DNA of 55,339 nt from Nanobdellota archaeon (lineage in GTDB: Archaea > Nanobdellota > Nanobdellia > Woesearchaeales > UBA9642), in the NCBI GenBank assembly GCA_021813435.1, contig JAKAKR010000011.1, forward strand, positions 1 to 55,339. The letters run 5' to 3'. How positions within the stretch are numbered: the first letter of the stretch is position 1; every line of letters begins with the position of its first letter. The notes below the pieces were generated by a model that saw only the letters and a program-made list of their open reading frames with translations, ran no database searches and was not told the DNA's origin. Below, one piece after another: positions 1 through 55,339 of the stretch. The position numbers were made by a program, and so were the translations under genes.

Positions 1-257
1 TTGAATGCAATTATTGCGGAGCAATATGGTTTCGGAAAAAACCAACAAAATTAGAAAATGGAAAAATGACAAACATGCCCGTAAAATTAAAAAAATTACT
101 TAAGCAATAGGTTTGCAATATCGCCTAAAATACGGTAAGGAACGTGCTAGACGCGCAGAAAAGCAAGAAATATCATGATGAGATGACGCGCTACAATAAA
201 GAGTATGATAAGATCACGCGACCCATCTGGCAGAAAGAATTTGTAGAATACAAATAA
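1..257 (+). other. Left-edge stretch with short gene fragments
   Basis: No full gene is visible. A reading frame open from base 1 ends at a TAG near 52 and could be the tail of an upstream gene. Further on, two frames each give short basic peptides (26-103; and from about 129 to 257, ending in WQKEFVEYK). The second peptide reads like the C-terminal end of a basic protein with its front half out of frame. This pattern fits a decayed gene, but the fragments are too short to name. Confidence 0.25.
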
Positions 258-273
258 TGCTTACAATTTTTTT

Positions 274-633
274 TTACGGAAAGGGCAGTGTCTTATACGG
301 GTCATACCGTATCCCGTTGATGGTGATGAGATCAATCTTTTCTTCTTTTATTGCTGCAGGTATCAGTGGCGGGAGCAATCCTGCGCGTTTTTTTACAGAA
401 TTTCCCATGCAGGCCATGACTGTCTTTTCAAGGATTCCTGCCTGTTTATTATCAACATCAATGGTGATTGCGATATACGCACCAACCTTTTGATACCGCC
501 GGATACTGACGGCAAGGTTTTGCTGCGCAATATATTCAAGAAATTGCGGGAACTCTTCCTTGATGATTGCTGCGTCCTCAGGATTCATGGCCTTATGATA
601 TTCAGAATCCATGCTGGAAGATTTCTCCTTCAT
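274..633 (-). CDS. Hypothetical protein, 119 aa, downstream of TrmB regulator
   Basis: I do not recognise this family. The product is soluble, with no membrane segment: a charged helical N-terminus (about residues 1-45), then alternating hydrophobic stretches such as AYIAITIDVD that suggest a mixed alpha/beta core, and a C-terminal strand LITING. It begins 16 bases after the stop of the TrmB-family gene on the same strand, so the two are probably co-transcribed. A second possible start is ATG 612, with AAGGAG rather far upstream; I kept the first ATG. Function unknown. Confidence 0.6.
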   Translation of the reverse strand: MKEKSSSMDSEYHKAMNPEDAAIIKEEFPQFLEYIAQQNLAVSIRRYQKVGAYIAITIDVDNKQAGILEKTVMACMGNSVKKRAGLLPPLIPAAIKEEKIDLITINGIRYDPYKTLPFP

Positions 634-649
634 TCATAAAGTTGCTCTT

Positions 650-1381
650 TTACGGTTTTGCCTTTTTCCAGTATTCGTCAAAGAACTGCTCGTACTGCGC
701 GTGAATCTGCGCTGAGGTGATCTCGATTGCAGTCGGACGTTCACCCCAGAGAAGATTGATAACTTTGTCTTTGATGATGATGACGCCCAGCGGGGTATCA
801 TTGCTGCAAAAACGGATTTTGATGTTATGATTGCCGGTGAATGTTTTCTTGAGCGCAGACCGGACACTGTGATGTCCGAGCAATCGGTCATTGACATGTT
901 TTTCTGCAAGCTTTTGATGGAATGATCTGAGAAACAATGATGCTGCAAGAGTATAATACTCATTCTTGAATGCAAATGCGGCATAGGATCCGCCGGGTTC
1001 TAATTCATCTGCGATTCGGTTGAAGAGTCCCTTGAATGCATTGAACCCTTCATGGACCACTGCAACCTGCTTTGCATCTGAAAATTTCTTTTTCAGCTCG
1101 AGCTCTGCAAGTATTGCAGTAAATCTCTTCTTGCGATCATCAATCAGGCCAAGGATATCTTTAGGATCTGCTGCCTGGTAATGTCTCGTCTTTGAGACAA
1201 TGATGTAGCTTGCCAGGCCTTTCTCCCGCAATTTATCGAGTGTTTCATAGACCTTGGAATGCTGCAGCATGGTCTTTGCGGCAATCGGCCCTACAGTCAC
1301 TGATCCGAGTTCGAGAAGTGCAATATACACTTTTATCTCACGGTCAGAGAATCCGAGTTCCTTGAATATTGCGCTCTCCAC
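650..1381 (-). CDS. TrmB-family transcriptional regulator
   Basis: Residues 1-70 form the winged helix typical of TrmB proteins: LGFSDREIKVYIALLELG, then the helix-turn-helix around VGPIAAKTMLQHSKVYETLD and a wing near RHYQAADP. A short helical linker follows, then a C-terminal alpha/beta domain (about 105-243) of the kind that senses ligands in this family. Its length matches short-form TrmB proteins that lack the sugar-binding extension. TrmB regulators usually control sugar uptake or central metabolism; the ligand here cannot be told. It is divergent to the membrane protein at 1495 and leads a two-gene unit with the 119-aa protein. Confidence 0.85.
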   Translation of the reverse strand: MESAIFKELGFSDREIKVYIALLELGSVTVGPIAAKTMLQHSKVYETLDKLREKGLASYIIVSKTRHYQAADPKDILGLIDDRKKRFTAILAELELKKKFSDAKQVAVVHEGFNAFKGLFNRIADELEPGGSYAAFAFKNEYYTLAASLFLRSFHQKLAEKHVNDRLLGHHSVRSALKKTFTGNHNIKIRFCSNDTPLGVIIIKDKVINLLWGERPTAIEITSAQIHAQYEQFFDEYWKKAKP

Positions 1382-1494
1382 ACACTCTTTATATCAGGAT
1401 TCCTATATAAACATTTCTATCTTATATCTCCAAAGGGAGTAAATAACATTAATATACTCTTGAAACTATTATGGAGTAAAAACAGAGGTGTCCT
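1382..1494. promoter_or_regulatory. Divergent promoter region with GAGTA/TACTC motifs
   Basis: Both strands carry TATA-like tracts: TTTATATAGG near 1408 on the minus strand for the TrmB gene, and AT-rich sequence near 1441-1456 for the plus-strand gene. GAGTA (1437-1441), TACTC (1455-1459) and GAGTA (1474-1478) form spaced inverted copies that could be an operator. A Shine-Dalgarno GAGGTG (1485-1490) precedes the ATG at 1495. Confidence 0.35.
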
Positions 1495-1956
1495 ATGAAT
1501 AATGCACTGAATACGAACATGCAACAAAAAAAAAATCATGCAGTCAGGAGATGGATTGCAACTGCTGCCTTGGTCGCTGCAACATCACTCATCAGTTATT
1601 TTTCCGGTGCACATTCCGAGCGCGCGCAGCATGCAAGACAAGAAGCGTTGTTTGAACAGCAGGTCAACGCAGGCAACTACCAGAATATCATGCACATCGA
1701 CGAAAACTATACGCTTGCGACAAAAAATGGCAAGCCCTGCATCTTGGATTGCACGGGAAATGAGAAAATCATGGCAGGAGCATTTGACGATATCCGTGCA
1801 GTGGACAATGGATACTGCTGCATAGACAGTATTTTTATCGGGCCAGACATCGCCGGAGTCTATACCTATTCTCTTGATAAGAATTTGCGGACACAAAAAA
1901 TCATGTACCAATCGCCCTTTGACTCAGTACCCCATCAGGTCACTGAACTCTATTAA
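1495..1956 (+). CDS. Hypothetical membrane-anchored protein, 153 aa
   Basis: A basic N-terminus (KKNHAVRRW) is followed by one hydrophobic segment at about residues 20-39 (WIATAALVAATSLISYF), giving a signal anchor with the rest outside the cell. The outer part has four cysteines (C..DC, CC) that could form disulfides and short repeated beta-type phrases, including YTLATKNGKPCILDC and YSLDKNLRT. I do not recognise the family. It has its own GAGGTG Shine-Dalgarno and is followed by a T-rich terminator, so it is a single-gene unit. Confidence 0.65.
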   Translation: MNNALNTNMQQKKNHAVRRWIATAALVAATSLISYFSGAHSERAQHARQEALFEQQVNAGNYQNIMHIDENYTLATKNGKPCILDCTGNEKIMAGAFDDIRAVDNGYCCIDSIFIGPDIAGVYTYSLDKNLRTQKIMYQSPFDSVPHQVTELY

Positions 1957-1959
1957 CTA

Positions 1960-1981
1960 TTTTTTTGTTTATTCTTTTATT
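1960..1981 (+). terminator. T-rich terminator
   Basis: Runs of T (1960-1966 and 1968-1970, then TTCTTTTA) directly after the stop codon fit an archaeal T-tract terminator in the gap between two convergent genes. Confidence 0.45.
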
Positions 1982-2014
1982 AGTCATTGTACAATGATTT
2001 TTGCAGTCGCACTA

Positions 2015-3064
2015 TTACGCCGATTTTGCATATTGCAATGGGCATTTCTGATAATTGTCGAGCCATTCGTCAGGAACATCCCAATCAAAATCTGTTAGCC
2101 CGCCGGTAGAGCATTTTTCCATAAATGTCAGTGCATCTTGCTCAAGCATCCCTGCCTTTTGTGCAGTGTAGATTGTGCTCATGATACACAGCGCAGATCC
2201 TGCACTCTTTGTCGGCGCTGCAGCAGTGCCGGTAGTATAATACACTGCGGAAATACCTACATGTCCGAGCAGTGGAATATTCTTAGTCTCTATTTTTGAT
2301 CCTGTTTGCGCTATAGTATCAATAACTTTCTTCTGGTTAGCATAGGGGAAATGTGTATCCGCGTATGAGGTTATCCAGGTAACTTTTCCTTTGGTATGAT
2401 TGAGTGCAGGTATTGCAGTGATGGGCGCCATATGACTGAATTTTTCTCTGAGCAGATCGATACTATAGCCATTTTTTTCTGCGAGTGCTCCCATATGTGC
2501 GGTCCTGATGCCATATCGGTAACAGTCTGCAAAATTATCCGCCATACCGATGAGCGTTACATCGGTGATTTGATCGAATATGCTGTCTTTATGCGCTGCA
2601 TACAATTTGTTCAATGCACCAGTAAGAATGGGGATTCCGGCACTGCAGGATGCGATGTGTATTTCGTTAATTGCATATTTTTCTTTGAGTGCAGTTATCT
2701 GTTCTAATGATTTTGCAACATATGAACTCATAATTTCATAGGCCCGCGCGGTCGATTCAACATCCGGGGATATTGCTTTTTTATCCCATAAGAATTCAAC
2801 GACCGGACCTTTAGTTTGTGCATATTCAATAGGAAGCGCATGTAATCGCTCATCAAACGCCCAGGGAGGGATGAATAGCGTCACGGTTCCTTTGTCTGTG
2901 TACGGCGCAGCATATCCCTCAGGAAGATGGATCTTTCTTGTAATAAGTGGGTCCGGTAATTCTACCTTTGATTCATATTCGTGCGGGAATCTTTTTCCTA
3001 ATACTGTCTTCATAAGCAAGGTATCAAGATTCCATTTTTGTTTTGGTTGCGGCAATTGCTTCAT
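2015..3064 (-). CDS. Alpha/beta-hydrolase-fold protein
   Basis: Probable cytosolic hydrolase of 349 aa. A nucleophile elbow is visible in IHIASCSAGIP (Ser at about residue 141, in S-C-S-A-G). It is followed by a candidate acidic residue in TSYADTHFPYANQK (about 236) and the catalytic His in PLLGHVGIS (about 265), in the usual order for the fold. No signal peptide is present. The substrate is unknown; the elbow differs from the commoner GxSxG by Ser at the first position. A TATA tract (ATTTATAAAC on the minus strand near 3093) lies upstream, divergent to grpE. Confidence 0.65.
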   Translation of the reverse strand: MKQLPQPKQKWNLDTLLMKTVLGKRFPHEYESKVELPDPLITRKIHLPEGYAAPYTDKGTVTLFIPPWAFDERLHALPIEYAQTKGPVVEFLWDKKAISPDVESTARAYEIMSSYVAKSLEQITALKEKYAINEIHIASCSAGIPILTGALNKLYAAHKDSIFDQITDVTLIGMADNFADCYRYGIRTAHMGALAEKNGYSIDLLREKFSHMAPITAIPALNHTKGKVTWITSYADTHFPYANQKKVIDTIAQTGSKIETKNIPLLGHVGISAVYYTTGTAAAPTKSAGSALCIMSTIYTAQKAGMLEQDALTFMEKCSTGGLTDFDWDVPDEWLDNYQKCPLQYAKSA

Positions 3065-3167
3065 TATACTACCTATTAGTAGTATCAGTTTATAAATGTT
3101 ATGATTATTCGCAACCTACACGCATACTCGATCAATTGCTACACAAATCATTCACACTTTCATAAAC

Positions 3168-3242
3168 TATTTAAATAAGTTCATTCTACTTAATCCTTGT
3201 TGAACTCAAATCAACAATGAGCATGACTTTTTAATGGTGATA
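3168..3242 (+). promoter_or_regulatory. Promoter of the grpE-dnaK cluster
   Basis: TATA box TATTTAAATA at 3168-3177 sits about 68 bases before the grpE ATG. A Shine-Dalgarno-like GGTGAT at 3237-3242 precedes ATG 3245. Confidence 0.55.
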
Positions 3243-3244
3243 TC

Positions 3245-3784
3245 ATGGTTTCAAAGAAACAAAAATCCGATGAACCAACAATAAATACTGCAGAAGAAAA
3301 AGTGCAAGTTCCCATAGACCCTAAAGACTCTCAAATCAGTGAACTCACCGACACATTAAAGCGGCTTCAGGCAGAATTCGAGAATTACAAGAAACGCACT
3401 GAAAAAGAAAACCAGGCGCTCATCAGGAATGCAAGCGTGCAACTTGTAAAAAAATTGCTCCCGGTCCTGGACAGTTTTGAACTGGCATTAAAAAACAACA
3501 ATACCGACAATCCTGAAATACTCAAATACCGCAAAGGGCTTGAACTCATCTACACGCAACTCTTCTCATCACTTGAAGACGAGGGACTGCAGATCATTGA
3601 TGCGCAGCACAAAAAATTCGACCCCTACAAGCACGAAGTCCTCATGATCCGCGAATCAGACAAGGATGACGATATTGTTGTCGAAGAATTGCAGAAGGGA
3701 TACACCCTCAATGGATTCGTCATCCGGCATGCAAAGGTTGTCATCGCAAAAAAGCGGGAGGCAGACCATGAACCCCAAAAATAA
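3245..3784 (+). CDS. grpE: Nucleotide exchange factor GrpE
   Basis: GrpE releases ADP from DnaK and so resets the Hsp70 cycle. The 179-aa product has the family layout: a charged, poorly conserved N-terminus (1-35), the long coiled-coil helix around LTDTLKRLQAEFENYKKR (residues 36-55), then the conserved beta-domain near LQIIDAQHKKFDPYKHEVL and VIRHAKVVIAKK at the C-terminus. It opens a cluster containing dnaK and, after a terminator, dnaJ. Its stop overlaps the start of the next small gene, which indicates translational coupling. Confidence 0.95.
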   Translation: MVSKKQKSDEPTINTAEEKVQVPIDPKDSQISELTDTLKRLQAEFENYKKRTEKENQALIRNASVQLVKKLLPVLDSFELALKNNNTDNPEILKYRKGLELIYTQLFSSLEDEGLQIIDAQHKKFDPYKHEVLMIRESDKDDDIVVEELQKGYTLNGFVIRHAKVVIAKKREADHEPQK

Positions 3785-4067
3785 TACCAAGCAGATATAT
3801 TTTTTGACGCCTGAGGCAATACTCAAATACTTTTTAGGCGCATCCGACGACATTGATACGCTCATCATGTGCAAGAGTTCAGAAGTCACACTCAAGACAA
3901 CAGACGCAAACCTTTACGAAGCATTGGGATCAGTCATGCCCTATGATAATTTCATGAACAACAAGCTCGTCAAACTGCTTGAGGTTGTTGATATTGAACA
4001 TGCAGAAAAAAAGATCCTCACCCATGAACGGGTGGATGAATTGCGCGCAGTCGCATTGAAAAAATAA
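3768..4067 (+). CDS. Small protein overlapping grpE, 99 aa
   Basis: The ATG at 3768 lies inside the grpE stop region and has its own Shine-Dalgarno GGGAGG (3756-3761), so translation is probably coupled. The sequence (TDANLYEALGSV, LKYFLGAS, VVDIEHAEKKILTH) has a faint look of a short PIN-like alpha/beta fold, but the usual acidic cluster is not convincing. I cannot assign a function. Its place between grpE and dnaK suggests a role linked to the chaperone unit. Confidence 0.6.
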   Translation: MNPKNNTKQIYFLTPEAILKYFLGASDDIDTLIMCKSSEVTLKTTDANLYEALGSVMPYDNFMNNKLVKLLEVVDIEHAEKKILTHERVDELRAVALKK

Positions 4068-4088
4068 GAACCAACGTGAGGTGTATGA

Positions 4089-4463
4089 ATGGCAGATGAA
4101 CAGCCTGAACCCATGAATAAACTGAATTTCAACATCAATGATGGCGACAGCTTTTACTCCAACGAGATGAGTATCACCTTTGTCCCGACGCAATTCGCGT
4201 TCGACTTCAAGAATATCTCGCCACGCGTTGATATCAGAAACCAGGACGAATCAAAGACCTTTGTCTTAAAGCACAATGTCGTCCTCATCGACCCCTACCA
4301 GGTCAAATTATTCGCGCAGGTCCTGAATGATGCCTTGGCGCGCTACGAGAAGGAATACGGCGCAATCGAGATCCCGGGATCCATCAAGAAAGCAGAACTC
4401 GAGATGAAGATGGCGCAAAAGAAGAATTCCACAACACACGACGTGCCCAGCTATTTCGGGTAA
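4089..4463 (+). CDS. DUF3467 family protein
   Basis: The 124-aa product matches the DUF3467 pattern: an N-terminal strand pair (NEMSITFVPTQFAFDF), a central strand with a conserved DP turn (LKHNVVLIDPYQVKLFAQVL), and the helix NDALARYEKEYGAIEIP with the typical YE..YG.I ending. These are small cytosolic proteins of unknown function found in bacteria and archaea. It lies 21 bases after the previous gene and 100 bases before dnaK, within the chaperone cluster. Confidence 0.75.
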   Translation: MADEQPEPMNKLNFNINDGDSFYSNEMSITFVPTQFAFDFKNISPRVDIRNQDESKTFVLKHNVVLIDPYQVKLFAQVLNDALARYEKEYGAIEIPGSIKKAELEMKMAQKKNSTTHDVPSYFG

Positions 4464-4550
4464 GCAATGATTGCAAACGCTGATGCGCCTGCATCAGTAT
4501 ATACTATTCAACAATAGACTAAAAAAATAAGAATAAACAAATACTCTAAC

Positions 4551-4556
4551 GGAGGT
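4551..4556 (+). promoter_or_regulatory. dnaK Shine-Dalgarno site
   Basis: A full GGAGGT seven bases before ATG 4564 fixes the dnaK start. The A-rich stretch just before it (4519-4540) could hold a second promoter. Confidence 0.6.
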
Positions 4557-4563
4557 ATCTACA

Positions 4564-6462
4564 ATGGCAAAAATTATTGGAATTGATTTGGGGACATCAA
4601 ACTCTGCAGCAGCAGTACTTGAGGGCGGAAAGCCAAAAATCATCCCCAGCGCTGAAGGCATGACACTCTACGGGAAAGCATTCCCGAGCGTAGTCGCATT
4701 CACCAAGGACGGACAATTACTCGTCGGTGAACCAGCACGACGCCAGGCAGTCAGCAACCCTGACGGAACCATCATGGCAGCAAAACGCAAGATGGGAACA
4801 GACTTCAAATACAAGGTCCACGGCAAGGAATACACGCCGCAACAGATCTCTGCATACATCCTGCAAAAGATCAAGAAGGACGCCGAGGCATTCCTTGGAG
4901 AAAAGATCGAGAAGGCAGTCATCACTGTCCCAGCCTATTTTGACGATAATCAGCGTCAGGCAACAAAGGACGCCGGAACCATCGCAGGTCTTGATGTCAT
5001 CAGAATTATCAACGAGCCGACTGCAGCATCACTCTCTTACGGCCTTGACAAGACCAACGCGCATACTATTCTTGTCTTTGATCTCGGCGGCGGAACACTC
5101 GATGTCACCATCATGGAATTCTCCGACGGAGTATTCGAGGTAAAATCCACTTCCGGGGACACGCAACTTGGCGGAACAGACATGGACAATGCGCTCGTGG
5201 ATTTCCTTTCCAAGGAATTCAAGAAGCAGGAAAACATCGACCTCTCGAAAGACAAAGTCGCGATGCAGCGACTCCGCGAGGCAGCAGAGAAGGCAAAGAT
5301 CGAACTCTCGACAGTGCTTGATACTGACATCAATCTGCCATTCCTGTCTGCGACAAATGAAGGACCAAAACATTTCTCCTACAAACTGACGCGGGCAAAA
5401 CTCGAGCAGATCATCGAGCCGATCGTCAAGCGCTGCAAGCACCCGATCGAGCAGGCAATCAGTGATGCAAAACTCTCATTGAAAGAGATCGACAAGATCA
5501 TCCTCGTCGGCGGGCCGACACGCATCCCGATGGTCCAGAAATTCCTTGAGGATTTCACGGGCAAAAAAGTCGAGCGTGGCGTTGATCCTATGGAGTGCGT
5601 TGCACTTGGCGCCGCAATCCAGGCAGGAGTCCTTGCCGGGGAAGTGAAGGATATTCTTCTCCTTGACGTTACGCCATTATCCCTCGGCATCGAGACACTC
5701 GGCGGAGTCACGACAAAACTCATCGAGAGAAACACGACGATCCCGACCAAGAAATCGCAGATATTCTCGACAGCAACCGACAACCAGAACGCAGTCACCA
5801 TCCATGTATTGCAGGGAGAGCGTCCTATGGCGCAGGACAACAAGAGCCTTGGACGATTCGACCTCATGGGTATCCCGCCTGCACCGCGCGGAATACCGCA
5901 GATCGAGGTATCATTCGACATCGACGCAAACGGCATTGTGCACGTGACTGCAAAAGACCTTGGCACTGGAAAAGAGCAGAGCATCAAGATCACGGCATCG
6001 CAGAAACTGAACAATGAAGAGATCGAGCGCATGAAAAAAGAGGCAGAACTCCACGCTGAAGACGACAAGAAACGCCGCGAGGAAATCGAAGTCATCAACC
6101 AGGCAGACGCCATCGTCTACTCGACTGAAAAACTCTTCGAGGACATGCAGGGAAAAGTCGATGACAAAAAGATGGACGAAGTCAAATCAGAGATTGCAGA
6201 ATTGAAAAAACTCCTCGAGCCAGAACAGAAGGATATTGCAGCAATCAAGACAAAACTCGACGAAATCAATAAGAAAGTCCAGGCAATGACGACCGAGATG
6301 TACCAGAAGGTCGCTGAAGAGCAGGCAAAGACGCAGGGCGCGCAGGGCGCAGAAACCGAAGAACCATCAGGTGCCGCAGACAGCGAGCATGTCATGGACG
6401 CAGAATTCACCGAGAAGAAAGACGAAGGCGCAAAAAAATCCAGTGCAAAAAAGAAGAAATAA
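4564..6462 (+). CDS. dnaK: Molecular chaperone DnaK (Hsp70)
   Basis: ATP-driven Hsp70 chaperone acting with DnaJ and GrpE on unfolded proteins in the cytosol. The 632-aa product has the phosphate-binding signature [14 protein letters not shown] at the start, [16 protein letters not shown] (about residues 170-185), [13 protein letters not shown] (about 315) and the linker-like [14 protein letters not shown] before the substrate-binding domain. The C-terminal tail after about residue 590 is Lys-rich (KKSSAKKKK) rather than the bacterial EEVD-like end. Its length is normal. It is the most bacterial-like gene here by content, as in many archaea that obtained DnaK by transfer. Confidence 0.97.
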
Positions 6463-6466
6463 ACAA

Positions 6467-6502
6467 TTTTAATTTTTTTATATTTTTTTAATTTGATTTT
6501 TT
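6467..6502 (+). terminator. Multi-T-tract terminator after dnaK
   Basis: Three T-tracts (6473-6479, 6483-6489, 6497-6502) follow the dnaK stop with no stem, as in archaeal transcription termination. They separate dnaK from the dnaJ promoter. Confidence 0.55.
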
Positions 6503-6557
6503 ATAGGCGGGCATAATTCCAAACATTTATTAACAAAATATATTTCCAGTGACGATA

Positions 6558-7649
6558 ATGGCTGAAAAAGATTATTACAAGGTCTTGGGCGTTTCCAAGA
6601 ATGCGACGAAGGAAGAGATCAAGGCAGCGTACAAGAAGCTTGCAAAGGAGTTTCATCCTGATGTCAATAAGGCGCCGGATGCAACAGAAAAATTCAAGGA
6701 GATCAATGAGGCAGCCTCAGTTCTTGCAGACGACCAGAAACGCCAGCAATACGATACGTACGGCTCGGATTTCGAGAAGCGTTATCACCAGAATTTCAAC
6801 CAGCAGTATTCTAACTTTGATTTTGAGGATATGGACTTTGGGGATATCTTCGAGATGTTTTTCGGCGGCAGCGGATTCGGGTCAATGCATGCGCGCAGGC
6901 ATCGCGGAAGCGATCTGCGCTACGATGTTGAGATAACCCTTGAGGATGTTGCACGTGGGGTCAAGAAGTCAATCGCGCTCGAAAAACCTGCAGCGTGCGA
7001 TGCATGCGAGGGCAGGGGCGGCGACGATTTCGAGACCTGCAAGGACTGCAACGGCAAGGGCGTAAAGCGGGTCACACAGCGAACTCCATTCGGCGTCTTT
7101 GCATCAACCGTTGCCTGCAAACGCTGCGAAGGCCGCGGGGAAATCATCAAGAATGTATGCAGCGAATGTGATGGCCGGGGAGTTCTGCGCAGTAAAAAGA
7201 CTTTGGAAATTGATATCCCTGCCGGAATCACTGACGGCGCGCAACTGCGATTGAAGCACGAGGGCGAAGCAGTAAAGAACGGAGAATCCGGAGACCTCTA
7301 TATTTTTATCAGTGTCAAGGAACACAAATATTTTGAACGCGACAATGATGATATTGTCCTTGACGCGCATATCAATTTCACGCAGGCAATCTTGGGAGAT
7401 GAGATTGAAGTTCCGACACTTGAAGGAAAAGCAATCCTCAAGATTCCTTCTGGAACACAGCCCGAGACAGTATTGCGCATGAAAGGCAAGGGAATAAAAC
7501 ACTTGCATAGTCATGGAACCGGCGACGAACTTGTGCGGATAAAAGTGCAGATCCCTGAGAAACTCACACGACCGCAGGAACACCTCATCAAGGAATTCCA
7601 GAAAGAAGCAGGAAAAAAAACAAGCTTCTTTAATAGGATATTCAGGTAA
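6558..7649 (+). CDS. dnaJ: Co-chaperone DnaJ (Hsp40, type I)
   Basis: DnaJ delivers substrates to DnaK and stimulates its ATPase. Domains in order: J domain (2-70) with the HPD motif in FHPDVNK, a Gly/Phe-rich stretch (DFGDIFEMFFGGSGFG), four zinc-binding CxxCxGxG repeats (CDACEGRG, CKDCNGKG, CKRCEGRG, CSECDGRG), then the C-terminal substrate-binding barrels. I chose ATG 6558 over the in-frame GTG at 6549. The J domain begins directly after it, and an AT-rich TATA-like tract (6525-6540) sits at the right distance for a nearly leaderless mRNA. Confidence 0.95.
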   Translation: MAEKDYYKVLGVSKNATKEEIKAAYKKLAKEFHPDVNKAPDATEKFKEINEAASVLADDQKRQQYDTYGSDFEKRYHQNFNQQYSNFDFEDMDFGDIFEMFFGGSGFGSMHARRHRGSDLRYDVEITLEDVARGVKKSIALEKPAACDACEGRGGDDFETCKDCNGKGVKRVTQRTPFGVFASTVACKRCEGRGEIIKNVCSECDGRGVLRSKKTLEIDIPAGITDGAQLRLKHEGEAVKNGESGDLYIFISVKEHKYFERDNDDIVLDAHINFTQAILGDEIEVPTLEGKAILKIPSGTQPETVLRMKGKGIKHLHSHGTGDELVRIKVQIPEKLTRPQEHLIKEFQKEAGKKTSFFNRIFR

Positions 7650-7686
7650 ATAGTACTTACTGTATAGTGATAATATTTCGTAACCT

Positions 7687-7694
7687 TTTTAAAC
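7687..7694 (+). promoter_or_regulatory. TATA box of a leaderless gene
   Basis: TTTTTAAA about 28 bases before ATG 7719, with no Shine-Dalgarno between, fits a leaderless transcript. Confidence 0.45.
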
Positions 7695-7718
7695 CCTTAT
7701 TATCTTCTCTCTATAATT

Positions 7719-8315
7719 ATGATAGATAATATCTTTACTGCAGCAATCAATAGAACACGTCTTAATGCAGGAGTAAAGCGGTATCAGTCTGTAGTAGAAG
7801 ACATTTTTCTTACATCTTTGGGCGATATTTCTCTTTCTGCATTCACCACTTACAGCAATCACATCCGTTACTGGTACGGTATCGCACATGAATCTTATGA
7901 CCCGTCAGATATCAATAGCTTTGCATTTGTCTGTTCAGAATTAGCAAATACGAAATCGAATATTATTTTTCACACGAAAAAAAAATTATTTTCTCCAGAA
8001 GATGGGCTGTATCTTGCGGTTCATGAGATGGCGCATCTCGGACACAAACTACGATTATCAGAAATATATGATAAACTCCCTGAATCGCATCATGAACTTA
8101 TCGTAGATATGGTCGCAGCATATGTCACCAAAGACATGAATACGGAAGAATTACATCCTACACTACAGCATTGGCATCATTTTTCACAAAAAGCAATTGC
8201 GGCTTTCGGATCTTTCGAGGACATGATCTCTGAAGAATTGCTTTATTGCAGTTTATTCACCTACGTCGAGCAAAAGCATCCCTCAGTAATGAAACAGCTT
8301 CTTGAAACGCCCTGA
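7719..8315 (+). CDS. Small HExxH metalloprotease-like protein
   Basis: The 198-aa protein contains AVHEMAHLGHK (His at about residues 106 and 110), a canonical HExxH zinc site. A further His/Glu/Asp-rich helix (SHHELIVDMVAAY, about 127-139) could supply the third zinc ligand, as in gluzincins. No signal peptide or membrane segment is seen, so it is likely cytosolic. It is smaller than most characterised peptidases and I cannot place it in a named family. It is a single gene between dnaJ and the convergent nrdG. Confidence 0.6.
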   Translation: MIDNIFTAAINRTRLNAGVKRYQSVVEDIFLTSLGDISLSAFTTYSNHIRYWYGIAHESYDPSDINSFAFVCSELANTKSNIIFHTKKKLFSPEDGLYLAVHEMAHLGHKLRLSEIYDKLPESHHELIVDMVAAYVTKDMNTEELHPTLQHWHHFSQKAIAAFGSFEDMISEELLYCSLFTYVEQKHPSVMKQLLETP

Positions 8316-8326
8316 TCCAATCTCTT

Positions 8327-9040
8327 TCATCGTATTTCGACTGTCTCGACTTTTCCATCGAACAGTTTGGTGAATCCCTGCAACTCTTTTATCGTGTATG
8401 TTTTCTCGTCCTTGAATGCATTATCGATCAGGTCCTGCTCGGACTTGAATTGTTGCAGGACATATTTTTTTGCGCCAGCAATAAGCGTTGCAATCTCCTC
8501 AAAATCCTGCGGTGCGTGCAGTCGTGGAAGAACAGTCGTCCGGAACTCATACTCGATGAGTCCTTTTTTCCCTGCATCCATGATGAGCGCGATGCTTTTC
8601 TTGATATTTGCGCTATTCACCTGCGTATTGACGGTTTCTGGATATTTTGCAAGATTGTTCTTGATGTCCATTGCAATATAGTCCACGAGCTGTTCTGTAA
8701 TCGCTTTCTCGATGATTCCGGGAAATGTCCCGTTCGTGTCGAGTTTTATTGAGATTTTCCGTTTCTTGATCTCGCGCATGAATTCAAGGATTCCCGGATG
8801 CATGAGCGGCTCTCCGCCAAGGAGCACCACTCCATCGATCCATTTCCTTTTCTGGTCGAGAAATGTGAAGAATTCTTCAGGTGTGATGTCTGGGAATTCA
8901 TCCTCATGAAATATCAGTTCTGGATTATGACAATAGCCGCAGCGGAAATTGCACTTGCTCAAAAAAACCACCGTTGCAATCTTATTCGGATAATCAATGA
9001 GCGAGGATTTCACGATTCCCTTAATGTGGATATCCATCAT
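8327..9040 (-). CDS. nrdG: Anaerobic ribonucleotide reductase activating protein (radical SAM)
   Basis: This enzyme uses SAM and a 4Fe-4S cluster to install the glycyl radical on class III reductase. The cluster motif CNFRCGYC is at about residues 31-38, after the typical entry LIDYPNKIATVVFLSKC. The SAM-binding GGEPL follows at about 96, and LDTNGT and AMDIKN later in the barrel. At 237 aa it has the size of the archaeal/thermophile activase type. The start overlaps the HAD stop as ATGA and has GGAGAG upstream. Its partner is the split NrdD encoded upstream on the same strand. Confidence 0.88.
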   Translation of the reverse strand: MMDIHIKGIVKSSLIDYPNKIATVVFLSKCNFRCGYCHNPELIFHEDEFPDITPEEFFTFLDQKRKWIDGVVLLGGEPLMHPGILEFMREIKKRKISIKLDTNGTFPGIIEKAITEQLVDYIAMDIKNNLAKYPETVNTQVNSANIKKSIALIMDAGKKGLIEYEFRTTVLPRLHAPQDFEEIATLIAGAKKYVLQQFKSEQDLIDNAFKDEKTYTIKELQGFTKLFDGKVETVEIR

Positions 9041-9678
9041 AAGAATCTCTCCAGATCAGTGAGCGTCATGATGCGATTGGGATAATCCGGATGCTTGTTC
9101 TTTCGGTCAATAAGAATCCCCTTAATCCCGCAGGATTCTGCGCTTGCAACATCGAGACGTAACGAATCACCGACCATGACTGCCTCATCCGCAGAGACGC
9201 CAAGGCGCTGGAGTGCGAGTGCATAAATGTGCGGATCAGGCTTTTGGATGCCGACCTCATAAGAGAGGATTATTTCATCGACAAGTTCATGGATAGGGAA
9301 CTTTTCCAGGATCTGTTTCATCGAGATATTCGTGGTATTGCTCAGGATCGCAATCTTGTATTTCTGCTTGAATTCCTGCAGTACTGCGATGGTCTCGGGG
9401 AACGCATATTTTCTTACGGTTCCATTACTTGCAATGATCTCGCATAATGCATCGACTGTTGTCTTGTCAACCTGCATGTGCAGTCTTGCGATGAATTGCT
9501 GCATCGTTGCCTGAAGGTCAGTGATGGGATGCGTCATGAATGTTTCGCTGAACGCCGTATAGAATTCCGGATCATGATACGTCCTTCCGATCTTCATCGC
9601 GAATTCATCGAATGGCCGTACAGCAGCGTCTGTCTCAAATAGTGTCCCCCATAAATCAAAAATAATTGCCTTGATCAT
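9037..9678 (-). CDS. HAD-superfamily hydrolase
   Basis: Haloacid-dehalogenase-type phosphatase of 213 aa. Motif I is FDLWGTLF (Asp nucleophile at residue 8, with Trp in the second-Asp position as in some family members), motif II is ILSNTT, the motif III lysine is in GIQKPDPHIY, and motif IV is MVGDSLRLDV. A helical cap lies between motifs I and II. Being sandwiched between a thioredoxin-like gene and nrdG in a deoxynucleotide unit, it may act on nucleotides or sugar phosphates; that is inference only. Confidence 0.85.
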   Translation of the reverse strand: MIKAIIFDLWGTLFETDAAVRPFDEFAMKIGRTYHDPEFYTAFSETFMTHPITDLQATMQQFIARLHMQVDKTTVDALCEIIASNGTVRKYAFPETIAVLQEFKQKYKIAILSNTTNISMKQILEKFPIHELVDEIILSYEVGIQKPDPHIYALALQRLGVSADEAVMVGDSLRLDVASAESCGIKGILIDRKNKHPDYPNRIMTLTDLERFL

Positions 9679-9679
9679 A

Positions 9680-9931
9680 TTATTTGAGCGCAGTGTTCAA
9701 TTCTTCGAGTCGCGGGGTCTCGCCACGCCATTCGGCAACAATACTCTGATCCTCATTCAGGACTACGATGGATGGCGTTGCAAGAATGCCATACTCGAGC
9801 GCTTCAGCAAGCCCCTCTTCTGTCTTGATATCATGATAATGAACCATTGCCTTATGCTCGATCTGCGCAACAACCTGTTTTGCTGCAGGACATTTGGGGC
9901 AGGTTGGTTGGGTAAAGACTTTAACAATCAT
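9680..9931 (-). CDS. Thioredoxin/glutaredoxin-like protein
   Basis: Small redox protein of 83 aa from ATG 9931; an in-frame GTG nine bases earlier is less likely because AGGTGA is well placed for the ATG. VKVFTQPTCPKCPAAKQVV holds the CPKC active site near the N-terminus, and the cis-Pro occurs in ATPSIVVL. The fold is complete for a mini-thioredoxin of the archaeal/NrdH-redoxin size. It sits between dut and the HAD gene, beside both reductases, so a role as reductant for ribonucleotide reductase is plausible but not shown. Confidence 0.85.
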   Translation of the reverse strand: MIVKVFTQPTCPKCPAAKQVVAQIEHKAMVHYHDIKTEEGLAEALEYGILATPSIVVLNEDQSIVAEWRGETPRLEELNTALK

Positions 9932-9952
9932 TGTAATCACCTGATCTCTTTT

Positions 9953-10414
9953 TTATTTATATCCTGAACTTCCGAATCCGCCTTCGCCACGGTTGGTCTC
10001 TGAAAGTGTAGCAGTGGGTTTTAATGTCACGATCTGTACGGGTTGGATAAGCATCTGCGCGATACGCATGTGCTTTTCGACCTTGAAATCCTCCTTACCC
10101 AGATTGATAAGTACAATCCCTATCTCCCCACGAAAATTCGGGTCAATGACACCGGCCATGGTATGGACAGAAAATTTTGCAGCCATGCCAGAACGGTCAC
10201 GAATACTACCAACATGATGCGGAGGAATACTCATCTTGATTCCGCTGCTAAAAACCTTTTTCTCCATTGGCTTGAGAATATATTCCTCTTCAGCATTCCG
10301 CAAGTCAAATGCGACATCACCATCATGCGCATATTCAAGATCGGGAAGATCAGGACTTGCTTTCACATATTCGAGTGTAAACTTTTTTTCCGCATGCATT
10401 ACTTCTTGAACCAT
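9953..10414 (-). CDS. dut: dUTP diphosphatase (trimeric dUTPase)
   Basis: Hydrolyses dUTP to dUMP, keeping uracil out of DNA and feeding dTMP synthesis. Conserved motifs appear in order: DVAFDLRNAE (motif 1), RDRSGMAAK (motif 2), VIDPNFRGEIGIVLIN (motif 3), RIAQMLIQPV (motif 4) and the Gly-rich C-terminal arm RGEGGFGSSGYK (motif 5). I chose ATG 10414, seven bases after GGGGG (10422-10426), over upstream in-frame codons. It leads a minus-strand unit with the redoxin, HAD and nrdG genes. Confidence 0.95.
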   Translation of the reverse strand: MVQEVMHAEKKFTLEYVKASPDLPDLEYAHDGDVAFDLRNAEEEYILKPMEKKVFSSGIKMSIPPHHVGSIRDRSGMAAKFSVHTMAGVIDPNFRGEIGIVLINLGKEDFKVEKHMRIAQMLIQPVQIVTLKPTATLSETNRGEGGFGSSGYK

Positions 10415-10440
10415 CATCAAACCCCCTACACCTGTAATCA

Positions 10441-10462
10441 CTATATATACTATTTAAAATAG
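10441..10462 (-). promoter_or_regulatory. dut promoter with a single NrdR-like core and an AT palindrome
   Basis: The TATA tract (TTTTAAATAGT on the minus strand) overlaps the palindrome TACTATTTAAAATAGTA. The adjacent CTATATATAC (10441-10450) matches nine of ten core bases of the NrdR consensus CTATATATAG. There is no second box at about 32 bases, and AT-rich TATA sequence can mimic the box, so regulation by NrdR here is only possible. Confidence 0.3.
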
Positions 10463-10484
10463 TATTTTTACTCTTTTAAAAAAA

Positions 10485-10658
10485 TCACTTTCTGCAGCCG
10501 CAATCACTGCTTGCGTCAACAGTGTAATTGCCATTCTGCCGGCTCTTGAATTCTGCACGCTTAGACTTGTTCCAATTGTTGATTCGGGAAAAATACCCGA
10601 CGACACGGCTGATGCCGTACACATTCTTGCTTCCGCATTGTGGACATTTTGCTGTCAT
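10485..10658 (-). CDS. nrdD: Separate glycyl-radical C-terminal domain of class III RNR (NrdD piece 2)
   Basis: This 57-aa product is the C-terminal end of an anaerobic ribonucleotide reductase encoded as its own gene. It starts MTAKCPQCGSKNVYGIS, supplying the second cysteine pair of the NrdD zinc site. It continues with RVVGYFSRINNWNKSK, where the Gly at residue 21 is the expected radical site. ATG 10658 has a good Shine-Dalgarno, GAGGTG (10668-10673), which overlaps the stop of the preceding ORF. The first cysteine pair (CEDC) ends the large NrdR-NrdD protein about 1.26 kb upstream. The tail DASSDCGCRK is an extra, Cys-containing extension. Confidence 0.9.
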   Translation of the reverse strand: MTAKCPQCGSKNVYGISRVVGYFSRINNWNKSKRAEFKSRQNGNYTVDASSDCGCRK

Positions 10659-10671
10659 TTTTTTGTACACC

Positions 10672-10974
10672 TCACTTGTCGAACATCCAATCAAGTTTTG
10701 AGCCATCAAGTACGTGCAGGAGAGCGGTTATGATCTCTGCATCGAGTATGTTTTTACCTTGGCTCATAAGCTTAATCATTTCATTATATTTATCATCATC
10801 AATTTCATAATAGAGTTCTGACAAAAGCAATTCCTTGTTTAATGCAAGTTCCATGCTCTTATCCTTGAGACTTGAATTATTATGGGCAAGTTTTATGATT
10901 ATCCTGTCCTTAGTCTCTGCTAAACTAAGAAATTTCGCCTGCCCGCCTATTTTAACATCCCTCAGTTTTGGCAT
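10672..10974 (-). CDS. Insert-cassette ORF, 100 aa
   Basis: Not recognised. A beta-type N-terminus (KLRDVKIGGQAKFLSLAE, RIIIKLAHN) is followed by acidic helices (LLLSELYYEIDDDKYNEMIKL). No membrane segment. It begins 12 bases after the 149-aa ORF, and its stop overlaps the Shine-Dalgarno of the glycyl-radical gene, so it is probably translated in the same message. It is one of the small genes lying between the two pieces of NrdD. Confidence 0.65.
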   Translation of the reverse strand: MPKLRDVKIGGQAKFLSLAETKDRIIIKLAHNNSSLKDKSMELALNKELLLSELYYEIDDDKYNEMIKLMSQGKNILDAEIITALLHVLDGSKLDWMFDK

Positions 10975-10986
10975 TTTAAACTCTTG

Positions 10987-11436
10987 TTACATATAATGTA
11001 TTACAATATCTATCTGTGTTCCTACGAGTGCCTCTGTTGGAGAAAGTTCACTATTTTTCGGATTAATCAATATAAATGCTTCTTTATTCTTTAATTCAGC
11101 AATTGTTTTCTTGAATTTTTCTTTTATTGGTACGTTTGGTTGTTTTTGAGTATGCTGTATTGAATCTGCAAGACCGATAGCCGCATCTTTATATAAAACG
11201 AGACTAATTTTCGGCTGCATAAATAGCAGCAATTCTACATTCTCTTCATCCATGCTGCCACCAGATATTTTTGCTTTAATGGCGTGTTGCATGAATAATG
11301 ATTTATCGCTCGATTCAATGGTGAGTAAGTGCATACCGGATTTAGGAGAGGTCGGCATTTTTCCCGCAAATTCAATACTGCTCATCGTAGAGTCTTGCTG
11401 TACGCGTGTTATGATGCCTGTTATTTTTTTGACCAT
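10987..11436 (-). CDS. Insert-cassette ORF, 149 aa
   Basis: Not recognised. The N-terminal half is strand-rich (VKKITGIITRVQQD, HLLTIESSDKSLFMQHAIKAKI, VELLLFMQPKISLVLY). A charged linker and a C-terminal strand pair (EAFILINPKN, QIDIVIHYM) follow. No catalytic motif or membrane segment is visible. It lies 20 bases after the 84-aa ORF. The start (KITGIITRV) loosely resembles the start of the 84-aa product (NIRARVSTV), so the cassette proteins may be distant relatives. Confidence 0.65.
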   Translation of the reverse strand: MVKKITGIITRVQQDSTMSSIEFAGKMPTSPKSGMHLLTIESSDKSLFMQHAIKAKISGGSMDEENVELLLFMQPKISLVLYKDAAIGLADSIQHTQKQPNVPIKEKFKKTIAELKNKEAFILINPKNSELSPTEALVGTQIDIVIHYM

Positions 11437-11456
11437 TTTATACCTTAGAATATTTT

Positions 11457-11711
11457 CTATTTGAGATCTTTCTCTATGACTATTTCTATAATGCTTCCTT
11501 CAAGCGATTTCATGCTTGGCACTACTATGTTGCCCCCCATTATTTTTCCTCTAGCGACGGAATTTTCTTTTACATCTTTAATCCATCTTTGTGCGATATC
11601 CCTATTGACCGTAAGTGTTCCGGCGCTCATTCCATCGGTAAATGCTATTTCAAAAGCTTTTTCTCCTATGGGATTAACGGTACTCACTCTTGCTCTTATG
11701 TTGGGTCTCAT
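11457..11711 (-). CDS. Insert-cassette ORF, 84 aa
   Basis: Not recognised. A small beta-rich protein (IRARVSTVN, KAFEIAFTDG, GGNIVVPSM, GSIIEIVIEKD) with one helix (DIAQRWIKDVKEN). GGAG lies eight bases before ATG 11711, and the ATG overlaps a TGA in another frame as ATGA, a sign of coupling to an upstream reading frame that may be disrupted. TATA-like TTTATTAATA (about 11755-11766) could start a transcript for the cassette and the radical-domain gene. Confidence 0.6.
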   Translation of the reverse strand: MRPNIRARVSTVNPIGEKAFEIAFTDGMSAGTLTVNRDIAQRWIKDVKENSVARGKIMGGNIVVPSMKSLEGSIIEIVIEKDLK

Positions 11712-11928
11712 TGTATCAACTCCAAAAAATGTTTTTTAATTTCCCGGCCTCTTTTATTAATAAATGTTATTTTTTTCGTATCTGTTACCCTCGCTCGTAT
11801 TTTGCTGTTTTATTGATTGAAATTCTTGCCATTTGCAATTCTGCAAGAATTTCTTGATATTTTAATTTTGAATACTCGCATATTGATGGTAACAATATCT
11901 GAACTATTCTTCTTTTATCATCGATCAT
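11708..11928 (-). pseudogene. Possible frameshifted small ORF between nrdRD and the cassette
   Basis: One frame opens at ATG 11928, overlapping the end of nrdRD, and runs 47 codons to a TAA at 11785-11787 (ILLPSICEYSKLKYQEILAE). A second frame, open from about 11804, carries KIRARVTDTKKITFINK and ends in a TGA that overlaps the next ATG. A single frameshift around 11786-11800 would join them into one protein of about 73 residues with overlaps at both ends. It may be a decayed gene, a sequencing error, or chance. Confidence 0.35.
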
Positions 11929-14395
11929 ACCCTTTTGATACTGCATGGCAGTCTTCGCAGACTGTAAATTCAGGACTGATGGTTATCTGCGCGCTTGGCG
12001 TATGCTCCCAGGTCTTTTTGACGAGTTGATAGATTGCCTCAGGACTCGGGGACTTTTCGCCCACAAATACGTGCGTGATTGCTCCTGCCTCGATAATGGG
12101 ATTGAATTTTGCCTGTTTTTCAATGCGTTCCATGATATCAACATCAGCATCAGCTGCGAGGTGGACACTATTTGTGTAATAGACTTCGCCCTTATCAATA
12201 TCACCGCGTACATACTCGCGGCTTTCCGGGTACTCCTGCAAATCTACTTTTGCAAACCGCAGTGATGTCGATTCCCCCGGAGTTTCTTCAAGGACAATCT
12301 TGAGTCCGTGCTGCTCTTCCATCTGTTTTGCCTTCAGATACATTGCTGAGGCAATCTTGAGCCCGAGCTTGTATGCCTTGTCTGATTCATGGAGTTCTTC
12401 ACCAGTAAGGTATTTGACGCATTCATTGAGTCCGATCATGCCGATGATGTAGCTTGCTTCATTAAGGTCAACATAGGGTCTTTCGTCTAGTGCAGTCATG
12501 CCGATCTGCCAGAGCGGTGTTCCGGGCTGACTGCTGATCTTTGTGATAAACGCCTTTTTCTGGAGGTGCGCTTTCATTGCGATCTCCATGGTCTTTTTGA
12601 TCTCATCAATTGTTCCCTCAACTGTTTTTCCACGATACGCGGCCTGGGGAAGATTGACAGTTACATTCTGGAATCCGCAGAACCGCAGGCTTTCCGGATG
12701 CTGCAAGAGGTATTGGTCAGTGATTTTTGTACGCAACCTGCAGCAGGCTGAGAGTGTTGCAGCCTCACGATCAAAAATAAAATACGGGCTGCCATTGTCT
12801 GCAGCGATCTTGCAGGAATATTTCAGGAGTTCAAGCTGTGATTTATCGTCAAAGGAGTCCTGGTCAACATGCAGATCCATCTTGGGAAAGCTAAAGACCT
12901 TGCCTTCACTGTCGCCGTCATGCCATACTTCCATGAGAGCGCGCGCGAATTCCTGGGCTTCTTTCTTGAAATCATTATAGGTCAGAATCCTTCCTTCCTT
13001 AGGATTGATTTGCTTGAGATTTCCTTTCTCATCGCGCGGAACTTCTGTAACATGCTCGATTGTCCCATCAATCCGTTTGATCATATATTTTCCACTTGGG
13101 CCGATTGCAGGGATCTCCTGCATATACCCCGGGATTCCAAGATGGATATTGAAATCAATAAAGAGCGTCTGTCCCCCACGGCTGAATGCATTCTGCGAGC
13201 AGCTAAAAATAAGATACTGTGCTTCCTGCTTTAACTGCTTAACTGAAAGTCCTACAAGAAGCGGCGCATAGAAGATATTGAGGTATGCAAGGCCGAGGGC
13301 TCCAGCATAGTATGCCTGCATGGATGCAAGAAATGTGTTCAAATGACCAGTCAATGTCTGTGCGTGCTTAGCAGATGTTGAGCTGCTGTTCAGGTTGTTC
13401 AATCGAAGACCATATTTCTTGAGATATTCAAGTGAGTGCGCTGAACAATAGACCCGCACAATATATCCAAGATCATGCAGATGGACAGCTGCCTTAAGGT
13501 GCGCTTCAGCAACATCCTTGCTGAATACTTCCTTGAGCGCGTATTGCTTGAGTACTGCTTCTGCAATTGCAAGATTTACTGCTTCAGGATTATTATTGAC
13601 AATATTGCTGTTCTCAAGATTTTTGGAGAAGATGACTTGGTTAAGGTTATAGACACTGATGCCAAGGATTTCCTGCTTTTCAAGTTTTTTGGTGTAGCCG
13701 CGCTCAAAAAGTTCATTGTTGACCAGTTCACGCAAAAGTGAGGTGGAAATAGTCCTGACACCGGATTTTGCAACCTTTTTCTCAACAGATGCTGCAATGG
13801 TCTCTGCTTCTTCTTTCTCAAGCTTGATCTCCTTGATCAATGCTTCCACAATGCGCTGCTTATTCCATTCATTGAGCGTGCCTTTGAGCGGTGTTGAGAC
13901 CAGAAGATTAAGATCTGTAGTGTCCTGGCTTGTTGCAGAATCCTGCGAGACAATCTTGAGATTCTTGAGCTCGTTTTCAAATTCGTCAAGATCCTTGAAT
14001 TGGCGATAGACAGAGGCAAACCTGATATAGGCAATCTCATCAAGCTGCTTTAAGTGCTTCATGATGATGTCGCCAACAACTGTGCTCTTGATTTCGTTTG
14101 ATTCCTGATTATAGACTTCTGCTTCAATCTCTGAGACTGTGGCTTCAATGCGTTGCGCGCTGATGGGCCTTTTTTCGCATGCTTTTGTGATGCCTTTGAG
14201 TATCTTGTCCCTATTGAATGATTCCCTGCGACCATCTTTTTTGACCACATTGATCTCAACCATCTCAATGGTCTCATAGGTTGTAAAGCGTTTGCCGCAT
14301 TTGAGGCATTCTCTTCTGCGCCTATTGGTGTCATCATCAGAAACCCGTTTATCAACGACTTTAAGCTCAGAACTTGAACAAAATGGACATTTCAT
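11918..14395 (-). CDS. nrdD: NrdR-NrdD fusion: repressor domain joined to class III RNR catalytic subunit (piece 1)
   Basis: Residues 1-40 are an NrdR zinc ribbon (CPFC at 3-6, RRRRECLKCGKRFTTYE with C30/C33). Residues about 47-137 are the NrdR ATP-cone (VVKKDGRRESFNRDKI, EIAYIRFASVYRQFKD). After a short linker comes a second ATP-cone (about 165-235, KQRIVEALIKE), then the class III catalytic domain with GGQTLFIDFNIHLGIPGYM, LSACCRLRTKI and RFCGFQNVTVNLPQAAYRG. The protein stops at TVCEDCHAVSKGYDR, after only the first zinc-site CxxC and before the radical Gly domain, which is a separate gene. ATG 14395 follows GGGGGAG. Function: makes dNTPs without oxygen and probably represses its own and the nrdAB promoter. 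Confidence 0.9.
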   Translation of the reverse strand: MKCPFCSSSELKVVDKRVSDDDTNRRRRECLKCGKRFTTYETIEMVEINVVKKDGRRESFNRDKILKGITKACEKRPISAQRIEATVSEIEAEVYNQESNEIKSTVVGDIIMKHLKQLDEIAYIRFASVYRQFKDLDEFENELKNLKIVSQDSATSQDTTDLNLLVSTPLKGTLNEWNKQRIVEALIKEIKLEKEEAETIAASVEKKVAKSGVRTISTSLLRELVNNELFERGYTKKLEKQEILGISVYNLNQVIFSKNLENSNIVNNNPEAVNLAIAEAVLKQYALKEVFSKDVAEAHLKAAVHLHDLGYIVRVYCSAHSLEYLKKYGLRLNNLNSSSTSAKHAQTLTGHLNTFLASMQAYYAGALGLAYLNIFYAPLLVGLSVKQLKQEAQYLIFSCSQNAFSRGGQTLFIDFNIHLGIPGYMQEIPAIGPSGKYMIKRIDGTIEHVTEVPRDEKGNLKQINPKEGRILTYNDFKKEAQEFARALMEVWHDGDSEGKVFSFPKMDLHVDQDSFDDKSQLELLKYSCKIAADNGSPYFIFDREAATLSACCRLRTKITDQYLLQHPESLRFCGFQNVTVNLPQAAYRGKTVEGTIDEIKKTMEIAMKAHLQKKAFITKISSQPGTPLWQIGMTALDERPYVDLNEASYIIGMIGLNECVKYLTGEELHESDKAYKLGLKIASAMYLKAKQMEEQHGLKIVLEETPGESTSLRFAKVDLQEYPESREYVRGDIDKGEVYYTNSVHLAADADVDIMERIEKQAKFNPIIEAGAITHVFVGEKSPSPEAIYQLVKKTWEHTPSAQITISPEFTVCEDCHAVSKGYDR

Positions 14396-14417
14396 GTAAA
14401 ACTCCCCCAAATTGCTA

Positions 14418-14460
14418 CTACATCTAGTGTTACTGGATGTAATTTTTCTACTATATCTTG
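14418..14460. promoter_or_regulatory. Tandem NrdR-like boxes before nrdRD
   Basis: Two sites resemble the NrdR consensus core CWATATATWG: CTACATCTAG (14418-14427, followed by the matching TGT) and CTATATCTTG (14451-14460). Each matches eight of ten core bases, and their centres are 33 bases apart, close to the three-turn spacing usual for paired NrdR boxes. They lie between a TATA tract (14500-14507, minus-strand sense) and the nrdRD start, a position suited to repression. Confidence 0.6.
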
Positions 14461-14499
14461 TATATTTTTTGAAACTTGTCCATTACTGTCTGCAAGTTA

Positions 14500-14507
14500 T
14501 ATATAAA
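14500..14507 (-). promoter_or_regulatory. TATA box for nrdRD
   Basis: TTTATATA in minus-strand sense, placing initiation near 14478 and giving a leader of about 80 bases that contains both NrdR-like boxes. A second AT-rich candidate lies at 14461-14470. Confidence 0.4.
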
Positions 14508-14589
14508 TATTGTTGTACTCCAAGGGTATTTTTTGTTAGTATAGATCGGCTCGTATACTTCAAAATATATCTTTTTCAAAACGAAAATG

Positions 14590-14597
14590 TTTAAATA
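14590..14597 (+). promoter_or_regulatory. TATA box for nrdAB
   Basis: TTTAAATA on the plus strand; initiation about 25-27 bases downstream would fall at or beside the first NrdR-like box (14617-14626). Confidence 0.5.
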
Positions 14598-14616
14598 TAA
14601 CCTGCTTGCATTTGTA

Positions 14617-14660
14617 CAACATATTGATTTTTTAAGAAGTTCTAAGCACAATATCTTGTG
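14617..14660. promoter_or_regulatory. Tandem NrdR boxes before nrdAB
   Basis: CAACATATTG (14617-14626) matches nine of ten bases of the core CAATATATTG. CACAATATCTTGTG (14647-14660) is an almost perfect palindromic NrdR box with one mismatch. Centres are exactly 32 bases apart. The first box overlaps the predicted transcription start of nrdAB. With the pair before nrdRD, each of the two divergent promoters has its own pair. Confidence 0.75.
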
Positions 14661-14748
14661 TTTATGAATTTTTTATACCTCATTCAGTATCTAAAAGATA
14701 TTGAATATATTTGTGATATCGTTGAAGGGGGATTGTAAAGGGGGATTG

Positions 14749-17667
14749 GTGGATGTGGAACAAAAAACAATAACAACACAGGCAACAGCGGAACTACCCG
14801 CAGCGTCTTCAGTAGAACTCTACGTAGTAAAACGCACTGGAGAACTGGTCGCTTTTGACACTACGCGGATCATCAACGCAGTACAGCGGGCAGCACGCGC
14901 CACAGGGGTGACTGTAGAACCAGCAATATTCCACAGGCTGATACAAGATATTGTGTCTGAAATCGAATCACGATTCATTGACCTCTATCCTAATGTTGAA
15001 AACATCCAGGATATCATTGAAAAAAACCTCATGAAATACGAATTATTCGAGGTATCAAAATCCTACATCCTCTACAGGGCAGAGCGTGCACGCGCGCGCG
15101 AAGAGAAAAAGAAAGAAGATATGGAAAAGACCTTGCTCGGAAAACTCAAGATCACCAAGCGTGACGGCAGGACAGTCATTTTTGACATTGCACGGATCGA
15201 AGAGACCCTCAAGCGCGCAGCAAGCGGACGCGAAAAAGATATCTCCTTTAGCCTTATCACCAAAGAACTCATCAAGAATGTGTATGACGGAATTACCACT
15301 TTTGAACTTGAAAAAGCGCTCCTTCTTGCAACAACTGCATTCATCGAAAAAGATCCTGCGTATAGTTATGTTGGCGCGCGATTATACCTCCAGAAAATCT
15401 ATAAGGAAGTCATCGGAACATCAATCACTAAAACAGCACTGGATCATGCATACAAAGAATCATTTGTTCACGGCATCATGAAGGCTGTGGAACTTGGAAT
15501 CCTGGACACTGCAATGGCCAATTTTGATCTCAAAAAACTTGCAGAAGCACTAAATCCTGAACGCGACCATCTCTTCCAATATATTGGCTTGCAAACCCTC
15601 TATGAACGCTATTTTCTCAAATCTGAAGATCAGCGGCTTGAATGCCCGCAAAGTTTCTGGATGCGTGTCGCTATGGGACTTGCAATTGCAGAAAAACCCG
15701 AGGAACGCACTGCATGGGCAATACGATTCTATGACAGTATCTCCACATATCGCTTTGTTCCTTCAACACCAACCTTATTCCACTCGGGAACAGTCCATCC
15801 GCAACTCAGCTCATGCTACCTCAACACAGTAACTGACGATCTCAGTCACATCTTCAAGGTGTATTCAGACAATGCCCAACTCTCCAAATGGTCCGGTGGG
15901 ATAGGCACAGATTGGACTAATATCCGCGCAACAGGCGCGCATATCAAATCAACAAATGTTGAAAGTCAGGGAGTCATCCCATTCCTAAAGATTGCAAATG
16001 ATGTGACTGCAGCAATCAATCGCAGCGGTAAACGCCGCGGCGCAACATGCACGTATCTTGAAACATGGCATCTTGACATTGAAGACTTCCTTGATCTGCG
16101 CAAGAACACGGGCGATGATCGCAGAAGAACGCATGACATGAACACTGCAAACTGGATCCCTGACCTCTTTATGAAACGGATGCTTGCAAATGAGGATTGG
16201 ACTCTTTTTAGTCCAGAAGAGGTTCCTGAACTCCATGAACTCTACGGCAAGGCGTTTGAAGAAAAATATCTCTCTTATGAAGCGCGTGCTAAAAGAGGAG
16301 ACATCAAAAAGTATAAGACTGTTTCTGCACTTAAACTCTGGCGTAAGATGATTTCAATGCTCTTTGAGACAGGTCATCCCTGGATCACATTCAAGGATCC
16401 TGCAAATATCCGGAGCCCGCAGGATCATGCCGGAGTCATCCATAATAGCAATCTCTGCACTGAAATAACCCTGAACACCTCGCAAGATGAGACTGCAGTA
16501 TGCAATCTCGGTTCAATCAATCTTGAAAAACATGTTGTACAGGATCCAGAAACAAACACGCGAGTACGCGCTTTCATTATTGATAAGCCGCTTCTTGCAG
16601 AGACCATTGCACTTGCGGTACGTATGCTCGATAATGTCATAGACATCAATTATTATCCGACCACTGAAGCAAGAAATGCAAATCTTCGACATCGCCCGAT
16701 AGGGCTTGGAATCATGGGGGTTCAGGATGCGTTCTTCAAACTCAATCTTGCGTTTGATGACCCGCTCGCTTTTGCATCAACTGATGAGACCATGGAATTC
16801 ATTGCATACCAGGCAATACTTACCAGCTCGCACCTTGCAAAAGAACGGGGAAGTTATGCGAGTTTTGCGGGATCCAAATGGTCAAGAAATATCCTCCCCC
16901 AAGACACTATTGCACTCCTGGAACACGAGCGTGGCGTCACCATAGATCTGCCAAGACAGGAACACTTGGATTGGGGAGAGGTTCGTGAATCCATAAAAAA
17001 GCACGGCATGCGCAATTCAAATGTGATGGCAGTTGCGCCTACTGCAACAATAAGCACTATTGTTGCTTGTTTTCCGACAATAGAACCTATCTACAAGAAT
17101 ATTTACGTGAAATCAAACATGAGCGGAGAATTCACTGTAGTCAATAGTTACCTTGTAGAAGACTTGAAGGGACTTGGATTGTGGGGCGATGAGATGCTCT
17201 CGCAACTCAAATATTATGATGGAAATATCAGCATGATTGCAGGAATTCCTGATTATCTTAAGGCAAAGTATAAAGAAGCATTTGAGATTGATCCGCAGGT
17301 ACTTATTCGGCATACTGCCCTGCGCGCCAAATGGATTGATCAAAGCCAGAGCCATAACATATTCATTAAAGGAACATCAGGAAAAATCATTTCAGACACG
17401 TACATCTATGCATGGCAGATGGGATTAAAGACGACCTATTACCTGCGCACACTTGCAGCCTCGCAAATCGAAAAATCAACACTTGATGCAAAAAAGTACG
17501 GGTTCACGCAGAAACGGGAATATGCAGCTGAAACGCCTGAGCCTATCCCTATTCCTGAACCTGCTATCCCTGCACCTGCACTAGTAGTTGCGCCGCCGAT
17601 TATTCATGTAGCGTCTGGAGTTAAACTCTGCAAGATTGAAAATCCAGACTGTGAGGCATGCCAATAA
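14749..17667 (+). CDS. nrdA: Class I ribonucleotide reductase alpha subunit
   Basis: Reduces ribonucleotides using a radical passed from NrdB. Two ATP-cones lead (about 20-115, YVVKRTGELVAFDTTRII; and about 135-225, KITKRDGRTVIFDIARIE), then the alpha barrel. The redox Cys is in SSCYLNT, the active-site N-x-C-x-E in SNLCTEITL, the partner Cys in AVCNLGSINLE, and VAPTATISTI follows. The C-terminal shuttle pair is CEACQ. GTG 14749 is preferred, with AAAGGGGG four bases before; GTG 14755 and an upstream TTG are alternatives. A Pro/Ala-rich linker precedes the C-terminal cysteines. nrdB follows at once. Confidence 0.93.
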   Translation: MDVEQKTITTQATAELPAASSVELYVVKRTGELVAFDTTRIINAVQRAARATGVTVEPAIFHRLIQDIVSEIESRFIDLYPNVENIQDIIEKNLMKYELFEVSKSYILYRAERARAREEKKKEDMEKTLLGKLKITKRDGRTVIFDIARIEETLKRAASGREKDISFSLITKELIKNVYDGITTFELEKALLLATTAFIEKDPAYSYVGARLYLQKIYKEVIGTSITKTALDHAYKESFVHGIMKAVELGILDTAMANFDLKKLAEALNPERDHLFQYIGLQTLYERYFLKSEDQRLECPQSFWMRVAMGLAIAEKPEERTAWAIRFYDSISTYRFVPSTPTLFHSGTVHPQLSSCYLNTVTDDLSHIFKVYSDNAQLSKWSGGIGTDWTNIRATGAHIKSTNVESQGVIPFLKIANDVTAAINRSGKRRGATCTYLETWHLDIEDFLDLRKNTGDDRRRTHDMNTANWIPDLFMKRMLANEDWTLFSPEEVPELHELYGKAFEEKYLSYEARAKRGDIKKYKTVSALKLWRKMISMLFETGHPWITFKDPANIRSPQDHAGVIHNSNLCTEITLNTSQDETAVCNLGSINLEKHVVQDPETNTRVRAFIIDKPLLAETIALAVRMLDNVIDINYYPTTEARNANLRHRPIGLGIMGVQDAFFKLNLAFDDPLAFASTDETMEFIAYQAILTSSHLAKERGSYASFAGSKWSRNILPQDTIALLEHERGVTIDLPRQEHLDWGEVRESIKKHGMRNSNVMAVAPTATISTIVACFPTIEPIYKNIYVKSNMSGEFTVVNSYLVEDLKGLGLWGDEMLSQLKYYDGNISMIAGIPDYLKAKYKEAFEIDPQVLIRHTALRAKWIDQSQSHNIFIKGTSGKIISDTYIYAWQMGLKTTYYLRTLAASQIEKSTLDAKKYGFTQKREYAAETPEPIPIPEPAIPAPALVVAPPIIHVASGVKLCKIENPDCEACQ

Positions 17668-17668
17668 A

Positions 17669-18664
17669 ATGACCATCATCAACAATTCAAAAACAGATCC
17701 AAACAAGATACTGCCCATGACCTATAAGTGGGCACGCCAGCATTACAAGGATGGGGTTGCAAACAACTGGACTCCTGAAGAGATCGGGATGCAAAAAGAT
17801 GTCGAGCAATGGAAATCGACAAAAGTCCTTAGTGAGACCGAGCGCAGGCTCATCATGTGGAATCTCGGATTTTTCAGTACTGCTGAATCCCTGACTGCAA
17901 ACAATATTGTCCTTGCAGTCTACAACCACGTGACCAATCCTGAATGCAGACAATACCTGCTCCGCCAGGCATTTGAGGAAGCGATCCATACTGATACCTT
18001 CATCTATTGCTGCGACAGTCTGGGACTTGACCCTGAAGAAATATACACCATGTACACGAGTATCCCCTCGATTAGGGCAAAAGACGATTATGTTGTTGAA
18101 CTCACCCAAAGCGTATTCGACCCGAATTTCAAAACCCAGGGGACAGAGAACATCCGTAGATTTGTCCGCGACCTTGTAGGATACTATGTTATCATGGAAG
18201 GGATATTCTTCTACGCAGGATTTGCAATGATGCTTGCATTAAAGCGGCAGAACAAGATGGTTGGGATCGGTGAACAATTCGAATTCATCATGCGTGATGA
18301 ATCCATACACCTTGCATTCGGCTGTGATATCATCAACACCATCAAATCAGAAAATCCCGAGATATGGACTGCAGAATTCCAGGAAGAACTGACGCGACTT
18401 ATCAGGAAAGCGGTTGAACTCGAAAGCGCATACGCGTATGATGCCTGCTCGCAGAGAGTCCTGGGAATCAATGCGACGCAATTCAGCAATTACGTGGAGC
18501 ACATCGCAGACAGAAGACTTGAGCGCATCAACCTCCCCAAGATCTATGGCACAGAAAACCCCTTCCCCTGGATGAGCCAATCAACAGATCTTACTAAGGA
18601 AAAAAATTTCTTTGAGACCCGCGTAACTGAATACCAGAGTGCAGGACGGCTTGATTGGGAGTAA
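17669..18664 (+). CDS. nrdB: Class Ic ribonucleotide reductase beta subunit (Phe in place of radical Tyr)
   Basis: Ferritin-like radical-generating subunit, 331 aa. Metal ligands are seen in FFSTAESLTANN (first Glu), FEEAIHTDTF (E-x-x-H), VIMEGIFFY (Glu) and RDESIHLAF (E-x-x-H). The residue four after the first His is Phe where class Ia enzymes have the radical Tyr. The surrounding sequence resembles the Chlamydia enzyme, the class Ic type that uses a Mn/Fe cofactor instead of a tyrosyl radical. The start ATG 17669 is one base after the nrdA stop, with GAGG inside the end of nrdA. Confidence 0.93.
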   Translation: MTIINNSKTDPNKILPMTYKWARQHYKDGVANNWTPEEIGMQKDVEQWKSTKVLSETERRLIMWNLGFFSTAESLTANNIVLAVYNHVTNPECRQYLLRQAFEEAIHTDTFIYCCDSLGLDPEEIYTMYTSIPSIRAKDDYVVELTQSVFDPNFKTQGTENIRRFVRDLVGYYVIMEGIFFYAGFAMMLALKRQNKMVGIGEQFEFIMRDESIHLAFGCDIINTIKSENPEIWTAEFQEELTRLIRKAVELESAYAYDACSQRVLGINATQFSNYVEHIADRRLERINLPKIYGTENPFPWMSQSTDLTKEKNFFETRVTEYQSAGRLDWE

Positions 18665-18700
18665 TCACACGCAGCATCAGTAGTTCTCTCTGAAGCGAAA

Positions 18701-18755
18701 TATTTATTAAGACGCATGAGCAGTGTGAACAAATAATTATTTTTCCTGTGGAGGT
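18701..18755 (+). promoter_or_regulatory. Promoter and ribosome site of the Cys-rich membrane gene
   Basis: TATA-like TATTTATTAA (18701-18710) and a strong GGAGGT shortly before ATG 18761. Confidence 0.45.
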
Positions 18756-18760
18756 TTCAG

Positions 18761-19132
18761 ATGAGAGAGAACTCAAGAACCGGATTATGGATTGTAGGAA
18801 TCGTTGCAATTGTGGCTATCGCAACAATCATTATTATTTTCACGCAATCTGCAGCTCCTGTGCAAGAAGCGCAGACCTGTAGTGCAGTTGACAGCGGGAC
18901 TCCGACCTCTGTTGCGCAATTGAATGTCCCTGCAGGAAAAAAGCCAGTCATTGTCGGCAATGATGTCTATTTTGTCCCTGCAAGCGCTGATGCTGCAGGA
19001 GCAGCATATGCCTTGGATGATAATTCCTATGCCGGTGGTTGTCATTGCAAGAAGAAAAAAGGCAAGTGCAGCATCACTGTCTATGGCGATACAGTCCTTG
19101 ACTGCAGCGGCTGCGGGGATTGCTCCTGGTAA
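18761..19132 (+). CDS. Small membrane-anchored Cys-rich protein, 123 aa
   Basis: The N-terminus has one membrane helix at about residues 9-28 (GLWIVGIVAIVAIATIIIIF), so it is a signal anchor with an outside domain. That domain has an Ala-rich strand region (KPVIVGNDVYFVPASA) and a C-terminal cysteine cluster in CHCKKKKGKC and DCSGCGDCSW, suited to metal binding or disulfides. Family not recognised. It has its own promoter and converges with the E1 gene, only six bases apart. Confidence 0.6.
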   Translation: MRENSRTGLWIVGIVAIVAIATIIIIFTQSAAPVQEAQTCSAVDSGTPTSVAQLNVPAGKKPVIVGNDVYFVPASADAAGAAYALDDNSYAGGCHCKKKKGKCSITVYGDTVLDCSGCGDCSW

Positions 19133-19138
19133 CTCTTT

Positions 19139-19825
19139 CTATGCTGAATGCGTCTTGCAGACGCATCCTTCTCTTTTTTTTACTGCAATCCGCGATACTG
19201 TGCCTGTGGTGAGATTGATGCGGATCATCTCTTTTTCCACTGCGCCACTCATGAGATAGCGGACTGCCATATTGACTGCAAGCGATGCGACAATGGAAAC
19301 CATAAAATTTAGTACACCGATCTCGCAACTTGTCTCGCCCTCTTTTTCCTTGTTGAAACATGCAAAGCAGGGCGCATTCTCATCTCTTGCATCAACAAAA
19401 TAGATTGCCCCGATCCCGTGCACTGCGCCAGTATAGATCCAGGGGATTCTTTTTTCAAGACAATAGTTGTTGATGGCAAGGCGCGTTGCGATATTGTCTG
19501 TGCAATCAATGATGAGATCAGGAATCCCGATCATCGATATGTTTTTTTCGTCGACCATATGGTTAACAGCATTGACTGCGCAGAAATCCTTGAGATGCTC
19601 CTTGATTGCAATGACTTTTGGCTTGAGAAGATCCTTCATCTCAAAGAGCATCTGGCGTTCAAGATTGGTCGTATCCACAATATCTGCGTCAATGATTGTG
19701 AACGGGATTTTCATGCGTCCCAGTAATTGCGCGACACTGCATCCTGTCCCGCCTGCGCCGATGATCACAATGCTTTTGCCCTGCAGTTTCTCTGCATCCT
19801 TTCCAAACACCTTTTGATAACTCAC
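19139..19825 (-). CDS. ThiF/MoeB/UbaA-type E1-like adenylyltransferase
   Basis: Activates the C-terminal glycine of ubiquitin-like sulfur carriers with ATP. The 228-aa product has the nucleotide-binding GAGGTGCSVAQLLGR, DADIVDTTNLERQ, DCTDNIATRLAIN with the catalytic Asp, and zinc cysteines in CFAC and CVC. SCEIGVL near residue 168 may hold the thioester Cys. Together with the SAMP-like carrier at 29111 and the thiolase at 28038 it can form an archaeal tRNA-thiolation or SAMP-conjugation pathway; these are not adjacent, so the link is inferred. Confidence 0.88.
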   Translation of the reverse strand: MSYQKVFGKDAEKLQGKSIVIIGAGGTGCSVAQLLGRMKIPFTIIDADIVDTTNLERQMLFEMKDLLKPKVIAIKEHLKDFCAVNAVNHMVDEKNISMIGIPDLIIDCTDNIATRLAINNYCLEKRIPWIYTGAVHGIGAIYFVDARDENAPCFACFNKEKEGETSCEIGVLNFMVSIVASLAVNMAVRYLMSGAVEKEMIRINLTTGTVSRIAVKKREGCVCKTHSA

Positions 19826-20196
19826 AATACCTCTGGTTTGTTTGAGATTATTTAAATGTTATTCTTCATTAATGAACTCCTTCTCTGTCGGATTGATGCT
19901 AATTGCAATAGCAAATAGATTCTCGCGCAAGAAGAGTGTACCGAAGAAAAGATAATACACACAAAAAGAATCATACTCTACGAAGACATCGATGAATGAT
20001 TCTGATACTGGGCACATGTGCTGCAGGAGTTTTGAAGGAGCACGCTGCTACTATGCCCCTGGTAAAAGGCGTATTGGTCACCCTGTGGATGTCAATCCTA
20101 TCCGTTAAATGGCGGATGTTCTAGCAGTCGGGGGTCTAACTAACAAAAATGGCTTTTTCTTAATGTCTAACAGTCAAAAAACTCTCTTTCTATTTT
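19826..20196 (+). other. Gene-poor stretch with two tiny ORFs
   Basis: No recognisable gene. A 27-codon frame (19872-19955) encodes a hydrophobic-then-basic peptide (LMLIAIANRFSRKKS). The same frame reopens to a 38-codon ORF at 19992-20108 containing two adjacent cysteines and PGKRRIGHPVD. The TAA at 19953 separates the two, so they may be remains of one gene. Short inverted repeats (GGGCA with TGCCC; ATCCG with CGGAT at about 20099-20116) could instead be RNA structure. Confidence 0.25.
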
Positions 20197-20480
20197 GAAA
20201 CCTGTAGTGAAGCCTGTAGTGGTAAATCCTTTGGAGCTAACCGCCTAACTAACCGTCTGAATGGGTTTCAAATTTTGGTGTAAACAGGCCTTCTAACAGG
20301 CTAAGAAGGGAAGTGGACATATTGAAACGCAGTCTCAGACGCCGTCTCTGTTTTTTGAATTTTAGCTGAAAATTTCATTAGGCATATTTGAAACGATCTC
20401 TCAAACGAGCCCTCTAAAAATGGAAACCAGTAGGCAAACCTGTAGGCAAAAAATGAAAATCAACAGTGAAACCAACAGTG
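20197..20480. repeat. Seven 12-bp tandem duplications (paired direct repeats)
   Basis: Seven places each carry two 12-base units side by side: 20197-20220 (GAAACCTGTAGT / GAAGCCTGTAGT), 20237-20260, 20283-20306, 20324-20347 (GAAACGCAGTCT / CAGACGCCGTCT), 20390-20413, 20423-20446 (GAAACCAGTAGG / CAAACCTGTAGG) and 20457-20480 (AAATCAACAGTG / AAACCAACAGTG). Within pairs, 7 to 11 of 12 bases agree. Across pairs the units differ but often begin GAAAC or CAAAC. Pairs start 33 to 66 bases apart and do not share one reading frame. They lie directly before the transposase gene end. Confidence 0.7.
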
Positions 20481-20638
20481 AGAAATAGGAAATATGCAAG
20501 AAAGAATTTCGGAGTAAGTCCGGTGTTAAAATTATGCAAAAATAATCTGTCCACTGCAAATTTCCGAGAATTTGCTTGTCAAGTCCGACCTATTTTCAAA
20601 CGTAAACTGCTCAATAGACTTGACATGAGTCCAGTGAT

Positions 20639-21526
20639 TTACACTGGTCTTGTGTGATTTTCAGACACCGAACTTTGCATTGCTTTACTTAGAAGTTCTT
20701 TCCAATCTGCTTTCTGATCTATCTTCGCTTTCTGAGCTGGAGTCATTCCAATTTTTGAATGTTTTCGTACAAAGTTATAGTATGTTTGAAAGTTCTCTGC
20801 GTATTGCTTTTGATTTCCTTTGAATCCACGCATTACTTTATCTCTCTGCCTGAATGTTTCGTGAAATCTTTCGATCTTATTGTTGTTTCCTGACTTTTGT
20901 CTTAATGAAACATAACGCTTGTGAGGTTTAGGATTTTGATAAGTAGCAAATTCTTTTCTTACAGCTTTTGAATAGTTAAATAAACCGTCTGTGACCACTG
21001 TCTTGGCTTTCTTACCTGCAACCTTTTTGGCTCTTTTGAATATTCTTCTTGCATCTTCATAGTTTCTTGTTTTGCTTGCATTACTTGCTAAAAGAAATCT
21101 TGTTTTGTTGTCCAGTACATTCCAAACATATTGCTGATTGCCTTTTACTTTGATGAATTGTTCATCTGCAAGCCAGTAATCACCTACTTGCGGTTGAATG
21201 GACTTGACATACTCAGTAATCTTTGTCAAATAAGTATTAACCCAATTCAAGACCGTAATGTGGCTTACTTCAAGCCCATAAATTTGCTTTAAGTGGTCAG
21301 CAATTGAACGATAACTAACTCCCTTCATGTACAAATCCATTACAGTGATTACTGTCTTAGGATCCCCCTTAATGTTTCTAATTGGAGAATTAACCCAACG
21401 CTTTCCACAAGCTTTGCAATACCATCTTTGCTTATCGCAAAGCAAGGTTTTTCTTACACTGTCCTTTCTAGTTTTACTGCTGTTGCAGACTGGACAGTTT
21501 GGTCGTTTTTCGTCTTGATTTTCCAT
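20639..21526 (-). mobile_element. IS6/IS240-like DDE transposase, 295 aa
   Basis: DDE transposase. An N-terminal zinc ribbon (CPVC at about 11-14, CKAC about 38-41) is followed by a helix-turn-helix (GVSYRSIADHLKQ), then the catalytic domain. The first Asp is in WLADEQFIKVKG, the second in VVTDGLFNY, and the Glu in KIERFHETFRQR, followed by the basic RDKVMRGFK. It appears full-length. A weak inverted-end candidate is AATGGCTTTTTCTTAA (near 20148) against AATAGCCTTTCTTAAG read backwards from about 21577. This would place the 12-bp duplications inside the element, but no clear target duplication is seen. Confidence 0.85.
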
Positions 21527-21659
21527 TTTTGTAACCTTATTTATTACTCATATAAGTATAACTTAAGAAAGGCTATTTTGTATATAACTCTTGTCGTTTC
21601 TTACCTAACAAAGTATATTTTTAAGAAACTTTAAATATGAGTTATGATTAATGTGTTGT

Positions 21660-21812
21660 ATGGGGGAAATAAAGATACTTGTTGACGGGTATAAATGTGA
21701 ACGTTGTAAACATGAATGGATACCTCGTTCACGAAAAAAACTTAATCCTATAATCTGCCCTTCTTGTAAGAGCCCTTATTGGAATATACCTAAAAAGAGG
21801 AAGAACTCATGA
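21660..21812 (+). CDS. Small zinc-ribbon protein, 50 aa
   Basis: A short basic protein with two cysteine pairs, CERC (13-16) and CPSC (33-36), around a Trp/Pro/basic linker (HEWIPRSRKK), which forms a zinc ribbon like those in DNA- or RNA-binding accessory proteins. It ends KKRKNS, and its TGA overlaps the next ATG as ATGA. Found beside a homing-type endonuclease, it is probably part of the same mobile unit. Function unknown. Confidence 0.6.
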   Translation: MGEIKILVDGYKCERCKHEWIPRSRKKLNPIICPSCKSPYWNIPKKRKNS

Positions 21813-22545
21813 CTGATTTTAAATTCGAATTTGGCAGAAAACAAATCAGTAAAATACCTCGTAAAAAAATTATTGAGGAACTTGAAAAAGTTTCGAAACA
21901 ATTTAATTATACTGACTTTAAACAGGACGACTTTAGTAGAATCTCAGATATAAGTTATTTTACAGTTAATAGAGAATTTGGTTCATGGGAAAAAACAATG
22001 GAATTTCTTCATAATCATTTTAAAAATAAGGGAATCGATTTTAAAATAACTTCTAGGAGAAGTTCTTATACTATTCAAGAAATGTTCAATGAAATGGAGA
22101 GACTGTGGTAAAACTTGGACATAGGCCATCAAGAAATGAATGGGTCGCAAATGATCCAGAAATTAGTTATGATACAATATATCGATATTTTGGTAGTTGG
22201 AAAGACGATTGTTTGAAATTTATTGAATATAAATCGGGTGAAAAAATTGATATTGAAGAAAAGACGATTGAAAAGAAGCCAATAATAAATTTCACTAACA
22301 ATAAGATAAAGAATATGATTGGAAAAACAAGAACTATACCCTTAAGTATCAGAGTGAAAGCACTAAGTCGTGATAATTTTTGTTGTATTTTTTGTGGTAA
22401 AAGTCCGGCAACTGATGTAGGAACAAAACTCCACATAGACCACAAAATTCCTTTTTCTAAAGGCGGCACTAATGATATTGACAATCTTCAAACTTTGTGT
22501 GAGGAAGGTAATTTAGGTAAAAGTGACTCGATAATTAAGAAATAA
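21809..22545 (+). pseudogene. HNH homing-type endonuclease, frameshifted and missing one zinc Cys
   Basis: Two frames together make one protein. The first (21809-22111) holds one endonuclease-associated repeat and the front of a second (EMFNEMERLW), which continues in the other frame as VKLGHRPSRNEW (from 22105). The C-terminal HNH domain shows CCIFCGKSP, LHIDHKIPFSKGGTND and LQTLCEEGNLGKSD. In this family the last part normally reads CEEC, so one zinc ligand is Gly here. Frameshift plus lost ligand suggest an inactive gene. Two separate proteins, or two sequencing errors, cannot be excluded. Confidence 0.75.
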
Positions 22546-22546
22546 A

Positions 22547-22792
22547 ATGACTCAAAAAACACTTGACGGAAAAGATATAGAAGAAGAGAGCATTTGGTCA
22601 GATGGTGCTTTCGCTGAAACACTAGGTCCAATAGATATCAAAACCAAGATGCGTACTTTTCACATGAAGCATGATGAAGAGATGAATTATAATTGTGCTA
22701 AATGCAGAATTAAAATTTCAGCGCATAATAAGGATTGGCACAATGGAATGTGTGATGCATGCTTTAATAAAGAATTTTTTCCAGAGGATTAG
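22547..22792 (+). CDS. Small zinc-ribbon protein, 81 aa
   Basis: Acidic protein with CAKC (about 50-53) and CDAC (about 69-72) cysteine pairs around ISAHNKDWHNGM, a likely zinc ribbon. Family not recognised. It starts one base after the endonuclease stop and ends two bases before the Bro-N gene, so it belongs to the same transcription unit of accessory genes. Confidence 0.6.
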   Translation: MTQKTLDGKDIEEESIWSDGAFAETLGPIDIKTKMRTFHMKHDEEMNYNCAKCRIKISAHNKDWHNGMCDACFNKEFFPED

Positions 22793-22794
22793 AA

Positions 22795-23640
22795 ATGGAC
22801 ACAAATAACGCAATCGTGGTTTTTCAGGGAAAAAACATCAGGAGGACTTGGCATCATAATGAGTGGTGGTTCTCTGTATTTGACATAGTTTTAATTCTTA
22901 CAGATAGTAGCGACCCTAAGCAATATGTTAAGAAGATGCGAAGCCGTGACCCTGTTCTTAATGCGAACTGGGGTACAATCTGTACCCCCCTTGAACTTCT
23001 TGCACCAGATGGCAAGAAAAGAGAGACAAATTGCGTCAATACTGAAGGAGCTTTTAGGATTATCCAGTCTATTCCTTCTCCAAAGGCAGAGCCATTCAAG
23101 CTATGGCTAGCACGGGTTGGCTATGATAGAGTAAAAGAGATTGAAAATCCAGAATTAGCCCAAAAACGAATGAAGGAATTATTCAAGTCCAAAGGATATT
23201 CTGAGGAATGGATTGAAAAAAGAGTTAGAGGAATAGCAATAAGAGATGAGCTTACTGATGAATGGAATAAACGAGGTTTACAGATAGAAAAAGAATACGC
23301 TATTCTTACAGCAGAAATATCAAAAGCAACATTTGGTATGACTCCAAGTGAATACAAGAAATTCAAAGGACTGCAAAAAGAGAACCTTAGAGACCACATG
23401 GATGATATAGAATTGATTCTTACAATGCTTGGAGAAGCAACCACAACGAGATTCACAAGAGAACGAGACTCAAAAGAATTTAATTATCTCAAAAAAGACG
23501 CTAAAGATGGCGGAGATGTTGCTGGCTCGACAAGAAAAGACATAGAACAGAAACTTGGCAAAAGTGTTGTTTCAAGCGATAACTTTTTAGAGAAAACGGA
23601 AGAACAAAAAAGATTGAGTTTCAGAAAGAAAAAAGAATAG
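22795..23640 (+). CDS. Bro-N domain protein (phage antirepressor / DinD-like)
   Basis: The N-terminal 110 residues are a Bro-N domain: IVVFQGKNIRRTWHHNEW, WFSVFDIVLILTDSSDPKQY, then RETNCVNTEGAFRIIQSI and EPFKLWLARVG. The C-terminal part (about 115-281) is helical and charged, as in DinD-type DNA-damage proteins. Bro-N proteins are typical of viruses and integrated elements, where they bind DNA and regulate. This supports a mobile origin for the island. Confidence 0.82.
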   Translation: MDTNNAIVVFQGKNIRRTWHHNEWWFSVFDIVLILTDSSDPKQYVKKMRSRDPVLNANWGTICTPLELLAPDGKKRETNCVNTEGAFRIIQSIPSPKAEPFKLWLARVGYDRVKEIENPELAQKRMKELFKSKGYSEEWIEKRVRGIAIRDELTDEWNKRGLQIEKEYAILTAEISKATFGMTPSEYKKFKGLQKENLRDHMDDIELILTMLGEATTTRFTRERDSKEFNYLKKDAKDGGDVAGSTRKDIEQKLGKSVVSSDNFLEKTEEQKRLSFRKKKE

Positions 23641-23680
23641 CAAAACCCATATTATCAAGAGAATCATAGGCGATATAACA

Positions 23681-24262
23681 ATGAATATGCACGATTTAAA
23701 TTCATTTATCGGAAAAGAGAACGACGATTTAGAGAAAGAATTAGGATTTACCCATTATATTGAATTAAAAGACAGATTATCTTCTGGCAGAGATCAAGAT
23801 CATGACGCTGTTATTAAGTCACTTATAGAATTTGCTTTTGGACAACAATTAAAGATTGTAAAGACTGATGATGGTGTCATTGCTGAAATTTTTGATATGC
23901 AACTTAAAGATATAATATCCAACTTAGAATTATTAAAAAATAAGAGAGGTGTATTCTGGGAAGAAGAAACAGAAATGTGTTTTGCTCTTCTCGGAGATAA
24001 TTTTTTCTCATATGTGTTCCCAAATATGATTATGTTTTCTGCAGATGAAGAGAACACCAATAGGATGTCTGATCTTTTGCAAAAACATAATTTAGACCAC
24101 TTTGGACCTGAAACAATTGGAAAATACGAACATACTGATGTTGAGCACAAGAAAATAAAGCTTGGTAAAAATGAGCCTTGCTATTGTGGTTCAGGAATGA
24201 AATACAAAAAATGCTGTTTAAACAAGGATATTGAGAAATATGGTCATGCAATCAAAATCTGA
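23681..24262 (+). CDS. SEC-C motif protein, 193 aa
   Basis: The last 35 residues are a SEC-C zinc motif, KNEPCYCGSGMKYKKCCL, as on the C-terminus of SecA and many uncharacterised proteins. The rest is alpha/beta and acidic (about 1-155) with no motif I recognise. The 3' end overlaps the next gene. Function unknown; the motif often marks protein- or nucleic-acid-binding partners. Confidence 0.75.
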   Translation: MNMHDLNSFIGKENDDLEKELGFTHYIELKDRLSSGRDQDHDAVIKSLIEFAFGQQLKIVKTDDGVIAEIFDMQLKDIISNLELLKNKRGVFWEEETEMCFALLGDNFFSYVFPNMIMFSADEENTNRMSDLLQKHNLDHFGPETIGKYEHTDVEHKKIKLGKNEPCYCGSGMKYKKCCLNKDIEKYGHAIKI

Positions 24263-24890
24263 GACTCCCCAGGTAACCTGGATAATATTAAATGCTATCA
24301 AAGAATTGCAAGTCGGAAAGATTAAACTAGCCCAATTTCTCAAAGGATCAAAATCAAAAAATATAATCTCAATAAATATTAAGCAAGGATACGGTGGTCT
24401 AATGTGGTGTGATACACCAACAATCACAGGATTTATAGAACAAATAGAAGTCATCGGACTAATAAATAAAAAAAATATCAATCAAGGATATTATAATTAT
24501 CCAGTTTATTTCCTAACAGAAGCAGGAAAAAAGGTTTTAGAAGAGAAAACAGAAATTGCACTTCAAAAAATAAAGCACACAAAACCTATTTCGGTAGGAT
24601 TTTCAGAAGAAGAAACATTAAAATTAATCCATGAAGGGAAAAACATTGCTCAAATAGTTGCCGAGCGAAAACTTACAGAATCAACAATATACACTCATTG
24701 CTTCAGACTTATTGTAAATAATCTCTTATCAAGCCAAGATATAATCTCAGATGAAACTATACATAAGATAATCAATGCTACAAATAAGCTTTCAGAGCCA
24801 TCGGTAAAAACTGTAAAAGAATTATTTCCCGAAATAAGCTATGAAGAAATAAGATGCGTTCTTGCAGAACAAAGAGGCAAAACAAAATGA
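24240..24890 (+). CDS. Stand-alone RQC winged-helix plus HTH_40-like protein
   Basis: Residues about 8-100 resemble the RQC winged helix of RecQ helicases (ILNAIKELQVGKIKLAQFLKGSKSKNI, then YGGLMWC, and YPVYFLTEAGKKVL). Residues about 120-170 resemble the helix-turn-helix domain that follows it in RecQ proteins (GKNIAQIVAERKLTESTIYTH). The helicase motor is absent, so this is a DNA-binding part without its ATPase. The start could also be ATG 24246. It overlaps the SEC-C gene. Confidence 0.65.
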   Translation: MVMQSKSETPQVTWIILNAIKELQVGKIKLAQFLKGSKSKNIISINIKQGYGGLMWCDTPTITGFIEQIEVIGLINKKNINQGYYNYPVYFLTEAGKKVLEEKTEIALQKIKHTKPISVGFSEEETLKLIHEGKNIAQIVAERKLTESTIYTHCFRLIVNNLLSSQDIISDETIHKIINATNKLSEPSVKTVKELFPEISYEEIRCVLAEQRGKTK

Positions 24891-25102
24891 AAGAACAATG
24901 TAAAATCTGCAAGAAAGAATGCGGCTCAGGAATCTGGCTATCGCCACAATTTAACAATGAAAAAGTTCTTTTGTTTTGCAGTGAAGAATGCAAGGAAAAA
25001 TATATCCTAACTAAGTTAGAGAGAATAAAAATCAATTACCCTGACTATTATGAAAAAGTAAAGAATAAAGGCGCTTTTTGGATAAAACGAGGAAAGAAAT
25101 AA
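24887..25102 (+). CDS. Small TRASH-like zinc-finger protein, 71 aa
   Basis: Starts at ATG 24887, overlapping the previous stop. CKICKKECG and FCSEECKEKY give the cysteine spacing of TRASH/MYM-type zinc knuckles. The remainder is a basic helix (LERIKINYPDYYEKVKNKG). Family and role unknown. It is part of the tightly packed island unit. Confidence 0.55.
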   Translation: MKEQCKICKKECGSGIWLSPQFNNEKVLLFCSEECKEKYILTKLERIKINYPDYYEKVKNKGAFWIKRGKK

Positions 25103-25467
25103 TGGATCTTAATATATTCAAAATTAGATACGAATGGTATGAAGGAGACAATGGAGAGACGCTTTTAGCTAAAGAAGTAACTAAAGAGCAATTTGAAAAA
25201 GACTTAAGCGAAGCAAGAGACTTTGCTGAGAACCTCAAAGGAAAAGAGGTAAAAGAAGGTTCATATTTAGGAAAAGGATATTCAATAGAATGTTTGCCTG
25301 AGTTCTATGTACAAATAATATGGTTTCTAGTAGAAAAGAAAGGATACTCCGAATGCCAATACAATGAATCTGAAGATTACTATGTTGATGACGATTCAGA
25401 AAAAAAGATAGGACTACAAAAAAGAGTGAAGAAAACAGAATTGGAGAGAATAAATGACCGAACTTAA
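25102..25467 (+). CDS. Hypothetical protein, 121 aa
   Basis: Start ATG 25102 overlaps the preceding TAA as TAATG. N-terminal strand IFKIRYEWYEGDNGETLLA followed by helix KEQFEKDLSEARDFAENL, then CLPEFYVQIIWFLVEKKGY and an acidic segment. It has the look of an uncharacterised small family often met in mobile or accessory regions. No motif gives a function. Confidence 0.55.
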   Translation: MDLNIFKIRYEWYEGDNGETLLAKEVTKEQFEKDLSEARDFAENLKGKEVKEGSYLGKGYSIECLPEFYVQIIWFLVEKKGYSECQYNESEDYYVDDDSEKKIGLQKRVKKTELERINDRT

Positions 25468-25813
25468 ACAGGATAAAAATATGATTATAGGATTATGGCG
25501 CATAACTAAGATGAGCGAGTGGGATAATGATTATGTTAATGAAGAAGTCAAAGCTTACATCAAAATTGAGAAATCAGGAATTGGGGAGTTTCATTTTGGA
25601 TATGTTCAATGCTCAACATCAGGAAGATTCAAAGAATCAAAATATGATTTCACATTTGAAGGAAACGATGAATGCGACCCAATAAACGGTGATGGTTGGA
25701 TGAAAATAAACAAAGACGAAACAGCAGAAGGAGAAATAAGATTTCATAGGCGAGATTGCTCAAAGTTCTGGGCTAAAAGAGAAGTGAGTTTACCAAAACA
25801 GCCGAATTCTTAA
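25454..25813 (+). CDS. Hypothetical protein of an uncharacterised lipocalin-sized family
   Basis: The 119-aa sequence (IIGLWRITKMSEWDNDYVNEE, IEKSGIGEFHFGYVQC, FTFEGNDECDPINGDGW, GEIRFHRRDCSKFWAK) has the alternating strands and conserved GxWRI start of a small beta-barrel family common in bacteria. I know no function. It overlaps the previous gene by 14 bases and ends the accessory unit. Confidence 0.6.
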   Translation: MTELKQDKNMIIGLWRITKMSEWDNDYVNEEVKAYIKIEKSGIGEFHFGYVQCSTSGRFKESKYDFTFEGNDECDPINGDGWMKINKDETAEGEIRFHRRDCSKFWAKREVSLPKQPNS

Positions 25814-25893
25814 CAGCTAACACCTAACATCTACAAGTTGAACAATACGGGTAAAAGGCAAAATTGTTAAATCCGTTGAAATCTTTCAGTGTT

Positions 25894-26535
25894 ATGGATG
25901 AGGAATTAAGAAATAAGTTAATCAGAATCGCCAAAGAAAGAATCTCGGATACTGATGTTTCCCACGATTTTGAACATGCACTGCGGGTGTTGTCAAATGC
26001 CGAAAGAATAGCCGAAGTAGAGCATGGCGATCTTGACGTTATTGTCCCTGCTGCATTGTTCCATGATTTGATTGTCTATCAAAAAAATCATCCGGATAAA
26101 CACCGATCGCAGGAAGAAAGCGCAAAAGCAGCAGAACACATTCTGAATGTCATGGATGATTTTCCTCAGGATAAAATAGCAAAAGTAAAACAGTGTATTC
26201 TTGAGTGTTCTTTCACTAAAGGCATTATCCCTGAATTATTAGAATCGAAAATCCTGCAGGATGCCGATGGATTAGAGGCAACAGGAGCAATCTCCATCAT
26301 GAGAACGTATTCATCGACCGGACAGATGAAAAGACCTTTTTATAACTCTGACGATCCTTTCTGCGAAAACCATAAAGCAGATGCGCAGCAATTTGCACTT
26401 GACCTCTTTTATGAGCGATTGCTCAAAGTTGCGGAGAGAATGCACACCAAAACCGCAAAGAAGATCGCCCAAAGAAGGACTGATTTTTTGATTGATTTTC
26501 TCCACGAGTTCAAGCTGGAATTAGAAGGAAAATAA
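25894..26535 (+). CDS. HD-domain phosphohydrolase
   Basis: Metal-dependent HD hydrolase, about 213 aa. The H...HD...D signature is seen in SHDFEHALRVL, AALFHDLIVY and LQDADGLEATGA, with the usual helices between. Relatives cleave nucleotides or other phosphates, but the substrate cannot be read from the sequence. ATG 25894 is chosen because the domain starts there; an upstream TTG frame exists. Confidence 0.85.
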   Translation: MDEELRNKLIRIAKERISDTDVSHDFEHALRVLSNAERIAEVEHGDLDVIVPAALFHDLIVYQKNHPDKHRSQEESAKAAEHILNVMDDFPQDKIAKVKQCILECSFTKGIIPELLESKILQDADGLEATGAISIMRTYSSTGQMKRPFYNSDDPFCENHKADAQQFALDLFYERLLKVAERMHTKTAKKIAQRRTDFLIDFLHEFKLELEGK

Positions 26536-26693
26536 TTTGCTATAGCCTATCGCTCCGACCATTCCACCGTAATTTTGCGGCGCTCGCATGTTCCACTGTA
26601 TCCTTCATAACGTTCACGCTCTGCTATGCGGTATACTATTACCCGGCACCAGAAATAATCACATTTATATTTTCGAAAACAATAATCATATTC

Positions 26694-27044
26694 ATGAAAC
26701 TACGATATGCTATACTTAAAGTAAGAAACATTCAGCGGGCTAAAAAATTCTACATCCAACTTTTGGGAATGCAGCCTGTAAAGGAAGAGATTGACCGGAT
26801 GGTGGAATTTGATTTAGAGAATTTAAAGATCGGCTTATACAATCCTTTAGCCGACGGTTTTCCTCTGAATGATTCTGATTTTGGGACCAATTGCATGATT
26901 GCTTTCGGGGTTGACGATATCGCATCCGAACTTGCACGTGTTTCCTCATTCGCAGAAATCATGTGTCATGAGAAAGTGGATTATCACGAATGGTTTGAAT
27001 TCAAGGATTCTGAGGGAAATGTTCTGGAGATACATAAGATATAG
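26694..27044 (+). CDS. VOC (glyoxalase/dioxygenase-fold) protein
   Basis: Small one-domain vicinal-oxygen-chelate protein of 116 aa: LRYAILKVRNIQRAKKFY start with helix, YIQLLGMQPV, and the C-terminal FKDSEGNVLEIHKI with the usual Glu metal ligand in the last strand. It is half of a VOC dimer by length. A TATA-like TTATATTTTCG precedes it by about 25 bases. Substrate unknown. Confidence 0.82.
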   Translation: MKLRYAILKVRNIQRAKKFYIQLLGMQPVKEEIDRMVEFDLENLKIGLYNPLADGFPLNDSDFGTNCMIAFGVDDIASELARVSSFAEIMCHEKVDYHEWFEFKDSEGNVLEIHKI

Positions 27045-27061
27045 AGAGTAAATGCGGCGCA

Positions 27062-27337
27062 TTAAAACCATTTCTTTGCGCTTGGCCGGTGATGCGGACA
27101 GCCAGGCCAGCAGCATGGCCGGCGTTTCCCTTTGACAAGGTCTGCGCATCACCGCGCGATATGGTTTTCTCTGGTTTCAGGCTTTTTGACGATTGTGATC
27201 CAGCATATCCATTCGTTACGTGCAAGAGGCGTAAGATCGTTCCATTTTGCAAGTACACCGGATTTTGATTCCAGAACCTTTTGCAGATCAGCCGGCACTT
27301 TATGAATTGTTCCTTCGGCAATTTCTTTTTTCGTCAT
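27062..27337 (-). pseudogene. YdeI/OmpD-associated-like gene with in-frame TGA
   Basis: The frame from ATG 27337 (GGGG seven bases before) reads VPADLQKVLESKSGVLAKWNDLTPLARNEWICWI and KKPETRENHIAR, then hits TGA (27149-27151). It continues in the same frame as CADLVKGKRRPCCWPGCP to a TAA at 27062-27064. The part after the stop is the conserved family C-terminus, so a full-length gene has a single nonsense codon. A truncated functional protein is possible but unlikely. Confidence 0.8.
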
Positions 27338-27475
27338 AGTGCATCCCCGGTAGATTGCATAGCTCCTGATTATATAATGATTTCGATTCAATTCCAACTT
27401 TTGTTCTCTGGATATACTTGTCCTTGTTAAATCTGCTGGTCATGCATTCAACGCAACCTTGCAATACTCCTCTTT

Positions 27476-27484
27476 GTGTAATCG
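27476..27484. repeat. Target-site duplication, left copy
   Basis: GTGTAATCG, identical to the nine bases on the other side of the element (27628-27636). Confidence 0.75.
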
Positions 27485-27627
27485 GGCAAAGTCAAGTTGT
27501 GAATGCGGTGAACGTTACCGCGCTCTCATCGCTCAGTTATTTGTTATATTCCCCGAGTTATTTGTTGCAAAATGTGTTTACTGAGAGTTCGCTGGGCGAT
27601 AACGTTCCCACTTAACTTGACTTTGTC
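27485..27627. mobile_element. 143-bp MITE-like element with terminal inverted repeats
   Basis: Ends are inverted repeats: GGCAAAGTCAAGTT at the left and its reverse complement GACAAAGTCAAGTT at the right (13 of 14). Inner sequence is also partly palindromic (GAACGTTACCGC against GAACGTTATCGC read backwards), so the whole can fold into a long hairpin. AGTTATTTGTT occurs twice near the centre. It has no real coding content. It is flanked by a 9-bp direct repeat, see the neighbouring entries. Confidence 0.8.
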
Positions 27628-27636
27628 GTGTAATCG
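27628..27636. repeat. Target-site duplication, right copy
   Basis: GTGTAATCG, identical to 27476-27484; the 9-bp length limits the transposase family that moved the element. Confidence 0.75.
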
Positions 27637-27671
27637 AAAGATTTATTTACTTTAGGCTGTAAATAGAAACC

Positions 27672-28016
27672 GTGGTTTCAGCAATTGATGAATACATCTC
27701 GCAATTTCCAAAAGAAGTCCAGAATTTGTTGAGTCAGATCAGAAAAACAATCAGAGATATTGTGCCCGAAGCAGAGGAAGTGATAACTTATGGAATCCCC
27801 ACATTCAAATATCATGGCAACCTTGTTCATTTTGCTGCTTTTAAAAAACATATCGGATTCTACCCCACTCCCTCGGGAATAAGCCGATTTAAAAAAGAAT
27901 TATCAAAATATGAGACAGCAAAAGGCTCTGTCAAATTTCCCATTGATAAACCCATTCCGTTTGATCTCATCAAAAAAATTGTGGAATTTAGAGCAAAAGA
28001 AAATAAATCTCAATAG
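27672..28016 (+). CDS. DUF1801 protein (YdhG-like)
   Basis: 114 aa with the DUF1801 pattern: IDEYISQFPKEVQNLLSQIR, VPEAEEVITYGIPTFKYHG, LVHFAAFKKHIGFYPTPSG and VKFPIDKPIPFDLIKKIV. These small cytosolic proteins are widespread. One relative has been called an iron chaperone, but the role is not settled. The start is GTG 27672. Confidence 0.88.
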   Translation: MVSAIDEYISQFPKEVQNLLSQIRKTIRDIVPEAEEVITYGIPTFKYHGNLVHFAAFKKHIGFYPTPSGISRFKKELSKYETAKGSVKFPIDKPIPFDLIKKIVEFRAKENKSQ

Positions 28017-28037
28017 CTAAGAGAAATGTTTTTTTAT

Positions 28038-28994
28038 TCACTCCTTTGAATTGCGCAGCACTGTTTCCTTCCTGCACAATTCTTCTTCGAGTCTGCAGGC
28101 ATTGCATATCTCACCACTGCACGCATCGCCGCATCTCTTGCAGTACTGAAATGTATGCCTGCTTTTCTCTGCGCGGTACTTTTCCTTGAGTTCGGGAAGT
28201 ATCTCCAGAAATGCGTTCACGATCCCGTTCTTTGCGCCAGGAAGTTTTGACTCAATAGCATTGATCTCGTCACGGACAGTCGCCCGGAATGAGAGTCCGA
28301 TGTTCGGACATTCATTGAACTCGACCTTGAATCCCTTGAGCAGTGCGAATAATCGCGATTCTTTCTCACTGATGAAATAGAGCGGCTTGACACGCGGGAC
28401 AAATTTGTCGTTCTGATTCAACCCCGTGATGGGACCGAGCGATGCATTATGGGACATGTTGCCGAGGAGCGTGTTCATCAGAAAACTCTGCGCTTCGTCA
28501 TCAAGATTGTGGCCGGTTGCAAGCTTGGTCGCACCAAGTCGCTTTGCCTCGCGATTCAAGAGTGTACGTCTAAAAATCCCGCAGACCGTGCAGGGTTTCT
28601 TATTTTTTTCTATCCCCTTCTCCCGAATATTGTCGAGCGTATCGCCGAACCGATCCTTGAATGAGACGATCTCGAGTTTGATGTCATACTGCGTGCAGAA
28701 CAGGCGCAGATCATCAAGCGTATGGTCGCGGTATCCTGCAATGCCTTCGTCGATTGCAAGCGCAAAGAACGCGATATGGTGCTCCCGGCAATATTTCATC
28801 GTCATATACAGCACAGACAATGAATCTTTTCCGCCGGATGTTGCAACACAGACCTGATCATCCGGCGCAAACAATCCGAATCGCGTGATGGTTCGCAATA
28901 CCTTGTTCTCAAAATAGTTAATGAAATGGTTCTTACAAAAATTTTGTCCCTGTCCGGTATAGACTGCTTTTTCCGCGCATTTGGTGCATTGCAT
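28038..28994 (-). CDS. tRNA 2-thiolation enzyme (Ncs6/TtuA family)
   Basis: PP-loop ATPase that thiolates tRNA uridines. Zinc cysteines at the N-terminus (CTKC), the PP-loop SGGKDSLSVLY at about residues 53-63, the catalytic pair region PCTVCGIFRR, ATGHNLDDEAQ, and a C-terminal zinc site (CKRCGD, CNACRLEE). 318 aa is usual for archaeal members. AAGGAG lies just before ATG 28994. It follows the sulfur-carrier gene on the same strand. Confidence 0.92.
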   Translation of the reverse strand: MQCTKCAEKAVYTGQGQNFCKNHFINYFENKVLRTITRFGLFAPDDQVCVATSGGKDSLSVLYMTMKYCREHHIAFFALAIDEGIAGYRDHTLDDLRLFCTQYDIKLEIVSFKDRFGDTLDNIREKGIEKNKKPCTVCGIFRRTLLNREAKRLGATKLATGHNLDDEAQSFLMNTLLGNMSHNASLGPITGLNQNDKFVPRVKPLYFISEKESRLFALLKGFKVEFNECPNIGLSFRATVRDEINAIESKLPGAKNGIVNAFLEILPELKEKYRAEKSRHTFQYCKRCGDACSGEICNACRLEEELCRKETVLRNSKE

Positions 28995-29005
28995 ATTATC
29001 TCCTT

Positions 29006-29107
29006 ATTTGTGACCCGCTGCTAGCGAGCCTTCGAACGCAGATGAGATTACAATGAACTCGGCAAATCTTCTGTTTCTCATCTGATGCGAGCCTGCGGGT
29101 AACAAAT
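29006..29107. repeat. 102-bp inverted-repeat hairpin between SAMP and Ncs6 genes
   Basis: ATTTGTGACCCGC (29006-29018) and GCGGGTAACAAAT (29095-29107) pair with one mismatch. Inside, CGCAGATGAGA (29037-29047) pairs with TCTCATCTG and a following GCG. The structure would sit in the mRNA right before the Ncs6 ribosome site, so it may attenuate or process the transcript. It could also be a short repeat element; no target duplication is seen. Confidence 0.6.
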
Positions 29108-29110
29108 GAT

Positions 29111-29308
29111 TCATCCCCCACTCACGACAGAAAGGATCTGGATATCATCTTCTTGTTCGAGAAGTTCATCCTCGAGAACAACAGTTCCGTTTTTTACGAC
29201 GATAACTGTTGAATCCTTGATGCCTAAGTCTAGAAGAAGATCTGCGACACGTATGGCATGTTTTGCAAGCGCAAGCCGCTTGTTTTCCTTCTCAATAAAG
29301 ATATTCAT
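29111..29308 (-). CDS. Ubiquitin-like sulfur carrier (SAMP/MoaD/ThiS type)
   Basis: 65-aa beta-grasp protein ending in the required Gly-Gly (SVVSGG), with the pattern ALAKHAIRVADLLLDLG, STVIVVKNGTVVLED and DDIQILSVV. The C-terminal glycine would be adenylated by the E1 enzyme (19139) and thiolated to pass sulfur to the Ncs6-like enzyme. A TATA tract (ACATTTATAAAA, minus-strand sense, 29351-29362) precedes it. Confidence 0.88.
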   Translation of the reverse strand: MNIFIEKENKRLALAKHAIRVADLLLDLGIKDSTVIVVKNGTVVLEDELLEQEDDIQILSVVSGG

Positions 29309-29377
29309 AGTATGGAGTGAGACTAATTCCCACGATAAGAAAAAGGAATAGATGCGGTTTTATAAATGTATTGTCTC

Positions 29378-30061
29378 TTAAGTTAATACGTTTTTTCTGA
29401 TGACTGCTAATTGTGCATCAAGTTCATACTCAATGGGAACACCGGTCGGTATCTCAAGATTTGGGATGTCTGCATCACTGATCTTTTCCAGGAATTTGAC
29501 AATCGCGCGCAGACTATTGCCGTGCGCAACAATGAGTATAGTCTTGCCTGCCTGCAATTCCTTGGCGATGACCTCGTCGAAAAATGGCACGACGCGTGCA
29601 AGTGTGTCTTTAAGACTCTCGCCGTTCGGTGGCGGAACATCGAATGATCGACGCCAAATATGCACCTGTTCATCGCCATATTTTACTGCAGTATCCTTTT
29701 TGTTTAGTCCTTGCAAGTCTCCATAGTAGCGTTCAGCAATGAGTTTGCTCTGAATGACGGGTAATTCTTTTGCAACTTCGCCAGTGTGATGCTCCCATGC
29801 ATGGATTTGTGTATCATCATAATGATAAATAATTGGCGTTCTTGTATCTTGTAGTTGTGATTGGATAAGCTGCCAGGTATGGATTGATCGGATGAGTTGC
29901 GAGATATATACGGTGTCGAATCGATACTCTTTCAGTTTTATTCCAGCATTTTTTGCTTCCTCAATTCCTTTCGGTGATAATTCAACATCCATCCATCCGG
30001 TGAATCTGTTCTCAAGATTCCAGACGCTTTCTCCATGTCTTACAATGACGAGTTTTGCCAT
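29378..30061 (-). CDS. gpmA: 2,3-bisphosphoglycerate-dependent phosphoglycerate mutase
   Basis: Interconverts 3- and 2-phosphoglycerate in glycolysis. The phospho-histidine is in IVRHGESVWN (His at about residue 9), with NRFTGWMDVELSPKG, AERYYGDLQGLNK, and the second catalytic His in ILIVAHGNSLRAIV. 227 aa is full length. TATTTAAA lies about 25 bases before the ATG with no Shine-Dalgarno, so the mRNA is likely leaderless. Confidence 0.95.
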   Translation of the reverse strand: MAKLVIVRHGESVWNLENRFTGWMDVELSPKGIEEAKNAGIKLKEYRFDTVYISQLIRSIHTWQLIQSQLQDTRTPIIYHYDDTQIHAWEHHTGEVAKELPVIQSKLIAERYYGDLQGLNKKDTAVKYGDEQVHIWRRSFDVPPPNGESLKDTLARVVPFFDEVIAKELQAGKTILIVAHGNSLRAIVKFLEKISDADIPNLEIPTGVPIEYELDAQLAVIRKNVLT

Positions 30062-30082
30062 GCTTGCTCTCTTATCGGTTAC

Positions 30083-30090
30083 TATTTAAA
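30083..30090 (-). promoter_or_regulatory. TATA box for leaderless gpmA
   Basis: TTTAAATA in minus-strand sense, about 25 bases from ATG 30061. Confidence 0.5.
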
Positions 30091-30095
30091 TTTTT

Positions 30096-31034
30096 CTAAT
30101 AGATAAATGCAATCACCACTCCTTGGACCTGGTTGAATCGCACTTTTACTGCATCGACCACAGGGTTATTGTCCCCTTTCATGATGAGGAATGGGCCGAG
30201 ATCATCAGTCCCTTTGCTCATGACGCGATGGACGATGATATCATTGCTCTCATGATAGGACACGACGTCACCGATATTGATGACGTCAATACTCTGCGGC
30301 TTGATCTCAATAGAGTGGGTGTTATGGTTGATGACTGGGAGCATTGATGAGCTGTTGGTGAATGTCGCCCAGGATGCATTATCAACCTTGATGATGACCC
30401 GGTCGGGGAGTACGACGATATCATTGCTTGAGATGATTGCAGGCCTGCGCTCCAGATCATCGTAAATTGGCAGGGTATAATTCTTGAGACATTCAAGGTC
30501 TGTCGGCGGCGTATTCTTCTCAAGGCTGTTGATCTTTTGATCATAATACTGGTTGTAGCAGGAACTTTTCTGGTCAATGGATGCGATTCTTGCATTAAGA
30601 TCAGTGATCTGTTGCATTGCGGTGTATTGCACGTAGATGAGCGATAACGCGATGAGAATAAGAATGAGAACTGCAATTTTTTTGATGATCCCTGAGGAAA
30701 TGATCCACTCAAAGGTGTCCACAAACACTCTCTTTTCGATGATTGCAACTGTTGCGAGCCGTTCATGATACTTGATGCGGTGCTCGATGGTTTCAGCGTA
30801 TTTCTTTTTGTTCTTGATTTTGCGCAACCGTTCTGCAAGTTCAACGTCGCCCAAGACTCCGCCGATCCAACTTGCAAAATCATCATGATCCTTGTTGCAG
30901 TGATAACTGAATTGGTCCTGGTCGATGACATGGATCTCCCGTGCAAGTTCATAGATATTTCTTACGGTGACTCCATTATTGAACCAGAATGCCTTGTCGT
31001 GCGATACGTCCTTTAATACCAACGCGTGATCCAT
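30096..31034 (-). CDS. Membrane signal peptidase I with N-terminal DUF5752-like domain
   Basis: 312 aa from ATG 31034, which has GAGGTG upstream. Residues about 15-75 carry the domain shared with three other proteins of the window (FNNGVTVRNIYELAREI, FSYHCNKDHDDFASWIGGVL). One membrane helix follows at about 118-140. The outer C-terminal part shows SSSMLPVI (Ser nucleophile), IIVHRVMSKG (His in place of the bacterial Lys) and MKGDNNPVVD, as in archaeal/ER-type signal peptidases. It likely trims exported proteins such as those encoded from 36819 on. Confidence 0.8.
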   Translation of the reverse strand: MDHALVLKDVSHDKAFWFNNGVTVRNIYELAREIHVIDQDQFSYHCNKDHDDFASWIGGVLGDVELAERLRKIKNKKKYAETIEHRIKYHERLATVAIIEKRVFVDTFEWIISSGIIKKIAVLILILIALSLIYVQYTAMQQITDLNARIASIDQKSSCYNQYYDQKINSLEKNTPPTDLECLKNYTLPIYDDLERRPAIISSNDIVVLPDRVIIKVDNASWATFTNSSSMLPVINHNTHSIEIKPQSIDVINIGDVVSYHESNDIIVHRVMSKGTDDLGPFLIMKGDNNPVVDAVKVRFNQVQGVVIAFIY

Positions 31035-31067
31035 CTCCACCTCTTTATCTGTTTACTGTGCACGGTA

Positions 31068-32738
31068 CTATTTAAATGTTCTTTTCCCTTTCTTCTCTTT
31101 ATGCGCAAAGAATTCCACCTGGTATTCGATGCGTTCAGCGACTGCTTTTTTCGTCAATAATCGCTGCATGCTCTCGACTGCAAGCTCGCCGAGTTTTTGC
31201 GGTTGTGAACTGACCTCGCTGATGAGTTCCCGGCGTTCGAATGCCGCGCGACCCTCACTGGTCATGTCAAATCCGCAGATAGGGATCTTTATTCCTGCAT
31301 CCCTGCATGCCTTGATTGCGCCGATTGCCATATTGTCGCTTGTTGCAAAGATTGCCGCAACTTTTTTCTGATGTTTTCTAAGGTATGCAGTTATTTGATC
31401 ATACGCGATGCTCTCCTGGAACTCTGCCTGGAGAACTACCACATGATAGTCGCTGCCGAGCGCTGCCTGAAATCCCGTGATGCGCTTGGTTGAATTTCCT
31501 TCACGATAACCTTTCAATGCAATAATAGTCGCGCCTTTCCTGACATACTGCCGAAGATTCGTGCCCGTGTCATATCCGCCTTGGTAATTATCGAATGTGA
31601 TGAGTGTGTATTCATACTCGGGCAATTCAATATCAGTATCGATGATGACGAGCGGAATCTTTTTTGCATTGATCTTTGCAATGGTCTTCTCGACAATGTT
31701 GGGCTTTCCGGGTGCAAAGATGATCCCATCGACTTTTCGCGCAATGAATTCTTCAAGGATGCGCTCCTGTGCAGGTACATCATAATCGACGAGCGGGGAG
31801 TTGAATTGATAGGCGCTTTGCACGTATTCCCCTGCAGCCTTCTCAACCCCGCCCTTGACCTCGACTGCCCAGAATGTGTTTGAAACATTTTTGAGACAGA
31901 CGCCGATGGTGAATTTTTTCTGGAGCGGCGTGTTTCTTGTTTCATTGAATACTGTGATGCTCTGGTCGCGCAGGATCTCTTTGTAGAGCTGGACGAGCAG
32001 TTGCGTGCAATGATAGAGTCTTGTGATTTCCATTGCTGACATGGTGTTCTTGAGATAGGTGTGGTATAATGATTCGACCTGCGTAACGATTGCAGTGATC
32101 TTTTTGGTGTGCTCTTCAGAATAAGAATATTTGAGTTGGTATAGCGCAGTGAAGAGGACGCGGAGTAGTGCATACGCATCGTCGTAAACAGGTTTTTTGA
32201 TTGCAGCAATATGGCTGGTGAATTCTTTAAGGATACTCGTCTCTTTTGGCCTGTTCTTCTGGATCTGGAGGATAAAGAGGAGTTCATGCAATTCCTTGGG
32301 AAAGAGTGCAGGATTTACAGCAAGTCCTTGGAGGATGATGCGATACGCCCTGCGCAGGATGTTTTTCGGATTCTGCAGTGTAGGCTTGAGTGCGCGCTCG
32401 ATAGTGATCTCGCGTGCCGATTCCTCGACGATCTGGAATCCGGGAAATCTTTTGATGCTCTCCTGCAGCTGCGCAGGCAGTGGGTCCTTGCCTTGGATGA
32501 TGATTGTCGATTCTGACTCTAAAAATACTTTCTCGAGCAGTTCTTCGATGATCGATGCATCATATTGGATAATGATTTTTTCGCGCGGCTTTTCAATGCC
32601 GGTTGTGATCATGAGCTGTTTATCTGACTCCTGCACTTCCACATAACTTCCTGCACTGATTTTGTTTTCCCTCGCCCAGTCTGCGGGAAGCGCGATGGTG
32701 AGTGTTGCAGGACCTGTTTTAGTGACTTTGCGAAACAT
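31068..32738 (-). CDS. AbrB - PhoU-like - sugar-binding fusion regulator
   Basis: Three parts: an AbrB/SpoVT DNA-binding hairpin (MFRKVTKTGPATLTIALPA, residues 1-45), a helical PhoU-like region (about 60-270), and a LacI/ribose-binding type periplasmic-binding fold (about 280-545; FTIGVCLKNVSNTFWAVEV, IIDTDIELPEYEY, FATSDNMAIGAIKACRDAG, ICGFDMT). There is no signal peptide, so the ligand domain is cytosolic, as in LacI proteins. Start ATG 32738 is preferred because ATTTATATA near 32769 would give a leaderless message. It probably is a transcription regulator answering a sugar-like ligand. Confidence 0.8.
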   Translation of the reverse strand: MFRKVTKTGPATLTIALPADWARENKISAGSYVEVQESDKQLMITTGIEKPREKIIIQYDASIIEELLEKVFLESESTIIIQGKDPLPAQLQESIKRFPGFQIVEESAREITIERALKPTLQNPKNILRRAYRIILQGLAVNPALFPKELHELLFILQIQKNRPKETSILKEFTSHIAAIKKPVYDDAYALLRVLFTALYQLKYSYSEEHTKKITAIVTQVESLYHTYLKNTMSAMEITRLYHCTQLLVQLYKEILRDQSITVFNETRNTPLQKKFTIGVCLKNVSNTFWAVEVKGGVEKAAGEYVQSAYQFNSPLVDYDVPAQERILEEFIARKVDGIIFAPGKPNIVEKTIAKINAKKIPLVIIDTDIELPEYEYTLITFDNYQGGYDTGTNLRQYVRKGATIIALKGYREGNSTKRITGFQAALGSDYHVVVLQAEFQESIAYDQITAYLRKHQKKVAAIFATSDNMAIGAIKACRDAGIKIPICGFDMTSEGRAAFERRELISEVSSQPQKLGELAVESMQRLLTKKAVAERIEYQVEFFAHKEKKGKRTFK

Positions 32739-32851
32739 TGTGCTTATATTAAGCATCACTAGTATATAAATATAATTATAATAATTACATAAATTAATAT
32801 AGTAAGTACGCTATTCTTGAGTGATAACACTACTTGTTTTGAGGTTCGAAC

Positions 32852-33274
32852 ATGGCACTGCTGCAAACATTGCGCAATACAACGGGAAAAATCACTGGAG
32901 GACTACTGCTGCTGTATGCAACGGCATGTAGAGGTCCAGCGCCGGATAAAGCGCGCTATACTCATCTGCAGCCACGGATCATCACAAAAACGTACTGGGA
33001 TAGTGGTGTAATCCTTGCAAGCGCTCGCGATGACGGACATATCGATTATCTTGTTCCTGCTTCGGGTTCGAATGGGATACCGATCGCCGTAGATACCCTT
33101 GTGGAAAAACGATTCAATGACGATATCAAGAAAAAATTCCAATTCACTCCCTTTATCATGGATGAAAAATTGCGCTATGAAGCAGAGCAGTACGCCGCAG
33201 CCCAAAGGCGATTTGCGTATTATCTTGATTCAACAATCTATGCGCAAGAGAAGGCATACAAGAAGGCGCATTGA
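32852..33274 (+). CDS. Putative lipoprotein, 140 aa
   Basis: A short basic start (RNTTGKITG) and hydrophobic stretch run into LLLLYATAC, a lipobox-like site with Cys at residue 26, so an anchored lipoprotein is likely. The mature part has a strand pair (ITKTYWDSGVILASARDDG, DYLVPA) and C-terminal helices. Not recognised. GAGG lies ahead of the ATG; the end touches the radical SAM reading frame. Confidence 0.6.
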   Translation: MALLQTLRNTTGKITGGLLLLYATACRGPAPDKARYTHLQPRIITKTYWDSGVILASARDDGHIDYLVPASGSNGIPIAVDTLVEKRFNDDIKKKFQFTPFIMDEKLRYEAEQYAAAQRRFAYYLDSTIYAQEKAYKKAH

Positions 33275-33294
33275 CTAAAAACAACGGTGATCCT

Positions 33295-34350
33295 ATGGAT
33301 AATGATCTCTTGAGCAGGACAAAAGTCTTTATGCATCCGGATAGATTTGCGGAATGGTTCAACACTGGCACGACTCTGCCGATCACTGCGCAGCTCGATC
33401 CTACGAATCGCTGCAATTATGACTGCAGCCAATGCGCAGGCCTGCGAATCGACAGGAATGCAGAATTATCGCTTGAGCAGATGACGCGCATCATCGATCA
33501 GCTTGCGCCGTTCATCCGCGGAATTGAATTTACTGGCGGCGGAGAGCCGCTCATGAATAAACAAACGCCGGAGGCAATGGTATATGCAAACGATAAAAAG
33601 ATTAGTGTTGCGCTTGACACTAATGGGCATCTTCTGACTCCGAGAATTATTGACCAAATTCTCTTAAGCAATCCGGTCTATATCCGGATAAGTCTTGATG
33701 CAATAAATTCTGCAATGCATCGCCTCAATAAGGGCACGCAGAGCAATGAGTCATTTGAGATGGTGAAGAAAAATATCGCTTCGCTCGTCGCTGCAAAGAA
33801 TCAATTAACATCCGGATGTACGATCGGTGTAGCGTATCTTACTGATTATTCTGATGACGCAAACACCATCAGCGATTTTATAACGACTGCAAAGAATCTC
33901 GGAGTCGATTATGCGCAATTCCGTCCCTATCATCATTCTAACGCAAATTTTATTCATACAATCGAGGAGTTTGATCCTCTTCTTTATACTGGAAATTTCA
34001 AAACACCTTTTTCTTGGGATAAATTCAAAATACTCTTTTCCCGGGATAAATACGAGAAAATTAGGGGAACCTATACGATCCCCCATGCTGATGAATTCAG
34101 GATAGTTGTTTCAGCAACAGGAGACATCTATCCCGACTGTTTCACCCGCGGGATCAAAAATTTTAGCTATGGCAATCTTTTGACGGATGATTTTAAAGAT
34201 ATTTGGCGCTCTTATAGGCGTAAACAGATTACAGAATCAAAGTTGCAGCAACCAAACTGTCCTAAACAGTGTTATTATGACGCATTAAGTCAGGCACTCG
34301 AAGATATCAACGTGCAAAAAAATAATGATAAGCATAATAATTTTGTATGA
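33295..34350 (+). CDS. Radical SAM protein with C-terminal SPASM-like cysteines
   Basis: 351 aa from ATG 33295, with GGTGAT before it. The cluster motif is CNYDCSQC (about residues 40-47), SAM binding GIEFTGGGEPLMN follows, and the barrel shows SLDAIN. The C-terminal part has cysteines in YPDCFTRG and PNCPKQCYY, which could bind an extra cluster as in SPASM/twitch enzymes. The substrate is unknown. The next gene is a Gfo/Idh-type dehydrogenase, starting eight bases later. Confidence 0.82.
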   Translation: MDNDLLSRTKVFMHPDRFAEWFNTGTTLPITAQLDPTNRCNYDCSQCAGLRIDRNAELSLEQMTRIIDQLAPFIRGIEFTGGGEPLMNKQTPEAMVYANDKKISVALDTNGHLLTPRIIDQILLSNPVYIRISLDAINSAMHRLNKGTQSNESFEMVKKNIASLVAAKNQLTSGCTIGVAYLTDYSDDANTISDFITTAKNLGVDYAQFRPYHHSNANFIHTIEEFDPLLYTGNFKTPFSWDKFKILFSRDKYEKIRGTYTIPHADEFRIVVSATGDIYPDCFTRGIKNFSYGNLLTDDFKDIWRSYRRKQITESKLQQPNCPKQCYYDALSQALEDINVQKNNDKHNNFV

Positions 34351-34357
34351 GACTTCT

Positions 34358-35368
34358 ATGATTGACAGGAAATATCATTGGGCAATAATCGGATGCGGCA
34401 CTATCGCGCCAGTATTCGCGCAAGCACTACATCACTGTCTTGACGCAAAACTCGTGGCAGTCGGATCCCGGGACATTTCCCGTGCAAAAAAATTTGCAGA
34501 AACATATGCTATCCCGAAGCATGGCACATACGAAGATATCATTACTGATCCGCATGTTGATATGGTCTATATCGCTACGACAAACGATATGCACAAATAT
34601 CCTGCAACATTAGCATTACAATCAGGCAAACATGTGCTTTGTGAAAAACCGCTGTCGATAACTGTTTCTGACGCCGAAGAACTGGTGAACGCTGCAAGAA
34701 CGAATAAACTCTTCTTAATGGAAGGAATGTGGACAAGATTCCTGCCCGCATACACTGCGTTGAGACAGATTTTGGATCAACAATTGATCGGAGAACCAAG
34801 ATATATTGCCGCAGATTTTGGTTTTAAAGGAATGTGGAGCGCCGAGCGGCGACTGCTCAATCCAAAATTATTCGGCGGAACACTTCTTGACAATGGAATC
34901 TATCCTCTTGCGCTAACGACAGATATATTTGGATGTAATCCTTCGCGGATAAAATCAGTAAGCACAATCGGCGCAACCGGTGTTGACGAATCATTCTATG
35001 GGATACTGGATTATGGTCGGGGAAAAACAGCGCAACTATCTTCTTCAATCATTCTGGAAACTCCGCAAGAGGCGATAATTGTCGGAGAAAAAGGCCACAT
35101 CCGGATTCCTCGATTTTGGAAGGCAACTGAATTGTATCTTACGATAGGAGAAAAAACAGAAAAAATATCCGCGCCCTATGTTACTTCGGCTGATACGAAC
35201 TATGCGCCGTTTAAATTAACAGGATTTGAACACGAAGCAACACACGTGATGGAGTGTATTTCTTCAGGATTACTGGAAAGCAGGATAATGCCTCACGAAG
35301 AGACTATTGGTATCGCAAAGATTATGGACGAAATCAGGCGCCAGCAACTCGAACCAAAACCTTATTAA
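34358..35368 (+). CDS. Gfo/Idh/MocA-family oxidoreductase
   Basis: NAD(P)-dependent sugar-type dehydrogenase, 336 aa. N-terminal Rossmann fold WAIIGCGTIAPVFAQAL, then VDMVYIATTNDMH and the catalytic lysine in HVLCEKPLS. The C-terminal half has the family sheet (GGTLLDNGIYPLAL). ATG 34358 chosen over an upstream frame start. It may act with the radical SAM enzyme before it on a modified sugar; that is inferred from adjacency. Confidence 0.88.
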   Translation: MIDRKYHWAIIGCGTIAPVFAQALHHCLDAKLVAVGSRDISRAKKFAETYAIPKHGTYEDIITDPHVDMVYIATTNDMHKYPATLALQSGKHVLCEKPLSITVSDAEELVNAARTNKLFLMEGMWTRFLPAYTALRQILDQQLIGEPRYIAADFGFKGMWSAERRLLNPKLFGGTLLDNGIYPLALTTDIFGCNPSRIKSVSTIGATGVDESFYGILDYGRGKTAQLSSSIILETPQEAIIVGEKGHIRIPRFWKATELYLTIGEKTEKISAPYVTSADTNYAPFKLTGFEHEATHVMECISSGLLESRIMPHEETIGIAKIMDEIRRQQLEPKPY

Positions 35369-35369
35369 A
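35362..35369 (+). promoter_or_regulatory. TATA box of a leaderless small gene
   Basis: TTATTAAA about 26 bases before ATG 35392, inside the end of the oxidoreductase gene. Confidence 0.4.
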
Positions 35370-35391
35370 TCCCTGGCACCGTATATCCGGT

Positions 35392-35586
35392 ATGGCAGAA
35401 AAGCGGTTCTGGCTTGTGGAGCGCGTTTATGGCAAGCAGCACGAGAATCTTGAGATCACTTCTAACGGCGAGACAAAATATGTAGAAAACATTCTCCATA
35501 AGGATATTCATCCCGGCCAGTTTGTTGTTCTTGAAGGTGATATTGTGATGGAAGTGGTGAGTGAAGCAAAAGTGTTGAAGAGATAG
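35392..35586 (+). CDS. Small hypothetical protein, 64 aa
   Basis: Compact protein of mostly strands (RFWLVERVYG, LEITSNGETKYVENIL, GQFVVLEGDIVMEVVSEAKVLK) with no membrane segment. Not recognised. Its own TATA lies about 26 bases upstream and there is no ribosome site, so a leaderless message is likely. Confidence 0.55.
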   Translation: MAEKRFWLVERVYGKQHENLEITSNGETKYVENILHKDIHPGQFVVLEGDIVMEVVSEAKVLKR

Positions 35587-35652
35587 CTGCTGTTATTCTG
35601 ATTGGTTCTGAATGAACCCTTATACTTCAAGAAGAAGTGAAAAAAGAAAAGT

Positions 35653-35934
35653 TTAATCTGATGATCTGTAGAGTTTGACGTTATCTTTCTGCATTTTTTC
35701 TTTTAATGCATAATCGAGTGGTTCGGATTTGAATGGGGATTCAGTGAGATAGACGCCTGTTATTTTGCCGCTTCCATTCGATAGATTCACTCTGATCATA
35801 TGATTTGTCGGGTTTACGACTGCGCTATCTATATTATTTTGTGGTGGAAGCACATATTGTTCGATGAGAACAGTACCTGCGACTCCGGCGATTAATCCTG
35901 CAATTCCAAATTTCATTTCTTTTTTTGTGAACAT
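35653..35934 (-). CDS. Small membrane-anchored hypothetical protein, 93 aa
   Basis: N-terminal signal anchor at about residues 8-27 (KFGIAGLIAGVAGTVLIEQYV) after a basic start. The outer part has a strand-turn-strand (NHMIRVNLSNGSGKITGVYL) and a charged tail. No recognised family. GGGGG stands before the ATG, and an AT-rich promoter (ATTTAAATCG in minus-strand sense near 35985) lies upstream. Confidence 0.55.
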   Translation of the reverse strand: MFTKKEMKFGIAGLIAGVAGTVLIEQYVLPPQNNIDSAVVNPTNHMIRVNLSNGSGKITGVYLTESPFKSEPLDYALKEKMQKDNVKLYRSSD

Positions 35935-36344
35935 GTTTAACCCCCTTAATATGTTATTACTTAATAGTAGCTTATATACGATTTAAATGTTTTGATTAGT
36001 TGTTCTTTTCTGGACTGTCATTATTTCAATCAAGCAAAAAAACTACATAAAGAATACAAAAAGATTACAAAAAAATAACAGAGAGCATACGTCTTTGTTT
36101 TCTTTTCCATTTCAAGCACGAAATTAAAAAATTTGTGCTTAAACAAAACCTTTATAAATTCCGCTATCAATTACATGAAACATACATAACGTTGACCCCC
36201 AACTAACGTTTGTATAATAAATTACATCAACTACATCCATAACAAAAACCACTTAATTGAACCGCTATCAGAGGATAACTCCGCAATCCAAGTCTATCTT
36301 CCAAGCATCCTTTATAGCGGTTCTGCATATTCACCAGTGATAAA
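35935..36344 (+). promoter_or_regulatory. Regulatory region before the RHH/envelope operon with CCGCTAT repeats
   Basis: No gene. Two TATA candidates on the plus strand: CTTTATAAAT (about 36150) and CTTTATAG (36309-36316). CCGCTATCA occurs at 36161-36169 and 36262-36270, and GAACCGCTAT (36259-36268) forms a perfect 10-base inverted repeat with ATAGCGGTTC (36314-36323), which overlaps the second TATA. This is a good operator for the ribbon-helix-helix proteins that follow. AACGTT also occurs twice around 36188-36211. Confidence 0.5.
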
Positions 36345-36500
36345 ATGGACGACATTGAGATCATCAACATCCGCCTTTCTCCTGAATTATTAAAAAGAGT
36401 CGATGAGTATATCGCGCAAGGGTTGTATTCTTCACGCAGCGAAGTCATCCGCGAATTATGCAGGAATTATGTCCTGGAGGAACGCTACAAAAATGAGTAA
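36345..36500 (+). CDS. Ribbon-helix-helix regulator 1, 51 aa
   Basis: A complete short RHH (CopG/Arc type) protein: strand IEIINIRLSPELLKRVDEYI, then the second helix SSRSEVIRELCRNYVLEE. Such proteins bind DNA as dimers through the strand, often repressing their own operon. The stop overlaps the start of the second RHH gene. Inverted CCGCTAT repeats lie just upstream. Confidence 0.8.
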   Translation: MDDIEIINIRLSPELLKRVDEYIAQGLYSSRSEVIRELCRNYVLEERYKNE

Positions 36501-36822
36501 CGCCTCCCCGTACGTCCATGCTCCTGTAACGTCTGCACGCATCAAGAAAGAGAATATTGTTTCTGTACGCATGCCGAAGGGATTGGTCAGTGAACTGCGC
36601 GATCTGCAAAAAATCAATCATTTCATGGACATCAGCGATGAGATACGATTTGTCATCAGAAAATACTGCGCAATGCCGCAGCAGAAATCAATCGATGAAG
36701 ACCAGGAGAAAAAACAACAGCTCATCAGTGATCTGGACAGGATCCTGCGTGAACTCAAGAACACTGACGCATCCTACGAAGAAAAGATCGCAGAACTCAA
36801 GCATCTCGAGGAGACAAAATGA
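36493..36822 (+). CDS. Ribbon-helix-helix protein 2 with coiled-coil tail, 109 aa
   Basis: ATG 36493 overlaps the stop of the first RHH gene. Residues about 18-60 read as a second RHH unit (ENIVSVRMPKGLVSELRDLQ, ISDEIRFVIRKYC). A charged coiled coil follows (about 70-107, LISDLDRILRELKN, EEKIAELKHLEETK). Its own stop overlaps the next ATG as ATGA, so it is coupled to the surface protein. It may pair with RHH1 or regulate the envelope operon. Confidence 0.75.
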   Translation: MSNASPYVHAPVTSARIKKENIVSVRMPKGLVSELRDLQKINHFMDISDEIRFVIRKYCAMPQQKSIDEDQEKKQQLISDLDRILRELKNTDASYEEKIAELKHLEETK

Positions 36823-39800
36823 GCGCGCAAACACATGACGGACAGGGAACAATCATGCGCATACTCCTTATACTTCTTGCAAGCCTATTCATCATGCCCA
36901 CAGTGCATGCTGTCTATCTTACACTTTCCACTGCAAACAGTGCAACCAGCATCTCTGCACTAAATTATACGCTTAATGTCGCGGATCTCGGGCTCAGCGA
37001 CCAGAATACGACCACGACAGATCCTATAGCAAACACCACAACCACAACGACATTGCGCAACCAGCTTGCAATCAACTGTACGCTTACTGCCGCGAACGCG
37101 ACAAGTACTGCATCATATCCTGCAACTTTTACCGCAAGCGACACAACAACTCCGATGGTGTATACCCAACCGATCACCACGCTCTCTGACGGACTCTATA
37201 CTGCTACACTTGCCTGTACCAATACGCTCACCATCATCAATACCACAACACTCATCATGCAGGGATACAATACAACGACCAATACTACAACCAATACGAC
37301 AACGACCACAACTGCAAACACCACAACCATCAGCAATGCTGCAATCAATGCCGCATTCATTGTCGACACCACACCGCCAGTAGTCACACTGACATACCGC
37401 GCATCGCCGCTCTACATCCTCCCCTTCAATATCACAGTGAGCGATCTTACCAACACTTCCTGCGTGCTCACATTGACTGCAGGCAATTACTCTGTAGCGC
37501 AGACTGCACTCATCACGCCACAGAACACCACTATTGATCCTGTTGTGACTGTACTCACCTTCAATATCACGCCGACGAATTACTCGTATAATCTGAACTG
37601 TAATGATCTCTTGGGAAACAGCCGCACGCTCAATGGGACAATCACTATCATTGCACCGTCAAATACGACAAACACGACAAATATCACAAACACTACAACG
37701 AATACGACAACTATTCTTGCCCCTTACTTTAGTATTGCAATGACGCGACCCGCATACAACCTTGGAGAACTCGCCTATTATACCATCACTGCGACAAATA
37801 ACTCCAATGTCTCCATCACTATCTGCCCGCTCAGTCCGGGATGGGTGCAGTGCTACGTGACGCCAGAATTCAAGAATGAGACTTTTCCCAAACAATACGC
37901 CATGCCATACACGAATAAGACCGGAACCTATCTTATTGATGGAGTGATGCACTACCAAAATTATACCCTGCGCAGCAATACGACGTTTTCAATAGTCAAT
38001 ACGCTCAGCGCAACCATCTCTGCATCGAGCACTGTCGTCGGCGCAGGAGATACCGTGACATTCAATGCAACTGCCGCCGGAGGAATCGGCGCGTACACGT
38101 ACATCTGGACACTCCACAATGGAACAGTGCTTGTCGGTCCTGGCGCTTACGCAAGATTCAATACTCCCGGAACATTTGTCGAACAATTATTGGTGAATGA
38201 CAGCTTTGGAAATAATTACTCGACAAACATCTCAGTTGCAGTCAAGAGCGTCTATAATGTGACGGTCATCACTTTTGACCGTTCAACTGCAAACCGCATC
38301 GGCGGATCGCTTGTGCATATCGATAACCTTAATGCAACGGCGAATGCGAATGGCGAGGCGACGCTCGCACTCAAAGAAGGGCATTATAGCATCTATGCGT
38401 CTAAGGACAGTTACGGCGGATTCCTGGACGATGTCAACGTCAACCAGAACATGCAGATCTACATGAATCTGAGTATTGATGATACCACTCCACCGGTCAT
38501 CACACTCCTCACCGCAAGCGGAATAACATTGCAGAAGGATAATGTGAAATTGCAGTTCAGTGCGCAGGACATCAGCCTGCTCTCCTGCTCGCTCTTTGTC
38601 GCAAAACAGGAAGACAGCTGGTACACACTCAAGGATTCAGGCGGCAACCTCTCAGTCAATACGACGTATACATTTACACTCACTGATCTTGATTACGGCT
38701 CGTATAAGTGGAAGATTGAGTGCGCAGACTCCAGCGGCAACACTGCGTATAGCGAGGAGAGAAATTTCACTCTTTCCAGTATTGACCTGCAGAGTGAGGA
38801 AGACAATTATTATAATTCATCATCTGACGTGAATGCAGCACTCGACCACATGGAAAAATTGCCTGCACAGGAGGCAGAGGTCGCTTCGCTCCTCGGGATC
38901 CCTGACCGGCTCCGCGATCTCTTGGACAAGATGAATAATATGGATCGCGACATCCACAATCTTGCCTATCGCCGTGATCTCAATGAGACTGGCCGTCAGG
39001 AAGCGCAGAAAAACATCACTGACACCATCGCTTATCTCAAGAATAACATCCCGACAAATCTTGCGGTGAAGGACTCGAAGACTTTTGTAAAATATATCCA
39101 CGACCAGGACCTTAAGCAGCTGCTTACGGACTACAAAGGTATCAAGAACCTCAATATCAAGGATTATCTGCTCTTTGATGCGACTAAGACTGCGCAATCG
39201 AAAGTCATCATCTCAACCAAGGTGCGATCCGTAGAGCTCTATTATCCGGATGGACGTACCGATGAATTGACTCTGGTCACTAAGGACATCAAGATTGCAA
39301 AACCTGATGATGCCGCAGCAATCCCGCACTCAAACACGGTGACGTATATCGAGACTATCCCGAAGACCATTGCGAAAAATGTCAATGATATCGTGATCCT
39401 CAACAAGGATTACACTGTACTGCGCGCAGATCCCATTGTTGAATTCCCTGCAACCACAACTGCCATATCCTATTATATCAATAAGAGCATTTCCTCTGAT
39501 GATTTCCAGAAGACCGATACCATCATCATGGATAAGAACATCCCGCCTCCCAGCAGTTTTACCGGACTTGCCATCACTGATTTTTCATCGCTGGGAGCTG
39601 AGGCGTTGAGTGGAAAAGTGCTCCTTTCCACAGCGATTGTGGTCTTGATCTTCGTCTATGTCATCATCACATTCAACATATTCGAGCGCATCCGCAACCT
39701 CTATGAGTCGCTCTTCTCACAAAAGAAGATCAAGTACGTGAAACTCCTCCTCAATGATGCAGTGGATTATCTGACTGAGGGCGATTACGACAAGGCAGCG

Positions 39801-40097
39801 CTCATCTACCGCGAGATCAAGCTGAATTATGAGAATTCCCCCAAATCTGTCCGGCGTAAAGTCTATGAGGAGTGCATTGAACTCTGCAACAAGTTGGATA
39901 TCTACTACTTTAATGAACTGTCTAATTATATTGAGAGTCTGGTGCGTACCAATCATGTTGATGAATCGTTCATGTATTATGATCGTCTGGAAAAGACATA
40001 CACTAAGATTGATGATCGCTACAAGAAGGATCTCTCGATACGGCTGGATGCAACGTTTGCAAAGATACAGGAATTGCAGAGGATGACTTCATCCTGA
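36819..40097 (+). CDS. Type-I membrane surface protein: Ig/PKD-like outside, helical repeats inside
   Basis: 1092 aa. Signal peptide (ILLILLASLFIMPTVHA), with ATG 36855 as an alternative start. Outside: a Thr/Asn stretch full of N-x-T sequons (about 40-300), a PKD-like domain (about 395-470, VVGAGDTVTFNATAAGG), a carboxypeptidase-regulatory-like fold (TANRIGGSLVHIDNL), an Ig-like domain with paired Cys (about 560-645), and helices. One membrane helix at about 930-953, then a cytosolic helical repeat tail of TPR character (DYDKAALIYREIKLNYENSP). It could link the cell surface to the ATPase encoded next. Confidence 0.8.
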   Translation: MSAQTHDGQGTIMRILLILLASLFIMPTVHAVYLTLSTANSATSISALNYTLNVADLGLSDQNTTTTDPIANTTTTTTLRNQLAINCTLTAANATSTASYPATFTASDTTTPMVYTQPITTLSDGLYTATLACTNTLTIINTTTLIMQGYNTTTNTTTNTTTTTTANTTTISNAAINAAFIVDTTPPVVTLTYRASPLYILPFNITVSDLTNTSCVLTLTAGNYSVAQTALITPQNTTIDPVVTVLTFNITPTNYSYNLNCNDLLGNSRTLNGTITIIAPSNTTNTTNITNTTTNTTTILAPYFSIAMTRPAYNLGELAYYTITATNNSNVSITICPLSPGWVQCYVTPEFKNETFPKQYAMPYTNKTGTYLIDGVMHYQNYTLRSNTTFSIVNTLSATISASSTVVGAGDTVTFNATAAGGIGAYTYIWTLHNGTVLVGPGAYARFNTPGTFVEQLLVNDSFGNNYSTNISVAVKSVYNVTVITFDRSTANRIGGSLVHIDNLNATANANGEATLALKEGHYSIYASKDSYGGFLDDVNVNQNMQIYMNLSIDDTTPPVITLLTASGITLQKDNVKLQFSAQDISLLSCSLFVAKQEDSWYTLKDSGGNLSVNTTYTFTLTDLDYGSYKWKIECADSSGNTAYSEERNFTLSSIDLQSEEDNYYNSSSDVNAALDHMEKLPAQEAEVASLLGIPDRLRDLLDKMNNMDRDIHNLAYRRDLNETGRQEAQKNITDTIAYLKNNIPTNLAVKDSKTFVKYIHDQDLKQLLTDYKGIKNLNIKDYLLFDATKTAQSKVIISTKVRSVELYYPDGRTDELTLVTKDIKIAKPDDAAAIPHSNTVTYIETIPKTIAKNVNDIVILNKDYTVLRADPIVEFPATTTAISYYINKSISSDDFQKTDTIIMDKNIPPPSSFTGLAITDFSSLGAEALSGKVLLSTAIVVLIFVYVIITFNIFERIRNLYESLFSQKKIKYVKLLLNDAVDYLTEGDYDKAALIYREIKLNYENSPKSVRRKVYEECIELCNKLDIYYFNELSNYIESLVRTNHVDESFMYYDRLEKTYTKIDDRYKKDLSIRLDATFAKIQELQRMTSS

Positions 40098-40170
40098 AAA
40101 TGGTACTGATTATGATGATGGATTACATTACTGATACACGGGCATTGTGTGGTGACTGTTGAGGATTGTT

Positions 40171-43100
40171 ATGAATAGAACGATTGATGATATCGCCAAG
40201 GGACGTACGGATCGCAAGAATCTCTTTGTTGTCTTACTTGTCCTGCTGCTCTTGTCATCTGCAATCCTCGGGCTTCTTGTGCTCAAGAGTTTTGTCGGAT
40301 TTGTCTATCAGAATTATGCAGTGGGCAAGGCAGGATATGTATACCAATTGGTTCTTGATTATCGTGAATGTGCAACAATGTGGTCCGGAGTGTATGGCGT
40401 TGCAGTCATGGTCAATGGGTACACGAATCAGCAGAGCCTGCAGGTTTCGAGTTGCGGGATGTATGATGTTAATCTTCTCTTCAATTGTCTCCAGCCGCAT
40501 ATTGACCACGAGGTCATGGCGTCATTGGTTCCGCCGACAAGTATCGATTGGTCGACTCTCCAGTCTGCGTCCACAGTTGATGTGGATACGCTCAATAATA
40601 TCGATCCGATGTCGCTTACCTCTACGACAAAAACATTTACGCAAACCTATACTTACCAGATTGGAACCCAGTATTATCGCGTGCCTGGAACCTCGACAAA
40701 AAAAACAGGGAATGATACCACGAATGTCTTTGATTTGGGCATCCTGAAGGATGGACAGGGAAATATCATCTTTATCACGCATGCGCTTGCAAATTTTACG
40801 CAAGGGTTCAATGGCAAGATCTATAATTACCAGATGATCCTGCCGGTAAAGAATGGGACCAACCCAGTCTATTATTTCTTTACAGACCCGAATGATGTCT
40901 GTCCGGTCGGTGAAGGAGCGATGCCGAACAGCGGCATAGTGATTGGTAATGTGACAACATCCGTGGGCGCGCAACTTGACAGTGTCATTATCGATGTTGC
41001 AGGAAAGACCACGATATCTGACGCTAATGGCGCATATAATCTCACGACATACGCCGGAAGTTATTACATCTATGCAATCAAGAGCGGGTATCAGGCATAT
41101 GTTGGAAATATCACTGTTGTTGCCGGCAATACAACAGTCTATAATATTGTGATGGTTCCTGAGGCAGTGCCTAATCCCAATACGGGTATGGGTACGAGCA
41201 CTAATACCAATAATAATGTGGGTCCCGGCCAGGGTGTAGGACCGGGCAGGGATGTTGGTCCGGGTGAAGCGCCTGCAGTGCCGATTGTGGAACAGCCGAA
41301 ACGGATTGAGGGTGTCGATTATGTCATCTCATTGAATAAGATCGACCGTAAATTGGTGATTGGCAATTTCCTGCAGGAAGTCATCACATTCTATAGTTAT
41401 AAGAAAGGGCCGGTTAATCTGAATTTTAGTATTGAGGGAGAGAATCTTTCAAAGATGATCAAGATGGACAAGGCATCGACTGTCATCTCCCCGAACACCA
41501 ATGATGAATTGACATTGACGATATTTGGTGAAGGCGATCCCGGGATCTATAATGGATCGCTGGTCATTGATGGCGGGTTGCAGCAAAAAATTCCGATACG
41601 TATCGAACTGCTCACCAAAGACCGGCTTCCGGTCGAGTCGCTTCTTATATTCCTTGATGTGTATAACAAGAATATCTTTTCCTCTGACCAGCTCAAATTC
41701 AAGACTGACTTGCATAACATGCTGACAGACCAATCCTATCCGGTCACATTGCAATTCACAATCCAAAACCAGAATGGGACCACGGTATGGTCTGATCGAT
41801 CGAATGTGTATGTGCAGACTTCATTCTCACTGCTCAAATCGGCGCAATTGCCGAAGAATCTTGCGAATGGTGATTATGTCCTGCGCGTCACTGCAGATTA
41901 TCTCGGGCTTTCCAGTGCATCAAGTGCGGTCTTCAGTATTGTCTCGCCGTTCTATGAACAGTATTTTTATGGGATGAAGGTTTGGCTTTGGCTTCTCATT
42001 GCCGCGATTGCACTCTCAGGATTTTTTGCAGGACTCCTGGTTCGACGATACATCCAGAGCAGGAAGAGATATTCGGCTAAGGTTGATTATGCTGAACTTC
42101 CTAAAGTCAGCCCGAAATCCGCATTTGTGGGAAAGATTGCAGAGACAGAGCATAAGACCTATTTTGATCTTGAACAGTTCAAGGTCCACACGATTGTTGC
42201 AGGGGCGACCGGTGGCGGTAAGTCTGTTGCTGCGCAGGTCATTGTCGAGGAGGCCCTGCTCAAAAATATTGCAGTCATTGTCTTTGATCCGACAGCGCAA
42301 TGGTCAGGGATGCTGCGCAAGGGAACTGACAAGAATATGTTGAAATTGTATTCGAATTTTGGCATGAAGCCGACTGATGCACGTTCATTCAATGGTAATG
42401 TCCGTCAGATCACGAATGCCCTTGAGGTTATTGATATCAAGAAATATATCAAGCCCGGTGAAATCCAGATCTTTGCAGTCAATAAGCTTGACCCGAAGGA
42501 TATTGATATCTTTGTCGCAAACTCCATCCGTGAGGTTTTCCACGCAAATTTCCCTGAAACCCCGGAGATCAAGCTGCTCATTGTGTACGATGAAGTCCAT
42601 CGTCTCCTGCCGAAATTCGGCGGGTCCGGCGAGGGATTCCTCCAGATCGAGCGTGGATGTCGTGAATTCCGTAAATGGGGTGTGGGGATCCTTATGATTT
42701 CGCAAGTCCTTGCAGATTTTGTCGGTCAGATCAAGGCAAACATCAACACTGAAATCCAGATGCGTACGCGCGATGAGGGCGACCTGGATCGTATCAAGAC
42801 CAAGTATGGCTCTGAAGTGTTGCAGGGTCTTGTCAAGGCAAGCGTCGGAACAGGGATGGTTGAAAACCCGGCATATAATCGTGGTAAACCCTACTTTGTC
42901 TCTTTCAGGCCGCTCCTGCACAATACGCAGCGCCTTCCGGATGAAGAGCTCGAAAAATACAATAAGTATAATGAGATGATTGATGATCTCCAATACCAGC
43001 TCGAACAGCTCGAAGAGGAAAAACAGGATGTCTTTGATCTCAAGCTCGAATTGAAACTGGCACTCGACAAAGTCAAATCCGGTAATTTCAACATGGTCGA

Positions 43101-44085
43101 GATCTATCTTCAGGAACTTGTCCCGCGCGTCGAGAAATCATGGCAAAAGCTCGGCAAAAAACCCAAGAAGCGCGAATTGAAGCTCGTCGATGTCTCAAGC
43201 CTCAAGGCAGAGATGAAAAAAGCAGAGGAATCGCGCAAGGAATACGAGAAGACGGTAAAGAAGGAGGAGACTGTAAAGGTCGAGGAGAAAAAGGTTCTGA
43301 AATACGATCGTGCTGTTGATTTCAACAAGGCAATGAATTTTTCGAATGGGGTCAGCGTGACGAGCCTGCAGGAACTCCTTGATGTCATGCCTAATATTAC
43401 AGGACCGACATTCAAGCATCATGTCACGAAAGAAAAGAATGATATTGCAGATTGGGTCGAGAAAGTGATGGGTGATACTGCGCTTGCATCACGGTTGCGC
43501 GAGGCAAAAGTCACTGAGGAATTCGTCAAGATCCTTGAGGATGATAAGGCAAAGAACAATAAGCCGGTATCAGTCCAGGCGCAGCCGGTCGTCGAGACCG
43601 CGCAGGTTCCTGAATCCCGCGAAGCTCCCGTCGTTACTCCTGCAGTTGCAGCAGTTCCTGCATCGTCTCCTGCATCGTCTCCTGCGCCAACTGTCCAGAA
43701 TCCGCCTGAACAATCATCACCGGAAGAGGATGTTCGCTGGCAAAAGATTAAGGATAGGCTTTCTGGCCTTGATTCCGCGGCGCAGATTGCGCTCCTCGAG
43801 AAGAGCAAGGCAAAATATCCGCAGGATCTCAACATTAGGTTTTCACTCGGGTTGCTCTATCACAAGGAGAAACAATTCGACAAATCAGCGCAGATCTATC
43901 AGGAGATCCTTGCAGAACATCCATCGAACGCCAAGGCGCTCCTCTATCTTGCAGGTTCATTCAAGGTCCAGAAGAATTATGATGCTGCACTAGATTATTT
44001 TGCACGTTATCTTGCACTCAAGCCTGATGATGCAAAAGTACACGCATTGGTTGCGCATCTCAAATCAAAACTCAATAAGACTTAA
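40171..44085 (+). CDS. Two-pass membrane HerA/FtsK-like ATPase with DUF5752-like and TPR domains
   Basis: About 1304 aa from ATG 40171 (GAGG upstream). Membrane helix 1 at about 18-45. An outside region follows, including a carboxypeptidase-regulatory-like fold (about 250-330) and a Gly/Pro linker. Helix 2 is at about 597-622 (WLWLLIAAIALSGFFAGLLV). The cytosolic ATPase shows Walker A GATGGGKS (about 677), FDPTAQWSG, Walker B LLIVYDEVHRLLP (about 802) and MISQVLADF, as in HerA/DUF87 enzymes. A coiled coil, the shared domain (about 1053-1112), an Ala/Pro linker and TPRs (about 1190-1300) follow. It could power export or assembly of the envelope proteins around it. Confidence 0.85.
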   Translation: MNRTIDDIAKGRTDRKNLFVVLLVLLLLSSAILGLLVLKSFVGFVYQNYAVGKAGYVYQLVLDYRECATMWSGVYGVAVMVNGYTNQQSLQVSSCGMYDVNLLFNCLQPHIDHEVMASLVPPTSIDWSTLQSASTVDVDTLNNIDPMSLTSTTKTFTQTYTYQIGTQYYRVPGTSTKKTGNDTTNVFDLGILKDGQGNIIFITHALANFTQGFNGKIYNYQMILPVKNGTNPVYYFFTDPNDVCPVGEGAMPNSGIVIGNVTTSVGAQLDSVIIDVAGKTTISDANGAYNLTTYAGSYYIYAIKSGYQAYVGNITVVAGNTTVYNIVMVPEAVPNPNTGMGTSTNTNNNVGPGQGVGPGRDVGPGEAPAVPIVEQPKRIEGVDYVISLNKIDRKLVIGNFLQEVITFYSYKKGPVNLNFSIEGENLSKMIKMDKASTVISPNTNDELTLTIFGEGDPGIYNGSLVIDGGLQQKIPIRIELLTKDRLPVESLLIFLDVYNKNIFSSDQLKFKTDLHNMLTDQSYPVTLQFTIQNQNGTTVWSDRSNVYVQTSFSLLKSAQLPKNLANGDYVLRVTADYLGLSSASSAVFSIVSPFYEQYFYGMKVWLWLLIAAIALSGFFAGLLVRRYIQSRKRYSAKVDYAELPKVSPKSAFVGKIAETEHKTYFDLEQFKVHTIVAGATGGGKSVAAQVIVEEALLKNIAVIVFDPTAQWSGMLRKGTDKNMLKLYSNFGMKPTDARSFNGNVRQITNALEVIDIKKYIKPGEIQIFAVNKLDPKDIDIFVANSIREVFHANFPETPEIKLLIVYDEVHRLLPKFGGSGEGFLQIERGCREFRKWGVGILMISQVLADFVGQIKANINTEIQMRTRDEGDLDRIKTKYGSEVLQGLVKASVGTGMVENPAYNRGKPYFVSFRPLLHNTQRLPDEELEKYNKYNEMIDDLQYQLEQLEEEKQDVFDLKLELKLALDKVKSGNFNMVEIYLQELVPRVEKSWQKLGKKPKKRELKLVDVSSLKAEMKKAEESRKEYEKTVKKEETVKVEEKKVLKYDRAVDFNKAMNFSNGVSVTSLQELLDVMPNITGPTFKHHVTKEKNDIADWVEKVMGDTALASRLREAKVTEEFVKILEDDKAKNNKPVSVQAQPVVETAQVPESREAPVVTPAVAAVPASSPASSPAPTVQNPPEQSSPEEDVRWQKIKDRLSGLDSAAQIALLEKSKAKYPQDLNIRFSLGLLYHKEKQFDKSAQIYQEILAEHPSNAKALLYLAGSFKVQKNYDAALDYFARYLALKPDDAKVHALVAHLKSKLNKT

Positions 44086-44138
44086 ACTGCGCACGATGAA
44101 AATCAATAAACTACCAACATAATGATACTACGGTCACC

Positions 44139-44846
44139 ATGAACACCACTGATCCAATCCCTGCAGAAAAATATTTTTATACCGTCGATGGAAAGACATT
44201 GAAATCCCTGCCTGAATTAGAGAACTATCTTGCGACCTGCAGCGAAGACGCATTCATGCATCATGTGAATGCGCAGAAAAATGATTTTTACAATTGGATA
44301 CTGCATGTCTTCAATGAGGAGGAATGCGCAAAACAGATCGCAACGACAACCAATCGGGGGAGTATGCGTCTTCAATTGCAATTATTCCTCAGGCGGCAAC
44401 TCATTGCGCAGACATCCGGAATGCCGATCGAATCGCCGACACCATCGACTCCTATATCGACGAGTGTGGAGGCAACTGCTGCCGAGCATATCCTGATCAA
44501 TTCGCCCGTGTCCGAAGATCAATTGACACGATTTGCAGGTTTTGCATCGACGCGCAAGGATGATCAAAGCGATGATGTCCGCATTGCATTATTGCGGGAG
44601 AAACTTGCAGAATTGCATGGAAAAGTCTCTGAACTGCGCAGGGTGCAGAAGAACCCTATCATCCCTGATCTTCTTGCACGCAATGCAAAGGTCAAGATCG
44701 ATTACTATGCGATTACGCGGGATGCTGCGGATTACCAAAAGGTTATTGACGCATTTGCAGAGATTGCGCAGGAAATCGAGTATTGTGCAAATGAGAAGAC
44801 CGTCAATGTGAAAGAGGAACTCGGATATTTCCTCTCGACAAAATGA
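44139..44846 (+). CDS. DUF5752-like domain protein, 235 aa
   Basis: Residues about 8-75 form the shared domain (YFYTVDGKTLKSLPELENYL, FMHHVNAQKNDFYNWILHVF), followed by a Pro/Ser linker and a C-terminal helical region (about 140-235, LREKLAELHGKVSELRRVQ). No membrane segment. Same domain as in the ATPase just before it and in the proteins at 46165 and 30096, so it may bind a common partner. Function unknown. Confidence 0.72.
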   Translation: MNTTDPIPAEKYFYTVDGKTLKSLPELENYLATCSEDAFMHHVNAQKNDFYNWILHVFNEEECAKQIATTTNRGSMRLQLQLFLRRQLIAQTSGMPIESPTPSTPISTSVEATAAEHILINSPVSEDQLTRFAGFASTRKDDQSDDVRIALLREKLAELHGKVSELRRVQKNPIIPDLLARNAKVKIDYYAITRDAADYQKVIDAFAEIAQEIEYCANEKTVNVKEELGYFLSTK

Positions 44847-44885
44847 GTCTTGACCATGCCCGGCAACGCCTGCTCGCACGCAAAC

Positions 44886-44975
44886 TATTTAAAGACGCAA
44901 GCAATCAAATGGATAAACCGCGAACACATGTGTTTTTGATGGAATGTTATTACAGAAATTTTTTACAAAGAGGTG
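44886..44975 (+). promoter_or_regulatory. Promoter of the coiled-coil gene
   Basis: TATA-like CTATTTAAAG around 44886-44895 and GAGGTG at about 44970-44975 before ATG 44980. Confidence 0.45.
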
Positions 44976-44979
44976 AGTG

Positions 44980-46065
44980 ATGTCCTGGTTTAAGAAAAAG
45001 AGTGAGGAGAGTAGTGCAGATCAATCATCGGATTCTTCAGGCGATGCTGCTTCGGACGAGAATGCACCAGAATCCAGTCCTGCTGTCTCTGCAAGTGTAG
45101 AGATGGAGCTCACTAAGATCAAGTCTCAGCTTGAGGCATTAAATGAGGTCCGGAAGGCAAACGCAGAACAGTTCACGCGCATCTCTGAGCAGGTAGGCGA
45201 GCTTCGCGGCGCGCTCATGGATTCTAATAAGGCAATCGGCACTATTGAGGTTGCAGCGACACGCGCTGTCGATCTGGTCAACTCTGTCCAGCCGGATAAG
45301 CTCATGATCGAGGTACGCAAGGAGGATAGCAAGGTCGAGGCCCTGCGCGCAAACATCGAGGCAAATGAACTCATGATGAAAGACATCATGAAAGAGATAA
45401 AAGGCATGCGTGAGCAGATGAATTTCTATAAGGGTCTTGAGCAGGTCGCAAAACTCAATGATGAGGTAAAACAGGAACTTGTTGAGATCAAGAAGATGGA
45501 AGGCGTCATCAGCAAGCATGCGGATCGTGTCGAGACCATCTTTATCGAAGTCGAGAAAAAATTCTCTGATTTCGAAAAATTCAACCAGGCAGTTAAAGAG
45601 CTTGACCGCTCATTCAAGAAGATTTCCAGCGACTTCGACAAGATGCGTGTTGCAACTGAAGAGAAGGCAGACAAGAAGGAATTCGTCAAATTAGTCGATA
45701 AATTCTCGGACTTTGAGAAACACACCAGCAATATCCTCAAATTATTGGATCAGAAATCAAAGAATACGGTTGTAGAACTCAACACGCTCTTTGATCAGCT
45801 CAAGACCCAGCTTGAGGCGCGCAGCAATATCAAGTTTGCAGTGAAAGGGCTCAGTGTTGATGATGCGATGGCAACTCCTGCATCAAAGAATGCATCTTCA
45901 GGCGCATCACCGGAAACTGCGCAGGACGCAGGAGCAGATGCCGTATCCGCCGCTGCAGCGTCAACTCCTTCCGCACAGGACGCCACGCAAGCCGGTTCCA
46001 CTCCTACAGATGCTGCTTTCGAAAATAAACAAAGACGAAATATTTTCGGATTTTTAAAAAAATAG
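44980..46065 (+). CDS. Coiled-coil protein with basic-aromatic ends, 361 aa
   Basis: Starts MSWFKKK and ends IFGFLKK, two amphipathic tips that could touch the membrane. A Ser/Asp/Glu-rich segment (about 8-40) is followed by long heptad-rich helices (about 42-290, such as SQLEALNEVRKANAEQF and EVKQELVEIKKMEG) and an Ala/Ser/Pro-rich tail. It loosely recalls scaffold or archaellum-type coiled coils. Specific function unknown. It belongs to the envelope locus by position. Confidence 0.65.
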   Translation: MSWFKKKSEESSADQSSDSSGDAASDENAPESSPAVSASVEMELTKIKSQLEALNEVRKANAEQFTRISEQVGELRGALMDSNKAIGTIEVAATRAVDLVNSVQPDKLMIEVRKEDSKVEALRANIEANELMMKDIMKEIKGMREQMNFYKGLEQVAKLNDEVKQELVEIKKMEGVISKHADRVETIFIEVEKKFSDFEKFNQAVKELDRSFKKISSDFDKMRVATEEKADKKEFVKLVDKFSDFEKHTSNILKLLDQKSKNTVVELNTLFDQLKTQLEARSNIKFAVKGLSVDDAMATPASKNASSGASPETAQDAGADAVSAAAASTPSAQDATQAGSTPTDAAFENKQRRNIFGFLKK

Positions 46066-46164
46066 TTCGTCATTACAATATACGTCAGTCGTCAATATAT
46101 ACTCGTCATTACTGTTCATTACCGTATATCGATGATACGGTGTGCATATATCGAGGAAGACATT

Positions 46165-46743
46165 ATGGTTTTACCCGAAGAAGCAAAACATTATCTTGCA
46201 TCAGTTCCTGATTCCCAGGCATTCCGCTTAGTTAATGGAGCGACTGCCCGAAGCATCGAGGAATTGAAATCTGCGCTTGTACAGTGCAATGATGGAACGT
46301 TCTATTATCATGCAAATCCTGAAAAGAATGATTTTGCAAATTGGATCAAAGGCGTGTTTGTATACGACGCGCTCTACCTGCGCTTGCTTCCGATCCGCAA
46401 CCGCCTGGAGATGGTGCGCGCTCTTGAAGAGACACTATCCTTGCTGCAGCAAGCTCAACAACCTGCACAACCTGCAGCTGCACAGGAATTCGCGCCGGCA
46501 TCTGCGCAATCCTCCACTCTTTCCCCTGCTCCAACTCCTGTTCCTCCTGTGGCAAATCCTGCAACTGATTCTCCTGCAGTTTCTCCTATAGTCCCAACGA
46601 CCGCTCCTCCTGTTGCGACTGCAGTTCCAGCAGCGAGTCCAACCACAAGTCCAACAGTCATGGATGAGATTCTTGAATTTGAATCATTATTTGCGTCACT
46701 TCTCGCAGATATTGAGCGCGAGATCTTTGCCGAAGATTTCTAG
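46165..46743 (+). CDS. DUF5752-like domain protein with Ala/Pro-rich tail, 192 aa
   Basis: ATG 46165 is preceded by GAGGAAG. Residues about 18-80 hold the shared domain (FRLVNGATARSIEELKSAL, FYYHANPEKNDFANWIKGVF). A long Ala/Pro/Thr/Ser linker (about 105-165) then leads to a short acidic helix at the C-terminus (LFASLLADIEREIFAEDF). The layout suggests a tethered binding partner. Function unknown. Confidence 0.7.
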   Translation: MVLPEEAKHYLASVPDSQAFRLVNGATARSIEELKSALVQCNDGTFYYHANPEKNDFANWIKGVFVYDALYLRLLPIRNRLEMVRALEETLSLLQQAQQPAQPAAAQEFAPASAQSSTLSPAPTPVPPVANPATDSPAVSPIVPTTAPPVATAVPAASPTTSPTVMDEILEFESLFASLLADIEREIFAEDF

Positions 46744-47070
46744 ATATTATTTGCCACTGGCATTGTACGCGTACATGATACAACTCGTTCAACAATCTTA
46801 TTATATTAAAAAAGATATAATATAAGTTATTTCTAAACTCTTGAAGTATGAGCTTATCATATATTGTTCGCAATTTGATTAAATATTATCATCGATAATT
46901 AGCTCTTCTGCGTAAAAGCAAAAGATTTATAAACTCTCAGTCTCAAATATACTAAATTTGATATAATACTACTAATTTACGAATATGTATACTGTGGTTG
47001 CATTGGCGTGAAATAGGCAGATACGCGAGTGCGGTAGGGACGCAACAATTATTGCGGATGGTTTGCACTG
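46744..47070 (+). promoter_or_regulatory. Intergenic region before the winged-helix gene
   Basis: No gene found. AT-rich. A TATA-like AGATTTATAAACTC at about 46921-46934 is the best promoter. The last 80 bases before ATG 47071 are less AT-rich and contain GCGGTAGGGACGC and ATTGCGGATGG. I see neither a tRNA nor a convincing stem. Confidence 0.35.
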
Positions 47071-47679
47071 ATGATCGGAAACAGATTAGAACAATCCATT
47101 ATTGGTCTCTTCCAGAATGATCTCTCTGCAACCTACAGCATCAATACCCTTTCCAAAAAACTGCACAAAGCCTACCCTTACATCAATAAAAAAGTCAATT
47201 TCTTCATCAAGGAAGGGATACTGCACAAGATTTCTGTCGGAAGATCCTATCAATGTTTTCTGAATATGCACAGTGACAAGACCAAGATACTGCTCTCGAT
47301 CAATGAGCTCAATCGTCAGGAACAATTCCTTGCGCGCAATCAGGATTTTGCAGTCATTATCACAGAGCTTCAGCATATCTCACCACGTATCGGCATCCGG
47401 CTCGCGCTGGTGCATGAAAAGACGCTTATCCTGGTGCTTGATGACATGACGCAAAAGCAGCATGCTGCAGGTCTTGTATCGCTGCTCCGGACATATCATG
47501 TTGAATTTCTCGACAAAGAACATTTCGGCGATTATCTCTTACGTAACACCGCACTCCAGAAAGAACATGTCATCTTATTCAATATCCACCATCACCTTGC
47601 AGTCATGGAAGACTTGCAGGGACAGATCCTCATCAATGGTCCATCGGCACTATCCGCATCAAAGAAAAAAATAGTCTGA
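47071..47679 (+). CDS. Winged-helix DNA-binding protein, 202 aa
   Basis: The N-terminal 65 residues form a winged helix (IIGLFQNDLSATYSINTLSKKL, YINKKVNFFIKEGILHKI, then wing GRSYQCFLN). The rest is an alpha/beta domain (about 85-195, ITELQHISPRIGIRLALV, EKTLILVLDDM). It resembles archaeal single-copy HTH regulators that carry a ligand or partner domain. It lies just before the giant surface gene and may control it; the gap of 23 bases suggests one message. Confidence 0.65.
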   Translation: MIGNRLEQSIIGLFQNDLSATYSINTLSKKLHKAYPYINKKVNFFIKEGILHKISVGRSYQCFLNMHSDKTKILLSINELNRQEQFLARNQDFAVIITELQHISPRIGIRLALVHEKTLILVLDDMTQKQHAAGLVSLLRTYHVEFLDKEHFGDYLLRNTALQKEHVILFNIHHHLAVMEDLQGQILINGPSALSASKKKIV

Positions 47680-47702
47680 TACTGCCCATACACTCTGCAA
47701 AC

Positions 47703-50700
47703 ATGCATCACTTAAAAAAACCACACAAAGGCGAAACGCGCAGGACGCGCATTGATGTAGTGTATACGCTGCCGTCTCATGCGCCGACATTTAAGATACT
47801 GTTCATACTAGTCGTTGCGCTCATTGCAGGTCTTCTTGCATCAACAACAGTGCATGCTGCAGGAACCCTGTTCACTGATAAATCAGTCTACACTGTCAAT
47901 GAGTCTGTTATCATCACCACGCCGGATATTACTAATATTGACATTATCATCAATGATGTACTCCGCTCGACACCCCAGACTAATGTTTCGGCGTTCATGC
48001 CGGGAGTTGAGGGAAATTATAGTATCTGCACATTCAACAGGACAACTGCAAGCACTATTGATTGCGTTGCGATAATCGTACAACCATTGCCGGCAAATGC
48101 GACATCCATAGTATCTGTAGGTATTGCAGAATCAGCAGGATCAGGCGCGTCTAATACTTCCAATGCGTCCACCAATGCGTCCAATGTCGCAAGTACACTA
48201 ACATCCGCTGCGCCAAATGCATCCAATACTACAGCATCAACTGCACCAAACACATCGACGACCACACTGCCTGCGATATCGACATCGCCTGCTGCAGCGC
48301 AAGCATCATCATCTGCACAGGCAATTTCGGATCTTGCACCGTCACGGTTGATCATTGATGACCAAGCGATCTACGCAGGTACCATCATGCTGATTTCAAT
48401 AAACCTTTCTGCAAATGAGTCGGCAACTGTACAGCCCAACCTGATTGATATCCAAGATGGCACTGATTATTACCGATTCATCGGGATCACGAACAGCACG
48501 ACCATTGAATTCATGCCGCGGCACGAGGGATCCTACCAATTGTATCTTGTTGAAAATTCCACTGTGGTCTCGCGGCGCTCATTCACGGCAAAACCACTGG
48601 CGCAGCGACCAGTGCCCGTGCAATCTGGCAACACGACAATACAGAACGTCACAAATACTACCGCCGCTAACACCACAATACCTATCACTACAAATACGAC
48701 CAGTAATATCAATCAGTCGCTCAACCAATCCTTCAATCAATCCATGAATCAGTCCGTAAACCAATCCTTAAACTCGTCAACGTCAAATATCTCGAATAAT
48801 GCAACAGGCACTACAGATAATACCACTTTGGGATCGAACACCACTGTATCATCTTCGTCAATACTTGTGTATTATACACCCATCACCATCCGCGATTCTA
48901 GTATAAATAGTGTATCGGCGCAGCTTGCAGTCTACAATCCGACAACTGTCGCGACAACAAGCCAGTACGGCACATCTTCCCCACGCACCATCGCCCAATA
49001 CGCAACACTTGAACTTTCAGGGATCAATGGACTTGAAGGGGCATCAATTACCATGAACAATCTTGATATCACAGGATCGAGCGTGCCCACACTTGCAGTA
49101 ACTGCAGTTAACGCAACGCAGGTTGATCTCAATGCGACTGTCCATGGAACAGTTATTGACTCCTACGCGCTTGATCTCTCGACAGTATCATTCTCTAACG
49201 GCACGCTCACCAAGACCGCCCAGGGAAGTGAACTCTGGAAATGCAAGGATTGGAACTTTACGCAGCAGCAGTGCTATGGCACTTGGGTAAAGGTTGGAGA
49301 TATCAGACCCGGACAGTCTTATACTGTACTTCTCTCGCCAACTGATCCCGGTTATGCAGAGACTGGTGTTGCAACAGTCAACAGCGTAAAATCAATTTAC
49401 CAGCCGGGCGAAGAGGCATCACTCATCATGGTCGTTCTCGACACTAAAGGATACCTTGTGGATAATGCAGCAGTCACGCTTACCATCACAACGCCAGCGA
49501 ACGTGTCATATACACTTTCGACAAATAATGCGCTGGTAACCAAGAGAGAGAAAGGCATTTATGTCGCCAATTTCTCCGACACTGACCTTGAAGGAAATTA
49601 TACTCTTGTCGTCACTGCAATCGCGCCCGGAGTCAATAACACCATGTATAGTTTCTTTACAGTCCTGCAGAATTATGACTTTGATATCATCAGGAATACG
49701 CCGGTCACGACTGACCCATTCAAGGGACCATTCTTCTCATCAATCAACATCACTCCGCGTGTGCCGCTTGATGGACCGTACAACTTCACTGAAGTCCTCC
49801 CTTCAGGATTAGGGATTGTTGATGCGCCCGGCGCAGTCATCACTACAAATACGTCAACAAATGATATCTATCTCACTTGGAGTGGCCTGACCGGCAGCGT
49901 TGTGGTTAATTATACTGCCCAACCTCCACTCAAGACGCCAGACCTTCTTGCATTGGGTAAAGCATTTGTCAATTATGTCGCAAGTGGCGTAGTGAGAGTC
50001 TTTGTGGAAGTGCGCAATTGGTTCCTTGCGATAGATCCTGCAATCTCGCGCGATGATGGACTTGTCGTTTATGCAAACCGCGCGAGCAATCCGATAAAAT
50101 ATAGGAATTGGACCACGGATACGCTCTCTGCACAGATGGTGAGCAGTGTCGATCCCGGGCAGCGTTCTGACTGGCTTAAATTCAGGTGCATGGTTGATCA
50201 TGAGCAATGCCTGTTCATGTCAAGCGATACCGGTAGTGACATCAACTTTGCATGGTTCAATATATCGACGAGAAATTGGAGCACGGATACGACGCTTGCA
50301 GGCTCCAGCAGCGGCACGCGCAGGAACTTTGATGTCGAATGCGAGGCGCTTACCGGCAATTGCCTTGTGGTCTATGAAAACTCCACTGCAAACAATGCGC
50401 AGTTCATGTATCGTTTATGGAATGGCACTGCACTCGGTTCTGAGACTGCAGTGAGTGTTACAGGCGCGCAGAACCGCCAATTCGACTGGATCAATCTCTA
50501 CCCGCGCAAGGGTACTGATAGTATCGGTATTGCGTTGCAGAACAACAACGCGAACAACAACAATCCTAACGCTATTTATGCAGGTATCTGGAATGGCACT
50601 GCATTCGGAAACTGGCACACAGTCACGACAAACGCGCCAGTCGATGGCACTGCACGCACATTCTACAGGCATTATGATTGTGCATGGCAGGGGGACGGGG

Positions 50701-53700
50701 TATTCTTCTGTGTTTATTCCAATGATAGCCTGAACGCGCTCCTCGCGACAAAATGGAATGGCACTACATGGAATGATTTGGGAAGCATCTATAATGGCAT
50801 GAATACTGAAGGGTCAGAATTCTTTGTATGCGGGCAGGAGGCAGATAGCGGATTCAATCACACGTACCTTGGCATCATGATGTGCTCGAGCACTGCGCGC
50901 CTTGATGGCGGCATCTGGAATGGCACTGCATTCTCTAAAGTGAATGCGACTAATAATCCTGCGCAGAATCCTTCAGGCGAGTGTGGAAGCAATAAGGCAA
51001 CAACAGAATACGGACAGAATTTCCAGTGCCGCTGGCAGGATGATGGTAACACTGCAATATTTGTATGGGTCAACAACGGACAATCGTATCTCACTTCAGG
51101 CGCATACAACAAGAATACCAATACATTCAGCAATCCCAACTGGACTTCAGGAAGCCAGATTGTTGCAAACGGTGCCGGGCAATTGCGCACTGCACTTCTT
51201 GTGCCGAACCCTGCATCCAACAAGATGTTCTTGACATACACTGATGCAGCGCGTGATGGTGGCTGCTCAGAATGGACCGGCGTCTCCTGGGATGGATCAG
51301 GATGCAATGCTGCAACTGTTTATGAAACAAATGGCGCGCAGACTGCAACAGACTGGAATGTCTTTGACTGGTTCAGAAATCCACCGCCGCAGCCAGAAAT
51401 TACTATTATCACCCCTGCAGATACATCGGTAACTAAGACTTATTATGGGATACTGAGTCCCAGCTCGACCAGCATTGCTTGGGATGGCTCAACAACGCAG
51501 CAGCCGCCATCTTCGGCGAATGCGCCGATCGCAGGGACAGAACTATCCTCATCAAATTATGTCGATATCTCGACCAGCGACGATGTGCGCTACACGACGA
51601 CCATCAGCGGGGCGCCGACAGGAAGATACGCTTATCAAAGCTTTAATTTCAGTGTCACTGAATCAACAGTAAACATGAAATCATTCACTGTTACCTATGA
51701 AGGCTATGCGACCCGGACCATCAGTCTTACGCCAAGCCAGTATTATATCTATCTCTATAATTGGAGCTCGGACACTTATGTTTTGGAAAAGACAGTCTTT
51801 GCAAGCGCCATTGATGTAACCAGCCAGGTAACGATCGATTCAGGATTCACCGACTTTGTGCGCAACCGGCAACTGTATGTTCTTGTCGAGGGAAGCTTTG
51901 CCCTCGGAACCGGGTCGAACGCGCGCGCAGACATCAACACTGACTTTATCCGTGTCCAGGTGGACAATATCCCGATGCTTGCAAAGACCGTTGCAGTCAA
52001 TGCCTCTGCGATCGATGATAATGGAGTGAACTTCTGCGAGTGGCAATTTTACAACACTACAGGAAGCACGGTAAATAATCTCACGCGCATGGTAAATACC
52101 GGCGGATCCTATTATTATAATACGAGCAGTATCTCAAGCATCGCTGATGGATTCTATAATTTGACAGTGTTCTGTAACGATACATTAGTGAGCAGGACCA
52201 ATGCATCAGTCTACATCTACGTGGACAATACTCCGCCGCAAATCCAGCTCTCTGCTCCTGCAAATAACAGCAATAGTACCACGAATTATGCAGTCTTTGC
52301 ATGGAATGTGACTGACATCCGATATGAGACTCTGCTCTGTAATTTAACTGTCGATGGGATCGTGCGCGCTTCGAATGTGGTCTCTGCAGATTCTGATAAC
52401 ACCACCAAGAATATCACGAGCATTGTTGACGGGACGCATTATTGGAATGTGACCTGCGCTGACAACGCAGGAAACGTGAACACTTCGCAGACCTGGAAAT
52501 TCGATTCAGACACCACACCGCCAACAGTAACGCTCAACACTCCGTCGTCAGGATCATTCACGAACAAGAATCCGCTCAATCTCAATATCACGGCAACTGA
52601 TGCGCACGCGATCGTCAACTGTTCAATCTATCTTGATGGATCGCTCAATGCGACACTTACCAACATCACCTCTGGTGTGATGACCAATCTTACAATTGCC
52701 GGACTCTCCCAAGGGTTGCATACATGGAATGCGACATGTATTGACAGCTTCAATTATCGCGGCTATGCAGCGACGAGAAACTTCACGTATGACACTGGAC
52801 TTCCGCAGGTGTACCTCAATATCACTTCAGGGTTCGTGTTCAATGGTACAACGCCAGTCCTCAATTATACGGCAATAGATAATATCGATTCCAACCTGAC
52901 CTGTAACATCACGGTAAATGGTGTTGTGGAACTCGCAAACATCCCTTCATTGAACAACACCCTTGTTTCAAAATCTGTTCCGTTACTTGATGGATACAAG
53001 CAATGGAATGTGACTTGTACTGATGACGCCGGGAATGTGAACACTTCTGAGAGCAGGATATTCCAGGTCCTTAGCGGTCCATTAGTGCAACTCCAGACTC
53101 CCTCGAATGGGACTGTCAATAACGGGACCAATATCACTTTCAAGTATTTCGCGCAGGACGGTAATGGCATCGCGAATTGTTCGCTCTATATCAATGGCGT
53201 ATTCAACCAGTCGAATTCCTCAGTAGTCAATGGCGCAAACAACACCTTTACAGTCAGCAACCTGAATGAAGGACCCTATTATTGGAATATCACCTGCTTT
53301 GATACTACTGCATACCCCGGCTACTCTGCGACATGGAAAATCGTCTCTGACCGCTCAAAACCTGCAATCAGTCTCAGTCTTCCGACCATCGGTCAGATCA
53401 TCAATGCAACAACGACGACATTCAATTTCACACTCACCGATGCCTACTCACCCAATGCGACGTGTAATATTACGGTTGATGGTGCAGTCAATGCCGCTAA
53501 CATGAACTTCAAGGCATACAATGGCACCATGACTTCAAGAAGCCAGACAGTCATCAATGGACTACATTACTGGAATGTGACATGTATGGATCTTGGAGGG
53601 AACTTCAACACCTCTGCGACATGGAACTTCACCGTGAATGTGACATTCCCCGTAAGTGTGACTGTAGTTGCAGATAAAGTCATCTATCAGGAGGGCGAGA

Positions 53701-55339
53701 TTGCACTCGTCAATGTCACGACGAAAAATTCAACCAATAACCCTATTGCCGCAAACATGACGCTCGATTATATCTACACCAACAACACATACACTGATCT
53801 TCCCTGGTGGAATACCTCCTGGAGCTATCGAAAACCGATATTTATCAACCAGACCAACAATACTGCAATAACCAATAAGGCAATCCTTGTGAACGTGACA
53901 GTTCCCTACGGAACCATCACCAGCTGCAAGGAACTGCGTGTGGTCTCTGACAGTGATCTCTCCCTGGTCAACTCTAACGTGATCTCAGGCGACGATGTCA
54001 CATCCTGTTATATCTACTTTGTGGGATCAGTATCTGCAGGCGCAGTGAACGAGAACAATTATCATGTCTATTATGGGAACCCTGCGGCAGCATCAACTTC
54101 TGATACGGCGTATCTTGCAGGAAATCTCATTGTCGAGCAATTGCTTGTCGACACGTTCAGCGGAGCAACACTCACCAGTAATTGGACTGCCGGAACAAAT
54201 TGGGATATCTCGACCAATAACCCGCTCACCGGCAACCACGCGCATGTCCAGGGCAGTGTGACGAATTCTGCGATACTTCCCTCATCAACGTTTAACCTTT
54301 CTACGTATGATATGGTGAATCTTTCCTTTGTCTACGCCATCAATGGGAATTGGGATGCCGGAGAATTCCTCCGCTACGACTACACAAATACGAGCGGATC
54401 ATCATGGACAACCATCGGATCATTGAATGGTGCAACACCCAATGTCGCAACACAGACACAGACTGTCACGACAACTCTCAGTAGCGCCTATCTCGTTAAT
54501 GGATTCAATATCCGGTTTGTGGCAACAACAAGCGCTGCAAATGAGGATGGAGGATTCGATAATTTCAACCTCTCCGGAATCTTTTATGTTCAGACAAGCC
54601 TGAACTCCAGCGTCGGAAGCCAGCAGGAATTCATCCTACGGCTCACCAACCAGACCAATACCAGTGGACTCTTCCAGGATTCATTCACGACACTAAACAG
54701 GACATACGGCAATTACAGTGCTGCAGCATACGCCTATCCGCCAAACACTAATTTACATGCAGGATGGAACTATGACTGGTTCACCATCATCAAGGATACC
54801 TTCGGTCCAGTCATCACACTCCTCTACCCCACCAACCAGTCAACACTACGCAGCGGAACAATCATGTTCAACTACACTGCCAATGATTATGCAAATGCCG
54901 TTTCGAACTGCACACTTTACTTTAATACTACACGGGCGATTCCCTGGTGGGATTCTGGTTTTGGTTATCGTCAGTCGTTTAATGTGAGTGAGGTGAGTGG
55001 TTCTGCGCTTTCTGGTTTTCAGGTTAATGTGAGTGTGAATACTGCGGTGCTTGTTTCTTTGGGTAAGATGCGCTCTGATTGTGCGGATATGCGTTTTGTT
55101 GATGCTTCGGGTGTGCTCATTCCTTTTTATCTTGATGCGGGCTGTAATTCTGCTGCCACACGAGTTTGGCTGCGCATGAACCTTTCTGCATATCAGAATA
55201 CCACCATCTACCTCTATTATGGGAATTCTACTGCTGTTGGTATGAGTAATGGTTCTGCTGTTTTTGATTTTTTTGATGATTTTTCTGGTGGTTTGGGTAA
55301 GTGGTCTGTTCATCAGTCTTCTGGTGTTTATCCTCGTGT
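47703..55339 (+). CDS. Giant secreted surface protein with Ig-like and DUF2341 domains, 3' end beyond window
   Basis: An unbroken frame of 2545 codons to the window edge. N-terminal membrane/signal segment at about 30-53 (ILFILVVALIAGLLASTTVHA). Ser/Thr/Ala/Asn-rich region (about 120-380), including five NQS sequons in a row (LNQSFNQSMNQSVNQS). Then mixed strand domains, a region of repeated IWNGT-type phrases like a beta-propeller (about 785-1225), several Ig-like repeats with WNVTC (about 1500-1980), and DUF2341 domains starting near PWWNTSWSYRKP (about 2035) and PWWDSGFGYRQ (about 2415). Probably an adhesin or surface-layer component. Codon use changes sharply near 54940. Confidence 0.88.
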   Translation, partial: MHHLKKPHKGETRRTRIDVVYTLPSHAPTFKILFILVVALIAGLLASTTVHAAGTLFTDKSVYTVNESVIITTPDITNIDIIINDVLRSTPQTNVSAFMPGVEGNYSICTFNRTTASTIDCVAIIVQPLPANATSIVSVGIAESAGSGASNTSNASTNASNVASTLTSAAPNASNTTASTAPNTSTTTLPAISTSPAAAQASSSAQAISDLAPSRLIIDDQAIYAGTIMLISINLSANESATVQPNLIDIQDGTDYYRFIGITNSTTIEFMPRHEGSYQLYLVENSTVVSRRSFTAKPLAQRPVPVQSGNTTIQNVTNTTAANTTIPITTNTTSNINQSLNQSFNQSMNQSVNQSLNSSTSNISNNATGTTDNTTLGSNTTVSSSSILVYYTPITIRDSSINSVSAQLAVYNPTTVATTSQYGTSSPRTIAQYATLELSGINGLEGASITMNNLDITGSSVPTLAVTAVNATQVDLNATVHGTVIDSYALDLSTVSFSNGTLTKTAQGSELWKCKDWNFTQQQCYGTWVKVGDIRPGQSYTVLLSPTDPGYAETGVATVNSVKSIYQPGEEASLIMVVLDTKGYLVDNAAVTLTITTPANVSYTLSTNNALVTKREKGIYVANFSDTDLEGNYTLVVTAIAPGVNNTMYSFFTVLQNYDFDIIRNTPVTTDPFKGPFFSSINITPRVPLDGPYNFTEVLPSGLGIVDAPGAVITTNTSTNDIYLTWSGLTGSVVVNYTAQPPLKTPDLLALGKAFVNYVASGVVRVFVEVRNWFLAIDPAISRDDGLVVYANRASNPIKYRNWTTDTLSAQMVSSVDPGQRSDWLKFRCMVDHEQCLFMSSDTGSDINFAWFNISTRNWSTDTTLAGSSSGTRRNFDVECEALTGNCLVVYENSTANNAQFMYRLWNGTALGSETAVSVTGAQNRQFDWINLYPRKGTDSIGIALQNNNANNNNPNAIYAGIWNGTAFGNWHTVTTNAPVDGTARTFYRHYDCAWQGDGVFFCVYSNDSLNALLATKWNGTTWNDLGSIYNGMNTEGSEFFVCGQEADSGFNHTYLGIMMCSSTARLDGGIWNGTAFSKVNATNNPAQNPSGECGSNKATTEYGQNFQCRWQDDGNTAIFVWVNNGQSYLTSGAYNKNTNTFSNPNWTSGSQIVANGAGQLRTALLVPNPASNKMFLTYTDAARDGGCSEWTGVSWDGSGCNAATVYETNGAQTATDWNVFDWFRNPPPQPEITIITPADTSVTKTYYGILSPSSTSIAWDGSTTQQPPSSANAPIAGTELSSSNYVDISTSDDVRYTTTISGAPTGRYAYQSFNFSVTESTVNMKSFTVTYEGYATRTISLTPSQYYIYLYNWSSDTYVLEKTVFASAIDVTSQVTIDSGFTDFVRNRQLYVLVEGSFALGTGSNARADINTDFIRVQVDNIPMLAKTVAVNASAIDDNGVNFCEWQFYNTTGSTVNNLTRMVNTGGSYYYNTSSISSIADGFYNLTVFCNDTLVSRTNASVYIYVDNTPPQIQLSAPANNSNSTTNYAVFAWNVTDIRYETLLCNLTVDGIVRASNVVSADSDNTTKNITSIVDGTHYWNVTCADNAGNVNTSQTWKFDSDTTPPTVTLNTPSSGSFTNKNPLNLNITATDAHAIVNCSIYLDGSLNATLTNITSGVMTNLTIAGLSQGLHTWNATCIDSFNYRGYAATRNFTYDTGLPQVYLNITSGFVFNGTTPVLNYTAIDNIDSNLTCNITVNGVVELANIPSLNNTLVSKSVPLLDGYKQWNVTCTDDAGNVNTSESRIFQVLSGPLVQLQTPSNGTVNNGTNITFKYFAQDGNGIANCSLYINGVFNQSNSSVVNGANNTFTVSNLNEGPYYWNITCFDTTAYPGYSATWKIVSDRSKPAISLSLPTIGQIINATTTTFNFTLTDAYSPNATCNITVDGAVNAANMNFKAYNGTMTSRSQTVINGLHYWNVTCMDLGGNFNTSATWNFTVNVTFPVSVTVVADKVIYQEGEIALVNVTTKNSTNNPIAANMTLDYIYTNNTYTDLPWWNTSWSYRKPIFINQTNNTAITNKAILVNVTVPYGTITSCKELRVVSDSDLSLVNSNVISGDDVTSCYIYFVGSVSAGAVNENNYHVYYGNPAAASTSDTAYLAGNLIVEQLLVDTFSGATLTSNWTAGTNWDISTNNPLTGNHAHVQGSVTNSAILPSSTFNLSTYDMVNLSFVYAINGNWDAGEFLRYDYTNTSGSSWTTIGSLNGATPNVATQTQTVTTTLSSAYLVNGFNIRFVATTSAANEDGGFDNFNLSGIFYVQTSLNSSVGSQQEFILRLTNQTNTSGLFQDSFTTLNRTYGNYSAAAYAYPPNTNLHAGWNYDWFTIIKDTFGPVITLLYPTNQSTLRSGTIMFNYTANDYANAVSNCTLYFNTTRAIPWWDSGFGYRQSFNVSEVSGSALSGFQVNVSVNTAVLVSLGKMRSDCADMRFVDASGVLIPFYLDAGCNSAATRVWLRMNLSAYQNTTIYLYYGNSTAVGMSNGSAVFDFFDDFSGGLGKWSVHQSSGVYPR

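Follow-up and report, generated by a model that had tools for sequence, protein, structure and literature searches.

Paired NrdR boxes at two divergent ribonucleotide reductase promoters of a DPANN archaeon, beside a gene for an NrdR-NrdD fusion

NrdR, the repressor of ribonucleotide reductase (RNR) genes, was described as rare among archaea (PMC9110341), and according to a 2014 review its binding site, the NrdR box, does not occur there (PMC4009431). The archaeal class studied here is DPANN. In the genome of one uncultured member, the window, by which we mean the whole 55,339-nucleotide stretch that was analysed, carries two divergent RNR operons separated by a short region with four words resembling NrdR boxes. 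Are these bacterial-type operators serving archaeal promoters, and is the NrdR domain encoded next to them the protein that reads them?

Two box pairs and the adjacent NrdR domain

The nrdRD gene (ATG at 14395, minus strand) and nrdA (GTG at 14752, plus strand) diverge from an intergenic region of 356 bases, which holds four 10-base boxes in two pairs. The features of the locus are as follows.

11918..14395, minus strand: nrdRD fusion gene (825 aa), an NrdR module joined to an NrdD body that lacks a C-terminal glycyl-radical domain
13958..14395, minus strand: NrdR module (146 aa), the N-terminus of NrdRD, with zinc ribbon and ATP-cone
14415..14430, no strand: putative NrdR box 2 (start-distal) of the nrdRD operator, CTACTACATCTAGTGT, core CTACATCTAG at 14418-14427
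14448..14463, no strand: putative NrdR box 1 (promoter-proximal) of the nrdRD operator, CTACTATATCTTGTAT, core CTATATCTTG at 14451-14460
14500..14507, minus strand: predicted TATA box of the nrdRD promoter, TTTATATA, an 8/8 match, starting 52 bp before the box 1 centre and 44 bp before the nearest 16-mer
14590..14597, plus strand: predicted TATA box of the nrdAB promoter, TTTAAATA, starting 32 bp before the box 1 centre and 24 bp upstream of the point where the nearest 16-mer begins
14614..14629, no strand: putative NrdR box 1 of the nrdAB operator, GTACAACATATTGATT, core CAACATATTG at 14617-14626, over the predicted transcription start
14646..14661, no strand: putative NrdR box 2 of the nrdAB operator, GCACAATATCTTGTGT, core CAATATCTTG at 14649-14658
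14752..17667, plus strand: nrdA, class I RNR large subunit
17669..18664, plus strand: nrdB, class I RNR small subunit

All four box sequences were found where the initial annotation had placed them, with centres 33 bp apart before nrdRD and 32 bp apart before nrdAB. Its remark that this is the spacing of known NrdR pairs also held, as both pairs fit the regular expression and the "short" spacer class (20-23; here 23 and 22) that the NrdR laboratory applied to bacterial genomes (PMC12051234). Each pair has two boxes with the conserved C and G and lies within the 30-33 bp centre to centre (14-17 bp between 16-mers) of an NrdR operator. Matches to the published 16-mer acaCwAtATaTwGtgt were 12/16 (14418), 12/16 (14451), 11/16 (14617) and 14/16 (14649), and the two pairs received matrix scores of 28.0 and 29.6. 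A lone strong box, ATACAAGATATTGTGT (14/16), lies at 14941-14956 inside nrdA, about 190 bases past its start, and has no partner at 30-33 bp.

The NrdR module has the zinc ribbon with two CxxC motifs and the ATP-cone of the family, and it matched TIGR00244 with 189.3 bits, above the curated cut-off of 124.65, as well as Zn_ribbon_NrdR, PF22811 and PF03477. Against the solved NrdRs of Escherichia coli and Streptomyces coelicolor, E-values ranged from 1e-31 to 1e-39. When the module was aligned to the S. coelicolor 7p37 chain, equivalents of the DNA-contact residues D15, R17 and RRRR were present; among nucleotide-site residues, K50, E56, K62, K69 and Y128 were kept and R51 was replaced by K (S. 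coelicolor numbering). The roles of these residues, D15 and R17 in reading the box and the others around the nucleotides, were taken from PMC9110341. No second NrdR was found in the genome, which leaves the fusion as its sole NrdR. A stand-alone NrdR has 140-220 residues, and such proteins occur in a genome of the same genus (G003) and in one of the same family (G002); because the protein in the window is instead an 825-aa fusion to NrdD, we class it as an NrdR domain that forms part of a fusion rather than as a typical NrdR protein.

The reductase half lacks one feature of a class III RNR chain. The NrdD chain ends at the first CxxC, followed by two stops, and the glycyl-radical domain (MTAKCPQCGSKNVYGISRVVGYF...), which would be expected at its C-terminus, is a separate 55-aa frame at 10494-10658 on the minus strand. 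The same split was seen in relatives (L075 at ~7640-7790; L076 near 4339, minus strand; L078 near 2836), where the glycyl-radical frame immediately follows the NrdD chain; the window has three genes without a Pfam match in between. A literature search by title or abstract returned no account of a split class III RNR. The genes 3' of nrdRD on the same strand (8327-11711, minus) comprise these three genes, the glycyl piece, and genes for a dUTPase, a thioredoxin-like, an HAD-like and a radical SAM protein, the last of which may be the NrdG activase.

Box pairs across the class and beyond

An NrdR match was present in 197 of the 281 class genomes, above the cut-off in 176. Strict box pairs occurred in 44 of the 197 genomes with a match vs 2 of the 84 without one. 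Because the strict pattern is insensitive (46/281 genomes), counts were taken from a scored scan of the upstream DNA (at most 300 bases) of 69 nrdR genes, using a matrix built from the published consensus, with the spacing left free between 29 and 34 and a threshold score of 22. This threshold was set after looking at the data, and counts were similar for thresholds from 19 to 25 (59 to 46 of 69). Pairs scoring at least 22 preceded 54 of the 69 genes, vs 0/69 nrdR coding stretches and 7/1380 shuffles; the other 15 upstream regions scored below 22. Although free to vary, the spacing was 31 or 32 in 50 of the 54 pairs (32 in 33 of them, 31 in 17), and 28 of 34 families had at least one pair. The initial annotation had proposed a scan with an NrdR-box matrix and a comparison across relatives, and both support an NrdR operator.

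It had also made its reading depend on conservation among relatives that keep the fusion, and this was largely borne out. A pair precedes the fusion gene in G012, G019 and G254 and in six Heimdallarchaeal/Asgard loci (scores 23.4-26.2, spacing always 31). The fusion of G022 has only a weak pair (20.8), none was seen in the only ~280 upstream bases available for that of G108, and the fusion of G005 lacks one before its own gene and has a pair instead before the class II RNR gene nrdJ (L225 2935). G005, from the genus of the window, is one of several genomes (with G277, G146, G168 and G247) that have no pair at nrdR itself and carry one upstream of an RNR gene located elsewhere. The nrdJ-nrdR stretch of G003, also from this genus, has a weaker pair (22.7) in front of it.

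Several of these fusions are of interest in themselves. In G005 (L037 2369-4696), the NrdD half has lost its conserved cysteines and RGGQT and has no glycyl domain, and NrdR looks intact; to judge by these residues, the protein is perhaps a repressor with a dead-enzyme tail. The G254 gene (L079 362-4372) joins NrdR to an apparent class II RNR with an intein-like insert, its box pair lying 57 bases upstream. Two shorter fusions (L220 266-2533 and L222 4-2865, both minus strand) place the NrdR zinc ribbon directly on a single ATP-cone and NrdD, and have box pairs upstream. In bacteria, relatives belonging to this NrdD subfamily had no zinc ribbon in a motif search and carry the glycyl domain in frame.

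In haloarchaea, a conserved pair-like element lies within ~80 bases of nrdR in plasmid nrdR-RNR operons of the nrdR-nrdBA type (score 18.8-26.1, spacing 29-30 in the register used here), with TTTATN 26 bases before its first centre. Since box pairs are common in the DPANN class, occur at Heimdallarchaeal loci and can be made out in haloarchaea, the statement that the box is absent in archaea does not hold, and the window locus is no oddity. A later survey of NrdR boxes was limited to bacterial genomes (PMC12051234), and our literature search found no paper joining NrdR with DPANN. The kind of circuit is known; its archaeal and fused variant is new.

Promoter geometry and alternative readings

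The initial annotation had each pair just downstream of a TATA box, and TATA boxes were found at -32 (nrdAB) and -52 (nrdRD) from the box 1 centre, with box 1 at a fixed helical phase from them. The nrdAB offset is the commonest in the class and puts the predicted nrdA start at ~14621, on box 1; the nrdRD offset is further out by whole turns, beyond that of most relatives, and shares the helical phase of -42, -32 and -22. Across non-redundant class loci, a perfect (8/8) TTTAWAWA was present 15-60 bases before the box 1 centre in 79%, vs 10% of shuffles, and the TATA starts fell into three groups, at about -42, -32 and -22, one helical turn apart. Compared with jittered positions, this clustering had a p of ~1e-4 over 35 loci, a figure overstated by genome kinship; because family f37 supplies ten of these loci (at -39 to -43), the value of 0.002-0.004 obtained with one locus per family is the fair one. 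Whole-turn jumps were also seen inside families (-22, -32 and -41 in f52; -31/-32 and -42 in f54), and the Asgard loci have their TATA at -41/-42. With the TATA a fixed helical step from most pairs, box 1 is expected on or near the predicted start, and the pairs at these RNR promoters are thereby predicted to overlap the start region where polymerase sits. The fixed phase is a hint that NrdR has to be oriented in a particular way towards TBP/TFB, and such a register would suggest that the two come together on the same face of the DNA instead of excluding each other by simple overlap. Box conservation and TATA phasing together support the earlier suggestion that a bacterial-type operator works with archaeal promoters here.

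From these sequence comparisons, we conclude that each of the two divergent RNR promoters very probably has an NrdR operator of its own, read by the NrdR half of the adjacent fusion, which would thereby repress nrdRD and nrdAB. NrdR might bind the boxes and yet repress by a route other than blocking the start site, either by looping or by keeping TBP/TFB off, in which case the boxes would lie upstream of the real TATA. A second TATA-like sequence, TTTTTATA near 14669, is a candidate for nrdA that would give such an arrangement and would shorten the predicted nrdA leader, which is long at ~130 nt; the single strong box (14/16) at 14941-14956 inside nrdA also speaks for such alternatives. We consider either route unlikely, given that the nrdA TATA at -32 has the commonest class offset and that a perfect TATA precedes box 1 in 79% of class loci. 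The internal box, without a partner at 30-33 bp, is a site of which a fraction of one is expected by chance in the window (from an extrapolated score tail).

It is much less probable still that the boxes are relics of operators that came with the RNR operons from bacteria and that the archaeal fusion no longer regulates. Class I nrdAB is indeed unusual in this genome family, most relatives having genes of a class II-like type, and cases in which archaea received class I RNR by transfer are on record (PMC3019208). Pairs nevertheless persist in 28 families, in Asgard and in haloarchaea, in fixed phase to archaeal TATA boxes; they shift by whole turns within f52 and f54, and the DNA-contact residues of NrdR are kept.

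We also scanned the whole 1.41-Mb genome, by pattern and by stretches, for CWANATNTWG-N20-24-CWANATNTWG, with the reversed pattern as a control. The strict pattern matched three times, two matches being the nrdRD and nrdAB pairs, and the control had none; a relaxed pattern gave four pairs genome-wide, again with none in the control. The third strict match (C8:21481-21520; L034 1501-1540, G000; spacing 30) lies ~120 bases before a gene for an Lrp/AsnC-type regulator, and since it is not conserved in relatives (four of five orthologues have none, and in G003 the only pair is weak and at another position), we do not claim it for the regulon. The relaxed match at C1:5674 looks like a chance match. 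The notion that the boxes themselves are chance palindromes, near-palindromic AT-rich words in an AT-rich promoter region, is scarcely credible in view of the empty genome-wide control and of 5000 Markov shuffles of the intergenic sequence, none of which produced a pair scoring at least 28, the observed level, and the enrichment and conservation of pairs throughout the class already refute it.

A proposed circuit and its known counterparts

In S. coelicolor and E. coli, dATP and ATP bound in the ATP-cones bring NrdR onto the two boxes as a tetramer, with each box kinked (PMC9110341). By analogy with that work, a rise in dATP would load the ATP-cones of the fusion with dATP and ATP, and the NrdR tetramer would set one zinc-ribbon pair on each box and kink the DNA. 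On an archaeal promoter, box 1 on or near the start would leave TBP room upstream and would block loading of TFB/RNA polymerase or promoter escape. With dNTPs in good supply, the fusion would in this way repress the class I genes as well as the class III operon that encodes it. The fused NrdD body, of ~680 residues, could get in the way of NrdR tetramer assembly. Possible, if slightly doubtful, is the fuller reading of the locus as a class III RNR with a built-in dATP-sensing repressor, in which one polypeptide would make dNTPs without oxygen, sense dATP, and shut off both itself and the aerobic RNR through archaeal TATA boxes and NrdR boxes in fixed helical register. If the proposed operators are real, one repressor and one operator work with two unrelated transcription machineries. 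Footprints, and the outcome of altering the spacing, can be predicted from the helical phase relative to the TATA box, and since haloarchaea with nrdR operons can be cultivated, these predictions are testable.

Among known systems, the bacterial NrdR circuits of S. coelicolor (nrdRJ, nrdAB) and E. coli (nrdHIEF, nrdDG, nrdAB) share with the window the box consensus, pairing at about three turns, the zinc-ribbon and ATP-cone residues, and RNR operons and nrdR itself as targets. The window differs from them in its archaeal TBP/TFB promoters, in the helical phasing of TATA to box, and in having NrdR as the N-terminus of a class III RNR. The haloarchaeal plasmids (Natronomonas pharaonis PL131, Halomicrobium, Halorubrum) likewise combine an archaeal NrdR and an RNR operon with a box-like pair before nrdR, but their NrdR stands alone, the spacing is 29-30 in our register, the flanks are GC-rich and the box matches are weaker. 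The Heimdallarchaeal and DPANN fusions (L134-L138, L140, L132) are of the same kind, have a box pair upstream and, wherever the glycyl-radical domain was found, carry it on a separate small frame, except in L139/G022; among the fusion loci compared, only the window has a divergent class I operon with a second operator of its own. Two NrdR box pairs in one regulatory region are also known from the nrdAB promoter of Listeria monocytogenes, where both serve one promoter (PMC12051234), whereas in the window each pair would serve one of two divergent promoters.
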